Below are positions 1 through 64,000 of a stretch of DNA of 64,000 nucleotides, piece after piece. The position numbers and the translations under genes are program-made. Each line of letters opens with the position of its first letter. Within the stretch, counting starts at the first letter, position 1. The notes beneath the pieces are model-generated. The model saw nothing but the letters and a program-made list of their open reading frames with translations. It searched no databases and was not told the DNA's origin. Source of the DNA: Microbacterium suwonense (GTDB lineage: Bacteria; Actinomycetota; Actinomycetes; Actinomycetales; Microbacteriaceae); contig NZ_AP027728.1 of NCBI RefSeq assembly GCF_030296555.1, positions 2,914,001 through 2,978,000 on the forward strand, in the 5' to 3' direction.

Positions 1-128
1 CCCGTCGAGGACGTGCTGCGGCATCAGCCCGCGGTACCCCGCCTGCCAGGACCGCACATGCACCACGGCGATGCCATGCGCGTCGTCGACGGTCGCGGCG
101 CGCAACAGCATCCGCTCCTCGCCCACGC

Positions 129-132
<4 letters not shown>
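1..132 (-). CDS. GNAT N-acetyltransferase, N-terminal part (runs off window)
   Basis: The minus strand from 132 reads an open N-terminus that matches the start of GNAT acetyltransferases: MLLRAATVDDAHGIAVVHV followed by RSWQAGYRGLMPQHVLDG. The pattern 'R.A...D...I..V...SW..AY.G..P...L' is typical of the family, which transfers acetyl from acetyl-CoA to amines. The GTG at 132 overlaps the galE stop by four bases (GTGA), suggesting translational coupling; an in-frame ATG at 111 is the alternative start. The acetyl-CoA loop lies outside the window, so the substrate cannot be guessed. The family call is inference from about 44 residues. Confidence 0.7.
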
Positions 133-1106
<974 letters not shown>

Positions 1107-1221
1107 GGGACTCCTTCCGGTGCGCGGTTGCGCAGTGTTCATTGTGTCAAACCGCGTTCGAATCGCTTAAATCGCTCCATTCCGGGAGGTTTTCGAGCCA
1201 TTTGCGCGATTCGAACGGCGG

Positions 1222-2403
1222 TCAGGCGTCCCGGTGCGGGCCCGCCGAGGGAGAGACGGCGAAGATGTGCGGGGCGGTGAAGCCGGCATCCGCGAACGCC
1301 TGCGTCACGGCATCCGTCACGCGATCCACCACATCGTGCGCGACCAGGGCGATCGCGGCCCCGCCGAAGCCGCCGCCGGTCATCCGGGCGCCGATCGCAC
1401 CGTGCGCCAGCGCGGTGTCGACGGCGACGTCGAGCTCGGGCGCCGAGATCTCGAAGTCGTCGCGCATCGACGCATGCGAGGCGACCAGCAGTTCGCCTAT
1501 CGCCCGCGGACCCTGCTCGGTGAGGGCCGCGACGGTGTCGAGCACACGCTGGTTCTCAGTGACGATGTGCCGCACCCGGCGGAAGGTCACCTCGTCCATC
1601 GCCTCTGCGGCACGCGGCAGGTCGGAGATGCTCGCGTCGCGCAGCGAGCGGATGCCGAGCAGCGCCGCCCCGCGCTCACAGGACTCGCGGCGCTCACGGT
1701 ACCCGCCGGTGGAGTGCGCGTGCGATACCTGCGTGTCGATCACGAGCACCTCGAGCCCAGCGGCGGTGAACCCGGTCGGGATCGAGCGGGTCTCGAGCGT
1801 GCGGCAGTCCAGGAACGTCGCCGCATCGGGCCGGCCGAGCATGGATGCCATCTGATCCATGATCCCGGTGGGCGCGCCGACGGCCTCGTTCTCGGCGCGA
1901 CGACCCACCTGTGCCAGCGCGACAGGATCCAGCCCCAGGCCCCACAGCTCGTTCAGGGCGGATGCCACGGCGCCCTCGATCGCGGCGGACGACGACAGTC
2001 CGGCGCCGACCGGAACGTCGGAGGCGATCGCGATGTCGACTCCCGGGGTGGGGGCGTCGGGCTGCCGCGCACGCAGCGCCCAGGCGATGCCGAGCACGTA
2101 CGCCGACCACTCCGGCACGGCCGGGCTCGCGTCGGGTGCGGTGGGGAACAGCTCGTCGAGCTCGTTCAGCGGCACCTCGACGGGCTCGTCCGCGAAGGTC
2201 GAGGCGACGCGGATCCGGTCATCGTCGCGCAGCGCGACCGCAGCATAGGTGCGGTGCGGGATCGCGAACGGCAGCACGAAGCCCTCGTTGTAGTCGGTGT
2301 GCTCGCCGATCAGGTTCACCCGGCCGGGTGCCGACCAGATGCCCTCGGGCTCGCGCCCGGTCATCCCGGTGAGCAGCTCGCGCGCGGCGGTCGATGCAGT
2401 CAT
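1222..2403 (-). CDS. galK: galactokinase
   Basis: Phosphorylates alpha-D-galactose to galactose-1-phosphate with ATP. The 393-residue GHMP kinase has the galactokinase signature GRVNLIGEHTDYN at residues 27-39, the ATP-binding motif VPVGAGLSSSAA at about 130-141, and the C-terminal glycine motif MTGGGFGG near 341-348. Length is normal. It is the second gene of the galT-galK-galE group, 109 bases after galT, with a palindromic element in that gap. A run of GGAGACAT precedes the ATG. Confidence 0.96.
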   Translation of the reverse strand: MTASTAARELLTGMTGREPEGIWSAPGRVNLIGEHTDYNEGFVLPFAIPHRTYAAVALRDDDRIRVASTFADEPVEVPLNELDELFPTAPDASPAVPEWSAYVLGIAWALRARQPDAPTPGVDIAIASDVPVGAGLSSSAAIEGAVASALNELWGLGLDPVALAQVGRRAENEAVGAPTGIMDQMASMLGRPDAATFLDCRTLETRSIPTGFTAAGLEVLVIDTQVSHAHSTGGYRERRESCERGAALLGIRSLRDASISDLPRAAEAMDEVTFRRVRHIVTENQRVLDTVAALTEQGPRAIGELLVASHASMRDDFEISAPELDVAVDTALAHGAIGARMTGGGFGGAAIALVAHDVVDRVTDAVTQAFADAGFTAPHIFAVSPSAGPHRDA

Positions 2404-2434
2404 GCGATGTCTCCTGGGTGGTGTGGCAGATCTT

Positions 2435-2496
2435 CGGAGATCTGCAGGATCTCGGGGACGGATGCCGGGAATGCTCCGGGATTGTGCAGATCTCCG
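2435..2496. repeat. palindromic element between galT and galK
   Basis: Arms CGGAGATCTGC (2435-2445) and GCAGATCTCCG (2486-2496) are perfect complements, with weaker complementarity continuing inward. The left arm can instead form a tight local hairpin: GCAGATCT, loop TCGG, AGATCTGC (2426-2445). The element fills most of the intercistronic gap and resembles in size the other palindromes in the window. It could modulate galK expression or transcript stability (inference). Confidence 0.6.
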
Positions 2497-2512
2497 TGGA
2501 AGCGGTGTGGGC

Positions 2513-3690
2513 TCACGCCTCGGGGACGGATGCGATGGCTGTGCGCAGGCGCTCGGCGGCCACCTCGGGGAGGATCTCGGCCGTCCAGGCGGCCATCGCG
2601 GCCTCGGAGCCGGCGAGGAACTTCAGCTTGTCGGCGGCGCGGCGAGGGCTGGTGAGCTCCAGGCGCATGCGCACCGTGTCGCGGCCGGTGTGCACGGGCG
2701 CCTGATGCCAGGCGGCGATGTACGGTGTCGGCGTCTCGTAGAGCGCATCCACACCGCGCAGCAGGCGCAGGTAGAGGGTGCGAGCTCATCGCGCTCGGCA
2801 TCGGTCAGCGCCGCGAAGTCGGGTACGTGCCGATGTGGCATCAGCTGCACCTCCAGCGGCCAGCGCGCGGCGAAGGGGACGAAGGCGGTCCAGTGCTCGC
2901 CCTGCAGTACGACGCGCTCGGAGCTGCGTTCGCTCTCCAGCACGCGCGACATGAGGTCGGGCACGGTGCGGTGGATGCTGTCCAGCAGTCGCTGCGTGCG
3001 CGGGGTGACATAGGGGTAGGCGTAGATCTGCCCGTGCGGGTGCGGCAGGGTGACGCCGATCGCCTCGCCGCGGTTCTCGAACGGGAAGACCTGCTCGATC
3101 CCGGGCAGCGCGGACAGTGCCGCGGTGCGGTCGGCCCACGCCTCGATCACGGTGCGTGCGCGGGTGACGGACTGAGTGCCGAACGAGCCCTCGGCTTCGG
3201 GGCTGAAGCAGACCACCTCGCATCGGCCGACGCTGGTGCGGGTGCGTCCGAGGCCGAGCTCGGCGAGGTCGTCGAGTCCGCGGGTGGGGTTGGCGGCGGC
3301 GGGAGCGCCGTCGGTGGCCTCGTTGAGTGCGGGGCCGAAGGAGGGCGAGCGGTTCTCGAACACCGCGACGTCGTAGCGTGCGGGAACCTCGGAGGGGTTG
3401 CTCGGCGTCTGGGGAGCGAGCGGATCGGCGTCGGCGCCGGGCATCATCACGCGGTTCTGCCGCTTGGTGGCGAAGGTGATCCAGTCGCCGCTGAGGATGT
3501 CCTGACGCATGGTCGCGGTCTCCGGACGCTCGTCGAGCTCCCGGGCGTCGACGGCTCGCTCCGGGCCGAGCGTCGTGTCGGGGTCATCGAAGTAGAACAG
3601 CTCGCGGCCGTCGGCCAGGCGGGTGCCGCGTTTGACCACGCCGGCGCCGAGCTCGGTCGTCTGCATCTCCGGAGTTCTGCGCATGTTCAC
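2513..3690 (-). CDS. galT: galactose-1-phosphate uridylyltransferase, with one frameshift
   Basis: Exchanges UMP between UDP-glucose and galactose-1-phosphate. The first frame (3690 to about 2775) holds QDILSGDWITFATKRQNR and the catalytic HPHGQ (His217-Pro-His219). Near 2775 the reading shifts: the continuation LYLRLLRGVDALYETPTPY is in another frame ending at 2513. Restoring one base in GCACCCTC rejoins them into about 392 residues, a normal length. The break lies in a short C run and both sides are well conserved, so a sequence error is more likely than a dead gene. The GTG at 3690 fits a leaderless transcript from the promoter at 3697-3726; an in-frame ATG at 3684 is the alternative. Confidence 0.88.
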
Positions 3691-3696
3691 GTCAAC

Positions 3697-3726
3697 ACGC
3701 TACCGCGCTCATCGTGGTAGCGTCAA
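3697..3726 (-). promoter_or_regulatory. probable promoter of the gal genes (leaderless)
   Basis: On the minus strand TTGACG (3726-3721), 18 bases, then TAGCGT (3702-3697). Six bases separate the -10 from GTG at 3690, so the transcript would begin at the start codon. The direct repeats GTCAACAC at 3691 and 3722 flank it and may bind the divergent LacI-type regulator. Confidence 0.55.
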
Positions 3727-3734
3727 CACCACCA

Positions 3735-3801
3735 CCCGTCTAGCTGGCGCTTATGCACGTGAATCCCGGCGTGTCGCGTGCACGAGCGCCAGATAGACGG
3801 G
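3735..3801. repeat. 67-base palindromic element, copy 1
   Basis: Arms CCCGTCTAGCTGGCGC and GCGCCAGATAGACGGG pair almost perfectly around an inner stem TGCACG/CGTGCA and a loop containing CGGCGTGTCG. A second copy of the same 67-base length is at 19001-19067 in the opposite orientation. It lies between the gal promoter and the ribosome site of the lacI gene at 3824, so it would be in that gene's leader if transcription starts upstream. Confidence 0.85.
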
Positions 3802-3823
3802 CCGTCGGGAGAGAGGAGAGCGG

Positions 3824-4798
3824 ATGCCGCAGCAGCGCGTGTCGATGGCGATGGTCGCCACGCGAGCGGGGGTGTCTGGGCAGACCGTCTCGCGCGTCGC
3901 CAACGGCAGTCCGAAGGTCGACCCCGACACACGGGCGCGTGTGGAGCGGGCCATGGCAGAGCTCGGCTACCGCCCGAACCGCGCCGCACGGGCACTGCGC
4001 ACCGGACGCACGCACACCCTCGGATTGGTCGCACAGACCCTCGCCACGGTCGGGAACTCACGGATGCTGCAGGCGGTGGCCGAATCCGCGGCCTCCCGCG
4101 GCTACGCGGTCACGGTCGTCACGCTCGGATCGGACGGCGACATCGACGGCGCGTTCGACAGTCTGCGCGATCAGGGCGTGGACGGGGCGATCGTGCTCAA
4201 CGAGGCGACCGCGCTCGCGCGCGATGCGGCATCCGCCGGCCTCCGCCTGGTCGTCGTCGATTCCCCGCCGGACGAGCGCTTCACCGTCATCGGCACGGAT
4301 CACGCCGTGGGCGCGCGGGCGGCCACGGCGCATCTGCTCACGGCAGGGCACAGTACCGTGCACCACCTCGCCGGTCCCGGTGACTCCTTCGCGGCATCCG
4401 AACGCGAACGCGGCTGGCGCGAAGCGCTCGCCGCCGCCGGTGTCGAGGCGCCCCCTGTCGTGCGGGGCGACTGGACGGCGGCATCCGGCCGTGCGCAGAC
4501 GGAGCGGATGCTGGCATCCGCCGACCTGAGCGCGCTGTTCGCGGCCAACGACCAGATGGCGCTCGGTGCGCTGCGCGCCATCGCAGAATCCGGCCGGTGT
4601 GTGCCGGAGGACATCGCCGTGGTCGGCTTCGACGACATCGCGGACGCCGCGGAGTTTCAGCCGCCGCTCACGACCGTGCGACAGGATTTCGATGCGCTCG
4701 GCGAGCAGGCCGTCAGCCGACTCGTCGCCTGGATCGAGGGTGAGCACCCCGCCGATCTGCTGCTGACACCGGTTCTCGTCACTCGCGCGAGCGCCTGA
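3824..4798 (+). CDS. LacI-family transcriptional regulator
   Basis: Sugar-responsive DNA-binding repressor of 324 residues. The N-terminal helix-turn-helix is at about residues 5-26 (SMAMVATRAGVSGQTVSRVA) and is followed by the hinge RPNRAARALRTGRT and a periplasmic-binding-like effector domain ending in the family's 'VVGFDDI...P.LTTVRQD' pattern. GAGAGGAG just upstream supports the ATG. It is divergent from galT, so control of the galactose genes is a reasonable guess, but the bound sugar cannot be read from sequence. Confidence 0.92.
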   Translation: MPQQRVSMAMVATRAGVSGQTVSRVANGSPKVDPDTRARVERAMAELGYRPNRAARALRTGRTHTLGLVAQTLATVGNSRMLQAVAESAASRGYAVTVVTLGSDGDIDGAFDSLRDQGVDGAIVLNEATALARDAASAGLRLVVVDSPPDERFTVIGTDHAVGARAATAHLLTAGHSTVHHLAGPGDSFAASERERGWREALAAAGVEAPPVVRGDWTAASGRAQTERMLASADLSALFAANDQMALGALRAIAESGRCVPEDIAVVGFDDIADAAEFQPPLTTVRQDFDALGEQAVSRLVAWIEGEHPADLLLTPVLVTRASA

Positions 4799-4828
4799 CC
4801 GCTCAGCGGGATCGGCGCCGTCCGCGCG

Positions 4829-5857
4829 TCAGAACTCCAGCAGCACCTTCGTCGCGCGGCGCTCGTCCATGGCGCGATAGCCCTCGGCGGCGGCGGCGGC
4901 GTCGAAGGGGAGTGTGAGATCGAACACCGCACCGGGGTCGATCCGGTCGGTCATGATCAGCTCGATCAGCTCGGGCAGGAACCGCCGCACGGGTGCAGGG
5001 CCGCCGTGCAGGTGCACGCCCGAGAAGAACAGCTCGGCGCCGTCGAGGGCGACGCCGTGCGAGACGCCGACGAAGCCGACGTGCCCACCGGCGCGGGTGG
5101 CGCGGATCGCCTGCTCCATGGACTCCTGCGTGCCCACTGCCTCGATGGTGGAGTGCGCACCGTAACCGCCGGTGAGCTCCTTGATCCGCGCGACGCCGGC
5201 GTCTCCGCGCTCCTCGACGATGTCTGTCGCCCCGAAGCGGCGGGCCAGCGCCTGCCGGTCGGCGTGGCGCGACATCGCGATGATCCGCTCGGCGCCCAGA
5301 CGCGACGCGGCGAGGATGCCGAGCAGGCCGACAGCACCGTCGCCCACCACGGCCACGGTCTTGCCCGGCCCGGCTTCGGCGGCGACGGCGGCGAACCAGC
5401 CGGTGCCGAGCACATCGGAGGCGGCGAGCAGGCTCCGCCGCCGCTCCGGCGTGATCTCGCCGGCGACCTTCACCAGCGTGCCGTCGGCCCAGGGGATGCG
5501 CGCGTATTCGGCCTGCGTGCCCACCGACCCCATGCCGACGACGTGGATGCAACGGGACTGGTAGCCGGCCGCGCAGATCTCGCAGGTGCCGTCGGATGCC
5601 ATGAACGAGCCGACCACGAAGTCGCCGACCGCGAGGTCGCGCACCTCGGGGCCGATCTGCTCGATCAGGCCGATGTACTCGTGACCCATCCGCGTCGGCC
5701 GCTTCTGCTTCTCGATGCCCCGGTACGGCCACAGGTCGGATCCGCAGATGCAGGCGGCGTCGACGCGGATGATCGCGTCGGTCGGCTCGACGAGCTGCGG
5801 GGTGGGGACGTCTTCGACCCGGACGTCGCCGGGCCCGTGCATGATCACTGCGCGCAT
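4829..5857 (-). CDS. zinc-dependent alcohol dehydrogenase (MDR family)
   Basis: Medium-chain dehydrogenase/reductase of 342 residues. Catalytic zinc ligands fit Cys38 (CICGSD) and the GHE motif at 58-60; the coenzyme fold has VGDGAVG. The structural-zinc loop reads GTCEICAAGYQSRC, with three cysteines and a non-Cys residue at the usual first position, as in a common subgroup of these enzymes. It converges with the LacI gene and is divergent from the DUF2264 gene. The substrate is unknown; the family covers polyols, glutathione adducts and simple alcohols. Confidence 0.9.
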   Translation of the reverse strand: MRAVIMHGPGDVRVEDVPTPQLVEPTDAIIRVDAACICGSDLWPYRGIEKQKRPTRMGHEYIGLIEQIGPEVRDLAVGDFVVGSFMASDGTCEICAAGYQSRCIHVVGMGSVGTQAEYARIPWADGTLVKVAGEITPERRRSLLAASDVLGTGWFAAVAAEAGPGKTVAVVGDGAVGLLGILAASRLGAERIIAMSRHADRQALARRFGATDIVEERGDAGVARIKELTGGYGAHSTIEAVGTQESMEQAIRATRAGGHVGFVGVSHGVALDGAELFFSGVHLHGGPAPVRRFLPELIELIMTDRIDPGAVFDLTLPFDAAAAAEGYRAMDERRATKVLLEF

Positions 5858-5886
5858 GCTTCCACTTCATCACGTCGGCGGTGTCG

Positions 5887-5952
5887 GCAAGCGTTTACCC
5901 GCTAAAACAGGACACGTTTCGATAAACGAACAGAACCGTTCATGATAGAACG
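5887..5952. promoter_or_regulatory. cluster of inverted repeats upstream of the DUF2264-ABC operon
   Basis: Three candidate operator motifs precede the promoter: GCAAGCGTTTACCC (5887-5900, LacI-operator-like half site), CGTTT-CGAT-AAACG (5915-5928, perfect) and CGTTC-ATGATA-GAACG (5937-5952, perfect). They sit in AT-richer DNA between divergent genes. The bound regulator is not known; the local candidates are the LacI at 3824 and the DeoR-type regulator at 14985. Confidence 0.5.
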
Positions 5953-5961
5953 CAAATCTTC

Positions 5962-5990
5962 TTGAGCCGAACAAATCGGATTGCTAATCT
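5962..5990 (+). promoter_or_regulatory. probable promoter of the DUF2264-ABC operon
   Basis: TTGAGC (5962-5967), a 17-base spacer and TAATCT (5985-5990) form a good sigma-70-like promoter, placing the transcript start near 5997, about 47 bases before the GTG at 6044. Confidence 0.6.
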
Positions 5991-6043
5991 CCTGAAACAG
6001 TCACCCCTCGTCGGGGTGCCGATCACTGCTCGAAGGAGAACCC

Positions 6044-7999
6044 GTGACCCGCACATCGCAGCCGTCCGAGCGCAGCTCGATGCGGACGGGATCGCGGGAC
6101 GCGCTGGTCGCGTTCGCCGACCGGATGCTGAGCGGAGCCGCCGCATGGGCCTCACCGGGCTTCGCCCGCATCACACCTCCCGGAGCGCCGGGCGGCTACG
6201 GAACCGCCGTCGACGGGCTGGAGGGCTTCGCCCGCACCTTCCTGCTCGCCGGATTCCGCATCGTCGGTGCGCACGGTGAGGGCGTCGACGGACTGATCCG
6301 CGACTACACCCGCGGCATCGTCGCCGGCGTCGACCCGGCCTCCGAGGAGCGCTGGGTGCGACTGGACGAGCATCCGCAGGCCAAAGTCGAGGCCGCCTCG
6401 ATCGCGCTCATCCTCGACATGACCCGCCCGTGGATCTGGGATCGGCTCGACGTCCTCACCCGGCAGCGCGTCATCGACTACCTGACACCCGTCGTGGGCG
6501 ACGACACCTACCCGCGCAACAACTGGGTGTGGTTCCGCATCGTCGTGCAGACCTTCCTGCGCTCGGTCGGCGGACCCTGGTCGGCTTCCGACATCGCCGC
6601 GGACCTCGCCCGTCACGATTCCTTCGCGCGCGGCGACGGCTGGTTCTCGGACGGCGACGAGCGCGCCTACGACCACTACGTCGGCTGGGCGCTGCACCTG
6701 TACCCGGTGCTCTGGTCGCGCATGCAGGGCGCCGCCGAACTGGCGGCCGAGCTGGGTGAGGACCGCTTTGCGCGCGACGTCGAGGCGCTCGACCGCTACC
6801 TGCAGGATGCCGTGCACCTGGTCGGCGCCGACGGTGCGCCGCTCATCCAGGGCCGCAGCCTGATCTACCGCTTCGCCGCCGCCGCACCGTTCTGGGTCGG
6901 CGCCCTCGCCCAGGTGCCGTCCACGGATCTCGGAACCCTGCGGCACGTCGCGATGGGCGTCATCGCGCACTTCGACGAGCACGGCGCCCCCGACCAGGAC
7001 GACCTGCTGAGCATGGGCTGGCACGCACCGTGGCGGCGGCTCGCGCAGAACTACTCCGGTCCGTCATCGCCGTACTGGGCGGCGAAGGGGATGCTGGGCA
7101 TCGCGCTTCCCGCCGACCACCCGGTGTGGGCCGCCCCCGAACCGGCGCCGGGCTCCGACGATCTGCGCACGATCGCGCCGGCCGGCTGGATCGTGTCCGG
7201 CACCGCATCCGACGGCATCGTGCGCGTGATCAACCACGGCACCGACCACGCCGAGCCGGATGCCGAGGTCGGCGACTCCCCGCTGTACGCGCGGATGGGC
7301 TACTCCACCGCGTCCTCGCCGCTGCTCAACGGCGACGCCTGGGCCGAGCCGCTGGAGCAGTCCGTCGCGCTGGTGGACGCCGCCGGTCGCGCCACGCACC
7401 GGGCGGGCATGGCCCTGCTGCGGATCGATGCGGATGCCGACGGCGGCGTCGCAGTGGCAGCATCCGTCAGCCGTGTGCACTGGATCGACCCTGCCGAGGT
7501 GCAGGTGCGGCACGGCTCGGGGATCACCGGAGCGGTGACCGTCGCCGGGCGGATCACCACCTGCTCGATCGTCCGCGGTGCGTGGGAGGTGCGGCTGGTG
7601 CGCATCGACGTGCGCGACGGTGCGGGCCGTGACGCGGCGCTGCGCATCGGCGGATGGGCGCTGGCCGGCGAACCAGGACAGGTCGAGACGACGGTGTCGA
7701 CGGATGCCGCATCCGCGCGCCTCGACGACCTCGTGAGCATCGTGGTGCCGCTCACGCCGGGTCTCGCTCCCGGCATCGAACGGCGGACGGATGCCAGCCC
7801 CCTCGGCCCCGACGCCGCCGTCCCCGTCGTCACGGGCGCCCCCGAGGACGGTACGTGGATCGCCGCGGCCGTGCTGCTCGGCGGCGCGGAGCCGCCGGCA
7901 TCCGTCCCCTCGCTCGAGCTCCACGCCGAAGCAGCAGTGGTCGGCTGGCCGGACGGACGGCGCACGACCACCCGCCTGCCGCGGCCCAGCGGCGCCTGA
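6044..7999 (+). CDS. DUF2264 family protein, probable glycoside-active enzyme
   Basis: A 651-residue protein whose N-terminal half matches DUF2264: the 'GLEGFARTFLLAGFR' stretch near residue 60, 'QAKVEAASIALILDMTRPWIWD' near 125 and 'NNWVWFRIVVQTFLRSVGG' near 165. DUF2264 members fold as alpha-barrel (alpha/alpha) proteins, and as I recall some are uronic-acid-specific glycosidases. No signal peptide is visible, so it acts in the cytosol on imported oligosaccharides. The GTG at 6044 has GAAGGAG at a good distance. It leads an operon with an ABC importer, pointing to degradation of what that importer brings in. The exact reaction is unproven here. Confidence 0.82.
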   Translation: MTRTSQPSERSSMRTGSRDALVAFADRMLSGAAAWASPGFARITPPGAPGGYGTAVDGLEGFARTFLLAGFRIVGAHGEGVDGLIRDYTRGIVAGVDPASEERWVRLDEHPQAKVEAASIALILDMTRPWIWDRLDVLTRQRVIDYLTPVVGDDTYPRNNWVWFRIVVQTFLRSVGGPWSASDIAADLARHDSFARGDGWFSDGDERAYDHYVGWALHLYPVLWSRMQGAAELAAELGEDRFARDVEALDRYLQDAVHLVGADGAPLIQGRSLIYRFAAAAPFWVGALAQVPSTDLGTLRHVAMGVIAHFDEHGAPDQDDLLSMGWHAPWRRLAQNYSGPSSPYWAAKGMLGIALPADHPVWAAPEPAPGSDDLRTIAPAGWIVSGTASDGIVRVINHGTDHAEPDAEVGDSPLYARMGYSTASSPLLNGDAWAEPLEQSVALVDAAGRATHRAGMALLRIDADADGGVAVAASVSRVHWIDPAEVQVRHGSGITGAVTVAGRITTCSIVRGAWEVRLVRIDVRDGAGRDAALRIGGWALAGEPGQVETTVSTDAASARLDDLVSIVVPLTPGLAPGIERRTDASPLGPDAAVPVVTGAPEDGTWIAAAVLLGGAEPPASVPSLELHAEAAVVGWPDGRRTTTRLPRPSGA

Positions 8000-8060
8000 T
8001 ACCAGAACACACCCCCGGACCCGCACGGGTCGATCGCAATCACGAAGGAGCACGAACAGC

Positions 8061-9347
8061 ATGAACAGAAAGATCCTCGCTGCCGGCAGCATCGCGGCTG
8101 TGGCCGCGCTGGCGCTCGCCGGATGCAGCGCCGACGCCGATGAGCCCGCCGAGCCGGGCGGGCCCATCACGCTGAGCATGTCGGCGTGGAGCATCGACAC
8201 CACGCCCGAGTTCCAGGCGCTCGCCGACGCGTTCCACGACCAGAACCCCGACATCACCATCGACCTGAAGGAATACGACCCGACCGACTACAACACGCTC
8301 GTCACCGCCGACCTCGCCGCCGGATCCGGCCCCGACATCATCACGCAGAAGGAGGTCAAGTACGTCACCACCCTGCAGGAGGGCGGTCAGCTGCTCGACG
8401 TCTCCGATGTGAAGCTGCCCGACGGCATCGGCGGTGCGGACTCGTACACGGTCGACGGCGTCGCCTACGCCACCCCGTACCGCCAGGACTCGTGGGTGCT
8501 GTTCTACAACAAGGATCTCTTCGAGAAGGCCGGTGTCACCGAGCCCGACGGCTCGTGGACCTGGGACGACTACGACGCGGCGGCCGCGAAGCTGACCGCC
8601 GGCGCGGGCGGCGCGAAGGGCAGCTACACGCACCGCTGGCAGTCGGTGGTGCAGGGCTTCGCCAACGCGCAGACCGGTTCGGACATCCTCAAGGGGAAGT
8701 ACGACTACATGAAGCCGTACTACGAGCGCGTGCTGAAGCTGGACGCCGACGGCGATCAGGTCGACTTCAACACCTCCAGCGCGAACCAGCTCACCTACCA
8801 GGGCGAGTTCGGCAAGCAGAAGGCGGCGATGATGCCGATGGGCACCTGGTTCGTCGCCACGCTGATCGCCCAGCAGGCCTCGGGCGATGCAGACGACTTC
8901 GACTGGGGCATCGCCCCGATTCCGCAGCTGGACTCGTCGACCACCGGCACCGACAGCATCCCGGTCACCTTCGGCGATCCGACCGGCTTCGGCATCAACG
9001 CCGCGGTCAGCGCCGAGAAGGCGGCCGCTGCGAAGAAGTTCCTCGAGTTCGCCTCCAGTGAGGATGCCGCGCAGGTGCTCGCCAACATCGGCATCACCCC
9101 GGCGCTGAGCAGCGATGCGGTCGCCGAGACCTACTTCGCGGTCGCCGGGGCGCCCACCGATGACCTGTCGAAGTTCGCCTGGTCGACGCACAAGGTGCTG
9201 CCCGAGAACCCGACCTCGAGCAAGACCGCGGCGATCCAGGGCATCCTGGGCGACATGCACACCGCGATCATGTCCGGCTCCGCCGACGTCGACGATGCGA
9301 TCGCCGAGGCAGAGGACCGCGTCGCCAACGAGGTGGGCCTGGACTGA
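8061..9347 (+). CDS. ABC transporter sugar-binding lipoprotein
   Basis: Extracellular solute-binding protein (family 1, MalE-like) of 428 residues. A lipoprotein signal peptide ends in LAGC, so Cys22 would be lipidated and the protein anchored outside the membrane. The mature part shows the usual pattern 'AWSIDTTPEFQALADAFHDQNPDI' and 'PYRQDSWVLFYNKDLFEKAGV'. GAAGGAG precedes the ATG. It is followed by two permease genes; there is no ATPase in the operon, so a shared MsmK-type ATPase elsewhere must power it, as is usual for this importer class. Confidence 0.95.
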   Translation: MNRKILAAGSIAAVAALALAGCSADADEPAEPGGPITLSMSAWSIDTTPEFQALADAFHDQNPDITIDLKEYDPTDYNTLVTADLAAGSGPDIITQKEVKYVTTLQEGGQLLDVSDVKLPDGIGGADSYTVDGVAYATPYRQDSWVLFYNKDLFEKAGVTEPDGSWTWDDYDAAAAKLTAGAGGAKGSYTHRWQSVVQGFANAQTGSDILKGKYDYMKPYYERVLKLDADGDQVDFNTSSANQLTYQGEFGKQKAAMMPMGTWFVATLIAQQASGDADDFDWGIAPIPQLDSSTTGTDSIPVTFGDPTGFGINAAVSAEKAAAAKKFLEFASSEDAAQVLANIGITPALSSDAVAETYFAVAGAPTDDLSKFAWSTHKVLPENPTSSKTAAIQGILGDMHTAIMSGSADVDDAIAEAEDRVANEVGLD

Positions 9348-9354
9348 GCCCAGC

Positions 9355-9408
9355 GGGGCCGGCCGTCTCGGCCGGCCCCGTGTTCCGCGCAGATGAGGAT
9401 CTGCGCGG
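9355..9408 (+). promoter_or_regulatory. double hairpin after the binding-protein gene
   Basis: Two consecutive perfect hairpins: GGGGCCGGCCG/CGGCCGGCCCC with loop TCT (9355-9379), and CCGCGCAGAT/ATCTGCGCGG with loop GAGG (9385-9408). Such structures after a binding-protein gene commonly cause partial termination or protect the upstream message, giving more binding protein than permease. Function here is inferred. Confidence 0.6.
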
Positions 9409-9444
9409 CCGATGCAGGAATCCGCGCATGATGAAGGAATCCCG

Positions 9445-10374
9445 ATGACCCGCACCATCGCACCCGAGGCGCCCCTGGGCCGGTCGCCTCGCCGACGCCG
9501 CTCGGCGCGCGTGCGCCGCAGCACCCTGATCGGCTGGACGTTCATCCTGCCGAACTTCGCCGGCTTCGCGGCCTTCACCCTCGTGCCGGTGGTGATCCTG
9601 TTCTACATGGCGTTCACCAACTGGAACGTCTTTGGCAAGGCCGATTGGATCGGCCTTGCCAACTTCCAGCGTCTGCTCGGCGACAACAGCTTCCGCAATG
9701 CGTTCTGGAACACCATCTACTACTCGGCGATGCACATCCCGCTGACCATCGTCGTCTCGCTCGGGCTCGCGCTGCTGCTGAACAACAAGCTGCGCGGCGT
9801 GGCCTTCTTCCGCACCGCGGCCTTCTTCCCCTACATCACCTCGATCGTCGCGATCGCCGTGGTGTGGAACCTGCTGTTCAGCCCCGACTTCGGCCCGATC
9901 AACGCCGTGCTGCGCGCGATAGGGATCGAGAACCCACCGGGATGGCTGACCTCGAAGGACTGGGCGCTGCCCGCCGTGGTGATCGTGAGCACCTGGCGTG
10001 ACATGGGCTACTACATGATCCTGTTCCTGGCCGGCCTGCAGACCGTGCCGCGCGAGCTGCACGAGGCCGCGCGCGTGGACGGTGCGAACACATGGCAGCG
10101 GTTCGTCAACGTGACCCTGCCATGCCTGCGTCCGACGATGTTCTTCGTCACCGTCATGCTCACGATCAACTCGCTGAAGATCTTCGACCTCATCCTGGTG
10201 ATGACCGAGGGCGGACCGGGGCAGGCGACCATGGTGCTCTCGCAGTTCATCTACCGCAAGGGCTTCGAGGAGTCGCAGTTCGGCTACGCCTCGGCGGCCG
10301 CGGTGGCGTTGTTCTTCCTGTGCATCGTCGTCACCATCGCCCAATTCCTCTGGAACAAGAGGAGGAGCATCTGA
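9445..10374 (+). CDS. ABC sugar permease (MalF type)
   Basis: Membrane permease of 309 residues with six predicted membrane segments, the first at about residues 30-55. The cytoplasmic loop that docks to the ATPase is visible as EAARVDGANTWQRFVNVTLP near residue 210. The ATG at 9445 is preferred over a longer reading from 9412 because GAAGGA lies seven bases upstream. Its stop overlaps the next start (TGATGA), so the two permeases are translationally coupled. Confidence 0.93.
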   Translation: MTRTIAPEAPLGRSPRRRRSARVRRSTLIGWTFILPNFAGFAAFTLVPVVILFYMAFTNWNVFGKADWIGLANFQRLLGDNSFRNAFWNTIYYSAMHIPLTIVVSLGLALLLNNKLRGVAFFRTAAFFPYITSIVAIAVVWNLLFSPDFGPINAVLRAIGIENPPGWLTSKDWALPAVVIVSTWRDMGYYMILFLAGLQTVPRELHEAARVDGANTWQRFVNVTLPCLRPTMFFVTVMLTINSLKIFDLILVMTEGGPGQATMVLSQFIYRKGFEESQFGYASAAAVALFFLCIVVTIAQFLWNKRRSI

Positions 10375-11278
10375 TGACGCAGACCCAGCTCATGGTCACG
10401 GGCGAGAAGCGGATGCGGCGCCTCTCCGACCCCGTTCCCCCGGCGGCCGTCGCGGAGCACGACGGGCAGGACGCGTGTTCGGCTACGCGGCGCTGATCGT
10501 CTTCGCCATCGGCCTGCTCGCCCCGTTCGCCTGGATGCTGCTGAGCTCGCTGAAGTCGTCGAACGAGGTGTTCTCGGCACCGATCGTCTGGTGGCCTGAG
10601 ACCTTCGTCTGGCAGAACTACGTCGACATCTGGGCCAAGTCCGGGATGATGGTCTGGATCCGCAACACCCTGCTGCTGGCCGTCGTGGTCACGTTCCTGC
10701 AGGTGCTCACCGGATCGTTCGCCGCCTACGGCTTCTCGCGGATGCGGTTCCCCGGCCGAGACGTGCTGTTCCTCGCGTACGTCGGCACGATCGCCGTGCC
10801 GTGGCAGTCGTACATGATCCCGCAGTTCATCCTGCTCTCGAACCTGAAGGTGTCCAACACCCTGTGGTCGATCATCCTGATCCAGGCCTTCGGCGCCTTC
10901 GGCGTGTTCCTCATGAAGCAGTATTACGAGACCATCCCGGAGGAGCTCAGCGAGGCGGCGCGGATCGACGGCCTCAGCGAGTACGGCATCTGGCGGCGCA
11001 TCATGGTGCCGCTGTCGGTGCCGGCCATCGCGAGCCTGGCGCTGCTGACCTTCGTGAACACCTGGAACGACTACCTGGGGCCGCTGATCTACCTGCGCAA
11101 TCCCGATCTGTGGACGATCCAGCTGGGGCTGAAGAGCTTCGTGTCCAACCTGTACGACACGAACTACGCGCTGCTGTTCGCGGGACTGTGCATCTCGGTC
11201 GTCCCGATCGCGATCATCTTCATGCTCGGCCAGAAGTACTTCGTCGAGGGCATCGCCACCAGTGGCATGAAGGGCTGA
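10374..11278 (+). CDS. ABC sugar permease (MalG type), with one frameshift near 10470
   Basis: Second permease. The coupled ATG at 10374 reads MTQTQLMVTGEKRMRRLSDP and then hits a stop at 10496. The membrane part VFGYAALIVFAIGLLAPFAW begins in another frame at 10475. One missing base in GGACGCGTG (for example GACCGCGTG) restores a single protein of about 301 residues. The docking loop EAARIDGLSEYGIWRRIMVP is intact. Because the rest is perfectly conserved, a sequence error is likelier than a broken gene; the alternative is internal initiation at 10475. Confidence 0.88.
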
Positions 11279-11281
11279 ACC

Positions 11282-11944
11282 ATGAAGCGCGTCACGCACG
11301 ACACCTGGGCGGCGATCCTGGGGATGCTGTACCTCGGGCTGATGGTGAACCTGCTCCTGCTCGTGACGGCATCACCGCTGGTGGTGCTGCTGATCACGAC
11401 CGATCCGATGCGCTCGTGGCCGCTGATCGCGGTGGTGGCGCCCCTTGCGGCGCCCGCGCTCACCGCGGCGTTCGGCACCTTCCGGGCGTACGGCGAGGGC
11501 GAGACGCAGGTGGTGCGCACGTTCCTGGCGGTGTGGCGCGACACGCTGCGCAAGGCGCTCGCACTGGGCGCGATCGTCGTGGGTGCGGCCGTCGTGCTGC
11601 TGGTCGATGTGCGCGCACTGTCGGACACGACCGCGTCGGTCGTGGTCGTGCCGGTGCTGCTGCTGCTCACGCTGCTCGTGGCGGCCACCGGGCTGCTGGG
11701 TGCCGTCGCGCTCGCCGAGGTGCCGGCTGCCCGCCTGCGCGATGTGCTCCGCGCCGGCCTGTACCTGGGTGTGCGGCGCTGGTACTTCCAGCTGCTGTCC
11801 TTCGCGGTGCTCGGCGTGCAGCTGGGCGTGTTCGCGAGCATGCCGGCGATCGCGATCGGACTCACCGCGGCCCCCGCGCTGTACGTGGCCTGGGCGAACG
11901 GCCGCTACTGCCTTCGCCCGGTGCTGGACGAAGCGCCGGCGTGA
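11282..11944 (+). CDS. DUF624 (YesL-like) membrane protein
   Basis: A 220-residue integral membrane protein with about five or six hydrophobic segments, matching DUF624/YesL: 'NLLLLVTASPLVVLL' near the N-terminus and 'PALTAAFGTFRAYGEGE' in the first loop are characteristic. Three bases separate it from the permease stop, so it belongs to the operon. YesL-family genes accompany ABC importers for plant-type polysaccharides in many Gram-positives; their biochemical role is not established. Confidence 0.85.
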   Translation: MKRVTHDTWAAILGMLYLGLMVNLLLLVTASPLVVLLITTDPMRSWPLIAVVAPLAAPALTAAFGTFRAYGEGETQVVRTFLAVWRDTLRKALALGAIVVGAAVVLLVDVRALSDTTASVVVVPVLLLLTLLVAATGLLGAVALAEVPAARLRDVLRAGLYLGVRRWYFQLLSFAVLGVQLGVFASMPAIAIGLTAAPALYVAWANGRYCLRPVLDEAPA

Positions 11945-11978
11945 GCGTGGTCTCTCAAGGGCGTGAGGAAACGGGCGG

Positions 11979-12995
11979 CTACGCGCTGCGGCCGAGGGAG
12001 GCGGAATCCATCGGGTGGAGCAGCGGGGCATCCGCGGCGTATGCGGCGAGCTCGTCCAGGGCGGAGTCGGTGAGCCTGCGCGTCTCCGTGCCCAGGGATC
12101 CCGCCAGGTGCGGCGTGATCGCGACGTTGGGCAGCTCGAGCAGCGGCGACGAGAGCGGCAGCGGCTCGGGGTCGGTCACATCCAGGATCGCGTCGATGCG
12201 CCCGGTGCGGCATTCCGCGAGCAGGGCGTCGTGGTCGAGCAGTGCACCACGGGCGGTGTTGATCACCGTTGCGCCGTCGGGAAGCGCCGCCAGCTCTGCG
12301 GCCGAGATCATGTGGTGCGTCGACGGCAGCGCCGGCGCGTGCAGCGAGAGCACGGCCACCCGGGGGAGCATCTCAGGCAGCGGCACGAGCTCCGCTCCCG
12401 CCGCGGCGACCTCCGCGGGGTCGGCGAAGGGGTCGGCGACCAGCACCCGCAGTCCGGAGAACGGGCGCAGCAGATCCACGACGCGCCGGCCGATGCGGGA
12501 GAAGCCCACCACGCCCACGGAGCGGTCCAGGTTGCCGATCGTATGCTGGCGCAGGTTGCCGCCCCAGTCCGCCTCGCCCAGTGAAGGGGTGCGCACCTGC
12601 ACCAGTGCGCGCTTGCCGGCCAGCAGGATGGCGGCGAGGGTGAACTCGGCCACCGGAACGGCGTTGGCGTCGGCGGCGGTGGTGATGCGGATGCCGCGCT
12701 CCCAGAACTCCGCCGAGACGAGGTGGCGGATGCTGCCGGCCGCGTGGAAGACCGCGCGCAGTCGCGGCATCCGATCCAGCAGCGGCGCGTCGAAGCGCGG
12801 CGCCCCCCACGACGTCACGAGCACCTCGGTCTCGGCGAGCAGGCCGTCCAGTGCCGGATCCGACAGGTCGGCGATGTGCATCGGCGTGCGCACATCCGCC
12901 AGGGCGGCGAACCTCGCGCGCCGGGCGTCGTCGAAGAGCAGCTCGAACGTCTCGGTCGACATGACCGCGTGTGCCCGGGGGCGGGATGGGGGCAT
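11979..12995 (-). CDS. D-2-hydroxyacid dehydrogenase family protein
   Basis: NAD(P)-dependent 2-hydroxyacid dehydrogenase of 338 residues. The coenzyme fold reads VGVVGFSRIGRRVVDLL, followed by INTARGALLDHDAL, DVTDPEPLP with the acidic residue of the catalytic relay, and ITPHLAGS with the catalytic His. Glyoxylate/hydroxypyruvate or phosphoglycerate-type substrates are possible; the ACT domain of biosynthetic SerA is absent. GAGGGAG upstream supports the ATG at 12995. It is divergent from the heparinase-type gene, suggesting shared control. No clear promoter motif is visible in the 139-base gap. Confidence 0.88.
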   Translation of the reverse strand: MPPSRPRAHAVMSTETFELLFDDARRARFAALADVRTPMHIADLSDPALDGLLAETEVLVTSWGAPRFDAPLLDRMPRLRAVFHAAGSIRHLVSAEFWERGIRITTAADANAVPVAEFTLAAILLAGKRALVQVRTPSLGEADWGGNLRQHTIGNLDRSVGVVGFSRIGRRVVDLLRPFSGLRVLVADPFADPAEVAAAGAELVPLPEMLPRVAVLSLHAPALPSTHHMISAAELAALPDGATVINTARGALLDHDALLAECRTGRIDAILDVTDPEPLPLSSPLLELPNVAITPHLAGSLGTETRRLTDSALDELAAYAADAPLLHPMDSASLGRSA

Positions 12996-13134
12996 GTGGT
13001 TCTCCCTCGAGGTTCGCGTGGCCGTCCCCTTGTGTGAGAGGGCACTCCCAGTGAAGACTGATCATCCATTCATACGCAACTGATTCGAAAGCAATAATTC
13101 TCACTCGAACATGAAGATTCAACCAGGAGGACGG

Positions 13135-14988
13135 ATGCTGATCCGCCGAGGCGCGCTGCTCGACCTCTGGTCGCACAGCGAAGCGGCCGACGACGCGATC
13201 CTCGCTGCGCCCGCATCGGACCGGGTGTTCTGGGACGGAGTCGATGAGCGCACCCGCCTGCTGATCATCGGCGAGGCCGATCGGCTGCGCGACGCCGCCT
13301 GGCCGCAGCCGCGTCTGCAGGACTGGAGCGCATACCCGCGCACGGGCGATCGCTCGGCGTACGAGCACGCCCTGTTCCTGCGCAACCGGCGCACGCGGCT
13401 GGCGGTTCTCGCCGCCGCCATCGAGCCGACCGAGGAACGACTGCTCGAGGCCGCAGACGGCCTCTGGCTGAAGGTCGAGCAGTCCACCTGGTGCTGGCCC
13501 GCGCACGACGACGTGTTCTCGCGGGGGCTGCGGGTGCCCGATCCCCGGCATCCGTTCGTCGATCTCGGCGCCGGAGAGGACGTCGCCCTGCTCGCCTGGT
13601 CGACTCTGCTGATCGGCACGGAACTGGAACAGCACGCTCCCGGGCTGCGCGAGCGGCTGGGGCATGAGGCGCGCACGTGCGTGCTGGAGCCGTTCGTCGA
13701 ACGCGCCTGGCACTGGGAGGGCGACGAGGGGCACGTGCACAACTGGGCGCCGTGGATCCACGGGAACCTGCTGGTGGCAGCCGTCGCGTTCGCCGCGCCG
13801 CCGCTGCGCGCGCGGGTGATGGACCGCTGTGTGGACGGTCTGGATCGCTATCTGGCCCAGCTCCCCGCCGACGGCGCCATCGACGAGGGCTTCGGCTACT
13901 GGTGGCAGGGTGCGGGCCGGGCATTCGACGCGCTGGCGGTGCTGGACACACTCACCGACGGGTCAGTCGCCGCCGAGACGCGCGACGGTGCGCTGGCCCC
14001 GCTCGCGGAGCTGGCGAGATTCCCGCAGCGGATGCAGGTCGGGCCGGGCTGGTTCGCCAGCTTCTCGGATGCCGAAGCCCGCGCCGACGAGGGCACACCC
14101 TGGCATGTGCTGCACCGTGCGGCGATGCTGTGCGGACTGCCGGAGGTCGCGGAGTTCGCCCTGGCAGAGCGCGCCGGACGGGAGGAGCCGTCGCTGTGCG
14201 GACTGGACGAGGGCGTGCACGCGGGCCTCGGCCGCATGCTCGCGGAGATCTCCGATCTGAGCTCCGGCGTCGTGCCAGCGCAGCATCCGGCATCCGCTCC
14301 GCCTGCGGCGCAGCCGCGCGCGAAGGACGGCGTCTTTCTCGCCTCGATCGGCGTCGGCATCCGTGAGCGGGCGGGCCTGACCGTCGTCGTCAAGAGCGGG
14401 CACAACGGCGAGAACCACAATCACAACGACCTCGGCTCCATCGCCGTCGCCGTCGACGGCATCCCGTTGCTGCCCGACCTGGGGCGTGCGACCTACCGGG
14501 CCGAGACCTTCTCAGACCGGCGCTACGAGCTGTGGAACATGCGCTCGGACTGGCACAGCACGCCGCTTCCGCGTGGCGCGGCGCAGCTGCCCGGAGCGCA
14601 GTGGCGGGCCGGCGCCGCCGTCATCGACGACGGATGGCGCCTGGACCTGACTGAGTCGTACCCCGGACGGGAGCGCTGGATCCGCACCGTGCGCGTGACG
14701 GATGCCGGGATCAGCGTGCGCGATGAGAGCGAGGTCCTCGCCGATCCGGCGACGCGGATCGTCGTGGTGTGCGCGGGAGCGCCGGAGCGGGCGGGCGACG
14801 GCGTGCGCGTGCCGGGCCGAGCTGGGGCCCGCGATCTGCTGCTGAACTTCGAGGCCGCTGACGTGCAGTTCGAGACCGTGGAGGTCGACGACCCGTACCT
14901 GCGGCGGTCGTGGGGAGAGCGGGTGACCCGGATGCTGTTCGCACCGGCATCCGCACGGATGTGGGAGATGAGGGGAGAGGCACGATGA
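13135..14988 (+). CDS. heparinase II/III family protein
   Basis: A 617-residue protein with an N-terminal alpha-helical toroid (to about residue 380) and a C-terminal beta-sandwich domain beginning near HNGENHNHNDLGSIAVAVDG, the hallmark of heparinase II/III-type lyases and alginate-lyase relatives. These cleave uronic acid-containing polysaccharides by beta-elimination. No signal peptide is seen, so an intracellular oligosaccharide lyase is more likely than a secreted enzyme. The ATG at 13135 is chosen over one at 13111 because AGGAGG lies five bases before it. It overlaps the next gene by four bases. Confidence 0.85.
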   Translation: MLIRRGALLDLWSHSEAADDAILAAPASDRVFWDGVDERTRLLIIGEADRLRDAAWPQPRLQDWSAYPRTGDRSAYEHALFLRNRRTRLAVLAAAIEPTEERLLEAADGLWLKVEQSTWCWPAHDDVFSRGLRVPDPRHPFVDLGAGEDVALLAWSTLLIGTELEQHAPGLRERLGHEARTCVLEPFVERAWHWEGDEGHVHNWAPWIHGNLLVAAVAFAAPPLRARVMDRCVDGLDRYLAQLPADGAIDEGFGYWWQGAGRAFDALAVLDTLTDGSVAAETRDGALAPLAELARFPQRMQVGPGWFASFSDAEARADEGTPWHVLHRAAMLCGLPEVAEFALAERAGREEPSLCGLDEGVHAGLGRMLAEISDLSSGVVPAQHPASAPPAAQPRAKDGVFLASIGVGIRERAGLTVVVKSGHNGENHNHNDLGSIAVAVDGIPLLPDLGRATYRAETFSDRRYELWNMRSDWHSTPLPRGAAQLPGAQWRAGAAVIDDGWRLDLTESYPGRERWIRTVRVTDAGISVRDESEVLADPATRIVVVCAGAPERAGDGVRVPGRAGARDLLLNFEAADVQFETVEVDDPYLRRSWGERVTRMLFAPASARMWEMRGEAR

Positions 14989-16085
14989 CGGAGTCGGAGT
15001 CGCGGCCGGTGTTCGGGATCGCCCGGCGCGAGCGCATCATGGACGAGCTGCGGGTGGCCGGAGCAGTGCGCGTGGCTGACCTGGCCCGGGAGTTCGGGGT
15101 GTCGGAGCTGACCATCCGGCGCGACATCGGTGAGCTCGCCGATCGCGGTCTGGTGACCCGCGTGCACGGCGGCGCGACGCTGCGCAGTCGGCTCGACACG
15201 ACGGTCGCGCCCCGTGCGTCGGCGGCCGGGCCGCGTTACCGGGTGGGGATGGTGGTGCCGTCGCTGAACTACTACTGGCCGCAGATCGTGATCGGCGCGC
15301 GCGCCTCGGCCACCGAGCTCGGCGTGCAGCTCGTGCTGCGCGGCGCGAGCTACGAGGCGGCCGATCAGCGCCGCCAGATCAGCTCGATGGTCGATTCCGG
15401 CGGCTTCCACGGCCTGATCGTCGCGCCCGAGAACCAGGGCCCGGACGGGCACGCCCTGCTCAGCTGGCTGGAGCAGCTGCCCGTGCCCGTGGTGCTCGTC
15501 GAGCGCCAGGCCCCGGCATCCCTCGGCCTCACCCGGCTGGAGTGGGTCAGCAGCGACCACGTGTACGGCGGCTATCTGGCCGCAGCGCACCTGGCGGCGC
15601 TGGGGCACCGGTCGGTGGGCATCCTCACGTCCGAGCGTTCGCCGACATCCTGGCAGCTGCGCCGGGGATGGGCGAAGGCCGTCGACGAACTGGGGCTGCA
15701 CGAGACACTCGATCTGAATGCGGCGCTCGATCACATGGAGGGTCCCGAGCGCACCGTGCTGGTGGAGTCGATGCTCGACCGGCTGCGTGAGACCGACACG
15801 ACGGCCATGCTGATCCACTCCGACCCACAGGCGCTGCTCGTGCAGCAGAACGCGCTCGATCGGGGCTGGTCGCTGCCCGAGGATCTGTCGCTGATCGCCT
15901 ACGACGACGAGGTCGCCGAGAACGGCGCCCCGCCGATCACCGCGCTGCGCCCGCCCAAGCAGCATGTCGGCCGGCGTGCCGTCGAGGTGATGCTGGCACG
16001 GCTGGCCGAGGGGCCGTCGCGCCCGGTGGAGCGCGTGCAGGTGATCCCGGTGCTGCATCCGCGGGAGTCGACCGCCGCGGTGTGA
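14985..16085 (+). CDS. regulator with DeoR-type HTH and LacI-type sensor domain
   Basis: A 366-residue hybrid transcription factor. Residues 10-65 form a DeoR winged helix (RRERIMDELRVAGAVRVADL then FGVSELTIRRDIGELADRGL and VHGGA). After a short linker, residues 80-360 are a LacI/periplasmic-binding-like effector domain ('YRVGMVVPSLNYYWPQIV', 'AAHLAALGHRSVGILT'). The ATG overlaps the heparinase stop (ATGA), so the two are coupled and it probably senses a breakdown product of that enzyme. Its operators are not identified. Confidence 0.88.
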   Translation: MTESESRPVFGIARRERIMDELRVAGAVRVADLAREFGVSELTIRRDIGELADRGLVTRVHGGATLRSRLDTTVAPRASAAGPRYRVGMVVPSLNYYWPQIVIGARASATELGVQLVLRGASYEAADQRRQISSMVDSGGFHGLIVAPENQGPDGHALLSWLEQLPVPVVLVERQAPASLGLTRLEWVSSDHVYGGYLAAAHLAALGHRSVGILTSERSPTSWQLRRGWAKAVDELGLHETLDLNAALDHMEGPERTVLVESMLDRLRETDTTAMLIHSDPQALLVQQNALDRGWSLPEDLSLIAYDDEVAENGAPPITALRPPKQHVGRRAVEVMLARLAEGPSRPVERVQVIPVLHPRESTAAV

Positions 16086-16148
16086 TCGGGTGCCCGGTGC
16101 GGGAAGGAATCGGGCGCCCTGTGCGGGAATAGTTGATCGAGGGCAATG

Positions 16149-16192
16149 GTTGAGGAACATCAACTAATCGTGTATCGTTGACGAAGATCAAC
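16149..16192 (+). promoter_or_regulatory. promoter with two tandem MarR-type operators
   Basis: Two inverted repeats of the same form, GTTGA-GGAACA-TCAAC (16149-16164) and GTTGA-CGAAGA-TCAAC (16177-16192), lie 28 bases apart. The first overlaps a possible -35 (TTGAGG, 16150) and the second overlaps the predicted start site after TATCGT (16173-16178, spacer 17). This is the expected layout for repression of the exporter by the MarR encoded just after it. Confidence 0.7.
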
Positions 16193-16220
16193 CATCTCTC
16201 TGTTCAGGAGCATTCCCCTT

Positions 16221-17930
16221 TTGACTTCCATCGCACCATCCTCGACCGACGCCGTGCGCTCGGCCCGCGAGGTCTTCACCGCGATCTCCGGCCTCATCGT
16301 CGGCATGTTCGTCGCCGTGCTCTCCGGCACGGTCGTCTCGACGTCGCTGCCCGTCATCATCGCCGACCTCGGCGGAACCCAGGCGCAGTACACCTGGGTC
16401 ATCACCGCGAGCCTGCTGGCGACCGCGGTCACCACCCCGATCTGGGGCAAGCTGGCCGACCTCGTCGACCGCAAGGTGCTCGTGCAGCTCTCGCTGGTGC
16501 TGTTCACCGCCGGCACCGTGATCGCCGGATTCTCCACCGACACCAACATGCTCATCGCCGTGCGCGTCATCCAGGGTGTCGGCGTCGGCGGCCTGATGTC
16601 GCTGGTCATGGTCGCGGTCGCCCTGATCATCTCCCCGCGCGAGCGCGGCAAGTACATGGGCGTCGTCGGCGGCATCATGGCCCTCGCAACGATCGGTGGC
16701 CCGCTGCTGGGCGGCTTCATCACCGACGTCTGGGGCTGGCGCGCCAACTTCTTCGTCGGCGTCCCCTTCGCCGTGATCGCCCTCATCCTGCTGCAGGTCA
16801 CCTTGCACCTGCCCAAGCCGCAGAACGTCAAGGTCTCGATCGACTACCTCGGCATCGTGCTGCTCATGGTCGGCGTCTCCGGGCTGCTGATCTGGGTGTC
16901 GATGGGCGGCTCGCAGTTCGACTGGAACTCGGTCACCAGCTACGCGCTCGCGATCGGATCCGGCATCGCCATCATCGCCTTCGTGATCGTCGAGATCGTC
17001 GTGAAAGAGCCGATCATCCCGATGTCACTGTTCCGCAACCGCACGTTCACGCTGTCGGTGGTCGCCTCCATCGCGATCGGCGTCTCGATGTTCGCCACCG
17101 CGGTGTTCCTGGCCCAGTACTTCCAGCTGGCCCGCGGCGCCACACCCACCGAGTCCGGTCTGATGACGATCCCGATGATCGTCGGGCAGATGGGCGCCTC
17201 GATCATCATCGGGCAGCTGGTCAGCCGCTTCGGCAAGTGGAAGGGCTGGATGCTGCTGGGCTCCGCGCTCGCCCTGGTGGGCGTCAGCTTGATGTCGACG
17301 CTGCGCTACGACACCCCGTTCGTCCTCGTCGCGACGTACATGTTCGTCCTCGGCGCAGGACTCGGCATGGTCATGCAGAACCTCACCCTCATCGTGCAGA
17401 ACGACACCCCGCCGCAGCAGCTGGGTGCCGCCTCGTCGGGCGTGAACTTCTTCCGCACCATCGCCGGCACGATCGGCGTGACGATCATGGGCTCCATCCT
17501 CGCGACCAACGTCGCCACCTACATCAAGGACGGGCTCGGGAAGTTCGTGCCCAGCTCCGCCGATGAGGTCGAAGCGCTCAAGCACCTCGCCTCCGGCAAC
17601 GTGCCGAGCGTGGGCGACCTGCCGCACAGCATCCGCACCGTTGTGGAGTCCGCCTACGGCCACGGCGTCGCCGATGCCTTCATGGTCGCCATCCCGCTGG
17701 CCGTGATCGGGGTGCTCGCGATCGCGTTCATCCGCAACAAGCCGCTGTCGACGAAGAACTCCGCCGAGCAGCTGCGTGAGCAGGCCGAGGAATCCGCGAT
17801 CGACGTCGCCGGCGCCGAGGTCGGGGCCACGACGGGCAGCGTGCGTGTCGTGGATGGGGCGGCAGCAGCGCACGCCGGTTCGGTGATGCTGCTCGAGCGT
17901 GAGGAGCCGGAGTCGGAGCAGGAACGCTGA
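16221..17930 (+). CDS. MFS multidrug exporter (EmrB/QacA type, 14 segments)
   Basis: Drug:proton antiporter of 569 residues in the DHA2 group, with about fourteen membrane segments. Visible motifs include GTVVSTSLPVIIADLGGT in segment 1, 'WGKLADLVDRKVL' in loop 2-3, and 'GVGVGGLMSL' in segment 4. The C-terminal 70 residues are hydrophilic. The start is the TTG at 16221, with AGGAG ten bases upstream; no better start exists in frame. It is followed by marR after one base, and tandem operators precede it, a standard self-regulated efflux unit. Confidence 0.93.
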   Translation: MTSIAPSSTDAVRSAREVFTAISGLIVGMFVAVLSGTVVSTSLPVIIADLGGTQAQYTWVITASLLATAVTTPIWGKLADLVDRKVLVQLSLVLFTAGTVIAGFSTDTNMLIAVRVIQGVGVGGLMSLVMVAVALIISPRERGKYMGVVGGIMALATIGGPLLGGFITDVWGWRANFFVGVPFAVIALILLQVTLHLPKPQNVKVSIDYLGIVLLMVGVSGLLIWVSMGGSQFDWNSVTSYALAIGSGIAIIAFVIVEIVVKEPIIPMSLFRNRTFTLSVVASIAIGVSMFATAVFLAQYFQLARGATPTESGLMTIPMIVGQMGASIIIGQLVSRFGKWKGWMLLGSALALVGVSLMSTLRYDTPFVLVATYMFVLGAGLGMVMQNLTLIVQNDTPPQQLGAASSGVNFFRTIAGTIGVTIMGSILATNVATYIKDGLGKFVPSSADEVEALKHLASGNVPSVGDLPHSIRTVVESAYGHGVADAFMVAIPLAVIGVLAIAFIRNKPLSTKNSAEQLREQAEESAIDVAGAEVGATTGSVRVVDGAAAAHAGSVMLLEREEPESEQER

Positions 17931-17931
17931 C

Positions 17932-18369
17932 ATGGTGTCCGAGACCGCCGACGACGTGCTCGCGGACTTCCAGGGGCATCTGAACCTGATCTTCGCGCGC
18001 GCCCGGACGCTGTGGAAGGAGTCCGCACTGCGGGTGCATCCCGACCTGCAGCCTTCTGGCTACAAGCTGCTGGCGTACATCGCCCGCACCGGCGACGCGA
18101 ACGCGCATCGGTTGGCCGAGTTGTTCGAGATGGACAAGTCGCTGGTGAGCAGGCAGATCCGGATGCTGGAGGATGCCGGCCTTCTGCAGTCGCGTCCCGA
18201 TGAACGCGACGGGCGTATGCGCGTGCTCACCTCGACGCCGGCGGCCGACCAGGTGCTCGCCGAGCTGCGTGCCGAGAACGCCGAGCGGATGCGATCCGTG
18301 CTCGCTGAACTGACACCCGAAGAGGTGGCGGCCGCGTCGAAGGCCTTCCGGCTGCTCGCCGAGATCTGA
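17932..18369 (+). CDS. MarR-family regulator 1
   Basis: A 145-residue winged-helix protein. The recognition region is ANAHRLAELFEMDKSLVSRQ followed by 'MLEDAGLLQSRPDERDGRMRVL', the wing typical of MarR. It lies one base after the exporter stop, so both are co-transcribed, and it most likely binds the two GTTGA-N6-TCAAC sites upstream of the exporter and is released by a drug-like ligand (inference from gene order). Confidence 0.92.
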   Translation: MVSETADDVLADFQGHLNLIFARARTLWKESALRVHPDLQPSGYKLLAYIARTGDANAHRLAELFEMDKSLVSRQIRMLEDAGLLQSRPDERDGRMRVLTSTPAADQVLAELRAENAERMRSVLAELTPEEVAAASKAFRLLAEI

Positions 18370-18441
18370 CGTCCGTGGTGTCGGGCCTCGACGGCACGGC
18401 CCTGACGCTCACAGCGCCGGCTCCCGGCATCCGCTGCGCGT

Positions 18442-18470
18442 GCCCCCGGCTCCCGATCGGAGCCGGGGGC
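18442..18470 (+). terminator. hairpin terminator after marR 1
   Basis: Perfect 12-base stem GCCCCCGGCTCC/GGAGCCGGGGGC with loop CGATC, followed by TTCG rather than a T run. It ends the exporter-marR unit, eight bases before the -10 of the next gene. Confidence 0.75.
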
Positions 18471-18477
18471 TTCGCCG

Positions 18478-18483
18478 TAAACT
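18478..18483 (+). promoter_or_regulatory. -10 element of marR 2
   Basis: TAAACT is followed by seven bases and the ATG at 18491, implying a leaderless or nearly leaderless transcript. No Shine-Dalgarno sequence is present. Confidence 0.45.
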
Positions 18484-18490
18484 GACGCCT

Positions 18491-18988
18491 ATGAGCACCC
18501 AGCCGGATGATACCGCCGCGCCTTCCGGGGCCGGCGAGTCGGCCGCGGCCGGGGCGGGCGCCGTGCGCCGCGACGAGGCCGTCATCCGGGTGGAGCGGGA
18601 GTTCGGGCGGCTGTTCGCCCGCATCCGGATCGGCTGGCGGGAGGCGGCGGCGACGGTGCATCCCGAGCTGCCGGCGCTGGGGTATCAGGTGCTCGTCTCG
18701 GTCATCAGCGAAGAGGCGACCACCGCGGGGAAGATCATCGAGCGCCTGCAGGTGGACAAGTCAGTCGTCAGCAGGCACGTGCGCCAGCTGACCGAGCTCG
18801 GGCTGGTCGACAGCATCCGCGATCCCGACGATCGGCGTGCGCGCAAGCTGGTCGCCACCGATCTCGCGAAGGAGCGCGTCGCGATCGCGCGCGCCAACTA
18901 CGAGGGCCGCATCGGCGAGCGGCTGCGCACCTGGTCGGCCGACGACCTCGATCACTTCGCCGACCTGCTGCACGCCCTCGGGGGCTGA
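18491..18988 (+). CDS. MarR-family regulator 2
   Basis: A 165-residue winged-helix protein paralogous to the preceding gene: 'GKIIERLQVDKSVVSRHVRQ' and 'LGLVDSIRDPDDRRARKLVA'. It differs by a 35-residue N-terminal tail rich in Ala, Gly and Glu. It follows a terminator and has its own -10, so it is a separate unit. Its target is unknown; regulation of the neighbouring exporter jointly with MarR 1 is possible. Confidence 0.9.
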   Translation: MSTQPDDTAAPSGAGESAAAGAGAVRRDEAVIRVEREFGRLFARIRIGWREAAATVHPELPALGYQVLVSVISEEATTAGKIIERLQVDKSVVSRHVRQLTELGLVDSIRDPDDRRARKLVATDLAKERVAIARANYEGRIGERLRTWSADDLDHFADLLHALGG

Positions 18989-19000
18989 CCCTCCTCAGAA

Positions 19001-19067
19001 CCCGTCTATTTGGCGCCCATGCACGCGACACGCCGGTGAAGGTGTGCACGAGCGCCAAATAGACGGG
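19001..19067. repeat. 67-base palindromic element, copy 2
   Basis: CCCGTCTATTTGGCGC and GCGCCAAATAGACGGG form perfect outer arms. Read on the minus strand, it aligns along its whole length with the element at 3735-3801, including the loop core CGGCGTGTCG, so the two are opposite-facing copies. It begins 12 bases after the marR 2 stop. Confidence 0.87.
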
Positions 19068-19106
19068 GTTGCGGGACGGGGTTGCGGGGCGGGGTTGCGG
19101 GGCGGG
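19068..19106 (+). repeat. 13-base tandem repeat, three units
   Basis: GTTGCGGGACGGG followed by two exact GTTGCGGGGCGGG units directly abut the palindromic element. Slippage-prone, non-coding, with no evident function. Confidence 0.85.
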
Positions 19107-19120
19107 CTCGGGGTTGGTGC

Positions 19121-19167
19121 TTGCGCTGGCGTCAACGGCTGGCTACGCTGTGGGAAAGCGCTTACCG
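19121..19167 (+). promoter_or_regulatory. promoter and LacI-type operator of the DUF993 operon
   Basis: TTGCGC (19121-19126), 17 bases, TACGCT (19144-19149). The predicted start near 19156 falls inside GGGAAAGCGCTTACC (19152-19166), whose core AAGCGCTT (19156-19163) is a classic LacI-family operator palindrome. The LacI gene at 23426, in the same gene group, is the likely ligand-dependent repressor. Confidence 0.68.
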
Positions 19168-19214
19168 ACATCGCCGGGGCGCGACAGACTCCCGAACGAC
19201 AGAACGGAACCACC

Positions 19215-20369
19215 ATGGCGAACGTGCGCGAGATCGGCATCATCATGAACGGCGTCTCCGGACGCATGGGCTACCGGCAGCACCTGGTGCGCTCGATCCT
19301 CGCGATCCGCGACCAGGGCGGCATCGAGCTGCCCGACGGTTCGAAGGTCACCGTCAAGCCGATCCTCGTCGGCCGCAATGAAGAGAAGCTCGCCGAGCTC
19401 GCATCCCGGCATGGCATCGACGACTACACCACCGACCTCGACGCAGCCCTCGCCGACCCGCAGTGGGAGATCTACGCCGACTTCCTCGTGACCAAGGCTC
19501 GCGCCAGCGCGATCCGCAAGGCCATCTCCGCTGGCAAGGCCATCTACACCGAGAAGCCCACCGCCGAGTCGCTGGACGAGGCGCTCGAGGTGGCACGCCT
19601 GGCGAAGGATGCCGGGGTGAAGACGGGCGTCGTGCACGACAAGCTCTACCTGCCGGGTCTGCAGAAGCTCAAGCGCCTGATCGACTCCGGCTTCTTCGGC
19701 CGCATCCTCTCGGTGCGCGGCGAGTTTGGCTACTGGGTGTTCGAGGGCGACTGGCAGCCCGCGCAGCGCCCGAGCTGGAACTACCGCACCGAGGACGGCG
19801 GCGGCATCATCAGCGACATGTTCCCGCACTGGAACTACGTGCTCGAGAACCTGTTCGGCGAGGTGCGCTCGGTGTACGCGCAGGCAGCCGTGCACATCGC
19901 CGATCGCTGGGATGAGAAGGGCGAGCACTACGACGCCACCGCCGAAGACGCCGCCTACGGCATCTTCGAGCTGGAGGGCGGCATCATCGCCGAGATCAAC
20001 TCCTCGTGGACGGTGCGCGTGAACCGCGACGAGCTCGTCGAGTTCCAGGTCGACGGCACGCACGGATCAGCCGTGGTGGGACTCTTCGGCGCCAAGATCC
20101 AGCCGCGAGGCGCCACCCCCAAGCCGGTCTGGAATCCCGACATCGAGGACACGCACGACTACGACGCCGACTGGCAGCAGGTGCCGACGAACGAGGTGTT
20201 CCTCAACGGCTTCCGTCAGCAGTGGGAGGAGTACCTGACCTCGTACGTGCTCGGCACCGACTACGCCTTCGACCTGCTCGCCGGTGCCCGCGGGGTGCAG
20301 TTCGCCGAGGCGGGCCTCGCCTCCAGCGCCGAGGGGCGCAAGATCGCGATCGAGAAGCTGTCGCTGTGA
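19215..20369 (+). CDS. Gfo/Idh/MocA family oxidoreductase
   Basis: NAD(P)-dependent sugar or polyol dehydrogenase of 384 residues. The Rossmann half contains 'IYADFLVTKARASAIRKAIS' followed by YTEKPTAES, the family's EKP motif; the second half is the beta-sheet substrate domain. Members oxidise ring hydroxyls (for example of inositol or glycosides) or reduce the keto form. The ATG at 19215 is chosen because the longer open frame runs back through the operator and promoter. First gene of the operon; its stop overlaps the next start (GTGA). Confidence 0.92.
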   Translation: MANVREIGIIMNGVSGRMGYRQHLVRSILAIRDQGGIELPDGSKVTVKPILVGRNEEKLAELASRHGIDDYTTDLDAALADPQWEIYADFLVTKARASAIRKAISAGKAIYTEKPTAESLDEALEVARLAKDAGVKTGVVHDKLYLPGLQKLKRLIDSGFFGRILSVRGEFGYWVFEGDWQPAQRPSWNYRTEDGGGIISDMFPHWNYVLENLFGEVRSVYAQAAVHIADRWDEKGEHYDATAEDAAYGIFELEGGIIAEINSSWTVRVNRDELVEFQVDGTHGSAVVGLFGAKIQPRGATPKPVWNPDIEDTHDYDADWQQVPTNEVFLNGFRQQWEEYLTSYVLGTDYAFDLLAGARGVQFAEAGLASSAEGRKIAIEKLSL

Positions 20370-21538
20370 GCACGATCCGTCTGCTGTCGGCATCCGGTGG
20401 GCTCTCGGATGCCGAGCTGAACGACTCCGGCGGGCGCACCCGGCCGGCCACGCCGCTGCGCTCGCGCGTCGCCTACGCGGCCGCGCATGTCGTACCCGTC
20501 GTGTGGGGCGACAACACCCCGGAGCGGCCCGCCGACATCGACTGGGATTCCACGCTCGCGTTCCGGCGGAACGTGTACTCGTGGGGGCTGGGCGTGGCGG
20601 ATGCCATGGACACCGCGCAGCGCAATATGGGGCTGGATGCCGCGGCGACCCGCGAGCTGATCGCCCGCAGCGCCCAGGTGGCGCGCGAGGAGGGCGGCTC
20701 GGTGGTCGTGGGCGTCAACACCGACCACGTCGAGGATGCCGTCATCTCGCTGGATGCCGTGATCGACGCGTACCGCTCGCAGCTGGAGTTCACCGAAGAG
20801 CAGGGCGCGGGGCCTGTGCTGATGGCATCCCGTCACCTCGCCCGGGTCGCGACGAGCGCCGACGACTACCGCCGCGTCTACCGCGAAGTGCTCTCGCGTG
20901 CGACGACCCCGGTCGTGCTGCACTGGCTGGGAACCGCGTTCGACCCCGAGCTGGCCGGGTACTTCGGCTCCTCCGAATGGCCTGCCGCATCGGAGGTGCT
21001 GCTGGATATCATCGCCGAGAACCCCGGCAAGGTCGCGGGCGTGAAGATGAGCCTGCTGAACGCCGAGAGCGAGATCTCGGTGCGCTCCCGGCTGCCTGAG
21101 GGCGTGCGAATGTTCACCGGCGACGACTTCAACTACGTCTCGCTGATCGGTGGAGACACGGTCGGGGAGGGCGACGGGCACTCCGACGCCCTGCTTGGTG
21201 CCTTCGCGGCGATCACACCGGTGGCATCCGCGGCGATCCAGGCGCTGGATGCCGGAGACGCGGCGGCGTACCAGCGCATTCTCGGACCAACCGAGGAGCT
21301 GAGCCGCCAGGTGTTCGCCGCGCCCACGTTCTACTACAAGACCGGCGTCGCGTTCCTGGCCTGGCTGAACGATCACCAGCCCGCGTTCCAGATGGTCGGC
21401 GGCCTGCACTCCGCGCGCAGTCTGCCGCACCTGTCACGGATCGTCGAGCTGGCCAACGCCTCGCTCGCCCTGGAGAACCCCGAGCTCGCGCGTGAGCGCT
21501 GGCACGGCATGCTGCGACTGAACGGAGTGGACGCATGA
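20366..21538 (+). CDS. DUF993 family protein, aldolase-like
   Basis: A 390-residue protein of the DUF993 family, recognised by 'AYAAAHVVPVVWGDNTP', 'DWDSTLAFRRNVYSWGLGVA' and 'VLHWLGTAFDPELAGYFGS'. The family is thought to share the TIM-barrel fold of dihydrodipicolinate synthase-type aldolases; 'GVKMSLLNAE' would place a lysine (VKMS) at the position of the Schiff-base strand, which I infer rather than know. It starts at a GTG overlapping the previous stop and overlaps the following isomerase gene, so three proteins are made in tight coupling. It probably cleaves or rearranges the product of the Gfo/Idh enzyme. Confidence 0.8.
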   Translation: MSTIRLLSASGGLSDAELNDSGGRTRPATPLRSRVAYAAAHVVPVVWGDNTPERPADIDWDSTLAFRRNVYSWGLGVADAMDTAQRNMGLDAAATRELIARSAQVAREEGGSVVVGVNTDHVEDAVISLDAVIDAYRSQLEFTEEQGAGPVLMASRHLARVATSADDYRRVYREVLSRATTPVVLHWLGTAFDPELAGYFGSSEWPAASEVLLDIIAENPGKVAGVKMSLLNAESEISVRSRLPEGVRMFTGDDFNYVSLIGGDTVGEGDGHSDALLGAFAAITPVASAAIQALDAGDAAAYQRILGPTEELSRQVFAAPTFYYKTGVAFLAWLNDHQPAFQMVGGLHSARSLPHLSRIVELANASLALENPELARERWHGMLRLNGVDA

Positions 21539-22533
21539 ACGCCCCCGACTCGCCCGCGCCCGGCTCGCCCGACCTCGCCTTCACCCCGGCCTCGCCACAG
21601 ATGTCGGCGCAGAAGACGGATGTCGGTCGAAAACCGGCCGAATCCGCCGACATCCGTGATTTGAGCCGACAAGTGTCGGCCGACCCCCGCCTGTCGATCA
21701 ACCAGGCGACCATCAAGCACGCCGACCTCGCCACCGCGCTGCGGGTGACGGCGGATGCCGGGGTGCAGTCCATCGGCCTGTGGCGCGAACCGGTGAACGA
21801 GGTCGGCCTCGACACAGCCGCACGGATGCTGGCGGATTCCGGTCTGCGCTTCTCCAGCCACTGCCGGGGCGGATTCTTCACGCTGCCCGAGGGCCCCGAG
21901 CGCATCGCGGCTCTGGATGACAACCGCCGGGCGATCGACGAGACCGCGACGCTGGCCGCCGCCGGTGCCGAGGGGTCCGCCGCCGTGCTCGTGCTCGTCG
22001 CCGGTGGCCTGCCGGAGGGATCCCGCGACCTCATCGGCGCCCGCGAGCGCGTGCGGGATGCACTCGGCCGGCTGGCGCCTTATGCGCAGAGCGCCGGGGT
22101 AACTCTGGCGGTCGAGCCCCTGCATCCGATGTACGTGTCCGATCGGGCCGTGGTCTCCACGCTCGGTCAGGCTCTCGACATCGCATCCGACTTCCCCTCC
22201 GAGGTCGTCGGTGCGGCGGTGGACACCTTCCACATCTGGTGGGATCCGCAGGTGCTCGAGCAGATCGCCCGCGCCGGATGCGAGGGCCGCATCGCCACCT
22301 ACCAGGTGTGCGACTGGGCCACGCCGCTGCCCGCCGATGTGCTGCTCGCCCGGCACTACATGGGCGACGGGGTGATCGACTTCGCCTCGCTCACCCGCGC
22401 GGTGGTCGACACCGGCTACACCGGCGACATCGAGGTGGAGATCTTCAACGCCGACATCTGGGCCGACGACCCGGCCTCGGTCGTCGCGCGCACTGCGCGG
22501 TCCTTTACCGAGGCGATCAGCCCTCATCTGTGA
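21535..22533 (+). CDS. sugar phosphate isomerase/epimerase (xylose isomerase-like TIM barrel)
   Basis: Up to 332 residues. The conserved TIM-barrel part starts near residue 50 (RLSINQATIKHADLATALRV) and contains metal-ligand-type motifs 'LAVEPLHPMY', 'VGAAVDTFHIWWDP' and 'DIEVEIFN'. The first 50 residues are low-complexity and are largely encoded by a palindromic element (21602-21671). An ATG at 21535 overlaps the previous stop; a GTG at 21673 just after the palindrome would give a 286-residue protein of normal family length. The true start is therefore open. Acts on a keto-sugar intermediate (inference). Confidence 0.86.
   Translation: MNAPDSPAPGSPDLAFTPASPQMSAQKTDVGRKPAESADIRDLSRQVSADPRLSINQATIKHADLATALRVTADAGVQSIGLWREPVNEVGLDTAARMLADSGLRFSSHCRGGFFTLPEGPERIAALDDNRRAIDETATLAAAGAEGSAAVLVLVAGGLPEGSRDLIGARERVRDALGRLAPYAQSAGVTLAVEPLHPMYVSDRAVVSTLGQALDIASDFPSEVVGAAVDTFHIWWDPQVLEQIARAGCEGRIATYQVCDWATPLPADVLLARHYMGDGVIDFASLTRAVVDTGYTGDIEVEIFNADIWADDPASVVARTARSFTEAISPHL
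21602..21671. repeat. palindromic element inside the 5' part of the isomerase gene
   Basis: TGTCGGCGCAGAAGACGGAT and the matching ATCCGTGATTTGAGCCGACA lie in 25-base arms (21602-21626 and 21647-21671) with 21 of 25 positions complementary and a 20-base loop. It is in frame with the annotated coding sequence and has the same size and arm length as the non-coding palindromes elsewhere in the window. Confidence 0.75.
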
Positions 22534-22538
22534 TTTCG

Positions 22539-22589
22539 TGTAGCTCAAGTTGCTGCGACGCGGGCCCAGACGGAGCAATTTGCGCTACA
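22539..22589. repeat. palindromic element between the two isomerase genes
   Basis: TGTAGCTCAAGTTGC (22539-22553) pairs with GCAATTTGCGCTACA (22575-22589) at 13 of 15 positions. It sits immediately after one isomerase stop and ends 24 bases before the next start, within the operon. Confidence 0.65.
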
Positions 22590-22613
22590 TCAACGGACGG
22601 GGAGGAGAACCCG

Positions 22614-23363
22614 ATGCGACCAGGACTGTGCTCGGTGACGTTCCGGCAGCTCACACCGGAGCAGATCGTGCCGCTCGCGGCGGATGCCGGGCTCGAGGTG
22701 ATCGAGTGGGGCGGCGATGTGCACGTGCCGCCGGGCGATGTCGCGCGGGCAGCGCAGGTCGCTCGCGTGACGACGGATGCCGGGCTCGCCGTCTGCTCGT
22801 ACGGCTCCTACTTCCGTGTCGGGGCCGACGAGGTGCTCACCCCGATCCTCGACAGCGCCGAGGCACTCGGTGCGGATCGGGTGCGCATCTGGGCCGGTCG
22901 CGTCGACTCGGCGGATGCGATGCCGGAGGAGTACGCGCGGATCGTCGGGCGGCTGCGGGAGGCCGCAGCCGAGGCATCCGACCGCGGAATCACCCTCGCA
23001 CTCGAGTATCACCGGGGCACGGTGGCCGACGACCCGGATGCCGTGCTGCGCCTGCTCGCAGACGTCGGCAGCGCGGCGCTGTCGACGTATTGGCAGCCGT
23101 CGGTCGGTGCGGCGGACGCCGACGCACTCGCCGAGTTCGACGCACTGGCCGCGCACACCAGTGCCGTGCACGTGTTCTCGTGGTGGCCGGATGCGGAGCG
23201 CCTGCGCCTGCACGAGCGGGAGGAGCTGTGGCGGGGTCTGTGCACCGCGGCATCCGCTCTGCCCGCACCGCCGCGCGACGCACTGCTGGAGTTCGTGCCC
23301 GACGACGACCCTGCCCTGCTCGCCTCGGAAGCGGCGACCCTGCGCCGCTGGCTCGCCGCATGA
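22614..23363 (+). CDS. sugar phosphate isomerase/epimerase, second copy
   Basis: A 249-residue xylose isomerase-like TIM-barrel protein: 'PGLCSVTFRQLTPEQIVPLA', 'GLEVIEWGGDVHVPPGD' and the metal-binding 'ITLALEYHRGTV'. Close to full length for the IolE/IolI-like group and only distantly similar to its neighbour. GGAGGAG precedes the ATG. It is the fourth enzyme of the operon; two different isomerases suggest a multi-step keto-sugar route. Confidence 0.88.
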   Translation: MRPGLCSVTFRQLTPEQIVPLAADAGLEVIEWGGDVHVPPGDVARAAQVARVTTDAGLAVCSYGSYFRVGADEVLTPILDSAEALGADRVRIWAGRVDSADAMPEEYARIVGRLREAAAEASDRGITLALEYHRGTVADDPDAVLRLLADVGSAALSTYWQPSVGAADADALAEFDALAAHTSAVHVFSWWPDAERLRLHEREELWRGLCTAASALPAPPRDALLEFVPDDDPALLASEAATLRRWLAA

Positions 23364-23413
23364 CACAGGCTGCGATGCGATCCGATACGGGAGGGAGAAG
23401 CGGTGCCCATCGA

Positions 23414-23419
23414 TAGGCT
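23414..23419 (+). promoter_or_regulatory. -10 element of the LacI gene (leaderless)
   Basis: TAGGCT, six bases, then ATG at 23426. The start codon would be the first transcribed bases; no ribosome site is present. Confidence 0.55.
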
Positions 23420-23425
23420 CGACCT

Positions 23426-24502
23426 ATGACCGCTGACGGCCTGCGCACGAGCGCAGCTCCCACCCTTCACGACGTCGCGCGGGTCGCAGGCGTCTCCCTG
23501 GCCACGGCGTCGCGGGTGCTGAACGGCTCGGAGCGCAAGGTCGCCGACTCGTTCCGCGTGAAGGTCGAGCTCGCGGCCGCCGAGCTGGGGTACACCCCGA
23601 ACATCTCCGCGCAGGCGATCGCCCGCGGAACCTCACAGGTGATCGCGCTGCTGGTCGCCGACATCGCCGACCCGTATTTCGGTCTGATCGCCTCGGGCGT
23701 CGCGCGTGGCGCCGACGAGGAGGGCCTGGTCGTCACGGTCGCGATCACCGAGCGCGAACCCCAGCGCGAGGTGCGCATTCTGCATGCCCTGCGCGGACAG
23801 CGACCGCGCGGAGTGATCCTGGCCGCATCCCGTGCCACCGACGGGGGATCGAGCTCCGGAGGCACCGCAGCGGGTGCCGACGACGAAGACCGTGGTGCGA
23901 ACGCCGGAGTCGCCGAGGAGCTCGCCGCGTTCCGGGCGCTGGGCAGCCGCACCGTCACCTTCGGGCCCGGCGGTGATCGCAGCGTCCGCATCGATAACCG
24001 CGGCGGCGCCGAGCAGCTGGGGCGCGCGATGTCGGCCCTCGGCTACCGGCGCGCGATCGCGATCGGCGCGGCAGAGGGCATGCGCACCTCCGATGATCGC
24101 CTCTCAGGATTCACCGCCGGATTCGCGACCGGCGGCGGCGAAGTCGTTCGCGTGCACCGTGGCGCGTTCCAGCGCGAATCGGGGGCGGCGGTGATGGCGG
24201 ACGCGCTGAAGGAGGGCGTCGACGAGGGCACACTGGTCTTCGCGCTGAGCGATGTCATCGCAATCGGCGCGATGACCGCGATCCGCGAGGCCGGCCGCAC
24301 GGTGGGCGCCGACATCGCCGTGTGCGGGTTCGACGACGTGCCGGTCAGCCGCGACGTCTCCCCGCAGCTGACCACCGTGCACGTGCCGCTCAGCGAGCTC
24401 GGCTACCAGGCGTTCCGGGCCACCGTGGATGCCGACTGGACTCAGCCCGCCCTGGACCTCGAGGTGCTCGTACGCGACAGCACCCCCGGAGTCGGGCGAT
24501 GA
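23426..24502 (+). CDS. LacI-family transcriptional regulator
   Basis: A 358-residue repressor. Helix-turn-helix at residues 14-35 (LHDVARVAGVSLATASRVLN), hinge YTPNISAQAIARGTSQVIAL, then a sugar-binding sensor ending 'VCGFDDVPVSRDVSPQLTTV'. An insert of about 20 Gly/Ser/Asp-rich residues (near 135-155) breaks the sensor domain in an exposed loop. It probably binds the GGGAAAGCGCTTACC operator in front of the Gfo/Idh gene. It appears to have its own leaderless promoter. Confidence 0.92.
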   Translation: MTADGLRTSAAPTLHDVARVAGVSLATASRVLNGSERKVADSFRVKVELAAAELGYTPNISAQAIARGTSQVIALLVADIADPYFGLIASGVARGADEEGLVVTVAITEREPQREVRILHALRGQRPRGVILAASRATDGGSSSGGTAAGADDEDRGANAGVAEELAAFRALGSRTVTFGPGGDRSVRIDNRGGAEQLGRAMSALGYRRAIAIGAAEGMRTSDDRLSGFTAGFATGGGEVVRVHRGAFQRESGAAVMADALKEGVDEGTLVFALSDVIAIGAMTAIREAGRTVGADIAVCGFDDVPVSRDVSPQLTTVHVPLSELGYQAFRATVDADWTQPALDLEVLVRDSTPGVGR

Positions 24503-24509
24503 CCGACGC

Positions 24510-24568
24510 TCCAGGTCGCAATGGATGCCGCTTCGTGGCGGATTCAGCGGCCATTTCTGCGACCTGGA
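24510..24568. repeat. palindromic element between LacI and glycerate kinase genes
   Basis: TCCAGGTCGCA (24510-24520) and TGCGACCTGGA (24558-24568) are perfect arms; after a six-base mismatched bulge GCCGCT and AGCGGC also pair. Total 59 bases, filling most of the 85-base gap. Confidence 0.7.
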
Positions 24569-24587
24569 CGTGGGGGAGAGCTCTCTG

Positions 24588-25712
24588 ATGCGCGTCGTCT
24601 TCGCACCCGACAGCTTCAAGGGCACGATCACGGCGGCGGAAGCCGCGCGGGTGCTTGCTGACGCGTGGCGCGACGTGGACCCAGAAGCGCAGATCGTGCT
24701 GCGTCCGATGGCCGATGGCGGAGAAGGCACCGTGGCCGCGTTCGCTGCGGCTGTGCCGGATGCCGAGCGGATGCCGATCATCGTCACCGGCCCGGCCGGC
24801 GTGCCAGTCGACACCTCGTGGCTGCTGCTGCAGGCATCCGACGACGCCCCGCACGGCACCGCCGTGATCGACCTTGCCTCGACGTCGGGCATCGAACTGC
24901 TCGACCAGCTGCGCCCGTGGGACGTCGACACGACCGGCTTCGGCCAGGCTGTCGCCGCGGCACTCGACCACGGCGTCTCGCGCCTCGTGCTCGGAATCGG
25001 ATCCAGCGCGTCCACCGACGGCGGCACCGGGATGCTGCGCGCCCTGGGTGCGCGATTCCTCGATCGGGCCGGCCAGTCGATCGCCCCCGGTGCTCGTGGT
25101 CTCTCGGCACTCGCGAGCGTCGACCTGAGCGCACTGCGTGCGGCACCGGAAGTGCTCGTGCTCACCGACGTCACCAACCCGCTCACCGGCCCCCGCGGCG
25201 CCGCCGAGGTGTTCGGCCCGCAGAAGGGGCTGACGGATGCCGCAGATCGTGCGGCCGCCGATGCCGGCTTGGCGCGGCTGGCGGAGCTGCTCGACCTCGA
25301 CGCCACGGTTCCCGGAGCCGGTGCGGCCGGAGGAGTCGGCGGCGCCCTGGTCGCCTGGGGTGCCCGGCTGCTGCCCGGCGCGGAGGAGGTCGCCCGATTG
25401 ATCGGGCTCGCGGATGCCGTCGCCGGGTCCGACGTGGTCGTGACCGGCGAAGGATCCTACGACGGACAGTCCGGCGACGGGAAGGTTCCGTCGTTCGTCG
25501 CGGCGCTCGCCGCGAATGCCGGCGCGCGCGCAGCGCTGGTCGCCGGGCGGATCACCACGGATGCCGACACGGGGCCGTTCGCTGTATCGGTGTCTCTGAC
25601 CGAGCTCGCCGGATCCCCGGCATCCGCTCTTGCCGAGCCCACCCGCTGGCTGCACGAGGCCGGCCGGAGGCTCGCCCGCGACCTGCCTGCCCGCGACCTG
25701 CCTGCCCGCTGA
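24588..25712 (+). CDS. glycerate kinase
   Basis: Phosphorylates glycerate to a phosphoglycerate, feeding lower glycolysis. The 374-residue protein shows family signatures: VVFAPDSFKGTITAAEAA at the N-terminus, PMADGGEGTVAAF near 40, GIGSSASTDGGTGML near 130 and TGEGSYDGQSGDGK near 285. The ATG at 24588 follows TGGGGGAGAG. Placement after the DUF993/isomerase operon suggests that pathway releases glycerate or a compound reduced to it. The tail ends in a short repeat (RDLPARDLPAR). Confidence 0.93.
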   Translation: MRVVFAPDSFKGTITAAEAARVLADAWRDVDPEAQIVLRPMADGGEGTVAAFAAAVPDAERMPIIVTGPAGVPVDTSWLLLQASDDAPHGTAVIDLASTSGIELLDQLRPWDVDTTGFGQAVAAALDHGVSRLVLGIGSSASTDGGTGMLRALGARFLDRAGQSIAPGARGLSALASVDLSALRAAPEVLVLTDVTNPLTGPRGAAEVFGPQKGLTDAADRAAADAGLARLAELLDLDATVPGAGAAGGVGGALVAWGARLLPGAEEVARLIGLADAVAGSDVVVTGEGSYDGQSGDGKVPSFVAALAANAGARAALVAGRITTDADTGPFAVSVSLTELAGSPASALAEPTRWLHEAGRRLARDLPARDLPAR

Positions 25713-25740
25713 CGCCGTCCGGGCGCCCTTCCTTCTTGCT

Positions 25741-25798
25741 TCACGTGGCGCAACACGCCGTATCGTCCCGGGGCGTCACGGCGTGTTGCGCCACGTGA
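25741..25798. repeat. palindromic element between convergent glycerate kinase and pgm genes
   Basis: Perfect 21-base arms, beginning TCACGTGGCGCAACACGCCG (25741) and ending CGGCGTGTTGCGCCACGTGA (25798), with a 16-base loop. Its position between convergent genes means it could act as a two-way terminator, but its arm motif TTCA(C/G)GTGGCGCA recurs at 57577, pointing to a repeat family. Confidence 0.85.
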
Positions 25799-25811
25799 GC
25801 GGAGAGAGACG

Positions 25812-25923
25812 GCAGCGTGCAGCGTGCAGCGTGCAGCGTGCAGCGTGCAGCGCCGAGACCGCAGCGTGCAGCGCCGAGACCGCCGCGTGCAGCGCCGTGA
25901 CCGCCGCGTGCAGCGCCGTGACC
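25812..25923 (+). repeat. 7-base and 21-base tandem repeats
   Basis: Four GCAGCGT heptamers (25812-25839) run into four 21-base units of the type GCAGCGTGCAGCGCCGAGAC plus C (25840-25923); the last two units share three substitutions. The array ends seven bases before the pgm stop. It is non-coding and likely variable in copy number. Confidence 0.88.
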
Positions 25924-25929
25924 GCCGCG

Positions 25930-27573
25930 TCAGCCGCCGAGCGCCTCACTGACCACGGCCCGGGCCTCCTCCTGCACCTTCGCCAGGTGCTCCGGGCCGC
26001 GCAGGCTCTCGGCGTACAGCTTGTAGACGTCCTCGGTGCCCGACGGACGCGCGGCGAACCAGGCGTGCTCGGTCTGCACCTTCAGGCCGCCGATCGCGGC
26101 GCCGTTGCCAGGGGCGTGTGAGAGCTTCGCGGTGATCTCCTCTCCGGCCAGCTCCGTTGCCGAGACCGCCGATGGAGCAAGTTTGCCGAGCACCGCCTTC
26201 TGCTCCGGCGTCGCGGGTGCGTCCACGCGCTGGTAGGCGGATGCGCCGAATGCCTCCTCCAGCTCGCGATAGCGCTCCGACGGCGACTTGCCGGTGACGG
26301 CGATGATCTCCGCAGCGAGCAGGCAGAGCAGAATGCCGTCCTTGTCGGTCGTCCACACGCTGCCGTCGTGCCGCAGGAACGACGCCCCCGCCGACTCCTC
26401 GCCCCCGAACGCGACCGAGCCGTCGAGCAGCCCCGGCACGAACCACTTGAACCCGACCGGCACCTCCAGCAGCTTGCGGCCGAGTGACTCGGCGACGCGG
26501 TCGATGATCATCGACGACACGAGGGTCTTGCCGACGGCGGCATCGCGCGACCAGGAGGCGCGGTGCGAGAACAGGTAGTCGATCGCGACGGCCAGGTAGT
26601 GGTTCGGGTTCATCAGCCCGGCATCCGGAGTGACGATCCCGTGCCGGTCGGCATCCGCGTCATTGCCGGTGAGCACGTCGTAGTCGCCCTTCTTCGCGAC
26701 CAGCGACGCCATGGCCGACGGCGAGGACGGGTCCATCCGGATCTTCTCGTCCCAGTCCAGCGTCATGAAGCGCCAGGTCGGGTCGACCTCGGGGTTCACG
26801 ACGGTCAGGTCCAGGCCGTGCCTCTCGGCGATCAGCGCCCAGTACTCCACCGATGCCCCGCCCAGCGGGTCGGCGCCGATGCGCACACCGGCGCGCTTGA
26901 TCGCGTCGAGGTCGATGATCGAGGGCAGGTCACTCACATATGCGTCACGGAAGTCGTACTGCCCGATCGAGTCGTCGTCGATGTCGGCGTGGGGAGTGCG
27001 CTTGACGCCGTCCAGCCCGGCCTCGATCAGCTCATTGGCGCGCTGGGCGATCCAGCCGGTGGCATCCGTGTCTGCCGGCCCGCCGTGCGGCGGGTTGTAC
27101 TTGAAGCCGCCGTCGCGGGGAGGGTTGTGGCTCGGGGTGACGACGATGCCGTCGGCGCGTCCCGGATCGGATGCTGCAAGAGCACGGTTGTAGGTGAGGA
27201 TGGCGTGGCTGAGCGCCGGAGTGGGCACCCAGGAGTCGCGCGAGTCGACGCGCACGTCGACGCCGTTCGCGATCAGCACCTCGATCGCGCTGCGTTCGGC
27301 GGGCAGCGAGAGCGCGTGGGTGTCGCGGCCCAGGAACAGCGGCCCGGTGATGCCCTGGGCGCTGCGATAGTCCACGATCGCCTGCGTGGTGGCGAGGATG
27401 TGATCCTCGTTGAAGCTGTTCGTCAGGGCGGAGCCGCGATGGCCGCTGGTCCCGAACACGACGCGCTGAGTGGGCACGGTCGGATCGGGGTGCCGGTCGT
27501 AGTACGCGGCGATCAGCTCGTCGACATCGATGAGGTCGTTCTCCTCCGCGGGGAGGCCTGCTCGGCTCGTCAT
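25930..27573 (-). CDS. pgm: phosphoglucomutase (alpha-D-glucose phosphate-specific)
   Basis: Interconverts glucose-1-phosphate and glucose-6-phosphate, linking the Leloir and glycogen routes to glycolysis. The 547-residue protein has the active serine in TPSHNPPRDGG, the magnesium site DADADRHG, the sugar-specificity loop GGEESAG and the phosphate-binding RPSGTED near the C-terminus. Length and order match the bacterial alpha-PGM class. CAGACT six bases upstream of the ATG is a possible but imperfect leaderless -10. Confidence 0.96.
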   Translation of the reverse strand: MTSRAGLPAEENDLIDVDELIAAYYDRHPDPTVPTQRVVFGTSGHRGSALTNSFNEDHILATTQAIVDYRSAQGITGPLFLGRDTHALSLPAERSAIEVLIANGVDVRVDSRDSWVPTPALSHAILTYNRALAASDPGRADGIVVTPSHNPPRDGGFKYNPPHGGPADTDATGWIAQRANELIEAGLDGVKRTPHADIDDDSIGQYDFRDAYVSDLPSIIDLDAIKRAGVRIGADPLGGASVEYWALIAERHGLDLTVVNPEVDPTWRFMTLDWDEKIRMDPSSPSAMASLVAKKGDYDVLTGNDADADRHGIVTPDAGLMNPNHYLAVAIDYLFSHRASWSRDAAVGKTLVSSMIIDRVAESLGRKLLEVPVGFKWFVPGLLDGSVAFGGEESAGASFLRHDGSVWTTDKDGILLCLLAAEIIAVTGKSPSERYRELEEAFGASAYQRVDAPATPEQKAVLGKLAPSAVSATELAGEEITAKLSHAPGNGAAIGGLKVQTEHAWFAARPSGTEDVYKLYAESLRGPEHLAKVQEEARAVVSEALGG

Positions 27574-27676
27574 GAGATCAGTCTGCCTCGCGCATCCGAC
27601 ATGCGCATCCTCTGCGTCATACGGATGCTGTGATTCGCCGGAATACGGATGCTGCGATCGGCCGGAACGGGCGGAC

Positions 27677-27682
27677 TAGGCT
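27677..27682 (+). promoter_or_regulatory. -10 element of pheA (leaderless)
   Basis: TAGGCT, six bases, then GTG at 27689, with no ribosome-binding sequence. Confidence 0.55.
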
Positions 27683-27688
27683 TGCGGG

Positions 27689-28633
27689 GTGACCGAACGC
27701 CGCACCTACAGCTATCTGGGCCCTGCTGGAACCTTCACCGAGGCGGCACTCGATCAGGTGCCCGAGGCACGTGGACACGAGTGGAAGCCCGTACACAACG
27801 TCGGCGAGGCGCTCGCCGACGTGCTGGAGGGCCGCAGCTATGCGGCCATGATCGCCATCGAGAACTCCATCGAGGGCGGCGTGTCGACCACGCAGGACGC
27901 GCTGGCCGTCAACCCGGGGCTGCGGATCATCGGGGAGTACCTGGTCAAGGTGAACTTCGTGCTGGTCGCCGCGCCGGGCACGAAGCTCGAGGACGTGCGG
28001 GTGATCGCCGCGCACCCCGTCGCCTACGCCCAGTGCCATAGCTGGCTGGGTGCGAATCTGCCCGAGCACGCGCATGTGCCGGCGGCGAGCAATGTGGCAT
28101 CCGCTCTGGGGATCCTCGACGGATCCCTGCCGGCACAGGCCGCGATCGCGGCACCCGGGATCGTGCAGCATGAGGACCTGGAGGTGCTCGCCGAGCAGAT
28201 CGGCGACAACGACAACGCGGTGACGCGCTTTGTGCTCGTCGCACGCACGGTGGCCGCAGGCGAGCCGACCGGAGCCGACAAGACCTCGCTGATCGTCGAG
28301 CTGCCCGACGACCGGCCCGGCGCGCTGCTGGGGATGTTGGAGCAGTTCTCCACGCGCGGCATCAACCTCTCGCTCATCGAGTCCCGTCCGATCGGGGACG
28401 AGCTGGGCCGGTATCGTTTCGTGCTCGACGCCGACGGCCACATCCACGACGAGCGCATGGCGGACGCGCTGCTCGGCATCCGCCGATTCAGCCCCCGCGT
28501 CGTCTTCCTCGGCTCGTACCCCCGTGCCGACCGCCGGATCGTGCAGTACCCCGATCGCTATGCCGACGAGATCTTCGTCGAGGCCCGCGACTGGCTGCGC
28601 GGACTGATCGCCGGGGAGCCCGACGAGTCCTAG
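27689..28633 (+). CDS. pheA: prephenate dehydratase
   Basis: Converts prephenate to phenylpyruvate in phenylalanine synthesis. The 314-residue monofunctional enzyme begins with TYSYLGPAGTFTEAAL, has 'AMIAIENSIEGGV', the catalytic TRF motif in NDNAVTRFVLV and a C-terminal ACT domain (SLIVELPDDRPGALLGMLEQ ... NLSLIESRP) for feedback inhibition by phenylalanine. No chorismate mutase domain is fused. The GTG start matches a leaderless promoter. Confidence 0.96.
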   Translation: MTERRTYSYLGPAGTFTEAALDQVPEARGHEWKPVHNVGEALADVLEGRSYAAMIAIENSIEGGVSTTQDALAVNPGLRIIGEYLVKVNFVLVAAPGTKLEDVRVIAAHPVAYAQCHSWLGANLPEHAHVPAASNVASALGILDGSLPAQAAIAAPGIVQHEDLEVLAEQIGDNDNAVTRFVLVARTVAAGEPTGADKTSLIVELPDDRPGALLGMLEQFSTRGINLSLIESRPIGDELGRYRFVLDADGHIHDERMADALLGIRRFSPRVVFLGSYPRADRRIVQYPDRYADEIFVEARDWLRGLIAGEPDES

Positions 28634-28645
28634 TCAGAAGGTCGG

Positions 28646-29701
28646 TCACGACAGGAGCAGCTCCAGGGTCTGCACCCGGCCGGGAGTCGCGTCGAGCGGC
28701 TCGGAGTCGAAGGAGCCCGCCACGGGGGAGAGCATGATCTCGTCGACGTCGTGCGCGGCGGCGAACGCCGTGAGCGAGGCCTGCACCTCTTCGCCGGAGC
28801 CCACGAACCAGTTCGAGACCATGCCATCGATGAGGGTCTGCTCGCCGGCATCCGCCGCCGCAGTCAGGCCCCGCTGAGCCTGCTCGACCGTCTCGAGCGC
28901 GCCGAGCGGCAGGTTGCGGCGCAGCCGCGCCATCATGCGCAGCTGCGGCAGGGCGCGGGCCTGCGCCTCCTCGTCGGTGGGCGCGGCGACGACGTTCGCG
29001 GTGAGGAAGGTGCGCGGCTCGGGCAGGGCCTCGCTGGGCTGGAACCCCGACCGGTACAGGTCCAGCGCACGCTGCAGCCCGGTGCCGGCGAAGTGGTTGG
29101 CGAACACGTAGGGCAGCCCGAGCGACGCCGCCAGCTGCGCCGAGTAGTCGCTGGATCCCAGCAGCCATATCTCGGGAGAAGCGGATGCCGCGGGCGTCGC
29201 GCGCACGGTGTACTCGCCGCCGCTGGTGAACTGCACGCCCGCGCCCTCGGCGCGGAGCATGAGCGAGATGTCCTGCACATGCGAGGGGAACCGCTCCACA
29301 TCGCCCGTCGTGCCGGACTGCCGCAGCAGCTGGGTGATCACCGGATCGCTGCCGGGCGCCCGCCCGATGCCGAGGTCGATGCGACCGGGCGCGATGGCCT
29401 CGAGCGCGGCGAACTGCTCGGCGACGATGAGCGGCGCGTGATTGGGCAGCATGACGCCGCCGGATCCGATCCGGATGCGGGAGGTGCGCGACGCCGCAGC
29501 GGCGATCAGCACCGGGGGAGAGGTGGATGCCACCGCAGGCATGTTGTGGTGCTCGGCGAACCAGTAGCGCCGCAGCCCCAGCTCGTCGGCGCGCTGCGCG
29601 AGCGCCATCGAGGAGGTCACCGCCTGTGCGGTGGTCTGGCCGGTGCGCACCGGAACCAGATCGAGGACGGAGAGGGCCGGGGGCGTGGCGGAAGCATTCA
29701 T
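28646..29701 (-). CDS. LLM-class flavin-dependent oxidoreductase
   Basis: Luciferase-like monooxygenase of 351 residues. Characteristic stretches are 'LGLRRYWFAEHHNMPAVAST', 'RIRIGSGGVMLPNHAPL', 'GRIDLGIGRAPG' and 'IWLLGSSDYSAQLAA', typical of the MsnO8-like group. It uses reduced FMN; the substrate is unknown. The start at 29701 (MNASATPP) is chosen because the longer open frame runs back through the divergent ROK gene's promoter. It converges with pheA, 12 bases from its stop. Confidence 0.9.
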   Translation of the reverse strand: MNASATPPALSVLDLVPVRTGQTTAQAVTSSMALAQRADELGLRRYWFAEHHNMPAVASTSPPVLIAAAASRTSRIRIGSGGVMLPNHAPLIVAEQFAALEAIAPGRIDLGIGRAPGSDPVITQLLRQSGTTGDVERFPSHVQDISLMLRAEGAGVQFTSGGEYTVRATPAASASPEIWLLGSSDYSAQLAASLGLPYVFANHFAGTGLQRALDLYRSGFQPSEALPEPRTFLTANVVAAPTDEEAQARALPQLRMMARLRRNLPLGALETVEQAQRGLTAAADAGEQTLIDGMVSNWFVGSGEEVQASLTAFAAAHDVDEIMLSPVAGSFDSEPLDATPGRVQTLELLLS

Positions 29702-29783
29702 CGCCGGATGCAACACGCCCGCGTGCGCGGGCATTCCGGATGTCGCATGCAGCCGATGATCGCGCTCCGCGCCCGCACGCCGG

Positions 29784-29789
29784 TAAGGT
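29784..29789 (+). promoter_or_regulatory. -10 element of the ROK gene (leaderless)
   Basis: TAAGGT, six bases, then GTG at 29796; no ribosome site. Confidence 0.5.
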
Positions 29790-29795
29790 GTCGTC

Positions 29796-30970
29796 GTGGC
29801 ATCACAACGGCGTCCTCCCGGATCACAGGCTTCACTGCGTGAAGCCAATAGACGTCGCGTCGTGGCCGCGATCAAGAAGCAGGGCAGTCTCACGCAGGTC
29901 GAGCTGGCGGCGGCGACGGGGCTCTCTGCGGCATCCGTGTCGAACATCGTCAAGGAGCTGGCCGCAGCGGGAGTGCTGCGCACCGCCCCCAGCATCCGCA
30001 GCGGGCGTCGTGCCACTCTCGTGTCGTTCGCCCGCGCGGTCGGACTGGTCGCTGGCATCCACGTCGCCGCGCGCCAGCTGCGCGTGCTCGTCGCCGATGT
30101 CAACGGCACCGTCCTCGGCGAGAACCACATGCCGCTCGCGCGGGATCACCGCGCTGACAATGAGCTGGATCGTGCGTCGCTGCTGCTGGCCGACATCCTC
30201 TCGAACCTCGAGTCCGGCTTCGATGAGCTGCGCGGCGTGGGCGTGGCGGTGTCGGCCCCCATCGACCGGGCATCGGGCCGGGTGGCCGGGCGCGGGATCC
30301 TGCGCGGCTGGACCGGCGTGGACATCGTCGAGGTGGTGCACCGCCGGCTGCGCCAGCCCGTCTTCCTCGACAACGCGTCGAATCTCGCGGCGCTCGCCGA
30401 GACGCGGCTGGGTGCGGGACGCGGTCGGCAGAACCTCATCTTCCTCGACGTCGGCGAGGGCGTGGGGGCTGGCCTCGTGCTGGAGGGCCGCGTGCTGCGC
30501 GGCCACAACGGCACCGCGGGAGAGCTCGGCCACACGGTCATCATCGAGGACGGTCCGCTGTGCCGATGCGGAAACCGCGGATGCCTGGAGGCGATCGCCG
30601 GGGGCCTGCGATCCTCGAGAAGCTCGGCGACGCCGGCGGGATCACCAAGATCAGCGATGTCGTGGTGCGGGCGATGGCGAACGACGGTGACTGCATCCGC
30701 GCCCTGGCCGAGGCGGGCCGTCACATCGGGCTCGCCGCCGGCAATCTGTGCAACCTCTTCGATCCGGAGCGCATCGTGGTCGGGGGCGACCTCGCCCGGG
30801 CCGGTGAGCTGCTGCTCGGGCCGATCCGCGTGGCGATGGAGCAGACCGTCGTCGGCGACGGCACCGTCGTGCCCGACGTCGTGCAGGGGCAGCTCGGCAT
30901 CGGTGCGGCCGCGCGCGGCGCGGCAGTGCGGGTGATCGACGAGATGAATGTGCGGGAAACGACGTTGTGA
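29796..30970 (+). CDS. ROK-family (XylR-like) transcriptional regulator, with one frameshift near 30604
   Basis: Sugar-responsive repressor. Residues 20-65 form a winged helix (QVELAAATGLSAASVSNIVK), followed by a sugar-kinase-like ROK domain with DVGEGVGAGLV, GTAGELGHTVI and the zinc site CRCGNRGCLEAIAGG. Right after CLEAIAGG the frame changes; the continuation PAILEKLGDAGGITKISDVV lies in the frame ending at 30970. One missing base in the run GGGGGCC joins them into about 391 residues. The homopolymer context favours a sequence error. It precedes and probably controls the sugar ABC operon at 31062. Confidence 0.88.
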
Positions 30971-30980
30971 ACAGATTGAA

Positions 30981-31018
30981 TTCAAGTCTTGACGTCAAGG
31001 CGTGAATCCTGCCATGCT
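30981..31018 (+). promoter_or_regulatory. promoter and palindromic operator of the sugar ABC operon
   Basis: CTTGACGTCAAG (30988-30999) is a perfect 12-base palindrome flanked symmetrically by TTCA (30981-30984) and TGAA (31003-31006). It contains the -35 TTGACG (30989-30994); CATGCT at 31013-31018 is a possible -10 with an 18-base spacer. Binding here would block RNA polymerase, as expected for the ROK repressor just upstream. Confidence 0.65.
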
Positions 31019-31061
31019 CAGGTAGTCGCCGAAGTGGTCGACACAGCAATGGAGGTTTTCG

Positions 31062-32174
31062 ATGAAGAACACGACCAAGCGGGCGCTGGTGGCAACAGCC
31101 GCGCTCGCGCTCTCGGTGGGCATGCTCTCGGCATGTTCCAACGGCACGCAGACGGGTGATGACGGCACCGCCGACAACTCCGACAGCAGCGCGGCCAAGA
31201 TCGGACTGCTGCTCCCCGACAACGTCACCGAGCGCTACGCCAGTGCCGACAAGCCCTACTTCGAGGAGCGCGTCAAGCAGTTGTGCGATGACTGCACCGT
31301 GCTGTTCGCCAACGCCGACGGCGACGCCTCGAAGCAGCAGCAGCAGGCCGAGTCGATGCTCACCCAGGGCGTCGATGTTCTGGTGCTCGACCCGTTCGAC
31401 GGCAAGGCCGCCGCGGCGATCGTGAACCAGGCGAAGTCCAAGAACATCCCGGTCATCTCGTACGACCGCCTGATCGACAGCGGCGATGTCTCGTACTACG
31501 TCTCCTTCGACAACGAGAAGGTCGGCGAACTGCAGGCGCAGGCGCTGGTCGACCGGATGAAGGAGCTCGGCCTTCCCGATGACTCCGGCATCATCATGGT
31601 CAACGGCTCGCCGACCGACCCGAACGCCGCGCAGTTCAAGAAGGGCGCGCACAGCGTCATCGACGCCTCGAGCCTGACCGTTCTCGCCGAGTACGACACC
31701 CCCGGATGGGAGCCGCCGAAGGCGCAGGACTGGGTCTCGGGCCAGGTGACCAAGTTCGGCAAGCAGATCACCGGCGTCTACGACGCCAACGACGACACCG
31801 CGGGCGGTGCGATCGCGGCGCTCAAGGCCGGTGGAATCACCCCGCTGCCTCCCGTCACGGGTCAGGATGCCGCACTCTCGGGCATCCAGCGCATCCTCGC
31901 GGGCGACCAGTACATGACCGTCTACAAGGCGTTCAAGCCCGAGGCGTACCAGGCGGCTGAGCTCGCCGTCGCGCTCACCAAGGGCGAGTCGCCGAAGGCG
32001 GATGCCACGGCCGACACCGCCAGCGGCGTCGCGGTCCCGTCCTTCCTGCTGACGCCGGTGGCCGTCACCGTCGACAACATCAAGGACACGGTCGTCGCCG
32101 ACGGTCTGTACACGATCGACCAGATCTGCACCGCGGATTACGCTGACGCGTGTGCCGAGCACGGTCTGAAGTGA
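31062..32174 (+). CDS. xylose/ribose-type sugar ABC binding lipoprotein
   Basis: Periplasmic-binding protein family 4 (XylF/RbsB-like), 370 residues. The lipoprotein signal ends LSAC, so it would be tethered outside the membrane. The mature protein has 'IGLLLPDNVTERYASADKPY', 'QGVDVLVLDPFDGKAAAAIV' and 'GVYDANDDTAGGAIAALKAG'. Among this family it most resembles D-xylose-binding XylF, and the ROK regulator and single ATPase domain fit that, but the sugar is not proven. GAGGTTTTCG precedes the ATG. Confidence 0.92.
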   Translation: MKNTTKRALVATAALALSVGMLSACSNGTQTGDDGTADNSDSSAAKIGLLLPDNVTERYASADKPYFEERVKQLCDDCTVLFANADGDASKQQQQAESMLTQGVDVLVLDPFDGKAAAAIVNQAKSKNIPVISYDRLIDSGDVSYYVSFDNEKVGELQAQALVDRMKELGLPDDSGIIMVNGSPTDPNAAQFKKGAHSVIDASSLTVLAEYDTPGWEPPKAQDWVSGQVTKFGKQITGVYDANDDTAGGAIAALKAGGITPLPPVTGQDAALSGIQRILAGDQYMTVYKAFKPEAYQAAELAVALTKGESPKADATADTASGVAVPSFLLTPVAVTVDNIKDTVVADGLYTIDQICTADYADACAEHGLK

Positions 32175-32180
32175 TCCGAT

Positions 32181-32211
32181 CCGCGGTGCCGGCGTCACGC
32201 CGGCACCGCGG
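32181..32211 (+). promoter_or_regulatory. hairpin between binding-protein and ATPase genes
   Basis: Perfect 15-base arms CCGCGGTGCCGGCGT and ACGCCGGCACCGCGG around a single central base, in a 58-base gap. As at 9355, it follows the binding-protein gene and may reduce downstream transcription or protect the message. Confidence 0.65.
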
Positions 32212-32232
32212 CCTCACAGCGAAGGAGCCGCA

Positions 32233-33051
32233 GTGGCTTTAGCATCCGATCTCGACGAGCCGCACGACAGCGTCCGCGAGCCCGTCCTCTCGATCCGAGG
32301 TGTCTCGAAGGGGTTTGGCGCCGTCCGAGCCCTGACCGACATCGATCTCGACGTCTACCCCGGCGAGGTCGTCGCCCTCGTCGGCGACAACGGCGCCGGC
32401 AAGTCCACCCTGGTGAAGATCCTCGCCGGCGTGCATCCCGCCGACAGCGGCGTGATCACGTTCAACGGCGCACAGGTCTCGATCCCCTCGCCGACCGAGT
32501 CGCGCGAGCTGGGGATCGCCACCGTCTTCCAGGATCTGGCACTGTGCGACAACCTCGACGTCGTCGCGAACCTGTTCCTCGGTCGCGAGCGCGGCGGGTT
32601 CATGGTCGACGAGGAGCTCATGGAGCAGCAGGCGTGGGAGCTGCTGCGGCAGCTCTCGGCCAAGATCCCCTCGGTGCGCATCGCCGTGGCATCCCTCTCC
32701 GGCGGCCAGCGGCAGACCGTCGCCATCGCGCGCTCGCTGATCGGCGAGCCGCGCGTGGTGATCCTGGACGAACCCACCGCCGCACTGGGCGTCGCCCAGA
32801 CCGCAGAGGTGCTCAACCTCATCGAGCGTCTGCGCGAGCGCGGACTCGGTGTCATCCTGATCAGCCACAACATGGCCGACGTGCAGGCGGTCGCCGACCG
32901 GGTCGTGGTGCTGCGGCTCGGCCGCAACAACGGCGTCTTCCGCACCTCCGATGTCAGCTACGAAGACATCGTCGCGGCGATCACCGGAGCCACCGACAAC
33001 CCCGTCAGCAGCCGCAGCGCGGCCCAGTCGAGCGAGAAGGACGCAGAATGA
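32233..33051 (+). CDS. sugar ABC transporter ATPase, single domain (XylG type)
   Basis: ATP-hydrolysing subunit of 272 residues: Walker A GDNGAGKST, signature LSGGQRQTV, Walker B VVILDEPTAALG and the H-loop 'LISHNMADV'. Unlike most RbsA/XylG proteins it has one rather than two nucleotide domains, the usual actinobacterial form that would work as a dimer. GTG start preceded by GAAGGAG. Its stop overlaps the permease start (ATGA). Confidence 0.93.
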   Translation: MALASDLDEPHDSVREPVLSIRGVSKGFGAVRALTDIDLDVYPGEVVALVGDNGAGKSTLVKILAGVHPADSGVITFNGAQVSIPSPTESRELGIATVFQDLALCDNLDVVANLFLGRERGGFMVDEELMEQQAWELLRQLSAKIPSVRIAVASLSGGQRQTVAIARSLIGEPRVVILDEPTAALGVAQTAEVLNLIERLRERGLGVILISHNMADVQAVADRVVVLRLGRNNGVFRTSDVSYEDIVAAITGATDNPVSSRSAAQSSEKDAE

Positions 33052-34307
33052 GCGAGCAGAAGGACAACTCAGCGCCCACGACCATCGCCGTCGACCTGCA
33101 GGACGAGCGGGTGATGCGCGGCGAGGGCCTGCGCGGCGTGCTCAGTGGCTTCGGCACCCGCATCCGCACCGGCGACCTCGGCTCGCTGCCGGTGTTCCTG
33201 GGACTGATCGTGATCTGGATCGTCTTCCAGATCCTCAACCCGCGGTTCCTCTCGGCGACCAACCTCGTCGACCTCACGCTGCAGTGCGCGGCGCTGGGTG
33301 TGCTCGCACTGGGCGTGGTGGTGGTGCTGCTGGTCGCACAGATCGACCTGTCGATCGGGTCGCTCGCCGGACTGTCGTCGGCGATCCTCGGCGTCACCTT
33401 CGTGAACATGGGCTGGCCGATCTGGGTGTCGGTGCTCGTCGCGCTCGCGGTCGGGGCGGCGATCGGCTACCTGTACGGGTTCCTGTTCACACGGTTCGGG
33501 GTGCCCACCTTCGTGGTGACACTGGCTGGGCTGATGGGATTCCTGGGCCTGCAGCTGTGGGTGCTGGGGCCGACCGGAACCATCAACCTGCCGTACAACT
33601 CCTGGATCGTGCAGTTCGCGACGACCTGGTTCCTGCCGCCGTGGCTGGCCTACACGGTCGCCGGGCTCGTGGTGCTGGGGATCGTGCTCAACGACGTCAC
33701 CAAGGCGCGACGCCGCACCAAAGCGGGCCTGTCCACAGGACCCGCGTCGCTCATCGTCATCAAGGCGGTGGTCATCGCCGTCGTGGCAGCGGTGGCGATC
33801 ACCTGGCTGGCCACCAACCGCGGTGTGGCGGTGTCGTTCCTGCTGTTCATCGTGCTGGTGGCCATCATGGCGCTGCTGCTGACCCGCACCCGCTGGGGCC
33901 GCTGGGTATACGCGGTGGGCGGCAACGAAGAGGCCGCCCGTCGCGCCGGCATCAACGTGAAGGCGATCTACATCTCCGCGCTGATGGTCGGCACGGTGCT
34001 GGCCACCCTCGGCGGGCTCATGCTGGCGGCGCGTCTGACGGCGGCGAGCATCTCCACCGGTGGCGGCACGACGAACCTGGTCGCGATCGCGGCGGCGGTG
34101 ATCGGCGGGACCAGCCTGTTCGGCGGGCGGGGCTCGGCCTGGTCGGCGCTGCTGGGCATCGTCGTGATCCAGTCGATCTTCAACGGTCTGACGCTGCTGA
34201 ACCTGCAGTCCGATGTGCAGTTCATGGTCACCGGCGGCGTGCTGCTGCTGGCCGTGATCATCGACTCGCTCTCGCGGCGCTCCCGCGCTCAGCACGGGCA
34301 GTCCTGA
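33048..34307 (+). CDS. sugar ABC transporter permease (XylH type)
   Basis: A 419-residue branched-chain/ribose-type permease with about ten hydrophobic segments. The family motif GRWVYAVGGNEEAARRAGIN is near residue 285, and 'AAAVIGGTSLFGGRGSAWSALLG' follows. A large hydrophilic loop around residues 215-230 (TKARRRTKAGLSTGPAS) is typical of XylH. Last gene of the operon, followed by a strong bidirectional terminator. Confidence 0.93.
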   Translation: MSEQKDNSAPTTIAVDLQDERVMRGEGLRGVLSGFGTRIRTGDLGSLPVFLGLIVIWIVFQILNPRFLSATNLVDLTLQCAALGVLALGVVVVLLVAQIDLSIGSLAGLSSAILGVTFVNMGWPIWVSVLVALAVGAAIGYLYGFLFTRFGVPTFVVTLAGLMGFLGLQLWVLGPTGTINLPYNSWIVQFATTWFLPPWLAYTVAGLVVLGIVLNDVTKARRRTKAGLSTGPASLIVIKAVVIAVVAAVAITWLATNRGVAVSFLLFIVLVAIMALLLTRTRWGRWVYAVGGNEEAARRAGINVKAIYISALMVGTVLATLGGLMLAARLTAASISTGGGTTNLVAIAAAVIGGTSLFGGRGSAWSALLGIVVIQSIFNGLTLLNLQSDVQFMVTGGVLLLAVIIDSLSRRSRAQHGQS

Positions 34308-34366
34308 TTTCACGAAACGCTCTGCCCTCGGCATCCGTGATGCGGGTTCCGAGCGGGACAGCGACG

Positions 34367-34412
34367 ACGGGCCTCAGGGCCGTGGACAGTGGTCCGCGGC
34401 CCTGAGGCCCGT
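34367..34412. terminator. bidirectional hairpin terminator
   Basis: Perfect 16-base arms ACGGGCCTCAGGGCCG (34367-34382) and CGGCCCTGAGGCCCGT (34397-34412); the 14-base loop can itself pair (GGAC/GTCC). It lies between the convergent ABC operon and the DUF2795 gene, so it can serve both. Confidence 0.85.
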
Positions 34413-34418
34413 CTGCGA

Positions 34419-34673
34419 TCACGCGGCGATCATGGCCGGCTCGCGCTCGCTGGTCGTGTGCGCGAGCAGGTTGCGCTCCACCTCCCAGGCGGAGTCGTAG
34501 GTGAGCGGGGGCAGCGATCCGATCATCGCGAGCTCGTCCGCGCCGAGGCCGTCGCGCCGCGCCTCGCGCAGCAGATCGTCGTCGGTCGCCGGGTACTCCA
34601 TGCCGAGCAGGAATGCATTCAGCATGGGGGTGATCGCGGCGGCTCCGCTGCGTTCTGCGATCATCTCTGTCAC
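34419..34673 (-). CDS. DUF2795 family small protein
   Basis: 84 residues. The pattern 'YPATDDDLLREARRDGLGADELAMIGSLPPLTYDSAWEVERNL' matches DUF2795, short helical proteins of unknown function common in Actinobacteria. GGAAGAAGGTGAC precedes the start. It lies 13 bases after the Hsp20 gene and is likely co-transcribed with it, suggesting a stress role. Confidence 0.8.
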   Translation of the reverse strand: MTEMIAERSGAAAITPMLNAFLLGMEYPATDDDLLREARRDGLGADELAMIGSLPPLTYDSAWEVERNLLAHTTSEREPAMIAA

Positions 34674-34686
34674 CTTCTTCCGAGGC

Positions 34687-35109
34687 TCAGGCGTCGATCG
34701 CCTGGTGGGTGTCGGCGGATTCGACGGTGATCTTGCGCGGCATGGCGCGTTCGCTGACGGGGATGATCACCGTCAGCACGCCGCTCTCGTAGGAGGCGCT
34801 GATCTGGTCGAGGTCGACGCCGTCGCCGAGCGTGAACTGCCGCAGCAGCGATCCGCCGCCGCGCTCGCGTGCGATCCAGCGCACGCCTTCGCGCGTGTCG
34901 GCGGTGCGCTGCGCACGGATGCTGAGCTGGCTGCCGTCGAGATCCACGTCGATGGATCCCGGGTCGACGCCCGGCATGTCGGCGTGCAGGATGTACCGAT
35001 CGCCTTCACGGTAGAGGTCGACCGGCATGGAACGGGGTGCTCGAACGGAGTCGAACACGGATGCCGCGAAGCGATCCAACTGGCTGAAGGGGTCGAATGT
35101 CAGGGTCAT
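34687..35109 (-). CDS. Hsp20/alpha-crystallin family chaperone
   Basis: A 140-residue small heat-shock protein that holds unfolding proteins in oligomeric shells. The alpha-crystallin domain spans about residues 30-125, with 'DRYILHADMPGVDPGSIDVD', 'FTLGDGVDLDQISASYESGV' and LTVIIPV. GGAAGGAG before the ATG. It is divergent from a MerR-type regulator, the usual arrangement for heat-shock genes under HspR-like control. Confidence 0.95.
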   Translation of the reverse strand: MTLTFDPFSQLDRFAASVFDSVRAPRSMPVDLYREGDRYILHADMPGVDPGSIDVDLDGSQLSIRAQRTADTREGVRWIARERGGGSLLRQFTLGDGVDLDQISASYESGVLTVIIPVSERAMPRKITVESADTHQAIDA

Positions 35110-35157
35110 GTGCTTTCTCCTTCCGTGCGTGGCCGTGATCTACGGCCTTCGGGATGC

Positions 35158-35176
35158 ATTATCTGCATCTGATAAT
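35158..35176. promoter_or_regulatory. inverted repeat between Hsp20 and MerR genes
   Basis: ATTATC-TGCATCT-GATAAT, perfect six-base arms, in an AT-rich island between divergent genes. It is a good candidate operator for the MerR protein and does not resemble the HAIR element described for HspR. Confidence 0.6.
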
Positions 35177-35236
35177 GTAGATTTGTTATAGGGCAGTTCT
35201 AGAAGATCTGCAAGTGTAACTAAGGAAATTCTCAGG

Positions 35237-35554
35237 ATGGTGAATCAGAACTCTCGTACTCCGCTGTACAGCATCGCCGTCGCGGCACAGCTGCTCGACA
35301 TGCCGGTGGCCACACTGCGCCTGTTCGAGAGCCGAGGTCTGCTCACTCCGTCGCGGACAGAAGGCGGAACACGGCGCTACAGCGATGACGACATCCATCG
35401 GCTCCGTCGAGTCTCGGGACTGCGCGACGAGGGGATCAACATCGTCGGCATCCGTCGAGTGCTGGAGCTGGAAGACGAGAACACCGACCTGAGATCCGAA
35501 CTGGATCGCCGCGACGACGCGGGAGGAGCCGACGGGACGGACGGGGCGGGCTGA
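35237..35554 (+). CDS. MerR-family regulator, HspR-like
   Basis: A 105-residue MerR regulator: PLYSIAVAAQLLDMPVATLR then LFESRGLLTPSRTEGGTRRY and a short coiled coil (VLELEDENTDLRSELDRRDD). The lack of metal-binding cysteines and the position opposite Hsp20 fit an HspR-type heat-shock repressor. AAGGAAATTCTCAGG precedes the ATG. The tail is rich in Gly and Asp. Confidence 0.88.
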   Translation: MVNQNSRTPLYSIAVAAQLLDMPVATLRLFESRGLLTPSRTEGGTRRYSDDDIHRLRRVSGLRDEGINIVGIRRVLELEDENTDLRSELDRRDDAGGADGTDGAG

Positions 35555-35613
35555 TCGGACGCGCTGACAGGCTGATCCGCCCTCGCCGACGGGCTGATCG
35601 GTCCTCGCCGACG
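35549..35613 (+). repeat. 22-base tandem repeat, about three units
   Basis: Units starting GGCTGATC at 35549, 35570 and 35592; the last two share CCTCGCCGACG. The first overlaps the end of the MerR gene. No function is apparent. Confidence 0.7.
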
Positions 35614-35626
35614 GGCTGCGCTCCAT

Positions 35627-35632
35627 TAGGAT
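35627..35632 (+). promoter_or_regulatory. -10 element of the antiporter gene (leaderless)
   Basis: TAGGAT, six bases, ATG at 35639, no ribosome site. Confidence 0.5.
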
Positions 35633-35638
35633 TTTCAG

Positions 35639-37356
35639 ATGGATGCCAGCATCTTCTTCGTCATCGTCGGTGCGGTCGCCGTGGCAGCTGTCGCGCGTTG
35701 GCGCGGCTGGCCGGCACCCCTCCTGGTCACGGTGGTGGCGCTCGCGGCATCCTTCCTCGACTTCGTGCCCAACCCCTCGATGGACGGGCACGTGCTGCTG
35801 AACCTCGTGCTGCCGCCGCTGCTGTACTCGGCCGCGCTCGATGTCTCATTCGTGAGCTTCACGCGTGCGATGCCGCAGATCCGGCGGCTGGGGATCGGCC
35901 TGGTGGTCGTCACCACCGTCGTGGTCGGACTGGTGGCCTGGTTGCTGATGCCGGAGCTGACCCTGCCGGGGGCGCTGCTGCTGGGGGCGATCGTCGCTCC
36001 GCCGGATGCCGTGTCGGCGGCGGCCATCGGCCGCAAGCTGGGTCTGCCTCGGCGGGTGATGACGGTGCTCTCGGGGAGAGCCTGATCAACGACGCCACCT
36101 CGCTCACGCTGTACCGGGTGCTGGCCGCCGCGGTGGTCGCCGGCTCCACGACCTTCAACCTCGGTTCGGCGATCTGGCAGTTCGTGGTCGCCGTCTTCAT
36201 GGGCGTGCTGATCGGCGTGCTGTTCGGCGCGGCCATGCATCAGCTGCGCATGCGCAGCGATGATCCGGTGATCACCGGTACCTTCGGGCTGCTCGCACCG
36301 TTCGGTGCGTACGCGATCGCCGAGGAGCTGGGCGGCTCGGGTGTGCTCGCGGTCGTGGCCATGGGCCTCTTCGTCGGCTTCAACGCCCCGCGAACCAGCT
36401 ACACCACCCGTCAGCAGGAGGCTCCGCTGTGGCTGTCGGCCGACTTCCTGCTGGAATCGTTCGTGTTCGCCTACATCGGTCTGCAGCTGCCGCGAGTGGT
36501 CTCCGAGCTTAACGACGGCGAGGTCGGTCCGGTGATCGGGCTGTCGGGCGTGGTGCTGCTGGTCGTGCTGCTCGTGCGCCCGCTGTTCGTGTACCCGGCG
36601 AACGCGTGGGGACAGTGGTGGACTCGCATGCGGCTGCGCAAGTGGGAGCAGATGAAGCTCAGGGGCGCGTCGGCGCCCGTCAGCAGAACACGTCGCGGGC
36701 GTGAGGAGCTTACCGACCAGCAGCTGCGCCAGCGTCTTTCCGAGACCAAGCTGTCGTGGCGTGACAACGCCGTGATCTCCTGGGCGGGCATGAGGGGCGT
36801 GGTCACCCTGGCGACAGCGCTCGCCGCATCGGATCTGGCGCGGCTGGACGAGCGGGCCGCGCACGCGCTGGTCGTGGTCGCCTTCGTCGTCACGGTCGGC
36901 ACACTGCTGCTGCAGGGGCTGACTCTGCCGTGGGTGATCCGCTGGCTCAAGGTGATCGACGGCAGCGAGGCGCAGGAGGATGCCAGGCAGATGGCTGCGG
37001 TTCGGGAGCGCAGCCGCGAGGCGGGCAAGGCATACCTGAGAGACAAGCGCACCGAGTGGGCGCAGGAGCGCGGCGAGGGAGCGCTGCGTGAGTTCGACCT
37101 GTTCGCGAAGCGCTTGGTTCGGGTGGAGCTGGATGCCGAGACCGCGCAGATCGATCTGCAGCAGCCGCGGATGACGCAGGACGACCTGATGGCGATGTCG
37201 AAGGGCTGGCTGGCCGTGCGCCGGCAGCTGCTGCTCGAGGAACGCGATGCCGGGAACCTCAGCGAGGAGGTCATGCACGAGCTCATCACGGCGATCGACG
37301 CCGAGGAGCTCGCGCTGGACACCCGCGTCGCCACCCGCGGGCAGAGCCGCCCGTAG
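35639..37356 (+). CDS. CPA1 Na+/H+ antiporter (NhaP/YjcE type), with one frameshift near 36077
   Basis: Exchanges Na+ or K+ for protons across the membrane. The first frame carries 'VLPPLLYSAALDVSFVSF' and APPDAVSAAAIGRKLGLPRR; at VLSG it changes frame, and ESLINDATSLTLYRVLAAA continues to 37356. Together PPDAV and ESLIND form the transport core. One missing G in TCGGGGAGAGC joins them into about 572 residues with ten to twelve segments and a 170-residue cytoplasmic tail rich in charged residues. The homopolymer context again suggests a sequence error. Confidence 0.88.
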
Positions 37357-37373
37357 GCGGGGCCCGGGGCGCG

Positions 37374-37421
37374 GGCCCGGATTTCGGCACCGGGGTGCCC
37401 GGGTTTCGGTACCGGGGTGCC
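37374..37421 (+). repeat. direct repeat of about 22 bases
   Basis: TTTCGGCACCGGGGTGCCCG and TTTCGGTACCGGGGTGCCCG occur back to back (37382 and 37404), each with internal dyad symmetry (CACC.../GGTG), just after the antiporter gene. Confidence 0.75.
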
Positions 37422-37499
37422 CGCCGCCCCTGCTCAGCTACGCCGCCCCTGCTGATTCACGTGAACCAGTAGGGGCGGCGTAGCCCAGTAGGGGCGGCG
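37422..37499. repeat. nested palindromic element after the antiporter gene
   Basis: Inner arms CTACGCCGCCCCTGCTG (37438) and CAGTAGGGGCGGCGTAG (37467) match at 16 of 17 positions around TTCACGTGAA. A second pair, CGCCGCCCCTGCT and AGTAGGGGCGGCG, lies outside, giving a nested hairpin of about 78 bases between convergent genes. Confidence 0.75.
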
Positions 37500-37520
37500 T
37501 TCACGAGGCTGGAGACGCGA

Positions 37521-37552
37521 GAGCGCCCCACCCGAAAAGGGGTGGGGCGCTC
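37521..37552 (-). terminator. hairpin terminator of the symporter gene
   Basis: GAGCGCCCCACCC and GGGTGGGGCGCTC form a perfect 13-base stem with an A-rich loop, 20 bases beyond the symporter stop. Confidence 0.8.
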
Positions 37553-37571
37553 GGTGGGAGAGCGGATGCTG

Positions 37572-39020
37572 TCAGTGCGCGACCGCGGGCTCCTTGTCGG
37601 ACTCCGGCTCGGCGGTATCCGTCTGCTCGGCATCCGTGTTCCCGGCATCCGTGTCGTCGAGATCCTCCGCGAAGGGGAGGCCGTTGCGGGGAGCGTTGTA
37701 GAGCTCCTCGTCGAGGATTCCTTCGCGCTTGGCGACAATGGTGGGAACCAGCGCCTGGCCCGCGACGTTCAGTGCGGTGCGGCCCATGTCGAGGATCGGG
37801 TCGATAGCCAGCAGCAGGCCGACGCCCTCGAGGGGCAGGCCCAGGGTCGACAGGGTGAGGGTGAGCATGACGATCGCGCCGGTCGTCCCAGCAGTGGCGG
37901 CGGAGCCGACGACCGACACAATGACGATCAGCAGATACTGCACGAGATTCAGGTCGATGCCGAAGAACTGTGCGACGAAGATCGCTGCGATGGCCGGGTA
38001 GATGGCCGCGCAGCCGTCCATCTTGGTGGTCGCGCCGAGCGGCACGGCGAAGGAGGCGTAGCCGCCGGGCACGCCGAGGTTGCGCTCGGTGACGCGCTCG
38101 GTGAGGGGCAGGGTGCCGATCGAGGAGCGGCTGACGAAGCCGAGCTGCACCGCCGGCCACACGCCCGAGAAGTACTGCTTGATGGAGAGCCCGTGCGTCT
38201 TCACCAGGATCGGGTAGACGACGAACAATACCAGGGCCAGGCCGATGTAGATGGCGCCGGCGAACCAGGCGAGCGAGGTGAGCTTGTCCCAGCCGTACTT
38301 GACCACGGCCGAGCCGATCAAACCGAAGGTGCCGATCGGGGCGATGCGGATGATCCACCACAGCACGCGCTGGATGATCTTCAGCAGCGACTCGGTGAAG
38401 GCCAGGAACGGCTCGGCGCGCTTGCCAGCCTTCAGCGCCGCGATGCCGACGACGGCGGCGACGACGATCACCTGCAGGATGTTGAAGCCGACGCCCGACG
38501 TCACGATCTGCGCGTCGGCGTCGAATGAGCTGTTGACGGTGAGGCCGAGGAAGTTCTGCGGGATGAGTCCGAGCAGGAAGTTCCACCAGGTGCCCACGGT
38601 GTAGGGCGCACCGGTCTCGAGACCTTCGCCGGCCTTCGCGCCCGGCTGGATGACCAGACCCAGCACGATGCCGATCGACACGGCGATGAACGCGGTGATC
38701 GCGAACCACAGGAGCGTCTGGCCGGCCAGGCGCGCGGCGTTCTGCACGCGGCGCAGGTTCGAGATGCTCGCGACGATGGCAGTGAAGATCAGCGGCACGA
38801 CCGCGGCGCGCAGCAGTGTGACGTACGAGCTGCCGATGCGATCGAGCGTGTCGGAGAGCACAGTGTGCTCGGTGCCGCTCGCTCCGAGCGAGACGGCGAT
38901 CAGGCCCACGGCGATGCCGAGGACGAGGGATGCGAGGATCTGGAACCCGAAGGAGGTCAGGAGCTTCCGGACCGGTCCTCGGGTGTCAGGCGCCTTCTGG
39001 GCGCGGGCTGTGCTGCTCAC
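37572..39020 (-). CDS. dicarboxylate/amino acid:cation symporter (DAACS family)
   Basis: Na+- or H+-coupled uptake of C4-dicarboxylates or glutamate. The 482-residue protein has the serine-containing loop SRSSIGTLPLT, the cation/substrate motif GATTKMDGCA (usually NMDGT) and DPILDMGRTALNVAGQ with the conserved Asp, Arg and Asn. About eight membrane segments plus two re-entrant loops. The C-terminal 40 residues are very acidic (DLDDTDAGNTDAEQTD). GTG start with GGAG five bases upstream. The 165-base gap to the XRE gene shows only short GC-rich dyads. Confidence 0.94.
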   Translation of the reverse strand: MSSTARAQKAPDTRGPVRKLLTSFGFQILASLVLGIAVGLIAVSLGASGTEHTVLSDTLDRIGSSYVTLLRAAVVPLIFTAIVASISNLRRVQNAARLAGQTLLWFAITAFIAVSIGIVLGLVIQPGAKAGEGLETGAPYTVGTWWNFLLGLIPQNFLGLTVNSSFDADAQIVTSGVGFNILQVIVVAAVVGIAALKAGKRAEPFLAFTESLLKIIQRVLWWIIRIAPIGTFGLIGSAVVKYGWDKLTSLAWFAGAIYIGLALVLFVVYPILVKTHGLSIKQYFSGVWPAVQLGFVSRSSIGTLPLTERVTERNLGVPGGYASFAVPLGATTKMDGCAAIYPAIAAIFVAQFFGIDLNLVQYLLIVIVSVVGSAATAGTTGAIVMLTLTLSTLGLPLEGVGLLLAIDPILDMGRTALNVAGQALVPTIVAKREGILDEELYNAPRNGLPFAEDLDDTDAGNTDAEQTDTAEPESDKEPAVAH

Positions 39021-39185
39021 GGGGACTCCATGTCTACGCGCGCACGGTGCGCGCCACGTGGATCAACGTTAAGAGGACTCCGATGCTCCGTGGCGGACAT
39101 GACGAAGGATGACGGATGCCGTGGGTGGGCCGCCTCGAGGCGCGGGGAGCGTCGCCGATGACGTCACGAAGCGAGGCGGCGACGG

Positions 39186-39461
39186 TCAGGCCGTGCGGCG
39201 GCGGCCGTCGGATGCGTTGGCCGGGAACATCTCCAGCGTGAGGTCCGTGAGGAAGTAGTCGATCGGCGTGCGCATTGCGACGGCGATGCGCAACAGGGTG
39301 TGGATGCTCGGCATCGCGCGGCCGGATTCGTATGCCCGGATATTGGACGAGTCGATGCCGCTTCGCGAAGCCAAATCGTCCTGAGTCATCGTCGAGGACT
39401 CGCGTGCGCCGCGAATGCGACCCCCGATGTGCACAGCAGCAGGGGAGGGGACGCGAGGCAT
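39186..39461 (-). CDS. XRE-family regulator (controller-protein-like)
   Basis: A 91-residue protein built around one helix-turn-helix: MTQDDLASRSGIDSSNIRAY then ESGRAMPSIHTLLRIAVAMR. It is divergent from the restriction-modification gene with a long imperfect palindrome between them. Small XRE proteins beside restriction genes often act as controller (C) proteins that time expression; that role is inferred from position. TGAGGA precedes the ATG. Confidence 0.85.
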   Translation of the reverse strand: MPRVPSPAAVHIGGRIRGARESSTMTQDDLASRSGIDSSNIRAYESGRAMPSIHTLLRIAVAMRTPIDYFLTDLTLEMFPANASDGRRRTA

Positions 39462-39486
39462 TCCTCAAGCGTCTGGAATGTCCGTG

Positions 39487-39520
39487 ACTTGTGCCAGGGT
39501 TAACAAACCCGGGTACAAGT
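39487..39520. promoter_or_regulatory. imperfect palindrome between XRE and Type ISP genes
   Basis: ACTTGTGCCAGGGTT (39487-39501), AACA, AACCCGGGTACAAGT (39506-39520): 13 of 15 arm positions are complementary. It ends 29 bases before the restriction-modification start and is a likely operator for the divergent XRE protein. Confidence 0.65.
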
Positions 39521-39549
39521 ACCGCCCGGGGTTTCCCTGGGAGGTGCAG

Positions 39550-42500
39550 ATGGCCGTCGAGCCACTGGTTGCGGAAGAACTCGACGCGCTCCTTGCGGAG
39601 TTCCGCGGACTTGCGGACAGCAAGCGCATGGTCGGCAACTATCTGGAGCAGCTCGCGCGCCACTATCTGACCGTCGAGCCACTGTGGGCGGATCAGCTGG
39701 GGGCGGTGTGGCTGTGGAAGGACTGGCCTGGCCGCGATGGTCGCCCGGACACGGGCATCGATCTGGTCGCCGAGATCCAGGGTGGCGGGTTGCTGGCCAT
39801 ACAGGTCAAGTTCTTCGCTGAGACCCATCGGATGCAGAAGGGCGACCTCGACTCGTTCTTCGAGGCGATGGGCAAGGAGCCCTTCACCGAGGGCCTTGTC
39901 ATCGACACGACCAGTGCGCCGTGGTCTTCGAACGCCGAGGAGGCGCTGAAGAACCGTACGAAGCCGGTGCGTCGGGTATCGCTCGCGGAGCTGCGGCACA
40001 GTTCCATCGACTGGTCGACATACGAGCTGCTCAAGCCCGAGGTGGCGCCCGAGCGCCATGCGCTCAAGACGTTGCGTGCCCACCAGCACGAGGCCGTGCA
40101 CGCTGTGATGGAGGGCCTCAAGCCGGGCAGCGGCCAGGATCGCGGCAAGCTCATCATGGCCTGCGGCACGGGCAAGACCTTCACTGCGCTCAAGCTCGCC
40201 GAGCGGTGGACGAACGAGATCGCCGGCGGCGCCGCAACTGTGCTGTTCATGGTGCCGTCGTTGGCGCTGCTGCAGCAGTCACTCGACGAGTGGTCGCGTG
40301 AGCGTGACCCGGAACTGGGCTTCCGTGCATTCGCGGTCGGGTCCGACACCAACATCGGTCGTCGCAAGAACGACGATCTCACCAGCATCCTCATGGAGGA
40401 TCTCGGGGCGCCGGCGACGACTGATGGCCCGACGCTCGCGAAGCTGCTCGGCGATGTCGACGAGGAGCACGAAGGACTCACTGTCGTCTTCTCGACCTAC
40501 CAGTCGATCGAGGCGGTCTCCGAGGCGCAGCGCCTGCGCGGCGACACGTTCGATCTCGTCATCTGCGATGAGGCGCACCGGACGACCGGCGTGACACTCG
40601 CGGACGAGAGCGAGTCGCACTTCGTCAAGGTGCACGACAACACGGTGATTCCGGCATCCGCCCGCGTCTACATGACCGCGACTCCGCGTATCTTCGCGCC
40701 GGAGGTCAAGAATGCGGCGTCCCAGAAATCGGCCGAGCTCGTGTCGATGGACGACGAGGAGCTGTTCGGGCCGGTGCTGTACCGGATCGGCTTCGACGAA
40801 GCCGTGCGCAAGGGGCTGCTCACCGACTACAAGGTCGTGGTGCTCGGCATCAGCGAGGACGAGATCGTCGAGACGCTGCAGCAGGAGCTCGCCTCCGAGG
40901 GGCGCGAACTGGTTGTGACCGACGTCGCCAAGCTCATCGGCTGCTGGAACGCCCTGGCCAAGCGCAACGCGGGTGCGATCGCCGAGGGCTTCGGCACGGA
41001 TGTCGCGCCGATGCGCCGGGCAGTCGCGTTCGCGAAGGACATCAAGACGTCGAAGGGTGTCGCGAGCGACTTCACCGCGCTCGTCGAGGGACACCTCTCG
41101 AACATCACCAACGACGACGAGACCGATGACCTGACCGTCGAGGCGGAGCACGTCGACGGCACCATGAACGCCACTCAGCGCGGGGAGTTGCTGGATTGGC
41201 TGAAGGCCGCACCGGAAGAGGACCAGTACGGTCGACCGGTCGCGCGCGTGCTCACGAATGCGCGTTGCCTCAGCGAGGGTGTGGACGTACCAAGTCTGGA
41301 TGCGGTGCTGTTCCTCAGCCCGCGCAAGAGCCAGGTCGACGTGGTGCAGGCCGTGGGGCGCGTGATGCGCCGGTCGCCGGGCAAAAACCTCGGCTACATC
41401 GTGCTGCCGATCGCGATTCCCGCGGGCGTCTCGCCCGAGGAGGCGCTCAACGACAACGAGCGCTACAAGGTCGTCTGGCAGGTGCTTCAGGCGCTACGTG
41501 CACACGACGAGCGGCTGGATGCCGCGATCAACCAGGCGACGTTCACGGGGAAGCTCCCCGAGCAGGTCGTGATCGAGCGGGTCCCGCTTACCTCGACGAA
41601 GAAGCGCGACGGGTCTGCGTTCGACTCCGAACGGGATCACGCGGAGAAGCCCGACTCGGGCGAGCAGTCCGGCCCGTCGCACCTTGCGCCGACTCTTCCC
41701 GGGCTGACCTCGACGGCGGATGCCTGGAAGGACTCGGTCTACGCCAAGCTCGTCGCCAAGGTCGGCGACCGCATGTACTGGGACGACTGGGCCGGCGACA
41801 TTGCTCTGATCGCTCAGCGTTTCATCGCTCTGATCACCGCGCACGTCAATGCTGAAGGCGCCGACCGAGCGGCGTTCGAGGGATTCGCGAAGGCGCTGCG
41901 TGCCACGGTGAATCCCGAGGTCACCGAAGCCGAGGCGATCGAACTGCTGGCGCAGCACCTGATCACCAAGCCGGTATTCGAGGCGATGTTCCCCGAGGGA
42001 TCCTTCGCACAGGACAACCCGGTGTCGACGGCGATGGAGCAGGTGCTCGCGACGTTCGCCGAGAACTCCGCCTTCGCCCGTGAGCGCGAGCCGCTCGACA
42101 CCTTCTACGCCAAGGTCACCGAGCGTATCCGCGGGCTGGACTCCGTGCGAGCCAAGCAGCAGATGCTGGTCACGCTCTACGACAAGTTCTTCACCAAGGC
42201 GTTCCCGCTGCTCGCTGACCGCATGGGCATCGTCTTCACCCCGGTCGAGGTGGTCGACTACATCCTTCGCTCAGCGGACGCCGTACTGCACCAGCACTTC
42301 GGTAAGCGGCTCAGTGATGAGGGTGTGAACATCCTCGAGCCGTTCGTCGGGACGGGCACCTTCCTGACTCGACTGATGCAGACCGGGCTGATCAAGCCGG
42401 AGGACCTGACGCGCAAGTACACGCAGGAGCTTTTCGCCAACGAGATCGTGCTGCTGAGCTACTACATCGCCGCGGTGAACATTGAGAGCGTGTATCGCGA

Positions 42501-44490
42501 GTTGTGCGCCGAGCACGGAGTCGAGCCGGTGGATGGTGGATTCCCGGGGATCTCGCTGACGGATACCTTCGCGATGGACGAGCGGGACAGTCAGCTGGCC
42601 GGTGGGGTGTTCCCGGAGAATACCGCGCGGCTGGAGAAGCAACGGGCGACGAAGGTGGACGTCATCGTGATGAATCCGCCTTACCGCGCGGGACAGTCGA
42701 GCGCGAATGATGGAGCGCAGAACGCAAAGTATTCGAAGACGGATGCGCGGATCGCGGAGACGTACGCGAAGCGGTCAACCGCTTCGAACAAGAACGGGCT
42801 CTACGACTCGTATTACCGCGCACTCCGTTGGGCGACCGAACGCTTGGGAGACCAGGGAGTGCTCGCCTTCGTCTCGAACTCCGGATTCATCGATGGAGGC
42901 ACGGCTGCAGGGGTGCGTTTGAGTTGGGCCGATGAGTTCAGCGACATCATTGTCTACAACCTGCGCGGGAACGCCCGCAACATAGGTGAAGCGCGAAGAC
43001 GGGAGGCTGGGAACGTCTTCGGTGAAGGCACGCAGACCGGTATCGCTCTTACGATCCTCGTCAAGGACTCCACGCAAGCAGCGCCGGCGCGGGTCCATTA
43101 CGCGGACATTGGCGACTACTTGAGCCGCGAGGAAAAGCTGGACCAGATACGGGTCGACGCCTCTGTCGATGCCACAGCCTTCCAGTTGCTGTCCCCTAAT
43201 GAAGAGGGCGACTGGATCAATCAGCGTGACGAACGTTTCGCGCAGTGGCGGGCGCTCGGGGTGAAGGCAACGAAGGGGCAAGCCGAAACTGTCGGGGTAT
43301 TCCGGGATTTCTCTAACGGAGTGAAGACGAACCGGGACGCTTGGACATTCAACTTCTCGCTAGCATCACTTCGGGATGGCGTCCGAGTGCATGTGAATCA
43401 TCTGAATTTGGAGCGGGGGAGGGTCTGGGATTTGATCCGCGCTGGCGATTCGCGCGCTCCCGAGCAGATTCTGTTTCGAGACTCCACTAAGGGAACATGG
43501 TCGTCCTCGAATATCGCAGACCTGAAGCGTAATCGTGACACAGTAATAGACGCGGCAGGGTTCCGATCGGCGGTGTATCGACCATTCATGAAGCAGCACG
43601 TCTACCTCGATGGCGCAGGCAAGCTCACCGAGAGGCTCTACCAGATACCGAAGCTGTGGCCGGCTGCGAGCCTTTCAAACGTCGCGATCAGCGTCGACGC
43701 GGGCAGCGGGACTCCGCTCCTTGTTGATAATGTTCCTGATCTCCACGTCAACGGTGACGCCCAGGTCTTCCCCCGTTACACATGGGAACCGGCATCCGCA
43801 CCCGACGGCGCTCTCAACCTCGACGCGCTCGCGGCATCCGATTCGGACGAGATCGTCGACGGCTACCGCCGCATCGACAACATCACCGACGCCACTCTCG
43901 CCACCTACCGTGAGGTCCACGGCGGCGCCGTCACGAAGGACGACATCTTTTACAGCATCTACGCGTTGCTGCATCACCCGACCTATCGGGAGAGGTATGC
44001 CGCCGATCTGCAGAAGATGCTCCCGCATATCCCGCAGGTGGAGGGCTTCATCGAATACGCGCGCATCGGCCGCGCCCTCGCCGACCTCCATGTCGATTAC
44101 GAGTCCGTCAAGCAGCATCCGCTGGGGGAGGAACTCTCGCTCACCGCGCCCGAAGACGCTTACGAGCGATACCGCATCGACAAGCTCTCGTGGATCTCGC
44201 GCAAGGACCACACGGCGATCCGCTACAACTCGCATCTGACGATCACCGGAATCCCGGAAGATGAGGCGCTCTACAAGGTCGGTGGCCGCAGCCCGCTCGA
44301 ATGGGTGATCGACCGGTACAAGGTGACGACCGACAAGAAGTCCGGCATCGTCAACGACCCGAACGCGTGGCTGCGTGAGCACGAGAATCCGCGCTATGTC
44401 GTCGATCTCATCCGCTCGCTCGTCACGGTCAGTCTGGAGACCCAGCGGCTGATCGCCGAGTTGCCCGCGTTCGAGGTGATTGAGAACTGA
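39550..44490 (+). CDS. single-chain Type ISP restriction-modification enzyme
   Basis: A 1646-residue LlaGI/LlaBIII-like enzyme that cuts, translocates and methylates DNA. Domains in order: Mrr-type nuclease (GID71 and Q85-V-K87, residues 1-150); superfamily 2 helicase with Walker A ACGTGKTF near 203, CDEAHRTTG near 339, YMTATPR, and QAVGRVMRR; an alpha-helical coupler (about 700-850); adenine-N6 methyltransferase with motif I EPFVGTGTF near 930 and motif IV NPPY near 1041; and a target-recognition region (about 1130-1500). The ATG at 39550 follows GGGAGGTGCAG; the open frame upstream crosses the operator. The recognition region is noticeably lower in GC than the rest. It heads an operon with a GTPase and a small protein. 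Confidence 0.93.
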   Translation: MAVEPLVAEELDALLAEFRGLADSKRMVGNYLEQLARHYLTVEPLWADQLGAVWLWKDWPGRDGRPDTGIDLVAEIQGGGLLAIQVKFFAETHRMQKGDLDSFFEAMGKEPFTEGLVIDTTSAPWSSNAEEALKNRTKPVRRVSLAELRHSSIDWSTYELLKPEVAPERHALKTLRAHQHEAVHAVMEGLKPGSGQDRGKLIMACGTGKTFTALKLAERWTNEIAGGAATVLFMVPSLALLQQSLDEWSRERDPELGFRAFAVGSDTNIGRRKNDDLTSILMEDLGAPATTDGPTLAKLLGDVDEEHEGLTVVFSTYQSIEAVSEAQRLRGDTFDLVICDEAHRTTGVTLADESESHFVKVHDNTVIPASARVYMTATPRIFAPEVKNAASQKSAELVSMDDEELFGPVLYRIGFDEAVRKGLLTDYKVVVLGISEDEIVETLQQELASEGRELVVTDVAKLIGCWNALAKRNAGAIAEGFGTDVAPMRRAVAFAKDIKTSKGVASDFTALVEGHLSNITNDDETDDLTVEAEHVDGTMNATQRGELLDWLKAAPEEDQYGRPVARVLTNARCLSEGVDVPSLDAVLFLSPRKSQVDVVQAVGRVMRRSPGKNLGYIVLPIAIPAGVSPEEALNDNERYKVVWQVLQALRAHDERLDAAINQATFTGKLPEQVVIERVPLTSTKKRDGSAFDSERDHAEKPDSGEQSGPSHLAPTLPGLTSTADAWKDSVYAKLVAKVGDRMYWDDWAGDIALIAQRFIALITAHVNAEGADRAAFEGFAKALRATVNPEVTEAEAIELLAQHLITKPVFEAMFPEGSFAQDNPVSTAMEQVLATFAENSAFAREREPLDTFYAKVTERIRGLDSVRAKQQMLVTLYDKFFTKAFPLLADRMGIVFTPVEVVDYILRSADAVLHQHFGKRLSDEGVNILEPFVGTGTFLTRLMQTGLIKPEDLTRKYTQELFANEIVLLSYYIAAVNIESVYRELCAEHGVEPVDGGFPGISLTDTFAMDERDSQLAGGVFPENTARLEKQRATKVDVIVMNPPYRAGQSSANDGAQNAKYSKTDARIAETYAKRSTASNKNGLYDSYYRALRWATERLGDQGVLAFVSNSGFIDGGTAAGVRLSWADEFSDIIVYNLRGNARNIGEARRREAGNVFGEGTQTGIALTILVKDSTQAAPARVHYADIGDYLSREEKLDQIRVDASVDATAFQLLSPNEEGDWINQRDERFAQWRALGVKATKGQAETVGVFRDFSNGVKTNRDAWTFNFSLASLRDGVRVHVNHLNLERGRVWDLIRAGDSRAPEQILFRDSTKGTWSSSNIADLKRNRDTVIDAAGFRSAVYRPFMKQHVYLDGAGKLTERLYQIPKLWPAASLSNVAISVDAGSGTPLLVDNVPDLHVNGDAQVFPRYTWEPASAPDGALNLDALAASDSDEIVDGYRRIDNITDATLATYREVHGGAVTKDDIFYSIYALLHHPTYRERYAADLQKMLPHIPQVEGFIEYARIGRALADLHVDYESVKQHPLGEELSLTAPEDAYERYRIDKLSWISRKDHTAIRYNSHLTITGIPEDEALYKVGGRSPLEWVIDRYKVTTDKKSGIVNDPNAWLREHENPRYVVDLIRSLVTVSLETQRLIAELPAFEVIEN

Positions 44491-44523
44491 CAGAATGAGT
44501 CACAGACGGATGGAGCCGCGCAG

Positions 44524-45690
44524 ATGAAGAATATGGTCGACCAGCACATCGCCGTGTTCGGTGAGAGCGGCAGTGGCAAGACCGTGCTGCTCTCATCCTT
44601 TTATGGTCCCACGCAGGAGAAGGGGTTCGCCGAACGCAACCGCTTCAACGTCGTCGCGGAGAGCCAGACGCAGGCGGTTTCGCTGTACCAGAACTATGTC
44701 GGTATGAGGGACTCCCGCATCCTGCCCGAACCCACACAGTTCCGCTCCACGGCATATTCTTTCCTGCTCAAGATGGCTGTGAGAACGCCCGGGGCGCAGA
44801 AGAACAAACCGTCGCACGACATGATGCGGGTCGTCTGGCACGACTACCCTGGCGAGTGGTTCGAGAAGGATGTCTCGGGCGAAGAGGCGGATCGGCGGGT
44901 CGAAGGGTTCCGGGAACTCCTCGGCTCTGATGTCGCCATCCTTCTCGTAGACGCGCAGCGCCTGATCGACAACGCAGGTCAGGAGCATGCCTATCTCAAG
45001 TCGCTGTTCTTCAACTACCGCCAAGGGTTCGAAGCGTTGAAGGACAGTATCCTCGATGACGGTTCACCGCTCACGCGTTTTCCTCGTATCTGGATGATCG
45101 CGCTTTCCAAGGCGGACCTTCTCCCCGATCTCGACGTCCACGCCCTCAAAGACCTGGTCATCGGCAAGGCTGGCGCGGATCTCGCTCGGCTCAACGAAAC
45201 GATCTCCTCTATGGTTCAAGCGCCCGACGCACTCTCTGTCGGCGATGATTTCCTGCTCCTGTCGTCGGCGAAGTTCACCCCGGAGGAGATTCGACTGGAA
45301 GACCGCATCGGCCTCGACCTGATCCTGCCGATCGCGTCGGTTCTGCCGTATGAGAGGCACTTGCGCTGGGTGAACGCGAAGCAGCTGCCGGTCGAGGTCG
45401 GCAAGCGCCTGCTCAGCAGTGCGGATGCCCTGGCTGGTGTTCTCGGCGGAGTGCTCGGTTTGCTGGCACGGCGCGCTCCGGTCAGGATCCGCCCCGTGGT
45501 CGGGCTCGTTGCCGGTTTCCTCTCGAAGGACAAGGTTGAGCAGTTCGTCGAGATGGGACGGGACAGGCTCGAAGAAGTCGAGCGGACCGCCGTCGAGAAG
45601 CGCGAGTACCTCATCGCAACTTTGGCGAAGTTTCGTATCGACCTCCAGGCGGGCGAAGCGGACGATGTGCTGCTGCGAAGCCTGCGATGA
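44524..45690 (+). CDS. TRAFAC-like GTPase of the restriction island
   Basis: A 388-residue P-loop protein. GESGSGKT at residues 13-20 is the Walker A, HDYPGEWF near 108 serves as the DxxG switch motif, and ALSKADLLPD near 195 is an SKxD version of the NKxD guanine motif, so GTP is the probable nucleotide. Residues 290-340 hold a hydrophobic segment (ADALAGVLGGVLGLLARRAP ... VGLVAGFLS) that may touch a membrane, followed by a charged coiled stretch. It begins 33 bases after the Type ISP stop (GGAG upstream) and overlaps the next gene. Comparable GTPases occur in predicted conflict systems; the function here is not known. Confidence 0.75.
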   Translation: MKNMVDQHIAVFGESGSGKTVLLSSFYGPTQEKGFAERNRFNVVAESQTQAVSLYQNYVGMRDSRILPEPTQFRSTAYSFLLKMAVRTPGAQKNKPSHDMMRVVWHDYPGEWFEKDVSGEEADRRVEGFRELLGSDVAILLVDAQRLIDNAGQEHAYLKSLFFNYRQGFEALKDSILDDGSPLTRFPRIWMIALSKADLLPDLDVHALKDLVIGKAGADLARLNETISSMVQAPDALSVGDDFLLLSSAKFTPEEIRLEDRIGLDLILPIASVLPYERHLRWVNAKQLPVEVGKRLLSSADALAGVLGGVLGLLARRAPVRIRPVVGLVAGFLSKDKVEQFVEMGRDRLEEVERTAVEKREYLIATLAKFRIDLQAGEADDVLLRSLR

Positions 45691-46019
45691 GATTCATCTG
45701 GGCGACCCGCGGTCGCTCCTGGGGATTCACCTTCCTGTCGGACGGAGGTTTTCAGGATCCGCTTCGTGCTTATGAGCAGGTGATGTCCGTCCTGGACGGC
45801 GCGGCGAGCGGCTGTGTGCGGGCTGGCGATGCTGTGGCGCTGAAGTTTGGTGATCCAGATCAGCGTCGTGATCGGGCTGGCCGACTCATCCCGCACTCCT
45901 TCGTTCTCTACGACGACCTTGCTCAGCGCGTTGCCACGGTCGAGGACGGGATGCGTGAGGTCTGGCCGCTGGTCTCTGAACGCTACGCCGAGGTGTGGGA
46001 GAAACCGACTGCGCCGTGA
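45687..46019 (+). CDS. uncharacterised 110-residue protein coupled to the GTPase
   Basis: I do not recognise a named family. The protein starts MRFIWATRGRSWGFTFLSDG and contains 'GDAVALKFGDPDQRRDRAGRLIPHSFVLYDD'. It is compact, without membrane segments, with a basic core and an acidic, Trp-rich end (DGMREVWPLVSERYAEVWEK). Its ATG overlaps the GTPase stop (ATGA), so equimolar production and a physical partnership are likely. It could be a GTPase-activating, sensing or adaptor subunit (inference only). Confidence 0.7.
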   Translation: MRFIWATRGRSWGFTFLSDGGFQDPLRAYEQVMSVLDGAASGCVRAGDAVALKFGDPDQRRDRAGRLIPHSFVLYDDLAQRVATVEDGMREVWPLVSERYAEVWEKPTAP

Positions 46020-46022
46020 CTC

Positions 46023-46200
46023 GTGGCCCCGTGGCAAGCACTGGCAGATGGAGTCATTAGCGATAATGAGAGTCGTGAACTCACACAGATCGCGACGATC
46101 CTCGACGTGCCTGTGCCGGAGGAGATTGCGTGCGACGCGGCTGCGGAGTCATCCCGTAGGGTCGTGGGTTACCCACCCGCTCAGAAGCTGCGTGGGAACA
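46023..46200 (+). pseudogene. TerB-like fragment
   Basis: From a GTG at 46023 the frame reads VAPWQALADGVISDNESREL then TQIATILDVPVPEE, resembling the acidic helical repeat of TerB-like domains, as found at the ends of some DnaQ-type exonuclease proteins. After about 50 residues the reading loses character and joins unrelated DNA. It is probably the stump of a longer gene. The match is short and tentative. Confidence 0.35.
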
Positions 46201-46242
46201 GCAGCGCACCAGCCCTTGCTACCGGTGCGCAGTCCCCGTACC

Positions 46243-46380
46243 TATGCGGATGCCGTGCCCACCCGCGTCATCCTGATCGACGGCAACCGCTTGGCGCGGC
46301 TGATGATCCGGTATGGCGTCGGCGTGCAGGTACATGAGACGTTCAGGGCGATTGAGATCGACGAAGATTTCTTCGCATGA
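46243..46380 (+). pseudogene. C-terminal fragment of an Mrr-type restriction endonuclease
   Basis: The last 45 codons before the stop at 46380 read YADAVPTRVILIDGNRLARL then MIRYGVGVQVHETFRAIEID and EDFFA. This is the conserved C-terminus of Mrr endonucleases ('VLIDG..LA.LMI.Y.VGV....TY.I..ID.DFF'). The nuclease core that should precede it is absent, so this is a deletion remnant fused to the TerB-like fragment in another frame. Confidence 0.75.
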
Positions 46381-46399
46381 AGCTTCACCTTCATCCACA

Positions 46400-47037
46400 T
46401 TGGACGCGGTGAATTCGGCCTCGGCATCCGCTCCTGCCGCTCGCGCAGCATCCCTCATCTTCTTGAGAACAGCCGCGGCCGCGCGGTAGTTGCTCTTGTC
46501 GGTGACCTCGAGCGTCTGCAGCACGATCTCCCGATAGACGGGCAGCGTGTCAGTAGGCCGCTTCGCGATCCACCACGAACGTGACGAGCTTCTGATCCCA
46601 GCCGCGTCCGTCGAGCGCGATGCCGATGTGCGCGTCGGCGACGGCATCCGTGTGCAGTCCCGCCTCTTCGAGGTCGGTGTCGGCGATCGCGGCTCGGTGC
46701 TGCGCGATGCTCCGCCTGGGTGAGTGGGGGAGCCGTCGTGCGCACCGCTTGGCCGTACGCATCGAGCAGCGTTCACACCAGGCCGCCCTGCATCCCCGAC
46801 GAGTCATCGGATCTCAGGGTTGCGTGGGTCGCAAGGATGATCGCCCGCTCGATCATGGGAATGAGCGCGGGGGTCGCAGCCGGCTGAGCCTCGAGAAGAC
46901 CGACGGTGTCGCACGCGTCGGAGGCGTAGCTGTTCGCCTGCCAGTGGTCGTAGAAGCGTCGACTCGGCGTGAGGTCGCGGTTCACGATCGCCAGCAGATC
47001 GGCAGGATCATCGGATGGATGAGTTATCCACAGATTA
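46400..47037 (-). pseudogene. decayed SWIM-type/DUF6880-like protein, C-terminal part
   Basis: On the minus strand a single protein can be followed through at least three frames: WITHPSDDPADLLAIVNRDL, 'AIILATHATLRSDDSSGMQGG', 'DLEEAGLHTDAVADAHIGIALDGRGW', and 'DTLPVYREIVLQTLEVTDKSNYRAAAAVLKKMR'. The 'ADDSSGM.G' and 'LP.YR......NYR.A...L..MR' patterns match the helical C-terminus of SWIM zinc-finger/DUF6880-like proteins. Frame changes lie near 46780, 46720 and 46555, and the end abuts the Mrr fragment. Unlike the single-base breaks elsewhere, this is genuine decay. Confidence 0.55.
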
Positions 47038-47081
47038 ACGAAACTATCTTCGAATGTCGGTGGTGTCTGAGAGTATGAAGT

Positions 47082-48632
47082 ATGGCTGATTTCACCGATG
47101 TTGCAGCGCTGATCCCCACACTCAGCGCTCACCTCTCCGACGCCGGTGACGCGGAACTCGCCCGCGCGTCGATGATGTCGATGACGGATGCCGAGATCGT
47201 CGCGGTTCTCCGGGAGACGGCGTCCCTGGCGCGGGAGGTCGATCAGATCCAGGTGCTGGCGGCGGGCATCGCCGCAGTGCGGTCGAAGCGCGAGCACGGG
47301 CACTCCGGGCTCTCGCAGTCGCGTGGGCATCGCTCGGCTGCCGCGCTCATCCAGGACATGACCGGATCGACCAGGGCTGACGCCAACCGCAAGGTGCGGG
47401 TGGGGGAGTCGGTGATAGACGACACGGATGCGGCGAGCTCGTCCGGCGATGCGCGGGCGAGCGCGCAGCCGACTGCAGCGGAGCCCTGGTACCAGCCCCT
47501 GCGCGACGCACTGCGTGACAGCCGCCTGACGTCCTCGCAGTTCGATGCGATTCAGCGCGGGTTGGGTGATCCGCCGGAGGTGGACGATCGGGCGGACATG
47601 GATGCCGGTGCGACGGATGCTGGTGCGACGGATGCCGACGCGGTGGATGCTGAGACGGTGGATGCTGAGAGCACCCACATGCGCGATGCCGGGCGTGCGG
47701 CCTGGCGGCAGGCGGCGGAGCAGCTCATCGGTGAAGCCGCCGAGCGCACGGTCGAAGAACTGTGGCAGGCGGCGCGGACGATCCGCGACCTGCTCGATCC
47801 GGAGGGGGCCGAGGCGCGGTTCCTCGACAGGTTCGAGAAGCGCTCCTTTCGCACGTACCGGGGGCAGGACGGGCAGAAGCGCGCGAGCATGGTGCTCGAT
47901 GACGAGGGTGATCTGTTCATCGAGACCGTGCTCGGGTCGGCGCTGAGGCCGCGACGCGGTGGTCCACGATTCGTGGATCCCGCAGAGAAGCAGCAGGCCG
48001 CCTCTCTGGTGGATGACCAGCGAACCAACGACCAGCTCGCCTACGACTTGATCATGGACGTGTTGCGCGCCGGTGTGCTCGCCGATGCCGAGAGTGTGTT
48101 CGGCACTCGTCAGGCCGGCGTGCGACTTGTGCAGGTTGTGGATGCAGACGGCGCTGGGGCGCCGGTCGCTCACAGCGAGGACCATCTGATTTCACTGCCT
48201 GGCTCGGTCGCGGCGCAGCACATCTGCGACAGCGGAACGGTCACGGTCACCGTCGACTCCTGCGGCAACGCGCTGGACGTGGGGCGCGAGCAGCGACTGT
48301 TCACGCCGAAGCAGCGCATCGCGTTCGCGATCCGAGATGGCGGATGCCGTTGGCGCGGCTGCGACCGCCCGGCCTCCTACTGCGAAGCGCATCACATCGA
48401 TGAATGGATGCGAGATCGGGGAAGAACCGACATCGATCGCGGCATTCTGCTGTGCCGATATCACCACATGACGCTCCATCACGGCAGGTGGCGGATCACC
48501 CGCGACGGCAAAGACGACTTCGTCCTGCACCACAGGTCAGGTGAGGCGTTCCCCATGCGACCGCGCGCGGCATTGAGCTGTGCATGGGGTGGGATCGATC
48601 CGCCACCGAAGCGCTTCAGACCTGCGGCATGA
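47082..48632 (+). CDS. 13E12-repeat family HNH endonuclease-like protein (DUF222)
   Basis: A 516-residue protein of the multicopy actinobacterial 13E12 family. The N-terminal DUF222 region has REVDQIQVLAAGIAAVRSKR; the C-terminal HNH domain is intact: CRWRGCDRPASYCEAHHIDEW and LLCRYHHMTLHHGRW, with paired cysteines and the His-His-Asn-like core. Residues 165-190 are a degenerate repeat (DAGATDAGATDADAVDAETV) encoded by GGATGCNG units. Members are suspected mobile or DNA-processing nucleases; biochemical roles are unproven. No ribosome site is obvious before the ATG. Confidence 0.92.
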   Translation: MADFTDVAALIPTLSAHLSDAGDAELARASMMSMTDAEIVAVLRETASLAREVDQIQVLAAGIAAVRSKREHGHSGLSQSRGHRSAAALIQDMTGSTRADANRKVRVGESVIDDTDAASSSGDARASAQPTAAEPWYQPLRDALRDSRLTSSQFDAIQRGLGDPPEVDDRADMDAGATDAGATDADAVDAETVDAESTHMRDAGRAAWRQAAEQLIGEAAERTVEELWQAARTIRDLLDPEGAEARFLDRFEKRSFRTYRGQDGQKRASMVLDDEGDLFIETVLGSALRPRRGGPRFVDPAEKQQAASLVDDQRTNDQLAYDLIMDVLRAGVLADAESVFGTRQAGVRLVQVVDADGAGAPVAHSEDHLISLPGSVAAQHICDSGTVTVTVDSCGNALDVGREQRLFTPKQRIAFAIRDGGCRWRGCDRPASYCEAHHIDEWMRDRGRTDIDRGILLCRYHHMTLHHGRWRITRDGKDDFVLHHRSGEAFPMRPRAALSCAWGGIDPPPKRFRPAA

Positions 48633-48673
48633 ACCGCCGGTCGCGCGCCGGTTGGGTGCGTTCTGGCCCGTGC

Positions 48674-48774
48674 GGTGGTGTGCACCATGACCTGCGCGCG
48701 GTGGTGTGCACCATGACCTGCGCGCGGTGGTGTGCACCCTGATCTGCGCGCGGTCGTGTGCATCGTGAATCGCG
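48674..48774 (+). repeat. 26-base tandem repeat, about four units
   Basis: Two identical units (48674 and 48700) contain GTGTGCACCATGACCTGCGC; a third at 48726 has two substitutions and a fourth at 48752 is partial and diverged. Each contains GTGCAC. It lies between the 13E12 gene and UPF0145 gene; the units abut directly, so it is not a CRISPR. Confidence 0.9.
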
Positions 48775-48807
48775 GGACGGGCGCGTCACATCTGCGATGA
48801 TTCCACC

Positions 48808-49131
48808 ATGTTCATGGTGACGACCAACGATGTCCCCGGCTACCGCATCACCCAGGTGCTCGGCGAGGTGATGGGCATCACCGTGCGCGCGGCGGACTTC
48901 GGCCGCAGCATCACCGCGGGCTTCCGCTCACTCGGCGGCGGCGAGATCCCCGAGTACACGCAGATCATGTACGACAGCCGTCAGGTGGTGATGCAGCGAA
49001 TGTGGGCCGAAGCGCAGGCGCGCGGCGCCAATGCCGTCATCGCCATGCGCTTCGACACCGGTGCCATCGGCACGTACAGCGAGGTGTGCGGCTACGGCAC
49101 CGCCGTCATCATCGAACCCCTGCCGGCCTGA
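48808..49131 (+). CDS. UPF0145 (YbjQ-like) protein
   Basis: A 107-residue protein matching the YbjQ/UPF0145 family, which forms small pentameric beta structures sometimes called heavy-metal-binding: 'PGYRITQVLGEVMGITVRAA', 'QVVMQRMWAEAQARGANAVI' and 'RFDTG'. Full length. GATGAT six bases before the ATG suggests a leaderless start. Function is not established. Confidence 0.92.
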   Translation: MFMVTTNDVPGYRITQVLGEVMGITVRAADFGRSITAGFRSLGGGEIPEYTQIMYDSRQVVMQRMWAEAQARGANAVIAMRFDTGAIGTYSEVCGYGTAVIIEPLPA

Positions 49132-49260
49132 ACCCCGCACCCCGCCAGCGGCACACCACCCGCGGAGGTGTCAACCGCTCGCTCGCTGGAATCGCGCAGA
49201 CTCGCGCCCTGCTGCTCCACTTGTGAGGTGAGCGCCGAGAGGCAGAGGGCCGGCTTCTGC

Positions 49261-49500
49261 TCACTCCCGAGGCGCGAGCACCAGCAGCTCGCCGACCTCG
49301 CAACCCAGCGCCTCGCAGATCGCCCGCAGAGTGGAGTAGCGGATCGCCCGCGCCCGATCGTTCTTCAGCACCGACAGGTTCACGATGCTCACGCCCACCC
49401 GCGCGCTCAGCTCGGTCAGCGTCATGTTCCGCTCGGCGAGCAGCTCGTCCAGACGGCAGTGGATGCCGGTGAACTCGTCCTCCGCTTCGGCCGGACTCAC
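49261..49500 (-). CDS. small XRE (Cro/CI-type) regulator
   Basis: 79 residues: CRLDELLAERNMTLTELSAR, VGVSIVNLSVLKNDRARAIR, YSTLRAICEALGCEVGELLV, a compact helix-turn-helix of the YozG type that usually partners DUF2975 membrane proteins. The GTG at 49500 overlaps the upstream membrane gene's stop (GTGA). The longer open frame seen upstream is antisense-like noise. Probably binds the inverted repeats at 50972-51010. Confidence 0.88.
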   Translation of the reverse strand: MSPAEAEDEFTGIHCRLDELLAERNMTLTELSARVGVSIVNLSVLKNDRARAIRYSTLRAICEALGCEVGELLVLAPRE

Positions 49501-50231
49501 ACCAGTCCCTCCGTTTCCCGCTGCAGCTGTGCTCCGTACCGGAAGATCGCAGCAAGGGCGAGCAGGCCGAGCGCGACCGCGAACGGCCACACCGGCGGCT
49601 GGAACACATAGGGCACGGTCACTCCCGGTGTCCATTCGAGCGCTCGAGCTGCGAGTGTCATCCCGATCGTCGTGGCGACATCCGCGACGAGCCCCGCACC
49701 CAGCGTGACGAGAGCGGCCCGAGTGAATGTGCGGTGCACCGAGGGATGAAACGGCTCGCGCTGACTCGCCAGCAATGCGGCCGTGTAGATCGACCAGGCG
49801 ACCGCGATGGTCGCCAGGAAGGTGAACACCGCAGCCAGGAACAACGCGAGTCTCGGGGTGTGCGGCAGGTAGTTGATCGCACCCTTGCAGTATGAGAGCG
49901 CACCTTCGGCAGCGGGTGACCCCTCGACGAACGAGCCGTCCACGTCGCACGCGGGACTCTGCAAAGAGCCCAGATGATCGTCCACCCACGTGCGCATATT
50001 GTCATTGAGCCACGTCGGCTGCGCGACGAACTGATTGATGCCGCCGAAGATGAGCCCGACGAGCGACAGTCCGATGACGATGCCGGCGAGACTGCGCGTG
50101 ACGCTGAGCGCGAGCGTATCGCTGCCGCGACGCCGTGCCCACCAGATCCCGAGTCCCACGACGACCCCGAGACCCGCCAGCCAGGCGAACGACTGCAGCA
50201 ACCCCGGCCAGAGCTCATCAGAAGTCCACAT
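49497..50231 (-). CDS. DUF2975-like membrane protein 1
   Basis: 244 residues with four hydrophobic segments (near 10-30, 45-70, 130-155 and 165-190) and a final FRYGAQLQRETEGLV, the C-terminal signature of actinobacterial DUF2975-type proteins. The extracellular loop between segments 2 and 3 has two cysteines (SPACDVDGS, SYCKGAI). It lies in a three-gene unit with a paralogue before and an XRE regulator after, with overlapping ends. The regulator-membrane pair may sense a membrane signal (inference). Confidence 0.75.
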   Translation of the reverse strand: MWTSDELWPGLLQSFAWLAGLGVVVGLGIWWARRRGSDTLALSVTRSLAGIVIGLSLVGLIFGGINQFVAQPTWLNDNMRTWVDDHLGSLQSPACDVDGSFVEGSPAAEGALSYCKGAINYLPHTPRLALFLAAVFTFLATIAVAWSIYTAALLASQREPFHPSVHRTFTRAALVTLGAGLVADVATTIGMTLAARALEWTPGVTVPYVFQPPVWPFAVALGLLALAAIFRYGAQLQRETEGLV

Positions 50232-50956
50232 CAGACCAGTCCTTCCGTATCATTCTGCATCCGGGTGCCGAGCTGGAACGCCCCGGCGAGAAGCCCGATC
50301 ACCAGACCCCACCCGATCGGGGAGAGATCGATCGCGACCGCCAGCGAAGCGAACACGACGTCCTCCGATGCGCCGGCATTGAGAAATGCCGCGGCCTCCG
50401 CGCGTGCGATCCCTGCGGCCAGCTGGCCGAACAGGCCGCACACCATCACGGCGGATGCGACGACGACGAGCGCGAGAGGGAATCGGCGTGCGAACGGGCG
50501 CCCGTGCAGCATCCCGATCGCCAGCCAGACGGCGGTGGCGCACACGACCAGCACCAGCAGGATCGGCAGCAGATCCGCGGTCAGCAGCCAGGCCGATACG
50601 CTCGCCGGGGCATCGTCGATCGTCACGTCCACGGCGGTGGAACTTGCCCATTCGATCTGGGGGAGCGCCATCAGCGCATCCTCGACCTGTGCCACGCGTC
50701 GAGCCATGTTGTAGACCGTGACCGAACCGGGAGAGAGCGAACCGAAGAGCGTGTCGACCGCGTTGCCCAGAGCGACCACGCCGACGAACACCGCCCCACC
50801 CGCCACGAACGCGGTGCCGATGCGGTCCGACTTCGCCATGCCCTCGATCGATACCGGAGCGCGCCTCAGCAGCAGCACCATCGACCCAGCTCCGGCGCCG
50901 GCGCCGAGGAGCAGGCTGGCGACCACGATGATGTCCCCCGGCGTGAGATTCCACAT
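50231..50956 (-). CDS. DUF2975-like membrane protein 2
   Basis: 241 residues, paralogue of the next gene: four hydrophobic segments, GRPFARRFPLALVVVASAVM, and the ending AFQLGTRMQNDTEGLV. The loop between segments 2 and 3 lacks the cysteines of its neighbour. It is the promoter-proximal gene; AGAGAGGG precedes the ATG. Stop and next start share one base (TGATG). Confidence 0.75.
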   Translation of the reverse strand: MWNLTPGDIIVVASLLLGAGAGAGSMVLLLRRAPVSIEGMAKSDRIGTAFVAGGAVFVGVVALGNAVDTLFGSLSPGSVTVYNMARRVAQVEDALMALPQIEWASSTAVDVTIDDAPASVSAWLLTADLLPILLVLVVCATAVWLAIGMLHGRPFARRFPLALVVVASAVMVCGLFGQLAAGIARAEAAAFLNAGASEDVVFASLAVAIDLSPIGWGLVIGLLAGAFQLGTRMQNDTEGLV

Positions 50957-50971
50957 GACAGCCCTCTCTTA

Positions 50972-51010
50972 TCGATATTCGTTGTTATCGATGGTCGTTA
51001 ACATAACGAC
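50972..51010. promoter_or_regulatory. two inverted repeats upstream of the DUF2975-XRE unit
   Basis: TCGATA (50972-50977) and TATCGA (50986-50991) pair across eight bases, and GTCGTTA-ACA-TAACGAC (50994-51010) is perfect. Both sit in an AT-rich stretch just before the unit and are good operator candidates for the small XRE protein. Confidence 0.55.
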
Positions 51011-51172
51011 AGTCGATATGGCGAGTCAAGAGGGCGGGGCCGTAAGGCCCGGACGATGAGTCGGCGCACGCTATGCCGACGGCGAACACGGGCATCCGTC
51101 GCCGTCGTGGTCGTTACGCTCGATGTACAAGGCGCCACCGCCGCTTCGCCCCGCGCGAAAGGAAGTCACAGC

Positions 51173-53699
<2,527 letters not shown>

Positions 53700-53714
53700 C
53701 CGGTGCGTCAGACA

Positions 53715-53744
53715 GGGGCGCGGATGCTTCGGCATCCGCGCCCC
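53715..53744 (+). terminator. hairpin terminator of clpC
   Basis: GGGGCGCGGATGC, loop TTCG, GCATCCGCGCCCC: a perfect 13-base stem, 15 bases after the clpC stop, followed by TTCT. Confidence 0.88.
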
Positions 53745-53786
53745 TTCTGCGTCGTGCGGCGTGCCGTCCGGCACCACCCCGGCTCG

Positions 53787-53850
53787 CTTCACGTGACGCA
53801 GATGGCGGCATCAGGCGAGCGGATGCCGCGATTCGAGCCACCTGAGCGCA
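53787..53850. repeat. imperfect palindromic element after clpC
   Basis: GCTTCACGTGACGCAGATGG and the downstream CGATTCGAGCCACCTGAGCG pair imperfectly, with the inner CGGCATC/GATGCCG better matched. The left arm resembles the arms at 25741 and 57574. It looks like a decayed member of that family. Confidence 0.45.
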
Positions 53851-53907
53851 GAAGGAGCGCGGAAGGAGCCCGGTGACGAGCGCTGCGGGGAGAGCACTGG
53901 GAGCGGG

Positions 53908-54264
53908 TCACCCGGCGGCGAGGAACCACCAGATGCAAGCAGCGCTCGCCACGGCCGTCGCGAATGGGCCGATGATGTTCACCAGCGGGGTTCCCATCCC
54001 CGCAGAGCGAGCACGAAGGGCGATCGCCCCGTCGATCGCCTGGACGATCAGCATCGCGACGGCGATCGCCAGCAGCCATCCGTCGAACCGCCCGCACAGC
54101 GGGACGATCGCGAGCAGGAACAGCGCCAGGCTGCGCGCGGTCGTGTACTGCGCGATCACGCGGGTCTTCGGGTCGGTGCTGCGCATCTCCACCGCCGAGA
54201 AGAACAGGCTGGGCGCGGTGCTGATCAGCGTCACGATCGCCAGTACGAGGTAGGGCGCGTTCAT
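53908..54264 (-). CDS. small membrane protein, unknown function
   Basis: 118 residues with four predicted membrane segments: 'YLVLAIVTLISTAPSLFFSA' at 5-24, a middle segment 'SLALFLLAIVPLCG', 'WLLAIAVAMLIVQAIDGAIA' and a C-terminal 'ATAVASAACIWWFLAAG'. I cannot assign a named family with certainty; DUF4267-like proteins are similar in layout. A leaderless -10 precedes it. It converges with clpC. Confidence 0.7.
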   Translation of the reverse strand: MNAPYLVLAIVTLISTAPSLFFSAVEMRSTDPKTRVIAQYTTARSLALFLLAIVPLCGRFDGWLLAIAVAMLIVQAIDGAIALRARSAGMGTPLVNIIGPFATAVASAACIWWFLAAG

Positions 54265-54270
54265 ACGCGA

Positions 54271-54276
54271 ACTGTA
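54271..54276 (-). promoter_or_regulatory. -10 element of the small membrane protein gene (leaderless)
   Basis: On the minus strand TACAGT, six bases, ATG at 54264. Confidence 0.45.
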
Positions 54277-54335
54277 GACCCGGCGGTGACCGAGCGGAAG
54301 GGCGAGTCTGCAGAAGAGCCCCCGCCGACGAGTCC

Positions 54336-54341
54336 TAGTCT
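54336..54341 (+). promoter_or_regulatory. -10 element of the GNAT gene (leaderless)
   Basis: TAGTCT, six bases, GTG at 54348. Confidence 0.55.
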
Positions 54342-54347
54342 GGAACG

Positions 54348-54849
54348 GTGACCGAGTACACCATCCGCGCAGCCCGCACCGCCGACATCTCCGGCATCCA
54401 TGCGCTTCTGGAGCCGCTGGTCGAGCGACGTATCCTGCTCGGCAAGGATCTGGCGGTGCTGTACGGCGCGGTGCAGGAGTTCGTCGTCGCCGAGGTGGCG
54501 GGCGAACTGGTCGGATGCGGGGCCCTGCACGTCATGTGGGAGGACCTCGGAGAGGTGCGCACCCTGCTCGTGCGCGACGACCATCTGAATCACGGCATCG
54601 GGCGTGCGATCGTCGAAGGCCTCGAGCTGCGAGCCCGGGAGCTGGGCCTGTCGCGGCTGTTCTGCCTGACTTTCGAGACCGGCTTCTTCATCCGCCGTGG
54701 ATTCGAGCCGATCGGCGAGCACATCGTCGACCCCGACGTGTACTCCCGCGCTGCGCAGCGGCGACGCGGGTGTGGAGGAGTTCCTCGACCTGGCGCACGT
54801 CAAGCCGAACACGCTCGGGAACACCCGGATGCTCAAGCACCTGAGCTGA
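54348..54849 (+). CDS. amino-acid N-acetyltransferase (GNAT), with one frameshift near 54755
   Basis: GNAT enzyme resembling the stand-alone ArgA-type acetyltransferases of Actinobacteria, which acetylate glutamate at the entry to arginine synthesis: 'TADISGIHALLEPLVERRIL', 'LGEVRTLLVRDDHLNHGIGR' as the acetyl-CoA region and 'FFIRRGFEPIGEHIVDPDVY'. After DVYS the frame shifts; the tail GDAGVEEFLDLAHVKPNTLG and NTRMLKHLS is in the frame ending at 54849. Removing one C from TACTCCCGCGC rejoins them to about 166 residues. This break is an extra base, unlike the others. Confidence 0.85.
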
Positions 54850-54855
54850 CTCGCC

Positions 54856-54861
54856 TAGCCT
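54856..54861 (+). promoter_or_regulatory. -10 element of the membrane-anchored protein gene (leaderless)
   Basis: TAGCCT, six bases, ATG at 54868. Confidence 0.55.
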
Positions 54862-54867
54862 GGAATC

Positions 54868-55521
54868 ATGCCCCGTCAGTCCGCCGCCGTCTACCGTCGC
54901 CGGCGGCTCGCCGTGCTCCTGGTGCTCATCCTGCTGATCGCCCTCATCGCAGGTGGGGTGTGGCTGGCGGTGGCCCAGCCGTGGAGCACCGCCGCCGATC
55001 CCACGCCGTCCGCCTCGGCACCGGCATCCGATACGCCGACTGCGGGCGCGACGGACGCGCCCGCCACCCCGTCGGACTCGCCGAGCCCGGATCCGTCCGA
55101 GACTCCGGGCATCGTCGCCTGCGAGGTGGGGGATGTCGAGGTGACGGCGGTGACGGATGCCGACACCTATGCCGCCGGGGTGCTGCCGAAGCTGTCGATC
55201 ACCCTCACCAGCAAGAGCGATCACGACTGCACGCTGAACGTCGGATCGAGCACGCAGAAGTTCACGGTGACGAGTGGAAAGGACGTCTGGTGGCGCTCGA
55301 CCGACTGCCAGACCGAGCCCAGCGATCAGATCGCGACGCTCAAGGCGGGATCGACGGTGAGCACCAAGAATCCGGTGGTGTGGGACCGCACGCGGTCGTC
55401 AGTGGACACCTGCGATCAGAAGAATCGTGCTCGCGCGCCGGGTGGTGGTGCGTCGTATCACGTCAGCGTATCGATCGGCGGATTCGACAGCGTCGCCTCG
55501 AGGCAGATCATCCTGCGCTGA
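54868..55521 (+). CDS. membrane-anchored extracellular protein of unknown function
   Basis: 217 residues: short cytoplasmic basic start, one membrane segment (LAVLLVLILLIALIAGGVWL, residues 14-33), a 45-residue Pro/Ser/Thr/Ala linker, and an extracellular domain of about 135 residues with two well-spaced cysteine pairs (VACEVGD, DHDCTL, TDCQTE, DTCDQK) and a beta-sandwich-like pattern ending 'YHVSVSIGGFDSVASRQIIL'. Similar single-pass proteins are common in Microbacteriaceae; no function is known. Confidence 0.82.
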   Translation: MPRQSAAVYRRRRLAVLLVLILLIALIAGGVWLAVAQPWSTAADPTPSASAPASDTPTAGATDAPATPSDSPSPDPSETPGIVACEVGDVEVTAVTDADTYAAGVLPKLSITLTSKSDHDCTLNVGSSTQKFTVTSGKDVWWRSTDCQTEPSDQIATLKAGSTVSTKNPVVWDRTRSSVDTCDQKNRARAPGGGASYHVSVSIGGFDSVASRQIILR

Positions 55522-55526
55522 GTCAT

Positions 55527-55645
55527 CGGACAACCAGTATTTTGGGATACCATAGAACGAGGTTGTCCGTTCTGAGCGGTGAAGCCATCCCCAGTGGTGT
55601 CGTATCAGCGTCCCCAGCGCTTCGACACTCGCCGCGGAGACAACC
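55527..55645 (+). other. structured intergenic region with alternative pairings
   Basis: CGGACAACC (55527-55535) pairs with GGTTGTCCG (55561-55569). The same GGTTGTC can instead pair with GACAACC at 55639-55645, enclosing GTGTCG/CGACAC (55597/55623). The two folds exclude each other. No open frame with coding character is present. It may be the 3' end of the preceding transcript, a small RNA or another palindromic element. Confidence 0.45.
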
Positions 55646-55648
55646 GGA

Positions 55649-55696
55649 GGACCCTCTCGAATACTCCAGTCCCCACTGGATGATTCGAGAGGGTCC
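55649..55696. repeat. long hairpin before the SseB-like gene
   Basis: 22-base arms starting GGACCCTCTCGAAT (55649) and ending ATTCGAGAGGGTCC (55696), 20 of 22 positions complementary, with loop CCCC. It ends eight bases before the -10 of the next gene, so it can terminate the upstream message or shape that promoter. Confidence 0.8.
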
Positions 55697-55704
55697 CACT
55701 CTCT

Positions 55705-55710
55705 TAAGCT
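55705..55710 (+). promoter_or_regulatory. -10 element of the SseB-like gene (leaderless)
   Basis: TAAGCT, six bases, ATG at 55717. Confidence 0.55.
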
Positions 55711-55716
55711 GGATGC

Positions 55717-56139
55717 ATGGCGAAGAAGAGGGCGGGCGCGAAGCGCCCCAGTCCCGGGGATTTCCGCTCGGAGGCGCTGGCTCAGGCGCTGGAGAAGCAG
55801 GACATGGCGGCGGTGGCGCTGGCGTTGCGCAACGGCAACACCGTGGTGCCGCTGATCAAGCCTGGTCCGCGTGATAATCCGCTCGATGGCGGCGAGGTGT
55901 GGACCTATCGCGATCCGACCACCGGCGATGTCGCGCTGCTGCTGTTCAGCGACGCCAAGAACAAGCCGGCGAACCTGCCTCCCGGCGTGGGGATCTACTC
56001 CCCGGCCTGGCTGAAGTCCTTTCTCGTCGCGCACCGCGACACCATCACCACCGTGTTCCTCGACATTGCAGGGCCGCACCCCATGCAGGCTCCGCCCGCC
56101 GAGCTGCTGAAGGCATTGGAGGTCTCGTCCGGATCCTGA
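55717..56139 (+). CDS. SseB N-terminal domain family protein
   Basis: 140 residues. 'TYRDPTTGDVALLLFSDAKN' followed by 'YSPAWLKSFLVAHRDTITTV' and 'LDIAGPHPMQAPPAELLKAL' match the SseB N-terminal domain, a small alpha/beta fold found across Actinobacteria with no settled function. The N-terminal 25 residues are very basic. It converges with radA, ten bases from its stop. Confidence 0.82.
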   Translation: MAKKRAGAKRPSPGDFRSEALAQALEKQDMAAVALALRNGNTVVPLIKPGPRDNPLDGGEVWTYRDPTTGDVALLLFSDAKNKPANLPPGVGIYSPAWLKSFLVAHRDTITTVFLDIAGPHPMQAPPAELLKALEVSSGS

Positions 56140-56149
56140 CGCGGTGCGC

Positions 56150-57520
56150 TCAGAACGGAGGGATATCGTCTTCGCGGCGTCGCTCGGTCATGCGCGAGCG
56201 TATGTCGCTCAACGCGGAGCGCAACGTCTTCGAGCGGTCGTCGACCACCTGCCGGTAACCCAGCCGCGCCGCCTCGCTGCGCCGCTGTGTCGCCTGTGTG
56301 ACCGGACGGATCTCGCCTGCCAGTGACAGCTCGCCGACGGCGGCGACGGTGCGAGGCACCGACAGCTGTCGGATCGACCCCGCCACGGCGACGGCGATCG
56401 CCAGATCCGCCGCCGGCTCGGTGAAGCGCACCCCGCCCACCGTCGACACGTAGACGTCGAGCTTAGAGGTCTGGATGCCGGCACGGCGCTCAAGGATCGC
56501 CAGCACCATCGCCACCCGCGAGGAGTCCAGGCCGTGTACCACGCGGCGTGGATTCGGTGCCGTCGACTCGATGGTGAGCGCCTGCACCTCCACGGGCAGC
56601 GCACGCCTGCCCTCCATCGCGATCGCCACGCACGTGCCCGGCTCTGCGGCGCCCTGCGACAGGAACAGCCCGCTGGGATCGGGCACCTCGGCGATCCCCG
56701 CACCGGTCATCTCGAAGCATCCGACCTCGTCGGTCGGCCCGAAGCGGTTCTTCAGCGCGCGGATGAAGCGCAGCGCCGTCTGCCGATCGCCCTCGAAGTG
56801 GCAGACCACGTCGACGAGATGCTCCAGCACCCGCGGGCCCGCCACCTGGCCGTCCTTGGTGACATGACCGACGATGATCACGGGCAGGCCGCGGTCCTTG
56901 GCGACGCGGATGAGGGTGGCCGCCACCTCGCGCACCTGGCTGGGCTGCCCGGCTGCGCCGTCGATCAGGCCGGATGCCACGGTCTGCACCGAGTCCACGA
57001 TCACCAGGTCGGGCTTGACCTCGTCGATATGCCCGAGGATCGTGGCCAGATCGGTCTCGCTGGCCAGGAACAGCTCCTCGTGCAGTGCGCCGGTGCGCTC
57101 CGCCCGCAGCCGCACCTGCGCGGGCGACTCCTCGGCACTGGCGTACAGCACGCGGCGCCCGGACTTCGCCGTGGCCGCCGCGACCTCCAGCAGGAGCGTG
57201 GACTTGCCGACACCGGGCTCACCGCTGAGCAGGATCGCGGCGCCCGGCACGATGCCGCCGCCGAGTACCCGGTCGAACTCGCCGACGCCGCTGCTGCGCC
57301 GCGGGGCGTCGGCCGTGGTGATCTGCGTGATCGGGCGTGCGGCGCGGTCGGCGGCCGGGGCCACGGCATCCGTCTGCCGCAGGATGCCGGCCTTCGCACC
57401 CTGCTCCTGCACCGTGCCCCACTGCTGGCATTCGCCGCAGCGGCCGACCCACTTCGCCGTCGTCCAGCCGCATTCCGTGCAGACGAAGGCGGGCGGTGCG
57501 GGTCGACGGGTGGTGGCCAT
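56150..57520 (-). CDS. radA: DNA repair protein RadA
   Basis: RecA-like ATPase that speeds branch migration during recombinational repair. The 456-residue protein has an N-terminal zinc finger CTECGWTTAKWVGRCGEC (Cys14, 17, 28, 31), Walker A GEPGVGKSTLL near 107, the RadA-specific KNRFGPTDEVGCFEM near 260 and a Lon-like C-terminal domain. Length and motifs are complete. Its start fits a leaderless promoter. Confidence 0.97.
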   Translation of the reverse strand: MATTRRPAPPAFVCTECGWTTAKWVGRCGECQQWGTVQEQGAKAGILRQTDAVAPAADRAARPITQITTADAPRRSSGVGEFDRVLGGGIVPGAAILLSGEPGVGKSTLLLEVAAATAKSGRRVLYASAEESPAQVRLRAERTGALHEELFLASETDLATILGHIDEVKPDLVIVDSVQTVASGLIDGAAGQPSQVREVAATLIRVAKDRGLPVIIVGHVTKDGQVAGPRVLEHLVDVVCHFEGDRQTALRFIRALKNRFGPTDEVGCFEMTGAGIAEVPDPSGLFLSQGAAEPGTCVAIAMEGRRALPVEVQALTIESTAPNPRRVVHGLDSSRVAMVLAILERRAGIQTSKLDVYVSTVGGVRFTEPAADLAIAVAVAGSIRQLSVPRTVAAVGELSLAGEIRPVTQATQRRSEAARLGYRQVVDDRSKTLRSALSDIRSRMTERRREDDIPPF

Positions 57521-57526
57521 GCAGCA

Positions 57527-57532
57527 AGGTTA
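57527..57532 (-). promoter_or_regulatory. -10 element of radA (leaderless)
   Basis: On the minus strand TAACCT, six bases, ATG at 57520. Confidence 0.55.
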
Positions 57533-57573
57533 TCCGTGGCATCCGACAGCGCCCCCGTCGCGCGCCGATCCCC

Positions 57574-57636
57574 GCTTCAGGTGGCGCAGCTGGCTGCTTC
57601 CCGCGCGAGGAAGCGGCGTGTTGCGCCACCTGAAGC
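57574..57636. repeat. palindromic element at the end of narK
   Basis: GCTTCAGGTGGCGCA (57574) and TGCGCCACCTGAAGC (57622) are perfect arms with an inner GCTTCC/GGAAGC pair. The right half contains GGCGTGTTGCGCCAC, shared with the element at 25741-25798. The narK reading frame ends inside it. Confidence 0.8.
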
Positions 57637-58938
57637 AAAGAGGGCGGAGAGGAAGAAGGGGAGAGGGGTCAGGGGGAGCGAGGGGTCAGAGGGGAAAGAG
57701 GGCGGAGAGGGGTCAGGGGCCTTGCGGCCGACGTCCTTCAGCATCCCTGCCACCACCAGCGCGAACGCGCCGACCAGCACCAGCAGCCACAGCCCCAGCG
57801 AGTACGAGCCCGACTCCGGGTGGTAGGTCGCGCCCATCACCAGCGGTGGGAAGTACCCGCCCAGGCCTCCGGCTGCGGCGACCACGCCGCTGACCGCACC
57901 GACCTTCTCCTTCGGAGTGGACGGCCCGATCCACGCGAACACCGCTCCCATCCCGAGTCCCATCGCCGACGCCATCAGGATGAATGTCACCCCGGTGACG
58001 ATGCCTTCGGCGGGCTGCTGACCGACCACGTAGGCCAGGGTGACGATGCCGCCCAGTGAGATCAGCGAGATCACCTTCGGGCCGAATCGATCGGCCAGCA
58101 CACCGCCGACGGGCCGGGCGATCACCGCCGCGGCGGCGAACAGCGCCGTGCGCATGCCGGCACCGAGAACATCCACCTCATCCGGGTAGATCGTGGTCAG
58201 ATACTTGGGCAGGAAGTTCGAGAAGGCCACGAACCCGCCGAACACGATCCCGTATAGGAACGCCATCTCCCACGTGACTGGCAGCTTCAGCGCGCCGATC
58301 ACCTTCGGCACCAGCTTCTCGCGGTTCGGCTGCCACACCGGCGACTCCCGCATGCCGAACCACACCACCGCGGCCATCGCCACCAGCGCCCCGGCGATCA
58401 CCAGGTGCGTGGGCAGGTAGCCGATGTCCTGCGCCAGGCGTGGCGTCGCCAGCGCCGAGACGGCCGTGCCGATCATGCCCATGCCGAAGACGCCATTGGC
58501 GAAGCCGCGGCGCTGTGGCGGGAACCAGGCGCTGGAGAACGGCACGCCCACCGCGAAGATCGTGCCCGCCACACCCAGATAGAACCCGGCGATCAGCAGC
58601 AGCGGAAAGCTGCGGATGCTGCCGGCCAGCGCCACCAGCAGCACCGCCGGTGCCGACAGCAGCAGCACGGCCGTGAACATCCGCCGGCCGCCGAACCGGT
58701 CGGTCATCGCCCCGATCACGATGCGACCGAGCGCGCCGACGAGCACGGGGGTGGCCAGCATGAGCGAGATCTGCCCCTCGTCCAGGCCCATCTGAGAGGC
58801 GTAGGTCTGCTGCAGCGGAGAGATGGACATCCACGCCCAGAAGCCGATGGTCGAGGCGAGCGTGGCCAGCAGCACCTGCGCGAATCCGCCGGTGAGGTCC
58901 GTCGTCGATGGCGCAGCGGAGGTGGTCGGAGCAGTCAT
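57577..58938 (-). CDS. narK: nitrate/nitrite transporter (MFS, NarK type)
   Basis: Imports nitrate or exchanges it for nitrite. The 453-residue reading has about twelve membrane segments, with nitrate-family glycine motifs GFANGVFGMGMIGTA near 150 and GVVAAAGGLGGYFPP near 350. GAAGGGAAG precedes the ATG at 58938. The last 45 residues (from about APDPSPPSFPS) are low complexity and end inside a palindromic element. One extra base in the G run at 57716-57719 would stop the protein right after VGRKAP, a normal length, so the tail may be an artefact of a lost base. Divergent from narG. Confidence 0.92.
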   Translation of the reverse strand: MTAPTTSAAPSTTDLTGGFAQVLLATLASTIGFWAWMSISPLQQTYASQMGLDEGQISLMLATPVLVGALGRIVIGAMTDRFGGRRMFTAVLLLSAPAVLLVALAGSIRSFPLLLIAGFYLGVAGTIFAVGVPFSSAWFPPQRRGFANGVFGMGMIGTAVSALATPRLAQDIGYLPTHLVIAGALVAMAAVVWFGMRESPVWQPNREKLVPKVIGALKLPVTWEMAFLYGIVFGGFVAFSNFLPKYLTTIYPDEVDVLGAGMRTALFAAAAVIARPVGGVLADRFGPKVISLISLGGIVTLAYVVGQQPAEGIVTGVTFILMASAMGLGMGAVFAWIGPSTPKEKVGAVSGVVAAAGGLGGYFPPLVMGATYHPESGSYSLGLWLLVLVGAFALVVAGMLKDVGRKAPDPSPPSFPSDPSLPLTPLPFFLSALFASGGATRRFLAREAASCAT

Positions 58939-59160
58939 CAGGCTTCCCTTCGATAACGGTGACCGTAGCCTGCGTCGGCGCCGGTGGCTATACCTGGAGC
59001 CGGAGAAAACCCGGATCGGGCGATTCCCGTAGCGCCCGCCCACAGCACCCGGCAGCGGCGCCACACAGCAGCATCCGATTAAACACGGCCCGCCCTTGTG
59101 TCGGTTCGCCCCGTGAAGCAGGATGCTGAAGTACCACGTGTACTCCGGGAAGGAGCAGCG
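58939..59160. promoter_or_regulatory. divergent narK-narG control region
   Basis: The 222-base gap contains no open frame. Features: TATAGC on the minus strand as a possible narK -10, an AT-rich ATTAAACA at 59079, and AGTAC-CACGT-GTACT just before the narG ribosome site. I do not see a clear FNR site. Confidence 0.4.
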
Positions 59161-62100
59161 ATGACCACCGGAACCCGCACTCATGGTGCGCCTGCGACAG
59201 ACGGGCCGCTCGCCGATGCCCTGCTGAACATGGGTCGCTTCGTGCGACCGGGCCAGACCAGCGAAGACCTGCGCGCGGTGTTCCTGCAGGGCGGGCGCGC
59301 GGGAGACGCGTTCTATCGCGACCGCTGGTCGCACGACAAGGTGGTCCGCTCCACCCACGGCGTGAACTGCACCGGATCGTGCTCGTGGAAGGTGTACGTC
59401 AAAGACGGCATCATCACGTGGGAGGCACAGCAGACCGACTACCCGAGCGTCGGCCCCGACTCGCCCGAGTACGAACCGCGCGGCTGCCCCCGCGGCGCCG
59501 CGTTCAGCTGGTACACCTACTCGCCCACCCGCGTGCGCTACCCGTACATCCGCGACACGCTGGCCCAGCTGTACCGAGCGGCCAAGGCGCAGCATCCGGA
59601 TCCCGTCGACGCCTGGGCGTCGATCGTCGAGGATCCCGAGAAGGCGCAGAGCTACAAGCGCGTGCGCGGCAAGGGCGGCCTGGTGCGCACCACGTGGGAC
59701 GAGGTCATGGAGATCGCCGCCGCCGCGCACGTGCACACGGTGAAGACCTACGGGCCCGACCGCGTGGCGGGCTTCTCGCCCATCCCGGCCATGTCGATGG
59801 TCTCGCACGGCGCCGGCTCGCGCTTCATGAACCTCATCGGCGGCACGATGCTGTCGTTCTACGACTGGTACGCCGACCTGCCGGTCGCCAGCCCGCAGGT
59901 GTTCGGCGATCAGACCGACGTGCCGGAGTCGGCCGACTGGTGGAACGCCGGCTACCTGATCATGTGGGGCTCGAACGTTCCCGTCACCCGCACACCCGAC
60001 GCGCACTTCATGGTCGAGGCGCGCTATCGCGGCCAGAAGGTGATCACCGTGTCGCCGGACTACACCGACAACACGAAGTTCGCCGACGAATGGGTCGCAC
60101 CGCACCCCGGCACCGATGCCGCGCTGGCCCTGGCGATGGGCCACGTCATCCTCAACGAGCACTTCGTGCAGAAGCGCACCGAGCGCTTCGAGGACTACAT
60201 GCGCCGCTACACCGACGCGCCCTTCCTCGTCGAGCTCGAGGAGCGCGACGGCGGGCTCGTGCCGGGCAAGTTCGTCACGGCATCCGATCTGCCGGGCGCG
60301 GAGGCCGACCAGTCCCGGGCCGACTTCAAACCCGTGCTGATGGATGCCGACGGCACACCGGTGGTGCCCAACGGCTCGCTGGGGCACCGCTTCAGCCCCG
60401 AGGATCAGGGCCGGTGGAACCTGGATCTGGGAGACGTGGTGCCGCCGCTGTCGGTTGCCGACCTGGCGTCGTGGGACGGCGCGGCCGCCGAGGTGCGGCT
60501 GCCCCGCTTCGACCTGGACCCGGAGCCGGGGCAGGAGCACGCCGGCGGATCCGGCGCGATCACCCGCGGCGTGCCGGTGCGCACGGTCGCAGGCAGGACC
60601 GTCACCACCGTGTTCGACCTGATGCTCGCGCAGTACGGCGTGGGGCGCGAGCGGATGCCGGGGCAGTGGCCCACCGGCTACGACGACGCGTCCAGCCCGG
60701 GCACGCCCGCCTGGCAGGAGGAGCACACCTCGGTGCCGGCGCCGCAGGCCGAGCGCATCGCGCGCGAGTTCGCCGACAACGCCGAGCGCTCGGGCGGCCG
60801 CTCGATGATCCTGATGGGGGCCGGCACCAACCACTGGTTCCACTCCGACACCATCTACCGCACCTTCCTCGCGTTGACGACGATGACCGGATGCCAGGGT
60901 GTGAACGGCGGGGGATGGGCGCACTACGTCGGGCAGGAGAAGGTGCGCCCGCTCACCGGCTACCAGCAGTACGCCGGCGCCTCGGACTGGGTGCGCCCGC
61001 CGCGGTACACGATCGGCACGGCGTTCTTCTACCTATCCACCGACCAGTGGCGCTACGACGGGCTGCCGGCGGATCAGCTGTCCTCTCCGCTCGGCAAGGG
61101 CACCTTCCACGGCCGCACCACCGCTGACTGCCTGGTGGAGTCGGTGCAGCGCGGCTGGATGCCCAGCTATCCGACCTTCGATCGCAACCCGCTCGACCTC
61201 GTGGACGAGGCCGAGGCGGCGGGCAAGGATCCCGCTCAGCACGTCGTGGACAGTCTCGACGACGGCTCGCTGCGCTTCGCTGTGGAGGATCCGGATGCTC
61301 CGGAGAACTTCCCGCGCGTGATGACGATGTGGCGCGCCAACGTGCTCGGCTCCTCGGGCAAGGGCAACGAGTACTTCCTCAAGCACCTGCTGGGCACGGA
61401 TGCCGCCGTGCGCGCGCCGGAGGCCGCAGAGGGCTCCCGCCCGGTGTCGATGACCTGGCACGAGAAGGCGCCCGAGGGCAAGCTCGATCTGCTGATGACC
61501 GCGGATTTCCGCATGACCAGCACCACACTGTTCAGCGACATCGTGCTGCCGGCGGCGACCTGGTACGAGAAGTACGATCTGTCGTCCACCGACATGCATC
61601 CGTTCATCCACGCGTTCAACCCGGCCATCTCGCCGCCCTGGCAGACCAAGACCGACTTCGAGACGTTCCGCATCCTCGCCGAGAAGTTCAGCGAGATGGC
61701 CCGCACCCACCTCGGTGTGCGGCGCGACGTGGTCGCCACCCCGCTGCAGCACGACACCCCCGACGTGATGGCCACCCCGCACGGCCGCGTGCAGGATCTG
61801 CCGCGGGTCCCGGGCGTCACCATGCCGAAGCTGACGGTCGTCGAACGCGACTATCCGAAGCTCGCCGAGCAGTGGAAGGCACTCGGCCCGCTCACGGCGA
61901 AGCTGGGGCTGACGACCAAGGGCATCACCTACCGCGCCGAACCCGAGATCGAGATGCTGAAGAGCAAGAACGGCACGGTCGGCGCAGGTCCCTACACCGG
62001 CGCCGTGCGGCTGGACAGCGACCAGCGCGCCTGCGAGATGATCCTGGCGTTCTCGGGCACCAGCAACGGACGCCTGGCCGTGCAGGGATTCCGGACGCTC

Positions 62101-62883
62101 GAGAAGCACACCGGCCAGCAGATGGCCTTCCTCGCCGACGAGCACGAGGGCACGCACCTGAGCTTCCAGGACGTGTCGGTGCAGCCGCGCAGCGTGATCA
62201 CCTCGCCGGAGTGGTCGGGATCCGAGCACGGCGGCAGGCGGTACACCGCCTTCGCGATCAACGTCGAGCACCTCAAACCGTGGCACACGCTCACCGGCCG
62301 TCAGCACTTCTACCTCGACCACGACTGGATGGACGAGCTGGGCGAGGCGCTGCCGATCTACCGGCCGCCGCTGGACATGCACCGCCTGTTCGGCGACGTG
62401 GTGCCGGGCACGGCATCCGCCGCCGAGGTGAACGTGCGGTACCTGACCCCGCATTCGAAGTGGTCGATCCACTCCGAGTACCAGGACAACCTGTTCATGC
62501 TCTCGCTCTCGCGCGGCGGCCCCACGATCTGGATGAGCCCGCAGGACGCCGAGAAGATCGGTGTGCGCGACAACGACTGGATCGAGTCGTACAACCGCAA
62601 CGGCGTGGTGGTAGCGCGGGCCAACGTCTCGCATCGGATGCCGGAGGGCACGGTGTACATGTACCACGCCAAGGACCGCACCGTGGATGTGCCGATCAGC
62701 GAGACCAGCGGGCTGCGCGGCGGCATCCACAACTCGCTCACCCGCATCCTGCTCAAGCCGAGCCACCTGATCGGCGGCTACGCGCAGCTGGCGTGGGCGT
62801 TCAACTACCTGGGGCCGACGGGGAACCAGCGCGACGAGGTCACCACGATCCGCCGCCGCAACCAGGAGGTGGTCTACCGATGA
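59161..62883 (+). CDS. narG: respiratory nitrate reductase alpha subunit
   Basis: Molybdenum catalytic subunit (1240 residues) of the membrane-bound nitrate reductase, reducing nitrate to nitrite with electrons from quinol. The FS0 iron-sulfur ligands are His66, Cys70, Cys74 and Cys109 (THGVNCTGSC ... RGCPRG); the molybdenum-ligating Asp is in WYADLP near 239. Length is normal. There is no twin-arginine signal peptide, so the active site faces the cytosol. The ATG follows GGGAAGGAGCAGCG. Its stop overlaps the narH start. Confidence 0.97.
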   Translation: MTTGTRTHGAPATDGPLADALLNMGRFVRPGQTSEDLRAVFLQGGRAGDAFYRDRWSHDKVVRSTHGVNCTGSCSWKVYVKDGIITWEAQQTDYPSVGPDSPEYEPRGCPRGAAFSWYTYSPTRVRYPYIRDTLAQLYRAAKAQHPDPVDAWASIVEDPEKAQSYKRVRGKGGLVRTTWDEVMEIAAAAHVHTVKTYGPDRVAGFSPIPAMSMVSHGAGSRFMNLIGGTMLSFYDWYADLPVASPQVFGDQTDVPESADWWNAGYLIMWGSNVPVTRTPDAHFMVEARYRGQKVITVSPDYTDNTKFADEWVAPHPGTDAALALAMGHVILNEHFVQKRTERFEDYMRRYTDAPFLVELEERDGGLVPGKFVTASDLPGAEADQSRADFKPVLMDADGTPVVPNGSLGHRFSPEDQGRWNLDLGDVVPPLSVADLASWDGAAAEVRLPRFDLDPEPGQEHAGGSGAITRGVPVRTVAGRTVTTVFDLMLAQYGVGRERMPGQWPTGYDDASSPGTPAWQEEHTSVPAPQAERIAREFADNAERSGGRSMILMGAGTNHWFHSDTIYRTFLALTTMTGCQGVNGGGWAHYVGQEKVRPLTGYQQYAGASDWVRPPRYTIGTAFFYLSTDQWRYDGLPADQLSSPLGKGTFHGRTTADCLVESVQRGWMPSYPTFDRNPLDLVDEAEAAGKDPAQHVVDSLDDGSLRFAVEDPDAPENFPRVMTMWRANVLGSSGKGNEYFLKHLLGTDAAVRAPEAAEGSRPVSMTWHEKAPEGKLDLLMTADFRMTSTTLFSDIVLPAATWYEKYDLSSTDMHPFIHAFNPAISPPWQTKTDFETFRILAEKFSEMARTHLGVRRDVVATPLQHDTPDVMATPHGRVQDLPRVPGVTMPKLTVVERDYPKLAEQWKALGPLTAKLGLTTKGITYRAEPEIEMLKSKNGTVGAGPYTGAVRLDSDQRACEMILAFSGTSNGRLAVQGFRTLEKHTGQQMAFLADEHEGTHLSFQDVSVQPRSVITSPEWSGSEHGGRRYTAFAINVEHLKPWHTLTGRQHFYLDHDWMDELGEALPIYRPPLDMHRLFGDVVPGTASAAEVNVRYLTPHSKWSIHSEYQDNLFMLSLSRGGPTIWMSPQDAEKIGVRDNDWIESYNRNGVVVARANVSHRMPEGTVYMYHAKDRTVDVPISETSGLRGGIHNSLTRILLKPSHLIGGYAQLAWAFNYLGPTGNQRDEVTTIRRRNQEVVYR

Positions 62884-64000
62884 AGGTCATGGCGCAGATG
62901 TCGATGGTGATGAACCTCGACAAGTGCATCGGATGCCACACCTGTTCGGTCACGTGCAAGCAGGCGTGGACGAACCGCACCGGCGTGGAGTACGTGTGGT
63001 TCAACAACGTCGAGACCCGGCCCGGCGTCGGGTATCCGCGCGGGTACGAGGATCAGGACAAGTGGCAGGGCGGCTGGGTGCGCAACAAGCGGGGCCGGCT
63101 CAAGCTGCGTTCGGGCGGGCGCCTGGCGAAGCTGGCGCGGATCTTCTCGAACCCGAAGCTGCCCGGCATCGACGACTACTACGAGCCGTGGACCTATGAC
63201 TACGACATGCTCGTGAACGCGCCCAGCGGTGAGCACACTCCGGTGGCCAGGCCCAAGAGCCTGATCACCGGCAAGGACATGAAGGTGTCGTGGTCGGCCA
63301 ACTGGGATGACGATCTGGGTGGCTCGGTGGAGACCATGCAGCAGGACCCGATCCTGCAGAAGATGAGCGAAGAGGTGAAGGCCGAGTTCGAGAAGGCCTT
63401 CATGTTCTACCTGCCGCGCATCTGCGAGCACTGCCTGAACCCCTCGTGCGTGGCATCCTGCCCCTCCGGTGCGATGTACAAGCGCCAGGAGGACGGCATC
63501 GTGCTCGTCGACCAGGACGCCTGCCGCGGCTGGCGGATGTGCGTCTCGGGCTGCCCGTACAAGAAGGTGTACTTCAACCACAAGACCGGCAAGGCCGAGA
63601 AGTGCACGATGTGCTACCCGCGTATCGAGGTCGGATTGCCCACGGTGTGCTCGGAGACCTGCGTCGGCCGGCTGCGGTACCTGGGACTGGTGCTCTACGA
63701 CGCCGACCGGGTGGCAGAGGCCGCCGCCGTGGAGGACGAGCACGAGCTGCTGGCCGCGCAGCGGTCGGTGCTGCTGGATCCGCACGATCCCGAGGTGATC
63801 GAGGCGGCGCGCCGCGACGGCATCGCCGAGGACTGGATCGAGGCCGCCCAGCGCAGCCCGGTCTGGCGGCTCATCCACGACTACGAGGTGGCGTTGCCGC
63901 TGCATCCGGAGTACCGCACCATGCCGATGGTCTGGTACATCCCGCCGCTGTCGCCGGTGGTCGACGTCGTGACCGGCTCCGGCAACGACGGCGAGGATGC
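62880..64000 (+). CDS. narH: respiratory nitrate reductase beta subunit, N-terminal part
   Basis: Iron-sulfur electron-transfer subunit. The visible 373 residues include four cysteine groups: CIGCHTCSVTCKQAW (Cys16, 19, 22, 26), CEHCLNPSCVASCP, CRGWRMCVSGCP (with the Trp that converts the third cluster to 3Fe-4S) and KCTMC. The gene is open to the window edge and should continue about 120 more residues before narJ and narI. ATGA overlap with narG shows coupling. Confidence 0.97.
   Translation, partial: MKVMAQMSMVMNLDKCIGCHTCSVTCKQAWTNRTGVEYVWFNNVETRPGVGYPRGYEDQDKWQGGWVRNKRGRLKLRSGGRLAKLARIFSNPKLPGIDDYYEPWTYDYDMLVNAPSGEHTPVARPKSLITGKDMKVSWSANWDDDLGGSVETMQQDPILQKMSEEVKAEFEKAFMFYLPRICEHCLNPSCVASCPSGAMYKRQEDGIVLVDQDACRGWRMCVSGCPYKKVYFNHKTGKAEKCTMCYPRIEVGLPTVCSETCVGRLRYLGLVLYDADRVAEAAAVEDEHELLAAQRSVLLDPHDPEVIEAARRDGIAEDWIEAAQRSPVWRLIHDYEVALPLHPEYRTMPMVWYIPPLSPVVDVVTGSGNDGED

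Follow-up and report, generated by a model that had tools for sequence, protein, structure and literature searches.

A Type ISP restriction gene of Microbacterium suwonense is followed by what is probably an independent mobile unit of a GTPase and a small longin-like protein

A GTPase gene placed directly behind a restriction enzyme gene raises the question of whether the two form one defence machine or are neighbours at the same site. This arrangement was found in the window, i.e. the whole stretch of 64,000 nucleotides of Microbacterium suwonense that was analysed. Here, as the first-pass annotation had noticed, 33 bases (44491-44523) separate a Type ISP restriction-modification gene from that of a P-loop GTPase, whose stop overlaps the start of a small gene. 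Because of this short gap, the three genes are probably co-transcribed. They had been read as a composite defence system, in which the GTPase would control the Type ISP enzyme or act when it fails.

The restriction enzyme itself is complete, as first described. Its gene (39550..44490, forward strand) encodes 1646 amino acids; the start had been placed at 39487, where there is no start codon, and was moved to an ATG at 39550 preceded by GGAGGTG. Mrr_cat_2, ResIII, Helicase_C, ISP_coupler, N6_Mtase and Type_ISP_C all scored above their Pfam cut-offs, and the full-length PADLOC model covers positions 4-1641. An Mrr nuclease, an SF2 ATPase, a coupler, an N6 methyltransferase and the ISP C-terminal recognition domain are found in a single chain, and this five-part organization is shared with the Type ISP enzymes described in the available part of PMC4666363, next to which the window enzyme shows nothing unusual.

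Divergent from this gene, on the reverse strand, lies that of a 91-residue regulator (39186..39461; Pfam HTH_3, 48.4 bits). Homologues with 51-68% identity stand beside R-M cassettes at the loci L185, L187, L188, L189, L190, L055 and L085, so that this regulator is a recurrent neighbour of differing cassettes. A candidate operator/promoter block was read by eye at 39487..39520. Its inverted arms in the window are 6 bases long (ACTTGT ... ACAAGT) and not conserved in the other sequences; its inner GTGCCAG[AG]GT has an identical position in eight of nine sequences and is shifted by one base in the ninth. No site passed a sigma-70 promoter scan of the block upstream of the Type ISP gene. By its description, the regulator can be likened to RptR, which the available part of PMC12255303 presents as a repressor of Type I R-M islands in E. 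coli that binds TAGCTA; both are small regulators adjoining R-M genes with a conserved site.

The gene behind the enzyme (44524..45690, forward strand, 388 amino acids) encodes a TRAFAC GTPase of the DO-GTPase2 family (PF19993, 36.8 bits against a cut-off of 27). The motifs listed by the first-pass annotation are all in place, i.e. G1 GESGSGKT at residues 13-20, G3 DYPG at 107-110 and G4 SKAD at 195-198, and a G5-like SSA at 247-249 can be added. In the alignment of the window protein with 78 relatives, from which L073 and L139 were excluded because their frames contain a stop, D107, P109, G110, S195, K196 and D198 are invariant (79/79), and G16, S17, G18 and K19 are present in 78, with one gap. 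Adjoining DYPG, E111 is Glu in 75 and Asp in 4 of the 79 sequences and is a candidate for the DO-GTPase2 Walker B glutamate. All 79 match DO-GTPase2 at E 0.01; at the genome level, the same family recovered the GTPase in 17 of 19 genomes carrying the gene pair, missing it in G289 and G318. The generic P-loop families AAA_22 and AAA_16 stay below cut-off for the window GTPase and at E 0.01 match 39 and 29 of the aligned sequences, respectively. Neither Pfam nor PADLOC gave a McrB or McrC family match for the GTPase or its partner, so that a controller of the McrBC type (the AAA+ GTPase McrB with McrC), as suggested earlier, was rejected in favour of a DO-GTPase2-like protein.

The AlphaFold model of the GTPase has a mean pLDDT of 82.1, falling below 50 at residues 87-89, 91-97 and 319-334, and its C-terminal part is helical and poorly predicted. 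Fold matches include YcjX, GIMAP2, GBP, atlastin and MglA. The hydrophobic stretch that was proposed to allow membrane action does exist in the window protein (best 19-residue Kyte-Doolittle mean of 1.77, from residue 296), but a mean of 1.6 is reached in the C-terminal part of only 23 of the 79 sequences, as compared to 12 of 79 outside this part.

The small gene (45687..46019, forward strand) encodes 110 residues and shares the ATGA at 45687-45690 with the GTPase stop, confirming the overlap. A start codon giving this 4-base overlap occurs in 77 of 79 loci, the other two having a 7-base overlap; an alternative in-frame start lies nearby in 17 of 79. W5, R8, G9, W12, G13, P57, D62, R66 and W93 are invariant in all 79 aligned sequences (L099 and L147 being absent from this alignment). 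From this invariance and the recurrent start codon, we regard the reading frame as a real gene. Its product is indeed unfamiliar: it matched no Pfam, PADLOC or NCBIfam family, and no Pfam family matches more than two of the 79 members at E 1. A PDB sequence search with profiles of the GTPase and the small protein returned nothing below E 0.05. Seven further weak profile matches to the small protein (E 2.5e-4 to 9.3e-4) were dismissed as chance, since the genomes concerned lack a GTPase match; the frames there were viewed on the forward strand, the correct one for two of the seven (L050, L051).

The fold of the small protein was modelled with high confidence (AlphaFold pLDDT 96.3) as b-b-a-b-b-b-a-a. 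The secondary structure of the model falls within the longin/roadblock layout, and this order of elements is one we take to be that of longin domains rather than roadblock-like. The eight best PDB fold matches in Foldseek are all entries of longin- or roadblock-bearing GTPase-regulator complexes, with a best E of 0.064, none at 0.001, and TM values of at most 0.48 among the 50 matches listed; PAS and other sensor domains also occur among the matches listed. These fold matches would point to a regulator of GTPases, though none is significant.

The GTPase and the small protein form an obligate pair with a recurrent overlap. One scan of 84,980 species' genomes found 174 loci, of which 80 were kept, 60 of them with both flanks of about 10 kb. 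The small gene adjoins the GTPase in 79, and the 80th is truncated by a contig end. No third gene is constant. When 448 neighbouring genes were clustered (446 lying no more than three positions from the pair in the 80 loci, plus two added), the largest family, which is HsdM-like, was present in six loci; PADLOC on 150 of 155 immediate neighbours (five below 60 amino acids were dropped) found no family more than twice, and only 9 of 73 loci have a same-strand gene following at 100 bases or less. The mirror-tree correlation of the two proteins (0.67 over 77 loci) includes shared ancestry and was not counted as evidence.

The distribution of the pair is rare and patchy: it is present in 19 of 396 genomes of the order and 2 of 396 of the phylum, with the window's genome counted in both. 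The 80 scan loci and the 19 order-level genomes overlap in part (e.g. L115, G289), and A1 and A2 were compiled without G118. The G+C content of the pair is lower than that of its flanks in 56 of 64 loci, and on the tree the 11 Microbacterium rows require 8 changes, at least 4 of them forced by well-supported branches. We infer that the pair is mobile by transfer. Part of its spread is vertical, since genus labels are more clustered than shuffled ones (45 changes versus 58.0, a value as low being reached in 0 of 200 shuffles). Viral contigs contained only two GTPase fragments of 26 residues each.

The pair is independent of Type ISP enzymes. Of the 80 pair loci, one has a Type ISP gene in its fetched flanks, and among the order's 396 genomes Type ISP is present in 42, the pair in 19 and both in 2, as against 2.0 expected; in one of these two, the genes lie 351 kb apart. 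At the same hot spot of a sister genome (L187), the same Type ISP gene stands without the pair. DNA similarity to the window ends there at the Type ISP stop codon and restarts at 47048, so that the 2.56-kb segment 44492..47047, with the pair and gene debris, has no counterpart. This debris comprises, on the forward strand, the remnant of an exonuclease gene (46086..46121; PADLOC PDC-S48, E 5e-5), the intact form of which occurs at this hot spot in L188, with a Pfam RNase_T match, and the C-terminal remnant of an Mrr-type endonuclease (46225..46380; PADLOC mREase_IV, E 2.4e-8), fragments of which kind also lie beside the pair in L139 and L091. A Curtobacterium plasmid (L261) carries a Type ISP gene and a frameshifted remnant of the small gene. 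Over 1260 compared amino acids, this Type ISP is 96% identical to its counterpart on the H2 plasmid; the GTPase was not found in L261.

It is thus very improbable that the pair serves the Type ISP enzyme as its dedicated controller or back-up effector, even though the genes share strand and close spacing in the window. On a Curtobacterium flaccumfaciens plasmid the pair does adjoin a Type ISP gene, but directly upstream, in the opposite order. In L085 the distance is 2.3 kb and a gltP-like gene suggests that this may be the window's hot spot, but there the pair is on the far side of the HTH gene, and the tree places the pairs of the window and of L085 in separate, well-supported twigs. In L092, part of Type ISP is weakly matched (21%, E 3e-5), and this was not counted. 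These three adjacencies (window, Curtobacterium plasmids, L085) exceed random placement, and a looser functional link could explain them. As the pair is mostly found without Type ISP in related bacteria, the two look like hot-spot neighbours rather than one machine.

The surroundings nevertheless point to defence. Fifteen restriction/defence queries matched 17 of 80 pair loci versus 3 of 60 control windows (Fisher p 0.007), a comparison favoured by the fact that some queries were taken from pair loci, with controls coming from six genomes of one order. Among the 17, L104 and L109 match the exonuclease query alone and the L122 match covers 44 residues; two of the three control matches are to the UvrD and exonuclease queries. 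At L117, HsdM, a Methylase_S fragment, a gene without known family, the GTPase, the small gene and HsdR follow each other on one strand, so that the pair lies inside a Type I locus. A family including a proven HsdR occurs at most three genes from the pair in 5 of 80 loci, and the HsdM-like family does so in 6. Directly beside the pair, ordinary metabolic families and restriction families occur equally often. In the 19 pair genomes, matches no more than 10 kb from the pair were seen, besides the window's own Type ISP gene, in G238 and G276 for N6_Mtase (33 matches in all) and in G066 for Mrr_cat (14 in all). Enrichment and the Type I locus together make the pair look like independent defence-island cargo. 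Most pair loci (63/80) lack any query match, the outcome that the first-pass annotation had itself named as contrary to its reading. Of its regulated or back-up system, the dedicated Type ISP link is not supported, while the real, conserved unit in enriched loci stands, and a defence role is possible, even as a back-up to restriction in general.

Several known systems resemble the pair in part. With the DO-GTPase/GAP1 conflict systems, as given in the available part of Kaur et al. 2020 (PMC7159879), it shares DO-GTPase2, a constant partner gene directly downstream and variable surroundings, but its partner is a 110-residue protein without consistent Pfam match. According to that source, two paralogous GTPases occur in 38% of systems and zinc ribbons in 60% of GTPases; the words ‘longin’ and ‘roadblock’ are absent from its main text as available. 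As G1 of the window GTPase starts at residue 13, an N-terminal zinc ribbon would not fit in front of it. A second DO-GTPase2 match was seen in 1 of 19 pair genomes, below cut-off and remote from the pair. GAP1-M was likewise found in 1 of 19, at 2.5 kb from such a weak second match and 2.6 Mb away from the pair, and GAP1-system membership was rejected. The MglA-MglB polarity switch (PMC11016934, available part) also combines a bacterial GTPase with a small roadblock-class regulator, but its GTPase family differs, and the small protein here has no Pfam match and a longin-like element order. The predicted layout and top fold matches are shared with the longin-domain GAPs NPRL2 of GATOR1, FLCN-FNIP2 and C9orf72-SMCR8 (PMC8213707, available part), whereas the small protein is one bare 110-residue domain, matched at Foldseek E 0.06 or worse. 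Our literature search found no description of the pair.

Altogether, we consider it fairly likely that 44524-46019 holds a mobile unit of two genes, independent in itself and carried as cargo behind Type ISP, which encodes a TRAFAC GTPase of the DO-GTPase2 type and a translationally coupled longin-like protein. The pair is probably a GTPase with its own longin-like regulator, serving as a stand-alone defence switch. The small protein would bind the switch region and act there as a GAP, exchange factor or platform; one of its invariant arginines, Arg8 or Arg66, could be the catalytic finger, for which the arginine-finger mechanism of eukaryotic longin-domain GAPs (available part of PMC8213707) is a model. 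An infection signal would change the nucleotide state of the GTPase, and its variable, partly hydrophobic C-terminal region could then act, perhaps at the membrane, so that the infected cell is stopped. The regulatory role is reasonably likely, and so, judged from context, is a defence function; membrane or abortive action is more doubtful.

Other readings of the pair have to be weighed against this defence switch. A back-up unit that fires when any resident R-M system is inhibited would be comparable to PrrC, which sits inside Type I loci; the enrichment, the HsdM and HsdR families and the L117 locus fit such a guard, but loci without query match prevail and R-M types, often also strands, differ among the others, making it unlikely. 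Equally unlikely is a merely mobile unit with a housekeeping or signalling task (polarity, envelope stress), comparable to MglA-MglB or YcjX: it would agree with the YcjX and MglA fold matches and the metabolic neighbours, but not with the rarity, low G+C and hot-spot and plasmid sites. A GTPase toxin with the small protein as antidote is improbable. It would account for L068, L073 and L139, where the GTPase is prematurely stopped and the small gene intact, and for the lone remnant in L261; these are only four cases, however, no toxin domain is among the matches, and in toxin-antitoxin loci the antidote gene more usually precedes the toxin gene. Rather speculatively, and with little probability, a minimal switch of bacterial GTPase and longin protein, on the plan of the eukaryotic Rag-GATOR and Arf-GAP modules, might serve as a mobile guard of restriction, its longin-like protein keeping the GTPase resting and releasing it when any resident R-M type is inhibited or overrun.

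This analysis corrects a tempting operon reading, since standing side by side in a defence hot spot does not make genes partners, and isolates a compact, testable two-gene unit from 174 places among the genomes scanned. Should the longin-like fold be borne out, actinobacteria would have a GTPase regulator of a single domain, paired with its dedicated GTPase, which would help in asking how bacterial immunity acquired GTPase switches. With one kind of regulator beside exchangeable restriction cassettes, the hot spot offers a system for studying how restriction is safely switched on after transfer.

The Type ISP restriction-modification gene (39550..44490, forward strand, 1646 residues) is complete according to Pfam and PADLOC domain matches, as the first-pass annotation had claimed. 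Its start had been placed at 39487, where there is no start codon; the ATG at 39550, preceded by GGAGGTG, is the better choice. The spacing of 33 bases to the following GTPase gene (44524..45690, forward strand, 388 residues) was confirmed, and the GTPase carries the motifs G1, G3 and G4 that had been described, together with a G5-like SSA motif. For the small gene behind it (45687..46019, forward strand, 110 residues), searches of Pfam, PADLOC and NCBIfam brought up no known family, and over 79 aligned sequences no Pfam match was consistent.

GTPase and small protein form an obligate unit. In a search of 396 genomes of the order, the GTPase was present in 19, the window's genome counted, and a strong small-protein match adjoined it in the same 19 of 19. 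Seven weak small-protein matches elsewhere were dismissed as chance, because their genomes have no GTPase. A scan of one genome per species (84,980 species) found 174 relatives; among the best 80 of these, the small gene adjoins the GTPase in 79 loci, and a contig end cuts the 80th. Taking the in-frame start nearest to the overlap site (another start lies nearby in 17/79), a 4-base overlap of the two genes is possible in 77/79 loci and a 7-base overlap in 2/79; in an earlier set of 19 fetched loci plus the window, 18/20 showed the 4-base overlap. In three relatives (L068, L073 and L139) the GTPase gene is interrupted by a premature stop and the small gene next to it is intact.

It had been suggested that Type ISP enzyme and pair make up one composite defence system. 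Comparisons of flanks, genome co-occurrence, hot spot and plasmids do not support this; the pair is independent of Type ISP. A Type ISP gene was found in the fetched flanks of one pair locus (L085) out of 80, both flanks of about 10 kb being present for 60. Among the 396 genomes, Type ISP was counted in 42, the pair in 19 and both together in two, against 2.0 expected by chance. These two are the window's genome and G304, where 351 kb lie between them. In L085, pair and Type ISP stand on opposite sides of a helix-turn-helix (HTH) gene, and the symporter gene follows 4.4 kb past the pair, so that the locus possibly corresponds to the window's hot spot. The pair is also found on three C. flaccumfaciens plasmid records; in the one viewed it precedes Type ISP, the reverse of the window's order. 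Plasmid D40 of Curtobacterium sp. MCBD17_040 has a Type ISP protein that shares 96% identity (1260 residues) with its counterpart on a C. flaccumfaciens plasmid. On D40 the small gene is reduced to a remnant with a frameshift, and a search of the 8.2 kb fetched gave no GTPase. On the C. flaccumfaciens plasmid with pair and Type ISP, the adjoining genes (L054:12697-16630) are annotated as SAVED, DncV-like nucleotidyltransferase and ThiF, a CBASS-like neighbour.

The hot spot in the window is flanked by a sodium:dicarboxylate symporter (gltP-like; Pfam SDF) and a Clp ATPase (clpC-like; Clp_N/AAA_2). Between these anchors, the content differs widely among 16 other Microbacterium genomes that have them within 20 kb (of 23 matching the symporter). 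One of these hot spots, L187, has the window's Type ISP gene (its two parts are 88% and 72% identical) without the pair; DNA similarity to the window ends at the stop codon of Type ISP and restarts at 47048. Similarity is also lost at 43235-43750, in the C-terminal recognition part, and returns before the gene end, as would be expected for a swap of the target-recognition region. In L187 the Type ISP gene consists of two overlapping frames (L187:7788-7812), as could result from gene decay, from a frameshift switch or from an error in the assembly. In the window's genome the clpC-like frame (51173-53113) is short, with an open frame of 703 against about 840 or more in most relatives, either a real truncation or a sequencing frameshift.

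At this hot spot the divergent HTH gene (39186..39461, reverse strand, in the window) is retained while the restriction cassette varies. Among the 16 intervals, it is present in 5/5 with a recognised restriction-modification cassette, namely Type ISP in L187, cassettes with ResIII in L188 and L189, and cassettes with an Eco57I methylase in L185 and L190; L192 retains a broken copy. Nine HTH-to-cassette intervals were compared by eye, two of them (L055 and L085) not placed at this hot spot. GTGCCAG[AG]GT holds the same position in 8/9 and is one base off in the ninth (L190). After it comes a CCGGGTACAAGTAC-like stretch that varies more, and the palindromic arms of the window's interval were not conserved among the nine. 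One kind of HTH regulator with a shared promoter-like block (39186-39520 in the window; L055, L085, L185, L187-L190 and L192) lies beside exchangeable Type ISP, Type III-like and Eco57I-type cassettes, and may be a controller for safe expression of incoming restriction-modification genes.

The surroundings of the pair are defence-like. Fifteen restriction- or defence-type query proteins had a match in 17/80 pair loci; of 60 control windows (20 kb each, taken from six genomes), 3 had one (Fisher p 0.007). This enrichment is inflated because some queries derive from pair loci; without L125, whose genome supplied queries, the count is 16/79 (p 0.012). The commonest family within three positions is HsdM-like (6/80 loci). 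In L117 the pair lies inside a Type I restriction locus: on one strand, HsdM, a fragment of Methylase_S and an unknown gene precede the GTPase, in that order, and HsdR comes after the small gene. Among 150 immediate neighbours, any one Pfam family occurs in at most 3. The G+C content of the pair is below that of its flanks in 56/64 loci, and a phylum-wide draw gave the GTPase in 2/396 genomes, the window's genome counted. On the GTPase tree, 8 changes are required for the 11 Microbacterium rows, and well-supported branches force at least 4 of these; genus labels overall cluster more than after shuffling (45 changes versus 58.0). Therefore, spread by transfer as well as by descent is likely.

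By its Pfam match (36.8 bits; cut-off 27) the GTPase is assigned to the DO-GTPase2 family. PMC7159879 describes DO-GTPase systems with a three-domain partner, GAP1. Of the 19 genomes with the pair, one has a GAP1-M match; it lies 2.6 Mb away from the pair, next to a second, weak match to DO-GTPase2. On these matches the GTPase is therefore a family member, but the pair is no GAP1 system. In the open-licence literature, no paper was found for PF19993, DO-GTPase2 or related names, and no such pair appeared by title or abstract start among the matches listed for GTPase or longin and phage defence.

The small protein was modelled with high confidence (mean pLDDT 96.3, pTM 0.89) as strand-strand-helix-three strands-helices, which we take to be the longin order. 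A fold search gave no significant match (best E 0.064). The first eight of these non-significant matches all belong to assemblies of GTPase regulators (Lst4 longin, SEA twice, GATOR1 three times, FLCN-FNIP2 and TRAPPII), the entry titles naming the complex and not always the matched chain; each assembly presumably bears longin or roadblock domains. From rank 9 on, sensor and PAS domains are included. Invariant residues are grouped in two loops, TRGxxWGF and DPxxRxDxxGR, with Arg8 and Arg66 present in 79/79 aligned sequences. For longin GAPs, PMC8213707 gives catalytic arginines of SMCR8, FLCN and NPRL2 as proposed or observed fingers. MglB has a roadblock domain and, in one study, is both GAP and GEF of MglA, GAP activity alone being attributed to another report (both in PMC11016934).

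In the case of the GTPase (mean pLDDT 82.1), 37 fold matches reached E 0.001 or better, though their TM-scores are modest; YcjX, GIMAP2, GBP, atlastin and MglA are among them. Its C-terminal part is predicted poorly around 319-334, and the hydrophobic stretch there, which had been thought to allow membrane action, is clear in only 23/79 sequences. Taking structure, fold matches and residues together, we propose that the GTPase would be controlled by its own longin-like regulator, the small protein; such a pair would probably act in defence, and might include a step at the membrane.
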